Shown piece by piece: positions 1 through 34,230 of a stretch of 34,230 nt of DNA. Position numbers and translations under genes: made by a program. How positions within the stretch are numbered: position 1 is the stretch's first letter; each line of letters opens with the position of its first letter. The stretch comes from Salinivirgaceae bacterium (lineage in GTDB: Bacteria; Bacteroidota; Bacteroidia; Bacteroidales; SZUA-534): contig JAEINW010000028.1 of NCBI GenBank assembly GCA_016342715.1, positions 1 to 34,230 of the forward strand. The letters run 5' to 3'. Under the pieces are notes generated by a model. The model made no database searches. It was given only the letters and a program-made list of their open reading frames with translations, and was not told the DNA's origin.

Positions 1-75
1 ATTTGTTGCAGAAATCAATAAAAAAAACTGGCAGGGTTTCATCGGAATAACTGGCAGGGTATCATCGGAATATCA
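1..75. mobile_element. Terminal repeats of a probable IS21-family insertion sequence (element continues left of the window)
   Basis: Two 23-base units lie head to tail at 26-48 and 49-71, with one mismatch (t at 38, a at 61). On the minus strand each reads ATTCCGATGA-AACCCTGCCAGTT-like. Multiple imperfect repeats containing ATTCCGATG directly inside the end are typical of IS21-family termini, and such ends begin with TG. Here a TG lies at 75-74 (minus strand), exactly where similarity of the neighbouring cupin protein is lost. No transposase (istA/istB) is visible because the element would run out of the window. The tandem repeat is seen directly. The family assignment rests on remembered IS21 ends and is moderately sure. 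Confidence 0.55.
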
Positions 76-323
76 ACCTGTTCATCAATTATAAAAATTT
101 CAATGGGCGAGCCTTTTTGGTAAATCCATATTTCGTCTGATTTTAATCGATGAAAATGCGACTTATCACTTTTATTCAACAAATAATAAATCATTGAAGC
201 CGAATATCGCTTGTTTTCAGACACTTGCATTTCAATATTCGAGCAATAAGTTCTTTTGAAATATCCACCTTCTGGGTGAGCTTCTAATTTAAGTTTTTCG
301 ATCCAATATTCTCCGCTTTCCAT
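39..323 (-). pseudogene. Cupin superfamily (DUF985) protein, 3' end lost at IS junction
   Basis: The 94-residue frame opens like the DUF985 (cupin_5) family: YWIEKLKLEAHPEGGYFKRTY at residues 6-26, then SMIYYLL, a SHFHRLKSDEIW segment with the metal-type histidines of the first cupin motif, and GSPIEIFIID. Family members are about 150-170 residues, so roughly the second half of the barrel, including the second cupin motif, is missing. The frame leaves recognisable sequence near residue 83 (about base 75) and then reads through the two terminal repeats, stopping inside the second. The start is well supported because the family begins with this motif. The truncated product is unlikely to fold. 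Function of the intact family is not firmly known. Confidence 0.75.
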
Positions 324-348
324 AATCTTAATTATATAACAATTTTAC

Positions 349-356
349 TAACTTTC
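349..356 (+). promoter_or_regulatory. Possible -7 element upstream of the small membrane protein
   Basis: TAACTTTC departs from the Bacteroidota -7 consensus TAnnTTTG only at the last base and lies 18 bases before the ATG at 374, in the 50-base divergent gap. No TTG/TTTG is seen at the usual 17-23 base distance upstream, so this is weak. Confidence 0.25.
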
Positions 357-373
357 GCTCAAATTTTATAATT

Positions 374-700
374 ATGAGTGGAGGAATATTTTTATTGTTG
401 TGTTTATTGGCTTTTTTTATTGGAACCAGAGCTCTAAAATCTCGAACGGGTCAACTATCACCAAAAGCAATTAAACAGCGGCAAAAAATTAAAGTTGTGT
501 TAATGTGGGCTTCTTTTATACTGGTTTTGATAATAATGATTCTATATTTTCCGGAATTTATTAAACAGATAATGATTGCTTTTGATACACATTTTGATTG
601 GGATGTTCTGCTTTCACTAGTACTATTTGGATTCGCAATTTTTACTGTAATTACAATTTACAGAGCTATACAAAAAGAAAAGAAAAAGTTTACTCCTTAA
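374..700 (+). CDS. Small integral membrane protein of unknown function
   Basis: The 108-residue protein has three hydrophobic stretches, about residues 4-18, 41-59 and 74-95, separated by a basic loop (RALKSRTGQLSPKAIKQRQK) and a short acidic/aromatic loop (DTHFDWD). It ends in a lysine-rich tail (QKEKKKF). By the positive-inside rule the 19-40 loop and the C-terminus would face the cytosol. I recognise no family and suggest no function. It is divergent from the broken cupin gene. Its last 11 bases overlap, tail to tail, the end of the MEMO-AMMECR1 gene, which leaves no room for a terminator. The amino-acid pattern is convincing for a real membrane protein. Confidence 0.7.
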   Translation: MSGGIFLLLCLLAFFIGTRALKSRTGQLSPKAIKQRQKIKVVLMWASFILVLIIMILYFPEFIKQIMIAFDTHFDWDVLLSLVLFGFAIFTVITIYRAIQKEKKKFTP

Positions 701-2189
701 ATACTATGGCTGAGTATATGTAAATGTCAGCTGTTTTCCAACCGTCGTAACCAATACCAGCTTTGTGTTCTGAACAATAACCTAAAAATTCTTCCACATT
801 CCAGTTGTTGTTTGTTGCCACTTGTGGGAGCAAAGTTCCCTTATTCGTTCCTTGAATGATATAAATGCCATGCTTGCCAATTTTAATTTCATTAATATGA
901 CGTATTTTTTCAAGTGGCGATAAAACGGAAATTTCAATACTTAAATCGTCAAGTTCCTTAACTTGTATTGAAGCAAACCTAGTATCGTTATTTGCTGCAG
1001 CAATTGCCATTTTTTGAGTCAATTCATATAAAGGGGTATCTGGATTAAATCTACCTATACAACCTCGTAAATCGTTATTAATATATACCGAAACAAACAC
1101 GCCTAGTTTTTCATTTAATAGGTTTGAATAATTTTTTGTATTTAACTTAGTTTTTTCATTTTTTTGAGCATAATCATTTATTGAGGTTTTTGCTATTTTT
1201 AATAAGTCTGATTTATCTTTTGCCGAAAGGGTAAAATCATCGTTAGGTTCTTTTTGTGAAACTGAAATTGCCCAATAACCAACAACCCTGTCTTTATCAC
1301 CAAAATGTGAATCACCCGAGTTTTGATAATTAATTAAAGAATAGGAATATTCCGAATTGGGTTGGGTTAAATAATTTAATATAAAAATTCCTGCTAAACC
1401 ACATGGCGATGTAGAGCTACCAGATAAAGCCATTCGCTGATTTTGTTTTAATGCAATTTCAATATTTTCTATGTTATTTGAACAAATGGCATTGGCAGTA
1501 TTGTAATCAATTTCAGTGGCCTTTTTGTAATTTAAAAAATGCGAAAAATCAGAACTTATAACAAATAGGTTCTTTTCATTAAAATAGGGCTTTAAATCGT
1601 TTGCAATTGTTTTAAGCACCGAATGTTCGTGAGTTCCAATAATTATAGGGACAATTTTTGGAGTATGTTTAAAATAGTATTGAATAAATGGCAATTGTAC
1701 TTCAAGGCTATGTTCATTTAAATGTGCATCGAGTGTAAAATTTATATGTGAATTAGTAGCAATTAAATTGTTTGCAACTTCTCTATTTACAGTAAGTTCA
1801 CCCAAAGGAGTTTCATAATTACCAATGTTATAAATTGAAGCTCCCTTAAAATGAGTATGGTGCGATGGTGCCAAAATAAAAATATTATCAAATTCTTTTG
1901 CAGGATTTATACAAGAAAAAGCATCAGCTGCAATAGTGCCAGAATACATATATCCGGCATGTGGTGATATAATTGCTAATACATTTTTATCAAAGTCTTG
2001 TTTTTGAGTATTGTAAAAAAAAAGGTTTAAATCAGATAGTAGTTTTTCTTTATCAGCGGCATAAAACCTACCGCTAACAACAGGCTTTCTATTAATTAAT
2101 TTTTCCATTTGTTGACCTTTTTTATTTAAATGGCAACTGCTTGAAAGAAATAATATTATGAACATATTCATAGATAATTTCAGCACCAT
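690..2189 (-). CDS. AmmeMemoRadiSam proteins B and A fused: MEMO1-type domain plus AMMECR1 domain, possibly a lipoprotein
   Basis: Residues about 33-310 form a MEMO domain with the usual metal-site residues: H77 in SPHAGYMYSG, H110/H111 in APSHH, D214 and H217 in SSDFSHF, and C263 in SPCGLAG. NEHSLEVQLPF (158-168) is also conserved. Residues about 325-499 form an AMMECR1 domain with LRGCIG at 374-379. In many genomes the two are separate genes accompanied by a radical SAM protein; that partner is not in this window, and the system's chemistry is not established. The N-terminus is odd. Hydrophobic residues followed by LSSSC at 15-19 look like a lipoprotein signal, best started at Met7 (base 2171). 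Met28 (base 2108) would instead give a plain cytosolic MEMO start. The gene follows tatA-tatC on the same strand with a 41-base gap, probably one transcript. Confidence 0.88.
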   Translation of the reverse strand: MVLKLSMNMFIILFLSSSCHLNKKGQQMEKLINRKPVVSGRFYAADKEKLLSDLNLFFYNTQKQDFDKNVLAIISPHAGYMYSGTIAADAFSCINPAKEFDNIFILAPSHHTHFKGASIYNIGNYETPLGELTVNREVANNLIATNSHINFTLDAHLNEHSLEVQLPFIQYYFKHTPKIVPIIIGTHEHSVLKTIANDLKPYFNEKNLFVISSDFSHFLNYKKATEIDYNTANAICSNNIENIEIALKQNQRMALSGSSTSPCGLAGIFILNYLTQPNSEYSYSLINYQNSGDSHFGDKDRVVGYWAISVSQKEPNDDFTLSAKDKSDLLKIAKTSINDYAQKNEKTKLNTKNYSNLLNEKLGVFVSVYINNDLRGCIGRFNPDTPLYELTQKMAIAAANNDTRFASIQVKELDDLSIEISVLSPLEKIRHINEIKIGKHGIYIIQGTNKGTLLPQVATNNNWNVEEFLGYCSEHKAGIGYDGWKTADIYIYSAIVFKE

Positions 2190-2230
2190 TGAATGTTTTA
2201 TTCAAAAATACAAAAATGGAATGTCCTATG

Positions 2231-3040
2231 CTATTCTGGATAAGTCTTTTTGTATACTCGTTCACTTATTTTTATGCTTATTTCAAATAAGAAAAATAAA
2301 GGTATACAAACCATAATTTGGCTTATCACATCGGGTGGTGTTATAATTGCTGATATTATGAGTAGAATAACTGCAATTATTTTCCGGCTTTTTTTCATAA
2401 ATGCAGGAGTAAGTACACCGGTTTTTGTTAAGAAGTAAACCAAAACTGGTATTTCAAAAACAATACCTAATGACAAAGAGACCGAAACCACATTGTGTAA
2501 GTAGGAACTAAGCGAAATGGTATTTTGAACTTGCTCGCTAACCTGATAGGTTCCTAAAAAATTAATAGTTAATGGAACTATTAAAAAATAAGCAAATAAA
2601 ACACCAGTTATAAATAATATGGAACATACAAATACGGCTCCACGACTATGTTTTTTTTCTTTAGAATAAAGAGCGGGTCTAATAAAATTCCAAAATTCAA
2701 AAATAATATAAGGTGCAGCAATAAATATTCCAACAGCAAATGATATATATAAATGTGTAGTAAACTGTCCGGCTAACTTAATATTTATAATTTGTAAGCC
2801 TTCTTGATTTAAACATAATGCTGATGTGTGAAGAGTTTCAGCAAGTTGGCAAAGTAATCTATTTGTTATAAACCAAGGCTCTTTGGGAGCCAAAAACACG
2901 TAATTAAAAACAATGTTTTTATTTAGAAAAGCAACAATACCCACAGCGATAACTGCAAGTAGAGAGCGAATAAACACCCAACGCAATTCTTCTAGATGAT
3001 CCCAAAAGGTCATCTCTACATTGCTCTTTTTTTCACTCAT
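2231..3040 (-). CDS. tatC: Sec-independent protein translocase TatC
   Basis: TatC is the polytopic receptor of the twin-arginine system, which exports folded proteins across the inner membrane. The 269-residue sequence carries the N-terminal signature FWDHLEELR (12-20), equivalent to the HLxELRxR signal-peptide-binding segment. It also has the FWNFIRPALYSKEKK segment in the first large cytosolic loop, and about six membrane spans. The first periplasmic loop (about residues 42-95) is longer than in E. coli, as I would expect for Bacteroidota. The gene starts 2 bases after the stop of tatA, so the two are almost certainly co-transcribed. No tatB is present, consistent with minimal TatA-TatC systems where TatA covers both roles. 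Confidence 0.97.
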   Translation of the reverse strand: MSEKKSNVEMTFWDHLEELRWVFIRSLLAVIAVGIVAFLNKNIVFNYVFLAPKEPWFITNRLLCQLAETLHTSALCLNQEGLQIINIKLAGQFTTHLYISFAVGIFIAAPYIIFEFWNFIRPALYSKEKKHSRGAVFVCSILFITGVLFAYFLIVPLTINFLGTYQVSEQVQNTISLSSYLHNVVSVSLSLGIVFEIPVLVYFLTKTGVLTPAFMKKSRKIIAVILLIISAIITPPDVISQIMVCIPLFFLFEISIKISERVYKKTYPE

Positions 3041-3042
3041 AC

Positions 3043-3285
3043 TTATAACTTAGTTGAGTTTTTAATATTGTCGGTAACGGAATTAATTTCTTTTTTTATA
3101 TCGTTTATTTCTTTTCCAATTTCACTATCACTTGTTACGTTTTTAAATTCTTTAATTCCTTTTCCCAAGCCCTTCATTAATTCAGGTATTTTTTTACCTC
3201 CAAATAAAATTAATATGGCCAAAACAATTAGAATAATTTCAGGGCCTCCAAGTATTCCAAGTACTATTGTATTTATTATTTCCAT
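3043..3285 (-). CDS. tatA: Twin-arginine translocase subunit TatA (first copy)
   Basis: The 80-residue protein has one N-terminal membrane span (about residues 5-28), the hinge FGGKKIPELMKGLGKG with the conserved FG and the amphipathic helix, then a charged tail with several acid/lysine pairs. TatA oligomers form the variable pore or membrane-weakening patch during Tat export. It sits immediately upstream of tatC on the same strand. A second, shorter TatA is encoded at 11137-11328 on the other strand. The two share the hinge and amphipathic helix but differ in the span and tail. Confidence 0.96.
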   Translation of the reverse strand: MEIINTIVLGILGGPEIILIVLAILILFGGKKIPELMKGLGKGIKEFKNVTSDSEIGKEINDIKKEINSVTDNIKNSTKL

Positions 3286-3435
3286 AGTTATTAATTTTTG
3301 TAAAGCTAAATAAATATTTCAAAATTGGTATTGATAAACATTTGAATAGTTTCATTTTTTTTGCTTGTAAAACAATTGTCAAATCAATATGTTTTTTAAA
3401 ATATATGTATATAACCAAAAACGGTTAAAATATAA

Positions 3436-3466
3436 TTTGCGAAATAGAAGAAAACCACTATTTTTG
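3436..3466 (+). promoter_or_regulatory. Bacteroidota-type promoter for the HNH-queE pair
   Basis: TTTG at 3436-3439 is followed after 19 bases by TATTTTTG at 3459-3466, an exact match to TAnnTTTG. This agrees with the TTG-N17-23-TAnnTTTG promoter of the Bacteroidota primary sigma factor. Transcription would begin near 3472, about 40 bases before the HNH start codon at 3511. It is the best promoter match in the window. Confidence 0.6.
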
Positions 3467-3510
3467 TTAACGGGATGTAATATTTTAAATATTCATATTA
3501 AATAAAAAGC

Positions 3511-4119
3511 ATGAGCGACGAAAAATTTTGGAATGAAGAATGGAAGAAATTCACTCTTCATGGAATGCGCGAAAAAGAGGTTTACGAAGTTTCTTCTTAT
3601 GGGCGCATAAAGCATTTTAACAAAAAGAAAGACGAATGGCAGTTTCTTTCTACAATTAATCAGTTTAAGGATAAGACAGGTTTTGAATACGTGAATAATT
3701 TTAAGCGTATTAAAGGAACGACTAAAAGAGTTACAGAGTCGGTTCACCGCTTGGTAGCTACGCATTATTGCGAAAAACCAACAGAGCGTCATAAGTTTGT
3801 AATTCACAAGGATTTTAATAAGTTAAATAATCATTTTGAGAACCTTAAATGGGTAACTCAACATGAATTAAATTTGCATAATAACGAAAATCCAAAAGTG
3901 AAGTTTGCAAGGGAAAACCGCAAAGGTAATATTACACATGCAAAACTTACCGAAAGTGATGTTATTCGCTTGAAGAAAAAAGTGGTTAGAGGTAAAAACC
4001 CTCTTTACAAAATAGCTAAAGAGTTTGGTATAACACACACTCAACTAAATCGTATTCGCCGTGGTGAGAACTGGAGCCATGTGACTATTGAAGAAGAACA
4101 TTTATTAAGATCATTGTAG
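3511..4119 (+). CDS. NUMOD4/HNH-type protein with C-terminal helix-turn-helix
   Basis: The 202-residue protein has three parts. A NUMOD4-like N-terminus (EEWKKFTLHG... VYEVSSYGRIK, about residues 9-36) is followed by an HNH fold: H79 in SVHRLVATHY, H99 in VIHKDFNKLNN, and N107/N111 before NLKWVT. The C-terminus is a DNA-binding segment in which KLTESDVIRLKKK is followed by LYKIAKEFGITHTQLNRIRRGENW (about 165-188). In homing endonucleases the second motif usually reads VNHxDGxK; here Ile98 replaces the Asn and Phe102 the Gly, so cleavage is uncertain. It is a free-standing chromosomal gene with its own promoter, ending 2 bases before the queE start. It may be a homing-type nuclease remnant or a domesticated DNA-binding protein. 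Domain assignment is sure, role is not. Confidence 0.85.
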   Translation: MSDEKFWNEEWKKFTLHGMREKEVYEVSSYGRIKHFNKKKDEWQFLSTINQFKDKTGFEYVNNFKRIKGTTKRVTESVHRLVATHYCEKPTERHKFVIHKDFNKLNNHFENLKWVTQHELNLHNNENPKVKFARENRKGNITHAKLTESDVIRLKKKVVRGKNPLYKIAKEFGITHTQLNRIRRGENWSHVTIEEEHLLRSL

Positions 4120-4121
4120 GA

Positions 4122-4754
4122 TTGGAAAGACAAAATTTGCCAGGTAGAGGAGAAGGAAATGTCTTACCTCTTGTAGAACAATTTTATACTCTTCAGGGAG
4201 AAGGTTTTCATACAGGTAAAGCTGCTTATTTTATTAGAATAGGAGGCTGTGATATTGGTTGCCGTTGGTGCGATTCGAAAATTTCGTGGAGTCCAGGAAT
4301 TCATAAATTGGTTTCTGTTCAAGAGATTGTAGAAGAAGTTTTAAAAACACCAGCAAAATCAGTAGTAGTAACCGGTGGGGAACCTTCTCTTTATAATTTA
4401 GATCCCTTGTGTTCTGAATTAAAAAAACATAAAATTGAAACTTTTATTGAAACTGCTGGAACAAATCCGCTAACGGGTATTTGGGACTGGATATGTTTAT
4501 CGCCTAAACCTAATATGCATCCGCATGAGTCGAATTACGAAAAAGCTGATGAGCTTAAAGTGATTATTTATGAAGACGATGATTTTGAATGGGCTGAGAT
4601 TTGTGCCAAACGAATTTCTGATAAATGTTTAACATTTTTGCAGCCCGAATGGAGCAGGTATTCGGTAAACATTGATAAAATTGTGGAATACGCAAAAAAT
4701 AATCCTAGTTGGATGGTTTCATTGCAAGCTCATAAATTCATGAAAATTCCTTAA
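4122..4754 (+). CDS. queE: 7-carboxy-7-deazaguanine synthase QueE
   Basis: QueE is a radical SAM enzyme that contracts 6-carboxytetrahydropterin to 7-carboxy-7-deazaguanine, the step committing to queuosine and other 7-deazaguanines. The 210 residues show the family opening VEQFYTLQGEGFHTGKAAYF, the variant cluster motif CX3CX2C (C43, C47, C50), and TGGEPS at 84-89, all usual for a short QueE. No ATG is available upstream of the conserved region. The likely start is TTG at 4122, two bases after the HNH stop, with TTG at 4137 as the alternative. Translation is therefore probably coupled to the HNH gene. The partners queD, queC and queF are not in the window. Its stop lies 5 bases from the convergent rel gene. 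Confidence 0.93.
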   Translation: MERQNLPGRGEGNVLPLVEQFYTLQGEGFHTGKAAYFIRIGGCDIGCRWCDSKISWSPGIHKLVSVQEIVEEVLKTPAKSVVVTGGEPSLYNLDPLCSELKKHKIETFIETAGTNPLTGIWDWICLSPKPNMHPHESNYEKADELKVIIYEDDDFEWAEICAKRISDKCLTFLQPEWSRYSVNIDKIVEYAKNNPSWMVSLQAHKFMKIP

Positions 4755-4759
4755 TAGTA

Positions 4760-6943
4760 CTAGGTTTTATCAAGTCTTTCGGCTTTTAGTACACCTTTAA
4801 TTTTATTTATATTCACCAATAGTGAATCTAGGTGGCTAATGCTATTAACATAAACCGAAATAACTCCTTGAAAAATACCGTCTTTTGAATTTACATTAAG
4901 TGAACGCATATTTACTTGATGGTGCTTTGAAATAACTTCGGAAATATGATTTATAATGCCAATTTTGTCAACTCCAGTTACAATAATTACCGATAAAAAT
5001 GCTGAATTTTTGCTATCCTCAGTCCATCTTGCGGGTACTATTCGGTAAACATATCTTTTATATAAATCTTTTGCGTTTGGACAATTTTTTCTGTGAATTT
5101 GTATGCCTCGTTCAACGGTAACAAAACCAAAAATAGGGTCGCCTGGTATAGGGCGGCAACATCTAGCCAATTTGTAATCAATGTTAACTAAATCTTGGTC
5201 TATCACAAGGTAATTGTCTGACGATGACTTATTGGGTATATATTCTAAAGTTTCACCTTCAATTCCTTCGGGTGGTTTACTTGGTGTTTCTTTGTTTAAG
5301 TTACTTAAATATTCCTTAACATTTTGAAGGTCAATCTTCTCATCAGCAATATCTTGATAAAAATCCAATGTTCGTTTGTATTTAAATTGATTAATCATCT
5401 TTAAGATGATCTGATCGGAAAATTCCATTTTTAATTGTGAAATTTTTCGTTCTAGCATTTCTTTACCAATCTCGGCTTGTTTAAATTGTGTTTCGTTTAT
5501 GGCTCTTTTAATTCTTGTTTTAGTTTTAGCACTAGCAACAATATTAAGCCATTCTGTTCTAGGTTTCTGGTTTTTTGATGTAATAATTTCAACCGTATCG
5601 CCACTTTTTAATTTATGTTTAATGGGTACTATTTTTCCGTTAACTCTTGCTCCGGTACACGTATTTCCAATATTACCATGAATGGAGTAAGCAAAGTCTA
5701 GTATGGTAGCCCCATCGCGAAGTTTTTTAATATCTCCGTTAGGTGTGAAAATAAAAATTTCTGATATTTTTTTGTTTTTTGTTTTTAGTTCATCAAATGA
5801 ATCTGTGTTATTGTTTTCCAATATTTCACGAATTCCTTTCAACCAACCTTCGTTTGATTCACCTGATTTTGCTTCTTTATATTTCCAATGAGCAGCATCA
5901 CCTTTTTCAGCAATTTCATCCATTCTATGAGTGCGTATTTGTACTTCAACCCAATGATTGCCTGGACCAATTACTGTGGTGTGCAGCGATTCGTATCCGC
6001 TAGGGCGCGGTGTCGATATCCAATCGCGTAAACGCATAGGATTAGGTTTGTAAATGTTTGTTACCAAGCTGTAAATATTCCAGCATTCCTCTTTTTCTTT
6101 TTCAATGGGAATGTCATTTAAAATAATTCTAATTGCAAAAAGGTCAAATAACTCACTAATATCTATGTCTTTTTTTACCAATTTTCCGTAAATAGAGTTT
6201 ACTGATTTAGGTCTGCCTTTTATATCGTAGCGATAACCTTTTTCTTTTAAAAGTTCAATTATGGGTTTCGAAAATTTCTCAATGTATTGTTCCCGTGTCT
6301 TTTTTGTGTCTTTTAGTTTTCCTGCAATATTAAAATAATTTTCAGCATCAACATGACGTAATGAAATGTCCTCAAGTTCAGTTTTTATATGATACAAACC
6401 CAATCGATGAGCTATAGGGGCATATAATATGCGTGTTTCCTGAGCAACTTTAAATTGTTTTTCTTCGCTAAAGTTTTTTATTTGTCTAATATTGTCTAAC
6501 CTGTCAGCCAGCTTCAGAAGGATTATTCTCGGATCGTCAGAAATGGTTAAAAGTAAGGTGATGAAATTTTCACTTTGTAAGGATAATTTTTCAGTATAAA
6601 GCGAACTTATTTTTATCATTCCGTTTAATAAGTTGGCAATTTCTTCACCAAATTCTTTTTCTATTTTTTTTCCGTGGGTAAGTCCATCTTTTAATACATC
6701 GTGTAAAATGGCTACAATAACTGTGTTTATTCCCAAACCAATTTCATTCATAACAATTTGAGCAACTCTTATTGGATGCAGAATATATTCTTCGCCCGAT
6801 GCTCTAATTTTATCTCTGGATAAATTGTAGGTTAAGTGAAAAGCTTTTTCTAATATTTCGATGCTTGATTCTGTTAAGCTATGATTTAGTGAAGATTTTA
6901 ATTCTTCAAGGAGAATATGTTGAATTTCGTTTGTGTTGTCCAT
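4760..6943 (-). CDS. RelA/SpoT-family (p)ppGpp synthetase with altered hydrolase motif
   Basis: This full-length 727-residue long RSH protein makes, and perhaps degrades, the alarmone (p)ppGpp. Domains in order are HD hydrolase (about 20-190), synthetase (about 235-350, with RPKS, FDLFAIRI, SGYESLHTTV and EVQIRT), TGS (about 395-457), a helical linker, a CC/zinc-finger region (LARCCRP ... HRKNCP) and a C-terminal ACT domain (about 648-727). The HD domain keeps R47, S49, H56, H81-D82 and D147-R148. The HDxxED motif reads HDVLKD: the glutamate is Lys85 (codon 6689-6691). In bifunctional Rel enzymes that Glu-Asp pair is needed for hydrolysis, so hydrolase activity may be weak or lost. Synthetase residues look intact. 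Bacteroidota commonly carry a second RSH that could serve as the hydrolase, but it is not visible here. Confidence 0.94.
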   Translation of the reverse strand: MDNTNEIQHILLEELKSSLNHSLTESSIEILEKAFHLTYNLSRDKIRASGEEYILHPIRVAQIVMNEIGLGINTVIVAILHDVLKDGLTHGKKIEKEFGEEIANLLNGMIKISSLYTEKLSLQSENFITLLLTISDDPRIILLKLADRLDNIRQIKNFSEEKQFKVAQETRILYAPIAHRLGLYHIKTELEDISLRHVDAENYFNIAGKLKDTKKTREQYIEKFSKPIIELLKEKGYRYDIKGRPKSVNSIYGKLVKKDIDISELFDLFAIRIILNDIPIEKEKEECWNIYSLVTNIYKPNPMRLRDWISTPRPSGYESLHTTVIGPGNHWVEVQIRTHRMDEIAEKGDAAHWKYKEAKSGESNEGWLKGIREILENNNTDSFDELKTKNKKISEIFIFTPNGDIKKLRDGATILDFAYSIHGNIGNTCTGARVNGKIVPIKHKLKSGDTVEIITSKNQKPRTEWLNIVASAKTKTRIKRAINETQFKQAEIGKEMLERKISQLKMEFSDQIILKMINQFKYKRTLDFYQDIADEKIDLQNVKEYLSNLNKETPSKPPEGIEGETLEYIPNKSSSDNYLVIDQDLVNIDYKLARCCRPIPGDPIFGFVTVERGIQIHRKNCPNAKDLYKRYVYRIVPARWTEDSKNSAFLSVIIVTGVDKIGIINHISEVISKHHQVNMRSLNVNSKDGIFQGVISVYVNSISHLDSLLVNINKIKGVLKAERLDKT

Positions 6944-7003
6944 ATTTATTGATAATTTGAAATCTAAAATGCAATAATAATTAAAAACTATTATAAATTG
7001 ATA

Positions 7004-7843
7004 TTAATTATTAGCGCTTACAATATCATAATGCGAAATTGATTCAGTTAATGCTTCTTCATTATTGCTAACTGAAACATAAAATTCTTTCTGAATAGAT
7101 GCAGGTGCATTGCTTACAATATGACTAAAATGGCTATAATTAAGCAAATCTAAATCGTTGTAATCATTCCCAATAGCAAAAATTTTAGGTTTGTTTATAC
7201 TCAAATATTTAATCAACCATTTTACACCATTTGCTTTGGAAACATTTTTGTTAAAAACTTCCATCCACAATGAAGTATTGTCAACAGGCGAAGTGGTTAA
7301 TATAGTTTTTAATCCAATTAATTTTTTTGAAAAAGCATCAAATAAATTAGCATGACTATTCAATAAAACAATGAGTTGTGTGGCTGCATATGGTAAATTA
7401 TTTAAATCAATGGGGCTTGCGTAAGGCTTATAAAAATTTGTATAGTTTTTTAAGTCAGTTGAATTGGCGTGTTGATCGTAAATTAACATATGATGGTTTT
7501 CTGGAATGGGTAAGTGAATGGTAAAGTTGAGTTGGTATGGAGCTATTACTTTTAACACTTTTTTAATATCATCAATTGTTATATGAATGCTATTAATAAT
7601 CTTTTTGCTTTTCCAATCGTAAATACCTGCACCCGATGAAAAAACTGCGTAATCCATAGGAAAATCGGGTGGTAAAATTCTATTTAATGAAAACAGGTTT
7701 CGTCCAGTCGCTGCAATTCGTAGGGCACCTTTTTTTTCAAGGTCAATCAATGTGTTGTAATCTTTTAGCCCAACTTGCTTTTTATCATTGAGTAAAGTGC
7801 CGTCTAAATCGAATGCTATAATATTTGCTTTTTTATTAGTCAT
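7004..7843 (-). CDS. HAD superfamily hydrolase, Cof-type (class IIB) phosphatase
   Basis: The 279-residue protein shows all four HAD motifs: FDLDGTLL with nucleophile D12 and D14, ATGR at 45-48, the motif III lysine K203 in SKANG, and GNDYNDLDLL from 225. The large cap inserted between motifs II and III is of the Cof/C2B kind, whose members dephosphorylate sugar phosphates, flavin mononucleotide or similar small metabolites in the cytosol. The substrate cannot be read from sequence. The gene lies 60 bases upstream of the rel gene on the same strand, with no strong terminator between, so the two may be co-transcribed. TATTTTTG at 7878-7871 (minus strand) suits a promoter. Confidence 0.93.
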   Translation of the reverse strand: MTNKKANIIAFDLDGTLLNDKKQVGLKDYNTLIDLEKKGALRIAATGRNLFSLNRILPPDFPMDYAVFSSGAGIYDWKSKKIINSIHITIDDIKKVLKVIAPYQLNFTIHLPIPENHHMLIYDQHANSTDLKNYTNFYKPYASPIDLNNLPYAATQLIVLLNSHANLFDAFSKKLIGLKTILTTSPVDNTSLWMEVFNKNVSKANGVKWLIKYLSINKPKIFAIGNDYNDLDLLNYSHFSHIVSNAPASIQKEFYVSVSNNEEALTESISHYDIVSANN

Positions 7844-7870
7844 GGTATCTGTCAGAGTTTTTTAAATATA

Positions 7871-7878
7871 CAAAAATA
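7871..7878 (-). promoter_or_regulatory. -7 element for the HAD phosphatase gene
   Basis: On the minus strand these bases read TATTTTTG, an exact TAnnTTTG, 28 bases before the start codon at 7843. No matching TTG is visible 17-23 bases further upstream, so only the -7 half is supported. Confidence 0.4.
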
Positions 7879-7949
7879 TAATGTTTCTGATTAGAATATA
7901 TTTGGTTTATCTCTTGATATATCAGGTTTTCATTGTTCAAAGATTATTT

Positions 7950-7957
7950 TATCTTTG
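7950..7957 (+). promoter_or_regulatory. -7 element for the CsgG-like/LPP20-like lipoprotein pair
   Basis: TATCTTTG matches TAnnTTTG exactly and lies 37 bases before the ATG at 7995. The nearest upstream TTG (7933-7935) is only 14 bases away, shorter than usual. A start of transcription near 7963 would exclude the in-frame ATG at 7881 and supports starting the protein at 7995. Confidence 0.45.
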
Positions 7958-7994
7958 CTGGAATTGCAAGAAATACTCAAATAATCTATTTATT

Positions 7995-9377
7995 ATGATT
8001 AAAAAACTACTCTTATTTACTTTTATAGCTATTTTATTAGTTGGTTGTGCATCTAAACGATATGCAAAAAAAGGATTTGAATTTGAACAAGCAGGTTTAT
8101 ATGAAAATGCTGCAGATATGTATTATATGTCGGTAATGAAAAATCCTAAAAATGTGGAGGCACAAATAGGATTAAAAAAGAACGGTCAATTGGCTCTTGA
8201 TCATAATTTAGGTAAATTTTTAAATTTATACAATGCCGACAATAGCAAAGATGCGGTTTATAAATACATTGATTGTGAAAATTTTTACAATAAAATGCTT
8301 ACTGCAGGAACTGAATTAAATATTCCCAGCCATTATAAAGAGTATTATGAAGAAGTGAAAATTATTTATTTACAGAATAAATATAACGAAGCTTATTTGT
8401 TACTCGAAGAAGAAAAGTTTAATGATGCTGAAGTAATTTTTAATGAAATATTAGCTATTGAGCCTGGATACCAAGATGTAAAGGAATTAAAGAATACGGC
8501 ACATTTTGAACCTATTTATCGTAAAGGAAAAGAGTTAATGAACATTGAACAATACCGTAAATCATATTATAAATTTCAGGAAATCTTTAAAAAAACACCT
8601 AATTATAAAGATGCCAAAGAATTGTCAAATAAAGTTTTAGAAATGGCTACCATTACTATTGCAATTATTGATTTTAAGAATAGTTCGGCAACAAAAAATG
8701 TACAGCTTGAATTAAAAAGTGGCATACAAAAATCATTAACTGAAACAAAGTCGCCATTTATAAAGCTTATTGATAGAGAAAATACTCAAAACATTCTTAG
8801 TGAGCAAATTTTAACTTTAGAAGGTAATGTGGATGAAAGTTTAAGTGCCAAAGCAGGGAAGATGTTTGGGGCAAAAGCTTTACTTGCTGCAGAAGTCACT
8901 AGTTATAAGATATCTCATGGCAAACTAAAAAGCACCTTAAAAAAAGGGTACATTAAAGAAAAAATTGTTGAAAAAAAGGGTGAAGAAGAAATTGTTAAGT
9001 ATGTGTATCACAAAACTACATACAACGAATACAGTATGACTCGTTATGTTACTTGCAATTTTAACTATAAATTAATTTCGGCTGAAACAGGAGAAATTTT
9101 AGTGGCCGATGCCATATCAAGAAGAGTTAGTGATGATATTCATTATGCGAGCTTCGATGGAAATAAAGACAAATTAATTCCCGGGTATTGGGAAAATAAG
9201 AAAGTGGATGGTTCAAAAGATGTAAAAAATGATAATGCTTCAGATATTAGAAAACTTAAGCACTTGTTAGCTTCCAAAACAAAAATAAAAAGCATTGAGC
9301 AGCTTAAAAAAGAAATAAATACAGAAGTGGCCAAATTAGTAACAGAAAAAATTGAAAGATATGATCCAGAAAACTAG
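7995..9377 (+). CDS. Outer-membrane lipoprotein with TPR-like repeats and a CsgG-like domain
   Basis: The frame is open from 7881, but the first 38 residues look like untranslated leader. Starting at 7995 gives MIKKLLLF with lipobox LVGC and a lipidated Cys18, 460 residues in all. Residues about 22-210 contain TPR-like helices (YAKKGFEFEQAGLYENAADMY; YLQNKYNEAYLLLEEEKF; GKELMNIEQYRKSYYKF). From about 216 a CsgG/LpoB-like domain begins with ITIAIIDFKNSSATKN, followed by FIKLIDRENTQNILSEQ and KAGKMFGAKALLAAEV. The tail (about 310-460) holds charged and tyrosine-rich segments I do not recognise. CsgG itself makes the curli pore; LpoB activates a penicillin-binding protein. No curli genes are nearby, so curli secretion is not implied. 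The stop overlaps the next lipoprotein gene by 17-26 bases. Confidence 0.85.
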   Translation: MIKKLLLFTFIAILLVGCASKRYAKKGFEFEQAGLYENAADMYYMSVMKNPKNVEAQIGLKKNGQLALDHNLGKFLNLYNADNSKDAVYKYIDCENFYNKMLTAGTELNIPSHYKEYYEEVKIIYLQNKYNEAYLLLEEEKFNDAEVIFNEILAIEPGYQDVKELKNTAHFEPIYRKGKELMNIEQYRKSYYKFQEIFKKTPNYKDAKELSNKVLEMATITIAIIDFKNSSATKNVQLELKSGIQKSLTETKSPFIKLIDRENTQNILSEQILTLEGNVDESLSAKAGKMFGAKALLAAEVTSYKISHGKLKSTLKKGYIKEKIVEKKGEEEIVKYVYHKTTYNEYSMTRYVTCNFNYKLISAETGEILVADAISRRVSDDIHYASFDGNKDKLIPGYWENKKVDGSKDVKNDNASDIRKLKHLLASKTKIKSIEQLKKEINTEVAKLVTEKIERYDPEN

Positions 9378-10728
9378 TTTTTTAATTATTATAGTTGCCC
9401 TTTTGTTTGCTTGCGGAACTACAAAAAATGTAACACAAACAGTTCCCTTGCCCGATTGGGTGAAAAGCAAACCAGTTTCAACAATATACTATATTGGAAT
9501 TGGGTCGGCAGTAAAAACTGCTAATATTTCAGACTATCAATCGGGTGCAAAAAATAGTGCATTAGCCGACATGACAAGTGAAATTTCGGTGAATATATCT
9601 ACAAGTTCTGTATTGCACAAATTCGAAAGTTCTTTGGGTTATTCCGAAGATTTTTCTGCAGCCACAAAAGCTTCAGCATCTGAAGATTTGGAGGGCTATG
9701 AATTGGTTAACAGTTTTGAATCGGATACACATTATTATGTGTATTATAGATTGTCTAAAATTAAATATACTGAAATTAAGGAGCAACGAAAGGTTGATGC
9801 CATTGCCAAAGGATTAGATTTTTATAACAAAGCTTTAAGTTTTAGAGAGCGAAATCAATATTTTGAAGCCATTTCGAATTATATAAAAGGCTTAGAATGT
9901 ATAAAAGCGTATTTTACAGAATCGCTTGAAACAAATTATAATGGAACTAACATTTATTTGGGAAATGAGTTGTTTTCTGGCTTTGTAAGTACGGTGAATA
10001 GTATTAAAATAATTCCTAAAAAGGAATCGCTTTCTGTAAAAAAAGGACAATCGTTAAGTTCGTCAGATTTATTGTTCACTGTAAAAAATACTGATGGTCA
10101 AAGTTTAAGTGGAATACCTATCTTATTTAATTTAGGAACGTTGCCTTTGCGGAATAGTCAGGTTAAATCAGATGCGAATGGACTTGTTTTTTATCAAATA
10201 AACGAGGTTAAAACAAAAGCAAATCAGACTTATTTTGTTGCAAGTGTTGATATGAATACCTTAGCAACTGGCGTAACTTTTGATCCTTTATTTCGAAAAA
10301 TGATTCGAAAATTTGATGCTCCCAAAGGTCAAATACACATTAGAATAAATAATCCTTCTTTTTATGTGCATTCAACTGAGTTAAATTTTGGTGAGGCATT
10401 AATGCCCAAAATTATTGAACCAAAAGTTCAGCAAATACTTGCAAGCAAAGGATATCCGGTGATTACGAAAAAAGAAGCTGCTGATTATGTGATTGAACTT
10501 GAAATTAATACATTAGAGGATAAACAGCAAGGAAAAATGTATTATGCTTCTTTATCAGGTAATATAAAAATATTTAATAAGCAAAATGAACTCTTAGCAT
10601 TAAAACCCATAGATAAAATTAATGGTGTTAAATTATCATTTAATGATGCAGGTTTTGACGCCTATATAAATTTATCGGATTATTTAGATAGAAATTTAAT
10701 GATCAAGTTAAAAAAGGCCATTGAATAA
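9352..10728 (+). CDS. LPP20-like outer-membrane lipoprotein with Ig-like segment
   Basis: The ATG may be at 9352 or at 9361 (Met4); both lie inside the end of the CsgG-like gene, so translation is probably coupled. The N-terminus has a hydrophobic stretch and lipobox LFAC with Cys21. Residues about 33-150 resemble the LPP20 fold: PDWVKSKP, IGIGSA, ALADMTSEISVNI and a long helix. A helical stretch follows (about 160-195). Residues about 215-310 look like a bacterial Ig/carboxypeptidase-regulatory-like domain (SVKKGQSLSSSDLLFTVKN... SDANGLVFYQI). The C-terminal part (about 325-458) has the pattern of an LptE/CsgG-like alpha-beta lipoprotein domain. I infer that it works with the preceding protein in an outer-membrane-attached complex; its task is unknown. 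Confidence 0.8.
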   Translation: MKDMIQKTSFLIIIVALLFACGTTKNVTQTVPLPDWVKSKPVSTIYYIGIGSAVKTANISDYQSGAKNSALADMTSEISVNISTSSVLHKFESSLGYSEDFSAATKASASEDLEGYELVNSFESDTHYYVYYRLSKIKYTEIKEQRKVDAIAKGLDFYNKALSFRERNQYFEAISNYIKGLECIKAYFTESLETNYNGTNIYLGNELFSGFVSTVNSIKIIPKKESLSVKKGQSLSSSDLLFTVKNTDGQSLSGIPILFNLGTLPLRNSQVKSDANGLVFYQINEVKTKANQTYFVASVDMNTLATGVTFDPLFRKMIRKFDAPKGQIHIRINNPSFYVHSTELNFGEALMPKIIEPKVQQILASKGYPVITKKEAADYVIELEINTLEDKQQGKMYYASLSGNIKIFNKQNELLALKPIDKINGVKLSFNDAGFDAYINLSDYLDRNLMIKLKKAIE

Positions 10729-10804
10729 CTGCGATTGTTAATAAAATGTAGATTTATGTTAATTAAAAAGATCAGAAACTATAGAAAACCTTAGCAGTTA
10801 CAGC

Positions 10805-10812
10805 TATTTTTG
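10805..10812 (+). promoter_or_regulatory. Possible -7 element for the ribbon-helix-helix-like gene
   Basis: TATTTTTG is an exact TAnnTTTG match just 15 bases before the ATG at 10828, implying a very short leader of about 10 bases. No good -33 element is visible, so it may be chance in this AT-rich gap. Confidence 0.3.
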
Positions 10813-10827
10813 AAGAAATTTTAAAAA

Positions 10828-11058
10828 ATGCCAGTAAGTACGCAACAATATCGATCATTAAGACGAAAACATAAGCACCAGATTTTATTAAACGATCATG
10901 AAATTGATGCATTTAATAGATATTGCAAAAAATATAAAGTAAATAATAAATCGAGACTTATTCGTGAGGCCTTGTTTACCAAAGTGCTTCAAAGTTTTGA
11001 AAATGATTATCCTACACTTTTCGATAAAGATGAACTTGCCAGAATGGAGAGAAAATAA
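10828..11058 (+). CDS. Small ribbon-helix-helix-like (CopG/Arc-like) protein
   Basis: The 76-residue protein is basic at its N-terminus (RSLRRKHKHQ), then has a short strand (HQILLN), a helix (DHEIDAFNRYCKKYKV) and a second helix after NKSRLIREALFTKVL, ending with DYPTLFDKDELARM. Strand-helix-helix with NKSxxIREA is the pattern of ribbon-helix-helix DNA-binding proteins, which act as dimers. I believe closely similar proteins are widespread in Bacteroidota, so a housekeeping or regulatory role is more likely than an antitoxin role. No toxin gene adjoins it: the next gene is tatA. The assignment is by pattern only. Confidence 0.75.
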   Translation: MPVSTQQYRSLRRKHKHQILLNDHEIDAFNRYCKKYKVNNKSRLIREALFTKVLQSFENDYPTLFDKDELARMERK

Positions 11059-11110
11059 GTGCGTTGTTAAAATAATACCTGTTTATACAGTTTATTAAAA
11101 TTCGTTTTTT

Positions 11111-11118
11111 TATTTTTG
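11111..11118 (+). promoter_or_regulatory. -7 element for the second tatA and S4 genes
   Basis: TATTTTTG matches TAnnTTTG exactly, 18 bases before the ATG at 11137. A -33 TTG is not visible at normal spacing. It would serve tatA and the S4 gene, which begins 10 bases after the tatA stop. Confidence 0.35.
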
Positions 11119-11136
11119 CTTCATTAATTATTTGAT

Positions 11137-11328
11137 ATGGAATATTCAACAGTTTTTTTGGGATGGTTAGGTGGACAAGAGATTTTACTTTTGGTTTTAG
11201 TTGTATTAATTTTTTTTGGTGGTCGTAAAATTCCTGAACTGATGCGAGGTATTGGTAAAGGTATTAAGGAATTTAAATCAGAGACCAAGGACAAAGAAGA
11301 TAATACTGACACAAACACCCCATCTTAA
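11137..11328 (+). CDS. tatA: Twin-arginine translocase subunit TatA (second copy)
   Basis: The 63-residue TatA-like protein has a membrane span at about residues 6-28, the hinge FGGRKIPELMRGIGKGIKEF almost identical to that of the copy at 3043-3285, and a short acidic tail rich in Asp and Thr. It is not next to tatC; its neighbours are a small DNA-binding-like protein and an S4 RNA-binding protein. Two TatA proteins in one genome may divide substrates, or one may take the TatB role, since no TatB is seen. Assignment to the TatA/E family is firm; the division of labour is inference. Confidence 0.94.
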   Translation: MEYSTVFLGWLGGQEILLLVLVVLIFFGGRKIPELMRGIGKGIKEFKSETKDKEDNTDTNTPS

Positions 11329-11338
11329 AACAATTTTC

Positions 11339-11569
11339 ATGAAACAGTTAGAGTTTGTGCTCAAGCCATTAACAGATGGTAGCGAGCCTTTTATTGCACT
11401 TAATAGCCTGTTAAAGTTTATGAAAATAAGTGAAAATGGGGGAATGGCAAATCTTTTTATTTCAGATGGGTTGGTAACAGTAAATGGAAAAATTGACCAA
11501 AGGAAAAGAGCAAAAATTAGAAAAGGTGATGTAGTGGGCTTTGAAGATGTTGAAATTCATGTTAAGTAA
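11339..11569 (+). CDS. S4-domain RNA-binding protein (YbcJ-like)
   Basis: The frame is open from 11252 inside tatA, but the true start is ATG 11339, ten bases after the tatA stop, giving 76 residues beginning MKQLEFVLKPL. The body is a single S4 domain: FIALNSLLKFMKISENGGMANLFISDGLVTVNG, then RKRAKIRKGDVV. The GGMA(N)xxIxxGxVxVNG core is the usual S4 signature. Stand-alone S4 proteins of this size (E. coli YbcJ type) bind RNA, often ribosome-linked, though the specific target is not established. It ends 18 bases before the AEC transporter gene, so a tatA-S4-transporter transcript is likely. Confidence 0.9.
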   Translation: MKQLEFVLKPLTDGSEPFIALNSLLKFMKISENGGMANLFISDGLVTVNGKIDQRKRAKIRKGDVVGFEDVEIHVK

Positions 11570-11587
11570 TTCAACATTTATTTCATT

Positions 11588-12553
11588 ATGGATTATCTAA
11601 TATACTTTAAGCCTATTTTTTATGCGGTTTCCATAATCTTTTTAGTAGCCTTGTTAAGTGGTGCATTAGTAAGGAAAGGAGTTATTACAGAGTTAGATAT
11701 AAAAAGCCTTTCTCACATTACCATATATCTTTTATTGCCCTGTCTTATATTTTCAAAAATAATTCAATCATTTAAACCTGCAGAATTCACCTATTGGTGG
11801 CTTATGCCTTTGCTTGCCTTTGCAATGATTGGGCTAGGTATTCTAATTGCATCCTTACTTTATATTGGCAAAATAAAAGAGAATAAAGCAAATATTGCCA
11901 TTGCTGCATTTATGAATGCCAATTATATGGTATTGCCTATAGGTCAATTGGCTTTTCCTGAACAGTTTGATTTATTTACAACCTATGTTTTTCTATTTGT
12001 TTTGGGTGTAAATCCTGCCCTGTGGAGTTTAGGTAAATATATGATTACAAGCTCTAATGGTACAAAATTAAATGTAAGGGGCTTACTTACTCCACCTTTT
12101 GTAGCAAATATTATTGCAGTACTAATTGTTTTAATTGGTGTACATAAGTTTATTCCTGATTATTTTATGAAGCCGATTGATTTCATTGGGTCAGCTGCTA
12201 TTCCGGTTGCTACCATTGTTTTAGGAGCTACTATTGGAAGTATATCTCTTAAAAAAATTCCGCCTATTTTCGATATTATAAAAGTTGTTTCAACCAAGCT
12301 AATACTATTACCATTGCTTGTAATTTTAATATTAATAAACACTAAATTACCGCAAATAAATTTATTATTGGCCGATTTATTGGTCATTCAGGCGTCAGTT
12401 GCTCCAGCAACTCAAATAATTATTCAGGCAAAAAAATATGGAGGTAATGTTCAACATATTGGAGGAATGATGTTTGTTACGTATTGCATTTGTATGCTAA
12501 CCATACCAATGTGGTTTACTTTTTGGAAGTATTTATTAGAAAACTTTAATTAA
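11588..12553 (+). CDS. AEC-family (auxin efflux carrier-like) transporter
   Basis: The 321-residue polytopic protein has about ten hydrophobic spans in two halves of five, as in the AEC/bile-acid-transporter fold. Characteristic are the LLLPCLIFSKI stretch in span 2, AFMNANYMVLPIGQLAFP in span 4, and the second-half APATQIIIQAKKYGG segment. Bacterial members export or import small carboxylates such as malate or malonate; the substrate here cannot be told. It lies downstream of tatA-S4 and ends tail to tail with the histidine kinase gene, the two stop codons sharing the palindrome TTAATTAA at 12546-12553. Confidence 0.9.
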   Translation: MDYLIYFKPIFYAVSIIFLVALLSGALVRKGVITELDIKSLSHITIYLLLPCLIFSKIIQSFKPAEFTYWWLMPLLAFAMIGLGILIASLLYIGKIKENKANIAIAAFMNANYMVLPIGQLAFPEQFDLFTTYVFLFVLGVNPALWSLGKYMITSSNGTKLNVRGLLTPPFVANIIAVLIVLIGVHKFIPDYFMKPIDFIGSAAIPVATIVLGATIGSISLKKIPPIFDIIKVVSTKLILLPLLVILILINTKLPQINLLLADLLVIQASVAPATQIIIQAKKYGGNVQHIGGMMFVTYCICMLTIPMWFTFWKYLLENFN

Positions 12554-15131
12554 TTGTTGTAGGAAGAGTTACGGTGAAAGTAGTTCCATAATTTAATTTA
12601 CTTTTCACCTTAAGTTTACCATTATTTATTTTTACAAATTCATTACAAATAATTAATCCCAATCCTGTTCCTTTTTCTTTTAAAGCACCCGGTGTTGAAA
12701 CCATTTTGTCAATCTTAAAAAGTTTAGCAATGTTATTTGACTCAATTCCCATTCCATAATCAGTTATACTTATATCTAACTCATTGGTATTCTTTTCAAT
12801 ATTGATATCAATGTTGCTATTAACTTCAGAATATTTAATGGCATTTGATAACAAATTTCTAATTACGGTCATAATCATATTCTTGTCGGCAAAAATTAAA
12901 TATTCTGTCTTAGCGTTAAAGTTTAAAATTATTGACTTTTGCTTTATACTTTGGTGGAATAGATTCACACATTCTTGAATAATTTCGTTGACCGGAAATA
13001 GGATAGGAAATTTATCAATGCTCCCTGATTGAGTCCTTGCCCATTCTAAAAGGTTCTCAAGGAGATTATATATATGTGTTGATGATTGATGAATCAACGT
13101 TATATACTGTTTTATTTCTTCTTGTGTATGATTGTCATAATCGTCAGACATTAGATTGCTTAATCCTAAAATTGCATTAAACGGATTTTTAAGATCGTGA
13201 GCCATAATACTAAAGAACTTATCTTTAGCAGCAATTGCTTCCTTTAGTTTCGACTGTGAATATTTAAGATCTTTTTCAGTTTTTCTTATTTCAGTAATAT
13301 CAATAATAATTCCAAGAATACCCAGTAGTTTATCATTTGAATCAACAATTCCCTTTCGATAACAGATCACATAATGTTCCAAATTATTACTAAAAATCAT
13401 GCTACCTTCATTCCTAATTAATCCTTTTCCAGGATTTCCAAAAAGTTTAGTTGTATTGCAGGATAAGTTTGTTTTAATATTAATTTCAGATAGGTTTATT
13501 CCAATAAGATCGTCAACTTTTTTACCCGATATTTCTTCAAATGCATTATTGCAACCTAAAATATGGCTGTTTTTATTGGTATAAAAAACTGCATTGGGTA
13601 TGGTGTTTAGTAAAGTTTCAGTAAAAGTGTATTGTTCTTTTAATTCTAAATTTGAAATTTCTATAAGTTCTTTTTGATCTTCAATTTCTCTATTTTGAAG
13701 CATTAATTTTTTGTTAAACTTATGTTGTCTTTTTAAACTTATATAAAGTATAGCAGCAATAAAAAATATTACGATAATAAAAAGAATAAAAAATAATTTT
13801 TCTATAATTTGCTTCTTTAAATCTTCAGATCGAACGGTTTTTAACTTTTTAATTTCTTTTTCGTGTTTATTTGTTTGATTTCTAAATTCAATTTGAAGTT
13901 CTGAAAGTTTCAATTCTTCTTTTTTGCTTGCTTCTCTTAAGCTATCCGATATTGCTTTCACATACAATTGGTTTTCATAGGCTAATTTATAATTGTTTTT
14001 AGCCGCATATACTTTACTCAGATTGATATATAAATCTTCTAATAAGCCTGAAACATTTGCCTTTTTAGCATATGAAATTGCAATTTTTAAATTTTGAATA
14101 GCTTTATTTGAATTATTTGTTTCGGTATAAAAAGAGCCAAAGGAAGAATATGAATAAGCAAGCCCGTATAAATCATTTAGTTTTATATTTTGTTGTAAGC
14201 CTAAATCATAATAATAGTAGGCTGAATCATAGTTTTGTTTTATGGTATAAATATATCCAAGTGTTTGATATAAAAGAGGATCTGAAGTAATGTCACTAAT
14301 TTGTTTATTTAAACTCATGGCTTTTCTAACATATAAAATAGCTTCATCATATCTTTTTAGTTCAATTAAAATGGATGCAATATTATTGAATGAATTTGCC
14401 ACGCCTTTTAAATCGGCAATTTTATTGTAGTATTCCAATGCTTTATAATAGTACATTAAGGCGTTATCATTATTTTTAAGTAAGTCATAAATAATACCAA
14501 TATTGTTACTAAGGTTACCAAGTATACTATAGTCATTTAATTTTTCAGCTAAGTCTAAGCTCATTAAATAATTTTCTAAAGCTTTTTGACTATTACCGGT
14601 AATATCGTATATAACACCAATTAAGTTATATGTATTTGCTAATGATACCGAATCTTTTGTATTAATAAATTTTGGAACTGATTTTAGTGCATTATCCATT
14701 GAATTTACAAACTCACCAGTGAACGAAAATGCATATGCTTTTATGTAAAAGAATCTTCCCCAAAGGTTTTCATCGTTTGTGTTTTTTAATAATTGTTCTA
14801 TCTCAAACAATATCTCTGATGCTGTGTTAAAGTTGCCCTGTAAAATGTTGCATCTTGTTTTTTCAATAAGAACAAGAATTTCATCTTTGCGCTTATTGTT
14901 ATTTTTTGCAAGATTAGAAGCAATCTCAATGTATTTAAATGATTTATTTAAATCATTATTTTCCAGATACGAAATTAATTTAATATAGGATGAAATTTTG
15001 TTTTCGTAGTTGTTTTCATATATGATAACATTTAATATACTGTCTTCGAAATTCGATTTAAGCGTATCATTTCCACACATATATAATGATGCAAATAATA
15101 AAACGAATAATAATTTGATCGATTTTAGCAT
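12546..15131 (-). CDS. TPR/PAS sensor histidine kinase
   Basis: The 861-residue kinase opens with a signal sequence (1-20), followed by a periplasmic TPR solenoid (about 60-400; repeats such as ALENYLMSLDLAEKL, ALMYYYKALEYYNKI and SAYYYYDLGLQQ). A coiled coil leads to a membrane span at about 446-466. A second coiled coil then links to a PAS domain (about 503-615), a HisKA domain with phospho-acceptor H645 in SIMAHDLKNPF, and an HATPase_c domain with N763, DYGMG (791-795) and GTGLGL (821-826). Catalytic residues are complete and there is no receiver domain. No response regulator gene is next to it, so its partner is elsewhere. The TPR sensor suggests a protein or peptide signal in the periplasm. 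TATTTTTG at 15182-15175 (minus) can serve as its promoter. Confidence 0.95.
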   Translation of the reverse strand: MLKSIKLLFVLLFASLYMCGNDTLKSNFEDSILNVIIYENNYENKISSYIKLISYLENNDLNKSFKYIEIASNLAKNNNKRKDEILVLIEKTRCNILQGNFNTASEILFEIEQLLKNTNDENLWGRFFYIKAYAFSFTGEFVNSMDNALKSVPKFINTKDSVSLANTYNLIGVIYDITGNSQKALENYLMSLDLAEKLNDYSILGNLSNNIGIIYDLLKNNDNALMYYYKALEYYNKIADLKGVANSFNNIASILIELKRYDEAILYVRKAMSLNKQISDITSDPLLYQTLGYIYTIKQNYDSAYYYYDLGLQQNIKLNDLYGLAYSYSSFGSFYTETNNSNKAIQNLKIAISYAKKANVSGLLEDLYINLSKVYAAKNNYKLAYENQLYVKAISDSLREASKKEELKLSELQIEFRNQTNKHEKEIKKLKTVRSEDLKKQIIEKLFFILFIIVIFFIAAILYISLKRQHKFNKKLMLQNREIEDQKELIEISNLELKEQYTFTETLLNTIPNAVFYTNKNSHILGCNNAFEEISGKKVDDLIGINLSEINIKTNLSCNTTKLFGNPGKGLIRNEGSMIFSNNLEHYVICYRKGIVDSNDKLLGILGIIIDITEIRKTEKDLKYSQSKLKEAIAAKDKFFSIMAHDLKNPFNAILGLSNLMSDDYDNHTQEEIKQYITLIHQSSTHIYNLLENLLEWARTQSGSIDKFPILFPVNEIIQECVNLFHQSIKQKSIILNFNAKTEYLIFADKNMIMTVIRNLLSNAIKYSEVNSNIDINIEKNTNELDISITDYGMGIESNNIAKLFKIDKMVSTPGALKEKGTGLGLIICNEFVKINNGKLKVKSKLNYGTTFTVTLPTTIN

Positions 15132-15174
15132 ATTAATTGGTAAATAGTTGCTAAATGTGAATTATATTTATACT

Positions 15175-15182
15175 CAAAAATA
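15175..15182 (-). promoter_or_regulatory. -7 element for the histidine kinase gene
   Basis: The minus strand reads TATTTTTG here, an exact TAnnTTTG match, about 44 bases before the start at 15131. Directly upstream on that strand lies a short imperfect hairpin, AGCTAGG-AAAG-CC-AGCT with a one-base bulge (about 15191-15208), followed by AAAAAA. It could be a weak end signal for the ROK gene. Confidence 0.4.
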
Positions 15183-15240
15183 TAATTTTTTAGCTGGCTT
15201 TCCTAGCTCTTATTCAATGATAATAAAAAACATGTTAATA

Positions 15241-16197
15241 TTATTTTTCTTGTTCTGACCATATTAAAGCACTTGCTCCTAAAAGGGCTGCATCTTCACT
15301 TAATTCAGAAGGAAGAAGTTTAATTTTATTTTTAAAAATTGAAAGCATATATTCTTCTTTGTAATATTCCACGTAGTCAATTAATAATTTCCCGGCATTG
15401 GCTAATCCTCCAAAAAGGAAAATAGCTTCAGGACTTGTAATTGCTGATATGTCGGCAATTGCTTGACCCAATTTTTCTCCGGTTACTCTAAATGTTTCTA
15501 AGGCAATTTCATCGCCATTTTGAGCTGCAATGGCAACATCTTTTGATGTTAATTTTGTAAAGGGAATATCGCGTAATTTACTAGGTTTAACTTCCGATGC
15601 CAACAATTCGTAAACCGTACGTACTAAACCCGTTGCTGAAACATAGGTTTCTAAACAACCCATGCGTCCACAGTTGCATTTTCTTCCACGCGGTTCAACA
15701 ATAATATGTCCCAGTTCACCCGCAAAACCATCGGAACCATATAATAGATTACCGTTAATAACTATTCCACTTCCTAAACCAGTTCCCAAGGTTATTACTA
15801 TAAAATCTTTCATGTTTTTTGCTCCCCCATAAATCATTTCACCTATGGCAGCAGCATTAGCATCATTTGTAATAATAACAGGAACCTTAAAATGCTGTTT
15901 GAGTAGTTTTGATAATTCTATTCGGCCTTTCCAACGTAAATTAGCTGCTTGCTCAATACAACCTGTATAATAATTACCATTTGGAGCTCCAACACCTATT
16001 CCAATGAGTTCAAAATCATCACCAATAGAACTTAATCCAATTTTTAGTTCATTGCTTATATCAGAAATGTAATCTTCAATATTTTCTCGTTCTTGGGTGG
16101 GTATGGAGTTTTGAAAAATGATATTTCCGTTTTGATCTACTATTCCAAAAGCTGTATTTGTGCCTCCTATATCAATTCCAATGGCAATTTTATTCAT
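15241..16197 (-). CDS. ROK-family sugar kinase (glucokinase-like)
   Basis: The 318-residue cytosolic kinase has the ATP-binding DIGGTN (9-14), the catalytic region TNDANAAAIGE with D112, GTGLGSG (138-144), ELGH with H164, and the zinc-binding ROK signature CxCGxxGCxE with C174, C176 and C181. This layout fits glucokinases that phosphorylate glucose at C6. Other ROK members act on N-acetylmannosamine or fructose and cannot be excluded. There is no N-terminal helix-turn-helix, so it is a kinase and not a ROK repressor. It is the last gene of a minus-strand run behind the SpoIIE phosphatase and PorE-like genes, 61 bases after the latter. Confidence 0.92.
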   Translation of the reverse strand: MNKIAIGIDIGGTNTAFGIVDQNGNIIFQNSIPTQERENIEDYISDISNELKIGLSSIGDDFELIGIGVGAPNGNYYTGCIEQAANLRWKGRIELSKLLKQHFKVPVIITNDANAAAIGEMIYGGAKNMKDFIVITLGTGLGSGIVINGNLLYGSDGFAGELGHIIVEPRGRKCNCGRMGCLETYVSATGLVRTVYELLASEVKPSKLRDIPFTKLTSKDVAIAAQNGDEIALETFRVTGEKLGQAIADISAITSPEAIFLFGGLANAGKLLIDYVEYYKEEYMLSIFKNKIKLLPSELSEDAALLGASALIWSEQEK

Positions 16198-16258
16198 TAC
16201 TTACTATTATTTAATGAGTGGGCTAAAATAATTAATAATTGATACAAAAAAACAGAAA

Positions 16259-18193
16259 TTACTCTATAATTTTTAATTCAGTTCGTCTGTTTTTTGCTTT
16301 TCCCTGTTCGCAATCGTTTGAGGCTATTGGATATTTTTCACCGTACCCTTTAAATGTTATATGATTTTCAGAATTGATTTTGGCAGAAAGATAGTTGTAA
16401 ACGGCTTTTGCTCTTTTCTCCGACAATGATAAATTATATTCTGAATCTCCCTGATTATCGGTATGTCCACCTATTTCGATCGAAATTTTTGGATTATGCT
16501 CAAGAAATTCTTGTATTTTTAATAACTCGGTATTTGATTCTGGCAATAATTCGTAGGAATCGGTGGCGAAAAATATATTTTCAAGTATAACTTTTTGGCC
16601 GGGTTGCACTCTATCAAGTTCTATATTAAGTTCATAAGGATTCAGATATGAATATTCTTCTGATAGCTTAAATGATTCAGATTTGAACAAATAACCCAAT
16701 TTAGTAACATGCAAAGCATAATTTTTACCAATTGGAAGACACATTAAATATCGGCCTGAAATAGAGTCTGATTCAATAAACATTATAGTATCTAATGTTT
16801 TTAGCAATAATAACTGTAATTCAGCTTTTAGCGCTTTTTTATTTTCATTGTCAACTATTTTTCCAGAAATATAGGAGACAGGTTTGGGTTTTGCTTTTTC
16901 AGGTAGATTAAAATAATAAATGTTTCTTGAGCTACTATTTATGTTTGATGAGTAATATGCTTTATCACCCATATTATCAACAACTAATCCAATTTCATCG
17001 GCATAAGTATTAATAGGATAACCTAAATTCTGTGGTTTTTCCCATTGGTTATTTTCTAATTTACGAGTGATAAATAAATCACTTTTTCCTAAACCTTTAT
17101 GGCCATTTGAACTGAAATAAAAAGTTTCATTATCAGGATGAATAAATGGTGAAACCTCGTCGTAATGCGTATTTATGGTTCTTCCTAAATTAATAGCTTT
17201 GGTCCAACTTCCATAGGCATTCTTATGCGACTTATATAAATCCATTCCACCTAATGATTCTGGTCTATCAGAAGAAAAATACAAAACCCTGCCATCAGAC
17301 GATAAGCTGGGTTGTTTTTCAGAATATTTCGAATTAATAATTTTACCTGCATTTTCAGGCTCTGACCAACCCGTTTCTGTTTTATGTGAGAAGTATATAT
17401 CACATTTCCCATATCCATTTTTGCGGTTACATCCGGTAAAAACGATGGTTGTACCATCAGCTGAAAGTTGCTGAGCCCCTTCGTTGCCTGAACTATTAAT
17501 GGGAGAGCCAAGAGCTTTTCCTTGGGTCCAATTTTCATTCTGGTAATAACTTATATAAAAATCTTCTTGATGAGCCAGTTGTCCTGTAATGGTTCTTTTA
17601 CTGCTATCCAGAAACATTTCTGTATAAACCAAGGTTTTTCCATCAATGGATAGGGAAGGCCAATACTGGTCATTTTCATTATTAATGTTTTCACTTATGG
17701 GAATGGGATTAAACGCAACGGGATGGTTTACTAATTCGATGGCGAAAACGCATTTTTCAATATAGTTTTTAGCTTTTTCTACGGTAGCTATTTTTCCAAC
17801 TCCTTTTTCGATATGTTTTGTAAAATTTATTTTCGACTGTTCGTAAAGTCCAGAATTCCATTGTGCAACCGCCAAATTAAAAATCTGATAGATAAAATAA
17901 TTTTCATTTATTGCTATCGTTTTTTCAAGGTTTTTGCATTCATTTTCATAATCTTGTAAACTTCGGTACACTTCAGCTTTTAACAAATATGCTTCAATAA
18001 ATTGATCGTCCTTTGCTATGGCTATATCCAGATACGAAAGGCAACCGTCAAAATTATAGTTATTTAATTCAGTAAGTGCCAACTCATAGTTTTTTATCGC
18101 TTTTTTTGATTTGCTAGCATAGCTGTTTTGACCGTTAATTGAGGTGGAATGTATAAGAAATGAAGCAAAAAGAACCAATATAATTTTATTCAT
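16259..18193 (-). CDS. PorE-like envelope protein: TPR, PD40 propeller, CRD and OmpA domains
   Basis: The 644-residue exported protein has a signal peptide (1-21, ending at GQNS) and a TPR region (about 27-150). WD40-like PD40 blades follow (about 170-430; repeats like WPSLSIDGKTLVYTE, AQQLSADGTTIVFTG, QPSLSSDGRVLYFSSDRP and SPFIHPDNETFYFSSNG). Next come a carboxypeptidase-regulatory-like domain (about 440-520; YISGKIVDNENKKALKAEL) and a C-terminal OmpA peptidoglycan-binding domain (about 532-644; GGHTDNQGD and LSEKRAKAVYNYL). The same domain order is known from PorE of Porphyromonas gingivalis, a type IX secretion component anchored to peptidoglycan. Bacteroidota have several such paralogues, so PorE orthology is unproven. 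It lacks the lipoprotein Cys expected of PorE. It sits 40 bases downstream of the SpoIIE phosphatase gene. Confidence 0.88.
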   Translation of the reverse strand: MNKIILVLFASFLIHSTSINGQNSYASKSKKAIKNYELALTELNNYNFDGCLSYLDIAIAKDDQFIEAYLLKAEVYRSLQDYENECKNLEKTIAINENYFIYQIFNLAVAQWNSGLYEQSKINFTKHIEKGVGKIATVEKAKNYIEKCVFAIELVNHPVAFNPIPISENINNENDQYWPSLSIDGKTLVYTEMFLDSSKRTITGQLAHQEDFYISYYQNENWTQGKALGSPINSSGNEGAQQLSADGTTIVFTGCNRKNGYGKCDIYFSHKTETGWSEPENAGKIINSKYSEKQPSLSSDGRVLYFSSDRPESLGGMDLYKSHKNAYGSWTKAINLGRTINTHYDEVSPFIHPDNETFYFSSNGHKGLGKSDLFITRKLENNQWEKPQNLGYPINTYADEIGLVVDNMGDKAYYSSNINSSSRNIYYFNLPEKAKPKPVSYISGKIVDNENKKALKAELQLLLLKTLDTIMFIESDSISGRYLMCLPIGKNYALHVTKLGYLFKSESFKLSEEYSYLNPYELNIELDRVQPGQKVILENIFFATDSYELLPESNTELLKIQEFLEHNPKISIEIGGHTDNQGDSEYNLSLSEKRAKAVYNYLSAKINSENHITFKGYGEKYPIASNDCEQGKAKNRRTELKIIE

Positions 18194-18233
18194 ATTAAAG
18201 TAATAGTTTTTTGTTTAGGTTTGAGCTGAACCA

Positions 18234-21200
18234 TTATACCTGAAATCCGATAACTAAAATATCATCTACCTGCATGGAGTCTCCTTGCCAGTCAGTAATA
18301 GTTTTATGTAATAGTTCTTTTTGTTTTACCATTGATAATTGATGATTGTCAATTAGCAATTTCTTGAAATTTTTGGTCATAAACTTACGTTGCTTTGGTC
18401 CACCTATTTGATCTTGAAAACCATCTGAAAACATATAATAAACATCACCTTTTTTAACATCAATAATATGATTTGTAAATTCGTGCTCTTTAAAATATAC
18501 CGAAACGGGTTGTCTGTCGGCTTTCACAATTTCAAGCTCCTTGTTACGAATAATGTAAAGTGAATTGAATGCACCGGAATATTGTATTTGATCATTTTCA
18601 GCATCTATCACACAAATAGACAAATCCATGCCATCTTTTTGAGTAGAACCAGTATCTGTTTGGCCCAAGGTCAATTTAATTTTTTCACGCAAATGATTTA
18701 AAATTTCACTGGCTGTTGGATCTTTAACTTGACTTGTAATCTCACCTAAGAATGAAATTCCTAACATGCTCATAAATCCACCGGGGACTCCATGTCCTGT
18801 GCAATCTGCTGCAACAAATACCATTTTATTTCCAACAGGTTTAAAGAAATAGAAGTCGCCACTTACAATATCGCGTGGCATAAATAAAATAAAGTGATTA
18901 GGTATCATGGCTTCAATAATCTCATCGTGTGGAAGCATAGCTGTTTGTATACGTTTTGCGTAGCGAATACTTTGGGTTATTTCGTCGTGCTGCTTTTCAA
19001 TATGTGATTTTTGATCCTCAATGGTTTTGGTCCGTTCTTTAACTTTTTGCTCTAATATTTCTTTGTCACGCTTTAATTTAATTAAACGAATTCTAAAAAA
19101 TAACCATGCCCCAGCAATTACAAGCAATATAATTATGAATACAAAAACAGCACTTTGTGTAAAAGGTTTTGAAACTTGCAAATCGATTGAATTCAATTCA
19201 ACAATATTTCCAAAACTATCCATGGCCTGAATCTTCAAATTAAATGTTCCTGGTGGGATGAAAGGTATTTGAACCACTGGATTAGCTGACCATGGCTCCC
19301 AATTCGAGTGAATGCCATCTAATTTATGTCGGAACAAAACACCATTTTGTTTTAAATAAAACGGACTACTATTATGTATCAAAAGATTATTATCAGAAGG
19401 TGAAAGGTTTATTTCAGAAACTTTTGTGAAATAATTCATGCTCGATTTAACCTCCATTAGTTGAATTTCTGGTTTTTGTACGGAATAATTCGAATTGTTA
19501 ATTTTTATTACTTCATTAGCTTCGTTTATTAACCAGATTTCACCTGCAGCGTTCACATCAATGTACCGTAATTCTTTGTACAGGCCTAATTTACTTAATT
19601 GATTATTAGAAATTTGAGAATTGTCGTTGGCAAAAACTTTCCAATTATCATCTTCATATTTCCAGGTGTAATTTGTTTGTGTGGATATTACGTAGGAATG
19701 CTCCTTGCTTTCATTTTCAAGCTCTAATTCGCCATCGCTTGTAAATGTCCACGTTGCATTGGTTGTAAATACCCTTGTTTTGCCTTCAATTCGTTTAACA
19801 AAAAAGGTCATACCCGCAGCTTCATCCATCTCAATTTTTTGAAGTATTTTAATGTCTTTACCTATTAATTCTGCTCGCACCATCATGTTATCAAGTCCAA
19901 GTGCCCACTGATTGTTATCTTCAAATGCTATAGATAAAATATTAATGCTGGTTGTTTGGGCAAAATGATCGAGTTCCCATTTTCCTTTTTGACGGAATAC
20001 TTTATAGATGCCGTTATTGGTACATATGTAGGCTTCTTTAAAATTTGCAGAATAATAAATATCATTTATATATGCTGAAAGTATTTTTTCAGATTTTTTC
20101 CCTGAAACTGCATACAAACCATTATTACCAGCTACAAGCAAGTAATTTTGGTAGGGAACCAACTGAGTACATTTATCAGTCATGCCATCAACCAGCTTAA
20201 AATAATGGCTTACCGACTTCAAGCTGCGTTTTTTAATTTTCTTAATTTTTGATTTCCGAACCACCTTTTTTTGATAGCTTTCTTTTTGAGTGCTTTGAGT
20301 TTTAGATTCAGATTTATCTGTTGTGGATTTATTTCTCTTTGATAAAAATCCAAATATTCCCCTGTTATTATCATCATCTTCGGTGGATTGTTGATCGACT
20401 GCTTCTTTTTCAGTTTGTTCTACAGGAAACTCCACTGTTACATTTACTGGAACATTTACCGAAACAGTAAATTCGTTGTAATCTTTAATTTCTGACAATA
20501 AAAAGAGACCATCGCTTGAAGCAACATACAATTGGTCGTTAAAGCTCGAAACTGCAATCGGATGTCCTTTTAATCCAGGATAAAAACTAAAGTTTTCAAT
20601 GCCAATATTAAAATCTAAGCGACTAATTCCAAATTCGTGCGAGGCCCAAATAGCATTTTGATTATCAATAAAAAAAGTACGAATTTCATCATCGGCTAAT
20701 CCATTAAAATAGCTTACTTGTTTAATAACTTCACGTTTGTTAATGTCAACCAAGGCAATACCTCCAGCCAAACTACTCAATAACATAAGTGAATCGTTGT
20801 ACAATTGTCCTTCAACCACCATGTTGTTATCAAAGAAAGCCGATGTTTTAATGCTTTTTGTTTTAAACGATTTTCCATTAAATGTGTAATAGGTATTTTC
20901 ATTAGTACCTAAAATTACGGTATTGTCATTTAAACTAACCGTATACGCAAATTCATCAACCGGGAAATCAGCCGATAAATTTTCAATAAGTTTGCCATTC
21001 TCAATAGTGTACAGAAAATAATCCACTATAAAAAAAAGTTGGTCGTTTAAAATGAAAGTTTCGTTTATGGTTACATCTTCAATTTCAATTGAATCAATAA
21101 GTTGTTGGGTTTCAGAATTAAAACTTAATATTATGGAAGATGATAAAACATATGTTATTCCCTTATGAGTAATGATTTTTGAAAATGAGTTATCATCAAT

Positions 21201-21539
21201 TTCATTTATGGCTCTGTATTCATAATTTGAATAGCCATTTCGAACAAGCATCCCAATTTTCTTATAGCCACTAATCCAGAAAGAATCATCTCCTACATTT
21301 TTCTCAATCGAAAGCGGAGTAAAAGGTAGTTTAATTAAATTTTGGTTTAATCCATCGAATATAACTACACCATTAGCAACACCCAATAACATTAAATTGT
21401 CAGCATCTTGATTAATAGCCCAACACCATTTTTCAGCTCTGTTATTTAGTTCAAAATTAGATATATATAAGCCACTTTGTGTTTGTCCTAATAGTAAAAT
21501 TGGAAAGTATAAAATAAATTGTAAAATCAGCTTTTTCAT
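18234..21539 (-). CDS. Membrane sensor SpoIIE/PP2C phosphatase with two-component propeller
   Basis: Reading from Met at 21539 gives 1101 residues with signal peptide MKKLILQFILYFPILLLGQ; the frame is open 22 residues further upstream (21605) without a signal sequence at its front. A periplasmic beta-propeller of the two-component-regulator kind (about 25-690; NGLADDEIRTFFIDNQNAIWASHEFGI is typical) leads to a Y_Y_Y-like domain (about 700-790), a membrane span (about 793-815), a coiled coil with KxRTKTIEDQ, and a PP2C/SpoIIE phosphatase domain (about 870-1101). That domain has metal-site aspartates in RDIVSGDFY, AADCTGHGVPGGF, DGMDLSI and SDGFQDQ. Such enzymes dephosphorylate serine/threonine on anti-sigma antagonists; no such substrate gene is adjacent. 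A charged low-complexity insert (about 375-441) interrupts the propeller. Confidence 0.93.
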   Translation of the reverse strand: MKKLILQFILYFPILLLGQTQSGLYISNFELNNRAEKWCWAINQDADNLMLLGVANGVVIFDGLNQNLIKLPFTPLSIEKNVGDDSFWISGYKKIGMLVRNGYSNYEYRAINEIDDNSFSKIITHKGITYVLSSSIILSFNSETQQLIDSIEIEDVTINETFILNDQLFFIVDYFLYTIENGKLIENLSADFPVDEFAYTVSLNDNTVILGTNENTYYTFNGKSFKTKSIKTSAFFDNNMVVEGQLYNDSLMLLSSLAGGIALVDINKREVIKQVSYFNGLADDEIRTFFIDNQNAIWASHEFGISRLDFNIGIENFSFYPGLKGHPIAVSSFNDQLYVASSDGLFLLSEIKDYNEFTVSVNVPVNVTVEFPVEQTEKEAVDQQSTEDDDNNRGIFGFLSKRNKSTTDKSESKTQSTQKESYQKKVVRKSKIKKIKKRSLKSVSHYFKLVDGMTDKCTQLVPYQNYLLVAGNNGLYAVSGKKSEKILSAYINDIYYSANFKEAYICTNNGIYKVFRQKGKWELDHFAQTTSINILSIAFEDNNQWALGLDNMMVRAELIGKDIKILQKIEMDEAAGMTFFVKRIEGKTRVFTTNATWTFTSDGELELENESKEHSYVISTQTNYTWKYEDDNWKVFANDNSQISNNQLSKLGLYKELRYIDVNAAGEIWLINEANEVIKINNSNYSVQKPEIQLMEVKSSMNYFTKVSEINLSPSDNNLLIHNSSPFYLKQNGVLFRHKLDGIHSNWEPWSANPVVQIPFIPPGTFNLKIQAMDSFGNIVELNSIDLQVSKPFTQSAVFVFIIILLVIAGAWLFFRIRLIKLKRDKEILEQKVKERTKTIEDQKSHIEKQHDEITQSIRYAKRIQTAMLPHDEIIEAMIPNHFILFMPRDIVSGDFYFFKPVGNKMVFVAADCTGHGVPGGFMSMLGISFLGEITSQVKDPTASEILNHLREKIKLTLGQTDTGSTQKDGMDLSICVIDAENDQIQYSGAFNSLYIIRNKELEIVKADRQPVSVYFKEHEFTNHIIDVKKGDVYYMFSDGFQDQIGGPKQRKFMTKNFKKLLIDNHQLSMVKQKELLHKTITDWQGDSMQVDDILVIGFQV

Positions 21540-21774
21540 AAAGTCGAGTTTATTTGATTCCCGGTTTAAATTAACCATTAAAGTTAAACAATAAATAATA
21601 ACCACTGGGCTAATGATTTGTTATTTTTTTTGATCGATGGGTTTGAGATGGTATTCACAAATGTTTATTGAGAATGTGATGAATTTAATTGAATACAACG
21701 TTAAATTTATTTTTAATGAACTGAATATGATTGAATAAATAATTGTAAATTTCATAAAAAATTAAAACTTATTT
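21540..21774. other. Divergent intergenic region between the SpoIIE phosphatase and the envelope pair
   Basis: These 235 AT-rich bases must hold two divergent promoters. On the plus strand, TAAATTTA and TAAATTTC strings resemble but do not match TAnnTTTG with a proper partner. On the minus strand I see no clear element. No hairpin or RNA gene is recognisable. Confidence 0.4.
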
Positions 21775-22200
21775 ATGATGAAAAAAGCAACATTATTTCT
21801 GGTAATTGCCTTTGTTTTTGCAAGCATTTCATCAGTAAATGCGCAAAAAAACAAATTTGAAAAATCGGTTGAAAAAGACGGTGTAACTTTTCTTTATAAA
21901 TGGAAACCTTCTGAACTATTTAAAAAGGATAGCCCTTTAGCTTTGGTTATTAAAATTGAGAATAAAAATGAATATGATATTAAAGCTAATTTTGAAGTTA
22001 TTTATTATTGGAAATTAGAGCCCAAAGCTACTAGTAATGAGCAGGAAGCCATAGTTAAATCGAAACAAATATTTACAAAAAACGTTAAAAAGAAAGGCTT
22101 TGATACCTATGAGTTTACCAAAGAAGAAATAAAAGATGACGAATTCTATTTTGATATAGTTGAAATAAAGATTGAAAAAATAGTTAAAGAGAAAAAATAA
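21775..22200 (+). CDS. Exported protein of unknown function, coupled to the next gene
   Basis: The 141-residue protein has a signal peptide (MMKKATLFLVIAFVFASISSVNA, cut before QKN) and a small, very lysine/glutamate-rich body. The body looks like a single beta-sandwich: VTFLYKWKPSEL, LALVIKIENKNEYDIKANFEVIYYWKLEP, DTYEFTKEEIKDDEFYFDIVEIKIEKI. The alternation of IENKN and FEV/FDI strands resembles domains that sit under envelope complexes, but I recognise no family. The stop TAA and the next ATG share one base (TAATG at 22198-22202), so translation of the pair is tightly coupled and the products probably act together. Confidence 0.78.
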   Translation: MMKKATLFLVIAFVFASISSVNAQKNKFEKSVEKDGVTFLYKWKPSELFKKDSPLALVIKIENKNEYDIKANFEVIYYWKLEPKATSNEQEAIVKSKQIFTKNVKKKGFDTYEFTKEEIKDDEFYFDIVEIKIEKIVKEKK

Positions 22201-23069
22201 TGATTAAAAAAATGAAATCAGACTTCAGGGGAATATTAACCTGGAGTCTTTTTTTAGCTTTAATTCTTTCATCAATTACGAATGTAATATTGTATAAAAA
22301 AACGGAAGCTTTTATTGCTAATGAATATTCCTTAATTGATTCAAATGGGGCAATAGTAAACCAATTAAAGACTATAAAATCGGAATTTAATAAATATAAA
22401 GGAATATCAGCAAAGCTTGATGAGACTATTAAAACAGCTAATCAAAAAATTGAGGAAAAGGAGCGAAATATACGTTTGTTATTAAGTGAAAAAAAGCTTA
22501 AGGAAGGTGAAAATAAAAAGCTAATTCAAGAAATTGACTCCATTAAGAATAAGTATTTTGATGTGATTGATTCGCTATTAATTGCCAGAGGAATGAATAA
22601 AGCATTAAATGAGACTCTTGATTTAATGACTGATAAAATTGATTTATTAAATTCAAAACTAGGCGTTGCCAGCAAATTGAAAATTGATAATTTAATTGTT
22701 AAACCTTTAAAAAAGAGTTTTGCCAATAAAGAAGCGCTTACTGCTCTTGCAAAGCGAACTACAAAACTTAAAATATGTTTTGATGTAATGGATAATGCTG
22801 CAAGAGATACGGAAGTGCTTGATTTGTATATTAGAATAATAAGCCCTAATGCCGAAGTTCTAACTTCGGGGAGTAATTTAACATTTGTGCATCCCGATAT
22901 TAAACAAGAAGTTTCATACACTCTTTTAAAGACTGTTGATTATAAAAAAGAAAAAATCAATGTTTGTTTGAATTGGGAAGAAACTGCAAAATATACCCCA
23001 GGCTTATATATTGTTGAAGTATTTACAAAAAAGAACAAGCTTGGTACAGTTACTTTTTCGATAAAATAG
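22200..23069 (+). CDS. Membrane-anchored coiled-coil protein of unknown function
   Basis: The 289-residue protein starts at 22200 (Met5 at 22212 is possible). A single membrane span (about 12-32, WSLFLALILSSITNVILY) is followed by a long coiled coil (about 50-155, many KLDETIKTANQKIEEKERN-type heptads). A compact C-terminal domain of about 110 residues reads TKLKICFDVMDNAARDTEVLDLYIRIISPNAEVL... CLNWEETAKYTPGLYIVEVFTKKNKLGTVTFSI. The last part has the look of a beta-sandwich reporting on or binding a partner. Topology should be a short cytosolic tail and a periplasmic rod. Its partner is presumably the small exported protein encoded just before. No family recognised. Confidence 0.8.
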   Translation: MIKKMKSDFRGILTWSLFLALILSSITNVILYKKTEAFIANEYSLIDSNGAIVNQLKTIKSEFNKYKGISAKLDETIKTANQKIEEKERNIRLLLSEKKLKEGENKKLIQEIDSIKNKYFDVIDSLLIARGMNKALNETLDLMTDKIDLLNSKLGVASKLKIDNLIVKPLKKSFANKEALTALAKRTTKLKICFDVMDNAARDTEVLDLYIRIISPNAEVLTSGSNLTFVHPDIKQEVSYTLLKTVDYKKEKINVCLNWEETAKYTPGLYIVEVFTKKNKLGTVTFSIK

Positions 23070-23130
23070 CATAAGCACTTCGTATTCAAATTAAAATGAG
23101 CTCTTCTTTCTTTTTGGAGTTAGCTTATTT

Positions 23131-23138
23131 TATATTTG
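23131..23138 (+). promoter_or_regulatory. -7 element for tamA-tamB
   Basis: TATATTTG is an exact TAnnTTTG match, 32 bases before the ATG at 23171. The nearest TTTG (23113-23116) is 14 bases upstream, tighter than usual. A start of transcription near 23144 would lie after the in-frame ATG at 23096 and supports 23171 as the TamA start. Confidence 0.45.
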
Positions 23139-23170
23139 TGCCCTTAATTATTATAGCAATTGGTTTATTA

Positions 23171-24976
23171 ATGAAACTTAAAAAAATAATTCTTTATATA
23201 TTTTTCGCACAACTTTTTTCTTTTTCATTATATGCGCAAAAAGAGTATAAGGTTCATCAAATAAATTTTGAAGGGAATGCTACTATTCCCAGTGAATTGC
23301 TTTTAAAACAATTAAATACGCAAACAAAAAAGAAATATGAACGCTTATTATTTTGGAAAAAATTTCCAGAGTTTGGATCATTTATTTTGCTGAATGATGT
23401 GGCGCGATTAACAAAGTATTATCAGCGAAACGGCTTTCTAAACCCTGAGATTACCTATAAATTGGACACCTTACCCCATAGAAAACACATTAACATTCAT
23501 ATTCTAATTAAGGAAAATAATTTTGTTAGAATTAAAGATCTTAACTACAATTATGTGGCCGATACCATTAATTTTGGTTTTATTGATTCGATAAAATTTA
23601 AATTACCCTTAAAAAAAGAGGATAGGTTTGTTGACGATAATGTTTATAAAACAAAAACCATAGTATTGCACGAACTATCAAATTTGGGATATCCTTTTTC
23701 AAAGGTTGGTTTTCAAATAAATATTAGTGACAGCAACAAATTTGCAAACATTAATTTTTCTGTGGAACCAAAGCAAAAATCATATTTTGGAAATGTTTCT
23801 ATTTCTGGGGATTCTATAGTTCCAAAGAAATTTATTTATAAATATGTAAGCTTTAGTGAAGGCGATTTATATTCTCAAAAGAAAATTGATAATTTACAGA
23901 GCAAGCTATTTGATACAGAGTTGTTTCAATTTGTAGTTATTCGATCGGTAAAAGATAGTGTGAAAAACAACCTTATTCCAATTGAAATTTACCTTAAAGA
24001 ATTACCTCATTGGACACTTGAAGCAGGAGCCGGATATGGAACAGATGATCGTTTTAGAGTATCGCTTTTAGTTACCCGCTTAAATTTTTTGGGTGGCACA
24101 CGTAAGTTAATCTTCAAGGCGAAAACTTCGTATTTTATTCCTTATAGTTTTGAACTTAAATTCATTCAACCCGATTTATTTATTCAAAATCTTGATTTTG
24201 TGCTGAGTCCTGTTTTTTCTCGTGAAAAAGAAGAAAGTTACACCATTGGCAGATTGGGGACAGGCTTTAATTTCATTTATTACTTAAATAAAAAATCGAA
24301 TGTTAGTTTTACCTATTCAATTGAACGCATTGACCTAAACGAAATAGTAAATTTGCAACTAACAGAATCGGAAATAAAGCGTAGTAATTCTGCTATAATA
24401 GGTGGCTATCAGTATAGTTCTACAAACAATATTTTTAACCCAACGCAAGGCTATAAATTTAATGCAAACGTGGCATACAATGGATTTGGTTTTAATCAGG
24501 ATTTTCAGTTTTATAAAATTGATATATCAAATATTAAATATTTTTCGCTTTCAACAAATGTTGTTCTGGCAGCAAAAGTAAAAGCAGGGGTATTACAAAC
24601 TTTTAAAAAGGAATCGCATACGCCTATTGGCGAACGGTATTATATGGGTGGAGCATCTTCATTGCGAGGTTGGGGTAGGAATGAAATTTCACCAATAAGC
24701 ACTAACGGGTTTGCTGTGGGCGGAAATACTATGATTGAAGGGAGTTTGGAGTTGCGTTTCCCCATTTATGATATTTTTGGAGGCGCTGTTTTTGTAGATG
24801 CAGGTAATGTTTGGACCGATTCATACGCTATATATGCAAATGCATTGCATTACAACACTGGGCTCGGGATACGTATTAAAACACCCATTGGACCCTTTCG
24901 ATTCGATATGGCAACTCCCATAATTAATGATGCCTTAGGTTTTCAATTTTTTATTTCCATTGGTCATGCTTTTTAA
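23171..24976 (+). CDS. tamA: Omp85/TamA-like outer-membrane assembly protein
   Basis: Starting at 23171 yields 601 residues with signal peptide MKLKKIILYIFFAQLFSFSLYAQ; the frame stays open to 23096 but those residues precede a good promoter element. Periplasmic POTRA domains follow (KVHQINFEGNATIPSELLLKQL; YFGNVSISGDSIVPKKFIYKYVSFSEGDLYSQKKIDNLQSKL), then a 16-strand-type barrel from about residue 280 (HWTLEAGAGYGTDDRFRVSL). The Omp85 signature GERYYMGGASSLRGWGRNEI marks the loop-6 region that plugs the barrel. It ends with GLGIRIKTPIGPFRFDMA and a terminal aromatic HAF. It helps place proteins in the outer membrane. tamB starts 12 bases later, which supports TamA over a BamA or patatin-type role. 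Confidence 0.9.
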   Translation: MKLKKIILYIFFAQLFSFSLYAQKEYKVHQINFEGNATIPSELLLKQLNTQTKKKYERLLFWKKFPEFGSFILLNDVARLTKYYQRNGFLNPEITYKLDTLPHRKHINIHILIKENNFVRIKDLNYNYVADTINFGFIDSIKFKLPLKKEDRFVDDNVYKTKTIVLHELSNLGYPFSKVGFQINISDSNKFANINFSVEPKQKSYFGNVSISGDSIVPKKFIYKYVSFSEGDLYSQKKIDNLQSKLFDTELFQFVVIRSVKDSVKNNLIPIEIYLKELPHWTLEAGAGYGTDDRFRVSLLVTRLNFLGGTRKLIFKAKTSYFIPYSFELKFIQPDLFIQNLDFVLSPVFSREKEESYTIGRLGTGFNFIYYLNKKSNVSFTYSIERIDLNEIVNLQLTESEIKRSNSAIIGGYQYSSTNNIFNPTQGYKFNANVAYNGFGFNQDFQFYKIDISNIKYFSLSTNVVLAAKVKAGVLQTFKKESHTPIGERYYMGGASSLRGWGRNEISPISTNGFAVGGNTMIEGSLELRFPIYDIFGGAVFVDAGNVWTDSYAIYANALHYNTGLGIRIKTPIGPFRFDMATPIINDALGFQFFISIGHAF

Positions 24977-24988
24977 TTGCGCTATTGA

Positions 24989-27900
24989 ATGATAAAAAAA
25001 ATAAGTAAAATATTACTACTCATTATATCTTCACTGTTTTTGGTGCTGGTGTTTTTGTTCTTTTTAGTAAAAATTGGGCATTTTAACCCATATCTTGCTA
25101 AAACAATAGAAAGAATAGCTACTGAAAATATAAAGGCCGATGTCAAAATTGAAAGTATTTATGGAGATATTTTTTCACGAATTGGGATAAAAAACCTTGA
25201 AATAAACTACCATTCCGATACGGTTTTGTTTTGTAGTAATATTCAATTAGCATATTCTTTAAAAGATATTTTTTCTAAAAAAATAGTTGTTGAAGATTTG
25301 ATTTTCAGTAATATGTACATGGGCTTGAAGCAGGAGCCAGATTCAATTTGGAATGTATTACATGCTTTCACATTAATTGAAACTAAGGATACCAGCACTG
25401 GATCTTTTGATTGGCCCATTGTATTAAATCATGTGAAGCTTAATAATTTTTACATGGAGGTGTTGCCTTTGATTGAAAACACGGCTATTCCCAAATATAT
25501 AGAGTCAAATATCGGTTTTACTGCCTTTGTGTTAAAGGATTCGGTAAGCATTAACCTTGATTCGGCTACACTATTAACTATAAATCCCGATTTTGAAATA
25601 ATTAATTTGAGCGGAGCCATACAAATAAATACTCATGGATTGCTTTGGCAGGATGCTGAACTTGAATTAAATAATACCGAAGGTATTAGCCATGGAAACA
25701 TAGATTTTTCTAAAAACAACTCCCTTAGAGCAAACGCAATTTTAAGCCCTTTTAATATGGAGGATTTTGCTGCATTTTTTCCTGATCTGAAATTTTATGG
25801 CAGTCCCGATATTGAATTGAATATTTTCGGAAATGAAGAAAAATATGAAGGTAAATTAACAATTAAGCAAGATGATCAGGAAATTTATTTGAGTGGCTGG
25901 CTTGAAAATTTTAGTAAAGCTCCAGTATACGATATCAATTTATCGATGAATAAGTTAAATGGAGCTTACTGGACACAAAATGAAGATTATGAATCGGATA
26001 TATCGGGTAAACTAACTATTAAAGGAAAATATTTTGATAAGGAACGCAGTCAAATAAGCATAGATGGAAAGTTTGATGGTATAAATTATGACGAATATAG
26101 TTTTGAAAATTTTTACCTAAATGCGACGAAAAATAATCAACAAATTAATGGAACCGTAAAGTCAAAAACATGGATGGGCGATGTAAATGCAACATTCAAG
26201 CTATCAAATATTTTTGATCATCCAAACTATGAACTTTTTTGCTCTTATAAAAATTTGAATTTGGAAAAAATACCTGGAGTGGAACTGGTGAAAACAAACT
26301 TAAATGGTAATATATCAATAAATGGAGAAGGTAGTACCCTTGAAAATTTGAATACAGCAATTCGTATAAATTCAACTGCTTCGAGCCTATTAGATTATCC
26401 GATAAACGATTTTACGAGTACAGCAAGTTATAAAAATGGTAGGTACCGTTTTGATGGATTGCATTTTGATAGTCCTTATTTTATGCTTAATGCGCATGGG
26501 AAGGGGGATTTCAATGAAGAGAACGATATTCAATTCGATTTTGAACCACGGAACATTTATGATTTAGTTTCGCAATATGAAATACCTATTTATCATTTAA
26601 ATGGCTCTATTAAAGGACAGATCTCTGGCAATATTCATTCCTTAAAAGGAACTTTTGATTTGGCTTTACATCAAATTCAGTACGATTCTATTTATGCTGA
26701 TAAAGTTATCGCTACTATTGAAGGAACATTGAAGGATAGCCTTTATGATGGAAATATTTCATTCTTTGGCAATAATATTAATTATAATGGCTTTACAATT
26801 AAGCAAATAGATTTAAAAAATAAGTTTTCCAATAATTTAATTGTAGCCGATTTAAATGTTCAGATTAATGATTCACTGAACGGACAATTTTCCGGATCTG
26901 TTAAAGGATTTGAAAACCCCTTAATTCTTTTAGACACACTCAACATAAATTACCTCGATAATCATTGGATCTTAGGCAGCGAAGCCACTTCAATAGCTTT
27001 AAACTCCGATTACATTACCATTAATCAATTTGAATTGGTGTCAGAAAATCAAAAATGCAAAGTGCATGGCAAATTTACCTTTGATGGGGAAGAGGATATT
27101 TCAATTACCTTAGAAAAAATACAAATACAAAAATTACCACTTAGTAAATTTATTCCAATACCATTGTCTGGATATTTATCTTCTGATATTCAATTGCTGG
27201 GTACGGCCGATCATCCCATAATACGTAGCAAACTAGCATTGAATCAGCTGCTTGTTGATACTTATGAAATTGAAGGTGTAAGAGCCCAAATAAATTATGA
27301 GAATGAACTCATAAGTACTACCAGCGAAGTGAACTCAAAATTGCATAAATTGGTTAAAGCCTCTTTAAATATACCTGCACACATAAGTTTTAATGATGAA
27401 ATGTATTTGTTAAATGATCAACCTGGATTTTCAGGATCTGTGAAATTTGACAGTCTCGATTTGCGTAAAATATATATGTTCTATCCTTTGGAATACATAT
27501 CGTTAAGTGGATTTGCATATGCAAATATGAATGTGTCGAATACCATTAACTCGCCCATGTTTAATGGTGTTTTAAAGCTTAGCACAGGGACCTTTGAAAA
27601 CAAAGCTTTTGGTGCATACTATCGCGACATTCAGTTGGGATGTAACATTGAAAACAATACGATTTATGTAAACAAATTCAGTGTTCTTTCAAATAAAAAA
27701 GGAACCTTTTCAATGGACGGTGTCATTGTTATGAAGGATTATTTGTCACCTCTTCCTGATGATTTTACCTTAAATTTAAAAGCTGAAAATTTTCAAGCCT
27801 TAAAATCAAACCGGGTTGAATTAAAATTTTCTTCGAATTTAACTTTGAAAGGACCATTTTTAACGCCTCAGTTTTTTGGGGATATCCAAGTCGTACGATC

Positions 27901-28819
27901 AAGAGTAAATGCGGATTATTTTGGCAACTATATGAATCAAAAAACCGACGACCCCATTCCACCTTTATTGCTTACTGCTTTGAATGATACTTCTGAAAGT
28001 AGCGTAAGCAATGATTATGACAAATTTGGAATTAAGCTTTATGGAACTAATTTTTATAAGCATTTGAATGGACAAGCCACCTTAAAAATTCCTGGTAATA
28101 CATGGATAAAAGGTAAGGATATGAATTTTGAATTGGAGGGTTCATTGCAAGCCATAAAATCATCAGAAAATTTAGATTTATTTGGAACCTTAAAAGTTAA
28201 ACGTGGCTTTTATAAGATTTACGGAAAAAATTTTAATTTTTCTAAGGGAGAACTCACTTTTACTGGAGGAAAGGATATAAATCCGATGGTGAATTTTATT
28301 ATTCTTTATAAATTCAGAGATATTGAAAGCAATTTACGGCAACTAACACTAATTGTTACTGGACGTTTGATGCAACCAGTTATGCAATTTAAATTGGATG
28401 AAAAGGTATTGGATGAAAAGGATGCCGTTGCCTATATTGTTTTTGGTAAAAGTGTAAACCAATTGAGTGATAATCAAAAAAATAAATTGATGGGTGGTGA
28501 AAATATGGCCATGAATTTTGCCTTTGAAGAGCTATCTAATTTATTGAAACAAAATATAAAATTTGCTTCTTATCTCGATGTGGTTGAGATTAGTGGAGAC
28601 AATTCATGGAAAAACCAAAATGTTGCCATTGGAAAATATATAACCAATAATTTATATTTGGGATACGAGCATACATTCTCCGTCGATAAAAAAACGAAAA
28701 CCATAAACTCAGAGAAATTAATGCTCGATTACCAGTTATTACGCAATGTTATTTTAAAGGCCACCAATCAGAGCACTAATTCGGGATTTGATATGATTTA
28801 TAAGAAAAGTTGGAAATAA
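24989..28819 (+). CDS. tamB: TamB-like inner-to-outer membrane bridge protein
   Basis: The 1276-residue protein has one N-terminal membrane span (about 7-28) and then a very long run of short beta-strands (LxLNLxGxxxx, IxIDGKFDG, GxISGN and so on). This predicts a taco-shaped beta-groove like other AsmA/TamB/Vps13-like proteins that carry lipids or hydrophobic segments across the periplasm. The C-terminal TamB domain (DUF490) is recognisable from about 900: LKVKRGFYKIYGKNFNFSKGELTFTGG, the DEKDAVAYIVFGKS segment, and the last strands GKYITNNLYLGYEHTF. The pair tamA-tamB is a normal operon. Length is close to the E. coli protein (about 1260). Confidence 0.93.
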   Translation: MIKKISKILLLIISSLFLVLVFLFFLVKIGHFNPYLAKTIERIATENIKADVKIESIYGDIFSRIGIKNLEINYHSDTVLFCSNIQLAYSLKDIFSKKIVVEDLIFSNMYMGLKQEPDSIWNVLHAFTLIETKDTSTGSFDWPIVLNHVKLNNFYMEVLPLIENTAIPKYIESNIGFTAFVLKDSVSINLDSATLLTINPDFEIINLSGAIQINTHGLLWQDAELELNNTEGISHGNIDFSKNNSLRANAILSPFNMEDFAAFFPDLKFYGSPDIELNIFGNEEKYEGKLTIKQDDQEIYLSGWLENFSKAPVYDINLSMNKLNGAYWTQNEDYESDISGKLTIKGKYFDKERSQISIDGKFDGINYDEYSFENFYLNATKNNQQINGTVKSKTWMGDVNATFKLSNIFDHPNYELFCSYKNLNLEKIPGVELVKTNLNGNISINGEGSTLENLNTAIRINSTASSLLDYPINDFTSTASYKNGRYRFDGLHFDSPYFMLNAHGKGDFNEENDIQFDFEPRNIYDLVSQYEIPIYHLNGSIKGQISGNIHSLKGTFDLALHQIQYDSIYADKVIATIEGTLKDSLYDGNISFFGNNINYNGFTIKQIDLKNKFSNNLIVADLNVQINDSLNGQFSGSVKGFENPLILLDTLNINYLDNHWILGSEATSIALNSDYITINQFELVSENQKCKVHGKFTFDGEEDISITLEKIQIQKLPLSKFIPIPLSGYLSSDIQLLGTADHPIIRSKLALNQLLVDTYEIEGVRAQINYENELISTTSEVNSKLHKLVKASLNIPAHISFNDEMYLLNDQPGFSGSVKFDSLDLRKIYMFYPLEYISLSGFAYANMNVSNTINSPMFNGVLKLSTGTFENKAFGAYYRDIQLGCNIENNTIYVNKFSVLSNKKGTFSMDGVIVMKDYLSPLPDDFTLNLKAENFQALKSNRVELKFSSNLTLKGPFLTPQFFGDIQVVRSRVNADYFGNYMNQKTDDPIPPLLLTALNDTSESSVSNDYDKFGIKLYGTNFYKHLNGQATLKIPGNTWIKGKDMNFELEGSLQAIKSSENLDLFGTLKVKRGFYKIYGKNFNFSKGELTFTGGKDINPMVNFIILYKFRDIESNLRQLTLIVTGRLMQPVMQFKLDEKVLDEKDAVAYIVFGKSVNQLSDNQKNKLMGGENMAMNFAFEELSNLLKQNIKFASYLDVVEISGDNSWKNQNVAIGKYITNNLYLGYEHTFSVDKKTKTINSEKLMLDYQLLRNVILKATNQSTNSGFDMIYKKSWK

Positions 28820-28901
28820 AAGTTGATGGTTCTTGCCTAAAATATTATAAAATTTATACTATGTAATACTTACTTATTGTAACTTGTGTAAAAAAGTAAT
28901 A

Positions 28902-29864
28902 ATGGGGGTTTCAATCTTTTTTATTGTAATAGGGCTTATTTTATTAGTAAAAGGAGCTGATTTTTTTGTGAATGGTGCTTCATCGCTGGCAAAAAGATAT
29001 AATATTTCAGAATTAGCCATAGGTTTAACTGTTGTAGCATTTGGAACATCTGCACCTGAAATGATTGTTAATGTGGTGGCTTCAGTACAAAATCATCAAG
29101 AAATTGTATTTGGAAATATTATTGGTAGTAATAATTTTAACCTTTTTATAATACTTGGAATTACGGGTTTAATTACGCCATTAGTAGTTCAATCGCAAAC
29201 AGCTTGGAAAGAGATTCCCTTTTCTTTTCTAGCAATTGTAGTTTTGTATTTTTTGGTAAATGATCAATTGCTTGGAATTGTACCTGCAAATATGCTAAGT
29301 AGGATAGATGGACTAGTTCTTCTATTTTTTTTCGGGGGGTTTATATATTACATATACAGGCAATTGAAAATTGATAAGACAACTCCCGTGGTGACATCAA
29401 AATCAATGTCAAATTTTAAATTATGGGCATCTATTTCAGGGGGACTTTTAGGATTGATTATAGGCGGAAAGCTTGTTGTTAATTATGCAGTTTCTCTTGC
29501 TCAGATACTTCATATTAGCGAAAAAATAATTGGATTAACAATTGTTGCGGTAGGAACATCTTTACCCGAATTATCAACGTCTGTTGTAGCTGCATTAAAA
29601 AAGAACAGTGATATTGCTATTGGAAATATTATTGGTTCAAATATTTTTAATATATTATTGGTTTTATCGGCTAGTTCTTTGGCACGACCTATAAGTTATA
29701 ATACAACTTTTAATACCGATATTTATTTATTAGCAGGAGGCACCATACTCTTATATTTATTTATGTTTAGCGGAGGCCGCAAAAAACTGGATAGATGGGA
29801 AGCAGGGATACTTTTTTTAATTTACCTAATTTACATTTGGTTAGTAATAATAGATAAAATTTAA
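28902..29864 (+). CDS. CaCA-family calcium/sodium antiporter (YrbG-like)
   Basis: ATG at 28902 gives 320 residues; a TTG at 28884 is also in frame but unneeded. The protein has about ten spans in two inverted halves, each with the ion-binding alpha repeat: VAFGTSAPEMIVNVVASV with GNIIGSNNFN in the first, VAVGTSLPELSTSVVAAL with GNIIGSNIFN in the second. The acidic residues in the GTSxPE pair coordinate the cation. Family members exchange Ca2+ for Na+ or H+ across the inner membrane. The cation preference cannot be fixed from sequence. It ends at a strong bidirectional hairpin. Confidence 0.94.
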   Translation: MGVSIFFIVIGLILLVKGADFFVNGASSLAKRYNISELAIGLTVVAFGTSAPEMIVNVVASVQNHQEIVFGNIIGSNNFNLFIILGITGLITPLVVQSQTAWKEIPFSFLAIVVLYFLVNDQLLGIVPANMLSRIDGLVLLFFFGGFIYYIYRQLKIDKTTPVVTSKSMSNFKLWASISGGLLGLIIGGKLVVNYAVSLAQILHISEKIIGLTIVAVGTSLPELSTSVVAALKKNSDIAIGNIIGSNIFNILLVLSASSLARPISYNTTFNTDIYLLAGGTILLYLFMFSGGRKKLDRWEAGILFLIYLIYIWLVIIDKI

Positions 29865-29871
29865 TGAATAA

Positions 29872-29909
29872 AACGAAGTGTCAATTCTAGATAAAATTGA
29901 CCCTTCGTT
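29872..29909. terminator. Bidirectional hairpin terminator between convergent genes
   Basis: Arms AACGAAGtGTCAATT (29872-29886) and AATTGACcCTTCGTT (29895-29909) pair over 15 positions with one mismatch, around an 8-base loop. It lies in the 54-base gap between the antiporter stop (29864) and the stop of the PepSY-like gene (29919). The T-runs beyond the arms are short, so it may act as a rho-independent-like stop and 3'-end protector in both directions. Confidence 0.8.
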
Positions 29910-29918
29910 ATAATAGTA

Positions 29919-30485
29919 CTAATCCAGCATTTTTTCTTGAATAATTTCTCCTTTTACATTCATGCGAATAATTTTTGATTTTGCTCCTTTACTAACTCGA
30001 AAGCGGTAAATGGTTTCTGGCCATTCAGCCGATTCTATTTTTTCTTTCATGGGAGAAATCTTCCAATCGGCATATTTTGTTTCTTTTAGCGCTTCCAAAA
30101 GTTTTAACGGCAAACCATTGAGCTGTGTTCTGGTTTCGTACCAATACGCATAGCGGTTGTAAATGGCTCTGCTTAGCTCACCAGGATCGGCAATAAATTC
30201 AACTTCAAAAAAGTTGGGTTGTTCATAGGTGTAAATAACAACAGTTCTGTTTCCGTACCAGTCTCTGTACCAACCACTACTCATATCGTTGTACCAATAG
30301 GTAAGGTGGGTAACATACCAGCTTTTTACCAACACGTCGGGGTATTGTGTTTTAAACGAATTTAGAATAATTTTAGGTATGGCCTTTTCGCTTGCCGGAC
30401 GGCGTAATTCATAAGCATTTTGTCCAAATGACATTGAAAAACTCATGAAAAATAATACACTAATTATTAAAATCTTTTTTATCAT
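29919..30485 (-). CDS. Periplasmic PepSY-like protein (DUF2874-type)
   Basis: The 188-residue protein begins with a signal peptide (about 1-21, MSFGQ/NAYE). Its body resembles two PepSY-like alpha-beta units. One has a helix (AIPKIILNSFKTQYPDV), a strand (KSWYVTHLTYWY) and an aromatic-rich hairpin (SGWYRDWYGNRTVVIYTYEQPNFFEVEFIA). The other repeats helix then strands (LPLKLLEALKETKYADWKISPMKEKIES... TIYRFRVSKGAKSKIIRMNVKGEII). Bacteroidota carry many such proteins as beta-lactamase-inhibitor-like periplasmic proteins of unknown task. It is the last gene after mscS, 29 bases downstream, and ends at the bidirectional hairpin. Confidence 0.75.
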   Translation of the reverse strand: MIKKILIISVLFFMSFSMSFGQNAYELRRPASEKAIPKIILNSFKTQYPDVLVKSWYVTHLTYWYNDMSSGWYRDWYGNRTVVIYTYEQPNFFEVEFIADPGELSRAIYNRYAYWYETRTQLNGLPLKLLEALKETKYADWKISPMKEKIESAEWPETIYRFRVSKGAKSKIIRMNVKGEIIQEKMLD

Positions 30486-30514
30486 AACTGTTTAACTTTA
30501 ATTAAAAAATAACA

Positions 30515-31606
30515 TTATACTTTTAAGGGGCGTTTTGGATCGCCAGCTAAATATAAAGTTTGTGTTGGGAATGCGAATTCAATACCTTCTTCATTAAATT
30601 TATTTAAAATGGCAAAATTTATTTTTTCAGTAAATGCTACATAATCCCAGTATAATGCTGGATGATACCAATAGATCATTTTTATATTCAAAGAATCACT
30701 ATTGAATTCATCAAAAAATACTCGTGGAGGAAAATCTGGATTCATTCCTTCGTGCTTATCCAATAACCCTTTTATGATATCAATGGCTCGTTGTACTTTT
30801 TCAGGGGGTGTGTCGTAAGTAACGGTAATATTAGCTGCCCTTTTTATATAGGGCCTTTTTCCAATATTTTGAATGGTTTTATTGGCTAGCTCACCGTTGG
30901 GAATTGAAATAATATGCCCATCAAAATTTCTAATTTGGGTGCTTCTTAAACCAATGGTTTCAATCATTCCATCGTGCCCATCAATTACGACTCTTTCACC
31001 AATTTTAAAAGGCTTGTCGCCTACAATAACAAACGAGCCAATAAAATGCTTTATAGTATCTTGGGCTGCCAGGGCAACGGCCAATCCACCAATTCCAAGT
31101 CCGGCTATAATCGATGTAATGGGTTTGTCGCTTAAAATTTGAATTATTTGAAGCAGTACAAAAATTATTACAACAACTCTCAAGCTCTTTTTAATAACAG
31201 GAAAAAATAGCTTATTTAACTCCGATTCCGATTTTTCAGTTAAGTTCTCGAACCAGATGCCAGGAACTTCGGTTAGATTATATAAAAACAAGCCAATTGA
31301 AAGGGTTATTAAAACACTTTGTGTGGTATTAATTATACTGTTAAATTCTGCTGGAAAATTTAAAAAGTAAAAGCAAAAAACAATTCCCAAACAGATGAGT
31401 AATAAAGTTGCTGATTTTGAAATGGCTTCTAAAAAAGCAGCATAAAGAGGTTTTTCAGCCAGTAATCTTTTTCGAGAAATTTTGTGAACAATGTATTTTA
31501 TTATTTTTCCTATAAAGAATAGGCCTATGATTACAATAAACAGAAACCCCATTTTGTAAATTCCATTTTCTGTTCCTGTTTGTCTAATTAGTTCAATAAA
31601 ATTCAT
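30515..31606 (-). CDS. Small-conductance mechanosensitive channel (MscS family)
   Basis: The 363-residue protein has about four N-terminal spans and the MscS pore helix TSIIAGLGIGGLAVALAAQDTI (about 164-185) with the alternating Gly/Ala packing of TM3. It then has the beta domain PFKIGERVVIDGHDGMIETIGLRSTQIRNFDGHIISIPNGEL (199-240) and a C-terminal alpha-beta vestibule. It lies in the inner membrane and opens on membrane tension to release solutes during hypo-osmotic shock. It follows the CNNM gene by 24 bases, so CNNM-MscS-PepSY is likely one transcript. Confidence 0.94.
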   Translation of the reverse strand: MNFIELIRQTGTENGIYKMGFLFIVIIGLFFIGKIIKYIVHKISRKRLLAEKPLYAAFLEAISKSATLLLICLGIVFCFYFLNFPAEFNSIINTTQSVLITLSIGLFLYNLTEVPGIWFENLTEKSESELNKLFFPVIKKSLRVVVIIFVLLQIIQILSDKPITSIIAGLGIGGLAVALAAQDTIKHFIGSFVIVGDKPFKIGERVVIDGHDGMIETIGLRSTQIRNFDGHIISIPNGELANKTIQNIGKRPYIKRAANITVTYDTPPEKVQRAIDIIKGLLDKHEGMNPDFPPRVFFDEFNSDSLNIKMIYWYHPALYWDYVAFTEKINFAILNKFNEEGIEFAFPTQTLYLAGDPKRPLKV

Positions 31607-31630
31607 AAGTTGTTTTATGTTAATTTGCTA

Positions 31631-32638
31631 TTAAATTCCTTTTAACAAGCGGCCAAATATATCGGCACCGGTAATAATTCTTTTACTCGTTTTGCCCCAA
31701 ATTAATACAATGTCTTTTTCAAGAGGTAAGTCTGAATTTGCATCTGATTCACCTTTTAGCTTTTTTATTAAAAAATCAAGTTTTACACTTTCATCAGTAA
31801 TAACCACGGGAACATGGCAATAGGTACTTATGTTTTCGAAGGTTTCGTAAAAAAGACTGGCACGTACAAAGCCATCGGCATCTAAAACCAATTTAGGCGT
31901 ATCATTTTTATCGGTAAAAATAACCCACTTCTCTTCCGATTTATTAATCCGTTGAATAAATGCATCATCGGGATCAATTTTATAATAGGGAAAAATTAGA
32001 TGATTGTCCTCGGATTCCAAGGTAATAATACTGTCGGGATTAATAATTTCACCTTCCTGGGTAACTTTTAAATCGTCGAGTGAGAAAAAGTTTATGGCTC
32101 CGGTTCCTTCAATGTGGTCAATTTCATTGTCCGACCCTTCCATGTGTTTTTTTATGAAAAGTTTAATGTTGTGCTCTGCAAAAAATTGAACCGATTCCTT
32201 TCCAAGCCAGGCATCTAAAATTAATGCACTTGGTTTAGCTACTGGAAATAATAAAATCTGATAAAACTTTAATACAGGCGCTAACAAGGAGGCCATTTTT
32301 AAAGCATTTCTTGAAAAATAGGCCTGGGGTATTATTTCACCAAATAAAGTAATTACAACTGTTGAAAAGCTAAAGGAAATCATGCCTGCCATAACCGAAT
32401 CGGAAAGCAAGGTAAGCAGAACATTGATGCCCACATTTCCCCAAAGGATGGTTGTTAATAAAAAATTGGAATCTTTGCGCATTTTTAAAACCTGATGTGC
32501 ACCAGTAGTGGGTGAAGCTTCTGCTTCAATTTCGAGCCGTAATCGTGTTAAGCTAAAAAAAGCTAGGTTTAGTCCCGAAAATATGGCCGATTGTGAAATA
32601 CAAAAAACAATTCCTGCCCAAATATAAATTTCATTCAT
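31631..32638 (-). CDS. CNNM/DUF21-domain membrane protein with reduced CBS region
   Basis: The 335-residue protein has an N-terminal CNNM (DUF21) membrane domain (about 1-140): SGLNLAFFSLTRLRLEIEAE, ATTILWGNVGINVLL-like spans and the conserved LFGEIIPQAYFSRNALK. The cytosolic part (about 175-335) has the outline of a CBS pair: EEKWVIFTDKNDTPKLVLDADGFVRA and VLIWGKTSKRIITGADIFGRLLKG. Nucleotide-binding residues are poorly conserved, and the CorC_HlyC domain of longer relatives is absent. CNNM/CorB proteins move Mg2+ out of cells with Na+. The neighbouring corA supports a divalent-cation role, as inference. Typical family length is 400 or more, so this is a short form. Confidence 0.85.
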   Translation of the reverse strand: MNEIYIWAGIVFCISQSAIFSGLNLAFFSLTRLRLEIEAEASPTTGAHQVLKMRKDSNFLLTTILWGNVGINVLLTLLSDSVMAGMISFSFSTVVITLFGEIIPQAYFSRNALKMASLLAPVLKFYQILLFPVAKPSALILDAWLGKESVQFFAEHNIKLFIKKHMEGSDNEIDHIEGTGAINFFSLDDLKVTQEGEIINPDSIITLESEDNHLIFPYYKIDPDDAFIQRINKSEEKWVIFTDKNDTPKLVLDADGFVRASLFYETFENISTYCHVPVVITDESVKLDFLIKKLKGESDANSDLPLEKDIVLIWGKTSKRIITGADIFGRLLKGI

Positions 32639-32955
32639 CTGTTTATTATCAATTTAAAGGTTAAAACCTTGCAATTTATCTTCGATGAGCTCGTAAGCTT
32701 CCTTCATTGCAGTTACTTTAGTTTAGCTTTGCTGAGCTCGTCCTTTGTCCTCGGTTCTATAAATATTTTTAATTTTTGAATATCGAACAAGGATTAACGA
32801 TTTAAGATTTACGAAGTTGAAAAATTATTCTTTCCTTTTGTTTAATTAATCAGAATTCAACATTCGTTAACTTCTCTCATGAGCTTTGCGAATAATCGGT
32901 GTTCACTATTCATTTTTTTTGTTTAAGGAATTTCATTCCGATATTTATTAAAACT

Positions 32956-32972
32956 ATGGATTTTCAATCCAT
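32956..32972. repeat. Short perfect hairpin in the corA-CNNM spacer
   Basis: ATGGATT (32956-32962) and AATCCAT (32966-32972) form a perfect 7-base stem around a 3-base loop. Its arm sequence ATGGAT/ATCCAT recurs in the two hairpins just to the right. Confidence 0.6.
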
Positions 32973-33000
32973 TGTATTTATTTTTAATGGTCAGATGGAA

Positions 33001-33048
33001 TATCCATGATAAACATTTTCGGTAGGTGCAATGTTTTTTGCATGGATA
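33001..33048. repeat. Two-step imperfect hairpin immediately after corA
   Basis: Outer arms TATCCATG (33001-33008) and CATGGATA (33041-33048) pair over 8 bases. Inner arms AAACATT (33011-33017) and AATGTTT (33030-33036) pair over 7, with a 2/4-base internal loop and a 12-base apical loop. It starts 9 bases beyond the corA stop on the minus strand. No U-run follows on that strand, so it is not a classic terminator. The left outer arm can alternatively pair within ATGGA-ATA-TCCAT (32995-33007). Confidence 0.6.
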
Positions 33049-33057
33049 ATTCATCGT

Positions 33058-34119
33058 TTAAAACCATTTGTTTTTTTTGAAAAATGCTAACATGACCAGC
33101 GCAACAGCAACCATTACTCCCCACATAAAAAAGTAACTATAATGGTATTGCAATTCGGGTACATATTCGAAGTTGGTACCATAAATACCTGCAATAAATG
33201 TTAAGGGAATAAAAATAGAAGCAAATATGGTAAGTACTTTCATAACATCGTTGGCCTTATTGCTCACATAGGTATGGTACATATTAACTTGATCACCAAT
33301 CATGGTGTAATAGGTATCCACCGATTCATAAGCGTGTTCTACCAAATCACTTAATTCTTGAAAATAAATCAGGTTTTCTTTTGTAATTATTTTATGGCTC
33401 GATCGTAATATACGAGTCATTACTTCTTTAAGAGGGCGTATGGTTTTTCTAAAATAACTTAGTTCGGTTTTGTATTTAAATAGTGTATTACTGGTTTCTT
33501 TCTTGGCCTCAGTAATTTCTTTTTCTAATTCTTCAATATTTAGGCCCATTTGTTCTGCAATTATCAGGTAATGATCAACTAGGCAGTCAACCAATGAAAA
33601 CAGCAAATAATCGGCGCTTGAATCTCGAATTTTCCCAATATCATTTCTTATGCGATCACGAACAGATTCAAAATGATCGCCTTTTTTTTCTTGAAAACTA
33701 ATAATGGTGTTTTCGCAAATGATGAATGAGATTTGCTCAACAGAAATATTGTTTAATTCACGATCGTAATAAACCGCTTTTGTTACTAGAGTTAATGAGT
33801 TTTTATCTTCAAAATATTTTGCGCGCTGACCAGTATTAAGCACATTTTCAAGTGCCAGACCGGAAATTTTAAAATGCGTTTTTATTTTATCAATTAAGGC
33901 TATATCATGCAGTCCATCAATATTTAGCCAATTTATTTGATCGGGTTTAATATCATTAAATGCTTTTTCAATAGTAGTGTAGCTTTTTTCATTGATTTTT
34001 TCTTTGTTATAGGTAAACAAACGAATGGATGAGTTATCCATTTTTTGCTTGCCCAAAAAAATTAAACTTCCAGGAGCTGCGCCTTTTGCTTTATGTCTGC
34101 TTTTAAGAAATCGTGCCAT
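33058..34119 (-). CDS. corA: CorA-family magnesium/cobalt transporter with GTN in place of GMN
   Basis: The 353-residue protein has the CorA plan: an N-terminal alpha-beta cytosolic domain, a long helical stalk (about 190-290, TEAKKETSNTLFKYKTELSYFRKTIRPLKEVM) and two C-terminal spans. Between the spans, after VLTIFASIFIPLTFIAGIY, lies the pore-mouth signature, which here reads YGTNFEYVPEL: Thr315 replaces the Met of YGMNF (codon 33175-33177, ACC on the minus strand). The tail KKNKWF is the usual basic end. CorA pentamers take up Mg2+ or Co2+. GMN is near-invariant in classical CorA, so selectivity may differ, although relatives with altered middle residues do exist. The gene begins 111 bases from the window end. 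That remaining stretch is AT-rich with no clear promoter. Confidence 0.92.
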   Translation of the reverse strand: MARFLKSRHKAKGAAPGSLIFLGKQKMDNSSIRLFTYNKEKINEKSYTTIEKAFNDIKPDQINWLNIDGLHDIALIDKIKTHFKISGLALENVLNTGQRAKYFEDKNSLTLVTKAVYYDRELNNISVEQISFIICENTIISFQEKKGDHFESVRDRIRNDIGKIRDSSADYLLFSLVDCLVDHYLIIAEQMGLNIEELEKEITEAKKETSNTLFKYKTELSYFRKTIRPLKEVMTRILRSSHKIITKENLIYFQELSDLVEHAYESVDTYYTMIGDQVNMYHTYVSNKANDVMKVLTIFASIFIPLTFIAGIYGTNFEYVPELQYHYSYFFMWGVMVAVALVMLAFFKKNKWF

Positions 34120-34230
34120 TTTATAATTTTTATTTAAATATAGATAAAAACTTATGTAACAACTCAGGTAGTTTTGAAAAAAATGACGTTTGAATATTTT
34201 TCCTATTTTTCTCTCAACTTATTTTCCTTG

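Follow-up and report, generated by a model that had tools for sequence, protein, structure and literature searches.

Overlapping lipoprotein genes with CsgG- and LPP20-type domains form a conserved unit in Bacteroidota and resemble components of outer-membrane-associated rings

Introduction

The flagellar H-ring is formed by FlgO, FlgP and FlgT (PMC6375700). In Vibrio and Colwellia, the genes flgO, flgP and flgT carry consecutive locus tags (PMC6375700). FlgP also forms the concentric rings of the basal disk in Campylobacter, and the origin of flagellar accessory rings has been termed unclear (PMC12222027). In exopolysaccharide export, a ring of PelC holds the TPRs of PelB (PMC12141448). In H. 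pylori, HP1454 and HP1456 (Lpp20) are encoded in a common operon and bind FlgP and FapH, while deletion of hp1456 left motor structure and bacitracin resistance unchanged (PMC11756786). That HP1456 binds ring proteins and can be lost without a motor phenotype is a warning against over-reading a resemblance to the H-ring.

Two overlapping lipoprotein genes were analysed here, which lie in a 34,230-nt stretch of DNA from a Salinivirgaceae bacterium (GCA_016342715.1, contig JAEINW010000028.1), in the following called the window. A preliminary description had singled them out as a candidate for an undescribed system. This agrees with the literature, as no publication naming both LPP20 and CsgG was found in a search mainly outside subscription journals, which were scarcely covered. 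The domains are known, while their combination, a third partner and their distribution appear to be undescribed.

Results

Organisation of the locus

The first gene (P0001, 460 aa) is located on the forward strand at 7995..9377 and the second (P0002, 455 aa) on the same strand at 9361..10728. ATG 7995 is the most likely start of gene 1 (MIKKLLLFTFIAILLVGC), which stops at 9377. Gene 2, with its stop at 10728, starts either at ATG 9361 or at TTG 9352, resulting in an overlap of 17 nt (9361..9377, + strand) or 26 nt, respectively. Both proteins possess a signal peptide and a lipobox cysteine at the N-terminus, Cys18 in either case, and belong to conserved families. ORF coordinates and lipobox cysteines thus bear out what had been described as two lipoprotein genes overlapping by 17–26 bases. 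Chance ORFs as an explanation of both genes are ruled out by conservation.

A promoter shared by both genes had been assumed as well. It is plausible given the common strand, the overlap and the junction of gene 1 and gene 2, at which no terminator was found. It gains nothing from the possible Bacteroidota -7 promoter box (pattern TAnnTTTG) at 7950..7957 on the + strand (TATCTTTG), a weak candidate, or from a second such box at 7897-7904 upstream of gene 1. Both are regarded as candidates only, because the motif occurs in the window at chance frequency (64 seen versus 65 expected). Scans for promoters and terminators gave no informative signal above chance and an Rfam search gave no match.

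Downstream of the pair, a 76-aa ORF without Pfam match is located at 10828-11058 and is kept in four near relatives. It is followed by a TatA-like reading frame at about 11138, and TatC is encoded at 2231-3040 of the same window. An Omp85/POTRA protein and then a TamB-family protein are encoded at 23096-28819.

Conservation of the gene pair

Single-sequence searches of 60 relatives detected either gene in the same 12, and both were adjoining in 11 of these. A search for loci with P0001 alone as query gave 0 loci, compared to 34 loci with the alignment as query. On 33 of 34 named Bacteroidota contigs, both genes lie side by side; the sole exception is Breznakibacter xylanolyticus, which has kept both on different contigs. 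Perlabentimonas gracilis is a carrier that has been cultivated. The genes overlap or are at most 10 nt apart in 30 of the 33 named homologous pairs, which suggests translational coupling and makes it probable for the overlap in the window.

A profile search in 395 genomes of the class gave strong matches for the P0001 type in 82 and for the P0002 type in 77 genomes. Both types were present in 72 genomes while 16 would be expected if they were independent, with a p-value that is inflated by kinship. The pair was adjoining with the P0001 type upstream in 61 of these 72; family f55 has both genes mostly at separate loci. Pairwise distances of P0001 and P0002 homologues correlate with r=0.96 (permutation maximum 0.35), as expected for co-inheritance. 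Judged by these sequence comparisons, the two genes are a real, conserved and coupled unit, and a pair that is conserved in other Bacteroidota rather than rarely found together. Other neighbours of the pair are not kept beyond near relatives. Besides the third lipoprotein described below, no flanking gene was conserved across families, and the next commonest neighbour clusters comprised seven loci or fewer.

Predicted domains of P0001

P0001 matched the Pfam family CsgG with 33.2 bits (cut-off 20.8) and TPR below the threshold. Among 57 P0001 homologues, CsgG was matched by 28, TPR by about half and LpoB (PF13036) by 19, while no LpoB match was reported for P0001 itself. Structures were predicted with AlphaFold2, for which alignments of 57 (P0001) and 59 (P0002) window and locus proteins served as input. 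The model of P0001 (pLDDT 91.6) consists of an all-helical TPR solenoid (residues about 20-218) and one alpha/beta domain of the CsgG/PelC/FlgT-middle type (residues 219-460) with very long strands at 312-328 and 331-362, extended hairpins and a C-terminal helix. The region of residues about 219-460 fitted best to the subunits of the PelC dodecamer with Z 14.3 (rmsd 2.2, 124 aligned), followed by FlgT with Z 14.1 (rmsd 3.8, 148 aligned) and CsgG (6lqh) with Z 13.1 (rmsd 6.6, 175 aligned). XCC0632 was also among the best structural matches, and CsgG was among the top matches in Foldseek (E 5e-6).

A CsgG fold is confidently predicted for P0001. Of the domains first assigned to gene 1, the TPR repeats and a CsgG-like domain are supported by Pfam and by the model. 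The supposed unknown tail of 150 residues is modelled as the remainder of the CsgG-like domain, and a separate C-terminal domain was thus rejected.

Predicted domains of P0002

P0002 matched LPP20 (PF02169) with 29.9 bits (curated cut-off 25.9) and Big_1 below the threshold. All 59 homologues matched LPP20 (E<=0.01), 16 matched Big_1 and two matched LptE. According to the AlphaFold2 model (pLDDT 90.3) and comparison with the PDB, an LPP20/SHS2 domain (residues 31-132) is followed by a helical stretch (133-213, model), an Ig/macroglobulin-like domain (about 213-330) and a CsgG/LptE/PelC/TraT/FlgT-type domain that is similar to the middle domain of FlgT (331-455). The N-terminus aligned with Lpp20 (5ok8; Z 9.2, rmsd 3.7, 103 aligned) and the C-terminus with FlgT, PelC, TraT, CsgG and LptE (Z about 10). 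The alignment with FlgT spans residues 42-455 because the domain order, SHS2 then CsgG-type, is shared. Its rmsd of 24 reflects a different relative placement of the domains, which is expected given the intervening Ig domain. SHS2, Ig and CsgG/LptE-like folds are confident predictions for P0002. The LPP20 fold, the Ig-like domain and the LptE-like C-terminus that had been proposed for gene 2 agree with Pfam, model and PDB comparison, and structure prediction of each protein supported the CsgG-type and LPP20-type folds.

The LPP20 domain holds an insertion of ~39 residues (75-113), for which the model shows helices of low confidence (pLDDT about 63-81). Its counterpart in FlgP would be the ring-forming beta-hairpin, whereas the low-confidence model of the insertion looks more like the non-ring Lpp20. 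FlgP was absent from the lists of structural matches of P0001 and P0002, an absence that does not exclude a likeness to FlgP. A PDB search with single sequences of the window proteins gave no useful match. With the P0002 profile, the best sequence match was 4kzs (E 0.0012), named LPP20 lipofamily protein, which we take to be HP1454 of H. pylori.

A third lipoprotein

A third, FlgP/Lpp20-like lipoprotein of about 195 aa is newly tied to the module by sequence comparison; it had been missed before. In neighbour clustering, it adjoins the pair or the P0002-type gene in 13 loci. It is present in 77 of the 77 class genomes with the P0002 type (395 searched) and lies at most 6 kb from the P0002-type gene in 53 of them, covering 11 families. 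It was also found in genomes without the pair. Its Pfam match to LPP20 is weak (best 21 bits, below the cut-off). In profile comparison, it aligned with the LPP20 region of P0002 (95.5%), and among PDB sequences Lpp20 matched best (5ok8; E 0.016).

In the window's genome, the third lipoprotein is encoded on another contig than the pair (G000:C269:4900-5466), and the window's own family shows no linkage of pair and third gene. It was undetected in four of the 12 relatives with the pair (G004, G009, G011 and G032), three of which are at most 90% complete. The region G000:C269:3449-5466 (L186) contains the third lipoprotein and then a ~430-aa gene that has no match in Pfam. In several relatives (L187-L190, L193, L194), the third lipoprotein is likewise followed by a gene of similar size and orientation.

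Variants of the module

The window's genome contains a second LPP20-Ig-type gene beside a different CsgG/FlgO-type gene on contig C355 (G000:C355:21632-23940; L038 8606-11220). In two further loci (L140 and L144), the LPP20-Ig gene apparently forms an operon with the gene for a protein in which the CsgG domain lies ahead of the TPRs. Given these three arrangements, several CsgG-type proteins appear to serve as partners of the P0002 type. An 857-aa TPR protein is encoded beside the second LPP20-Ig gene on C355. The alternative operons (L144 1336-8722 and L140 4495-10015) comprise the CsgG-TPR protein, the LPP20-Ig protein and the third lipoprotein; the one of L144 also has a caspase-domain (Peptidase_C14) gene and the one of L140 two genes with weak UVR-motif matches.

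Comparison with the H-ring and PelC

The window's genome encodes CsgG-type, SHS2-type and SHS2+CsgG-type proteins. These are the ingredients of the H-ring with FlgO as CsgG-type lipoprotein, FlgP as SHS2/LPP20 lipoprotein and FlgT as SHS2-then-CsgG-type protein. P0001 aligns with FlgT at Z 14.1, and the N and M domains of FlgT are both represented in P0002, in the same order. FlgT, PelC and HP1454/Lpp20 are closer structural parallels that the preliminary description had not named. The module differs from the H-ring in the TPR solenoid of P0001 and in the Ig-like domain of P0002, which is placed between the two FlgT-like domains. FlgT contains a further C-terminal domain, whereas the P0002 model ends at the CsgG-type domain.

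FliG_C was found neither in the window's genome nor in 11 of the 13 other genomes with the module. FliG_C-like matches in the other two, at G058:C78:1120-1377 and G156:C41:108399-108692, may be genuine flagellar genes or have no relation to them. A flagellar system in the window's genome was rejected as no FliG was found. Curlin was not found there either, which is consistent with the absence of curli subunits and flagellar genes in the preliminary description.

PelC and P0001 share the fold of a lipoprotein ring subunit, and no other structure fitted the P0001 domain better (Z 14.3, rmsd 2.2). The TPRs of the Pel system belong to the barrel protein PelB, whereas P0001 carries them in one chain with its ring-type domain, and unlike in PelBC no barrel gene is conserved beside the pair.

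Discussion

Location and possible assembly

Surface export of lipoproteins in Bacteroidota is signalled by K-(D/E)2 or Q-A-(D/E)2 after the cysteine (PMC5080379). In the family members scanned, no lipobox cysteine was followed by two acidic residues within positions +2 to +6, and the lipoproteins are therefore likely to remain on the inner leaflet of the outer membrane. Ring-type folds in a genome that yielded neither a flagellar switch gene nor a curli gene make a ring or scaffold under the outer membrane probable. We propose, with a probability of roughly 0.5, that P0001 and P0002 assemble into a hetero-oligomeric ring or scaffold which is anchored in the outer membrane and faces the periplasm, normally together with the third FlgP/Lpp20-like lipoprotein.

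In such an assembly, P0001 and P0002 would sit on the inner leaflet, and their CsgG-type and SHS2 domains would oligomerise side by side as in the rings of PelC, FlgT and FlgP. The TPR solenoid of P0001 would reach into the periplasm and recruit or seat a client, which may be a trans-envelope machine or an export barrel. This docking arm is likened to the TPRs of PelB lying in the PelC ring. The gene overlap would keep the synthesis of both proteins coupled. Ring form and stoichiometry are what we infer from the models; the predicted monomer folds do not prove a ring. The helical model of the insertion in P0002, the unlinked third gene of the window's own family and the four relatives in which it was undetected count against the proposal.

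Alternative functions

Not all proteins with the superfamily fold form rings: LptE, TolB and LpoB, the last of which binds and activates PBP1b, do not, and LptE and LpoB work as monomers. These relatives keep alive the alternative that P0001 and P0002 are an LpoB- or LptE-like activator pair of low copy number which docks on a synthase or barrel. The LpoB profile matches in 19 of 57 P0001 homologues and the LptE-like fold of the P0002 C-terminus would fit to it, while no penicillin-binding protein or LptD was identified beside the pair among the neighbours searched, and two CsgG-type domains together with two SHS2 lipoproteins look more like a multi-subunit assembly. We consider an activator pair unlikely. 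An Lpp20/HP1454-like network that stabilises the envelope without a fixed client is improbable. It would account for the best profile matches of P0002 (4kzs, presumably HP1454) and of the third protein (5ok8, Lpp20/HP1456). The two H. pylori proteins bind FlgP and FapH, yet hp1456 can be deleted without a change in motor or bacitracin resistance (PMC11756786), as a protein of such a network might be. The other domains are unlike, H. pylori is flagellated and no H. pylori counterpart of the TPR-bearing P0001, i.e. no TPR-CsgG partner, is named (PMC11756786).

A pore had been suggested for the module, too. As a secretion pore of the CsgG/HfaB type, P0001 would form the membrane-spanning barrel with P0002 as accessory and export an adhesin or fibre subunit. 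CsgG as one of the top Foldseek matches (E 5e-6), the Pfam match above the cut-off and the unusually long strands 312-328 and 331-362 of the P0001 model argue for it, and P0001 shares its overall domain fold and Pfam family with the curli channel. Each subunit of the nonameric CsgG ring contributes two amphipathic membrane-spanning beta-hairpins, which were not seen in P0001 by the hydropathy test. In the hairpin arms of P0001, both faces are hydrophilic (312-328: means of -1.42 and -1.55, net charge +5). The control, E. coli CsgG, differed in having several strand windows with one face above +2. Curlin repeats were detected in 0 of 14 genomes with the module, the window's genome included, with a positive E. 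coli control, and no conserved secreted substrate adjoins the pair. Because of the hydrophilic hairpin and as no curlin was found, a curli-type pore is disfavoured, and we regard a secretion pore as distinctly improbable.

Implications

The ring or scaffold proposed here can be taken further, albeit tentatively and with some doubt. Many Bacteroidota without flagella may build a FlgO/FlgT/FlgP-like ring of three lipoproteins at the inner face of the outer membrane, which would serve as bushing or docking collar for a different trans-envelope machine. If this is true, the flagellar H-ring would represent one application of a general-purpose ring kit that is older. The H-ring, the basal disk, PelC and CsgG are outer-membrane-associated rings that are tied to a single machine each. 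Finding their parts in a widespread module that lacks a flagellum would uncouple ring and machine and would bear on the origin of flagellar accessory rings. It would also provide a short list of genes for a new envelope complex in Bacteroidota, a phylum in which outer-membrane machines are often unlike their E. coli counterparts.
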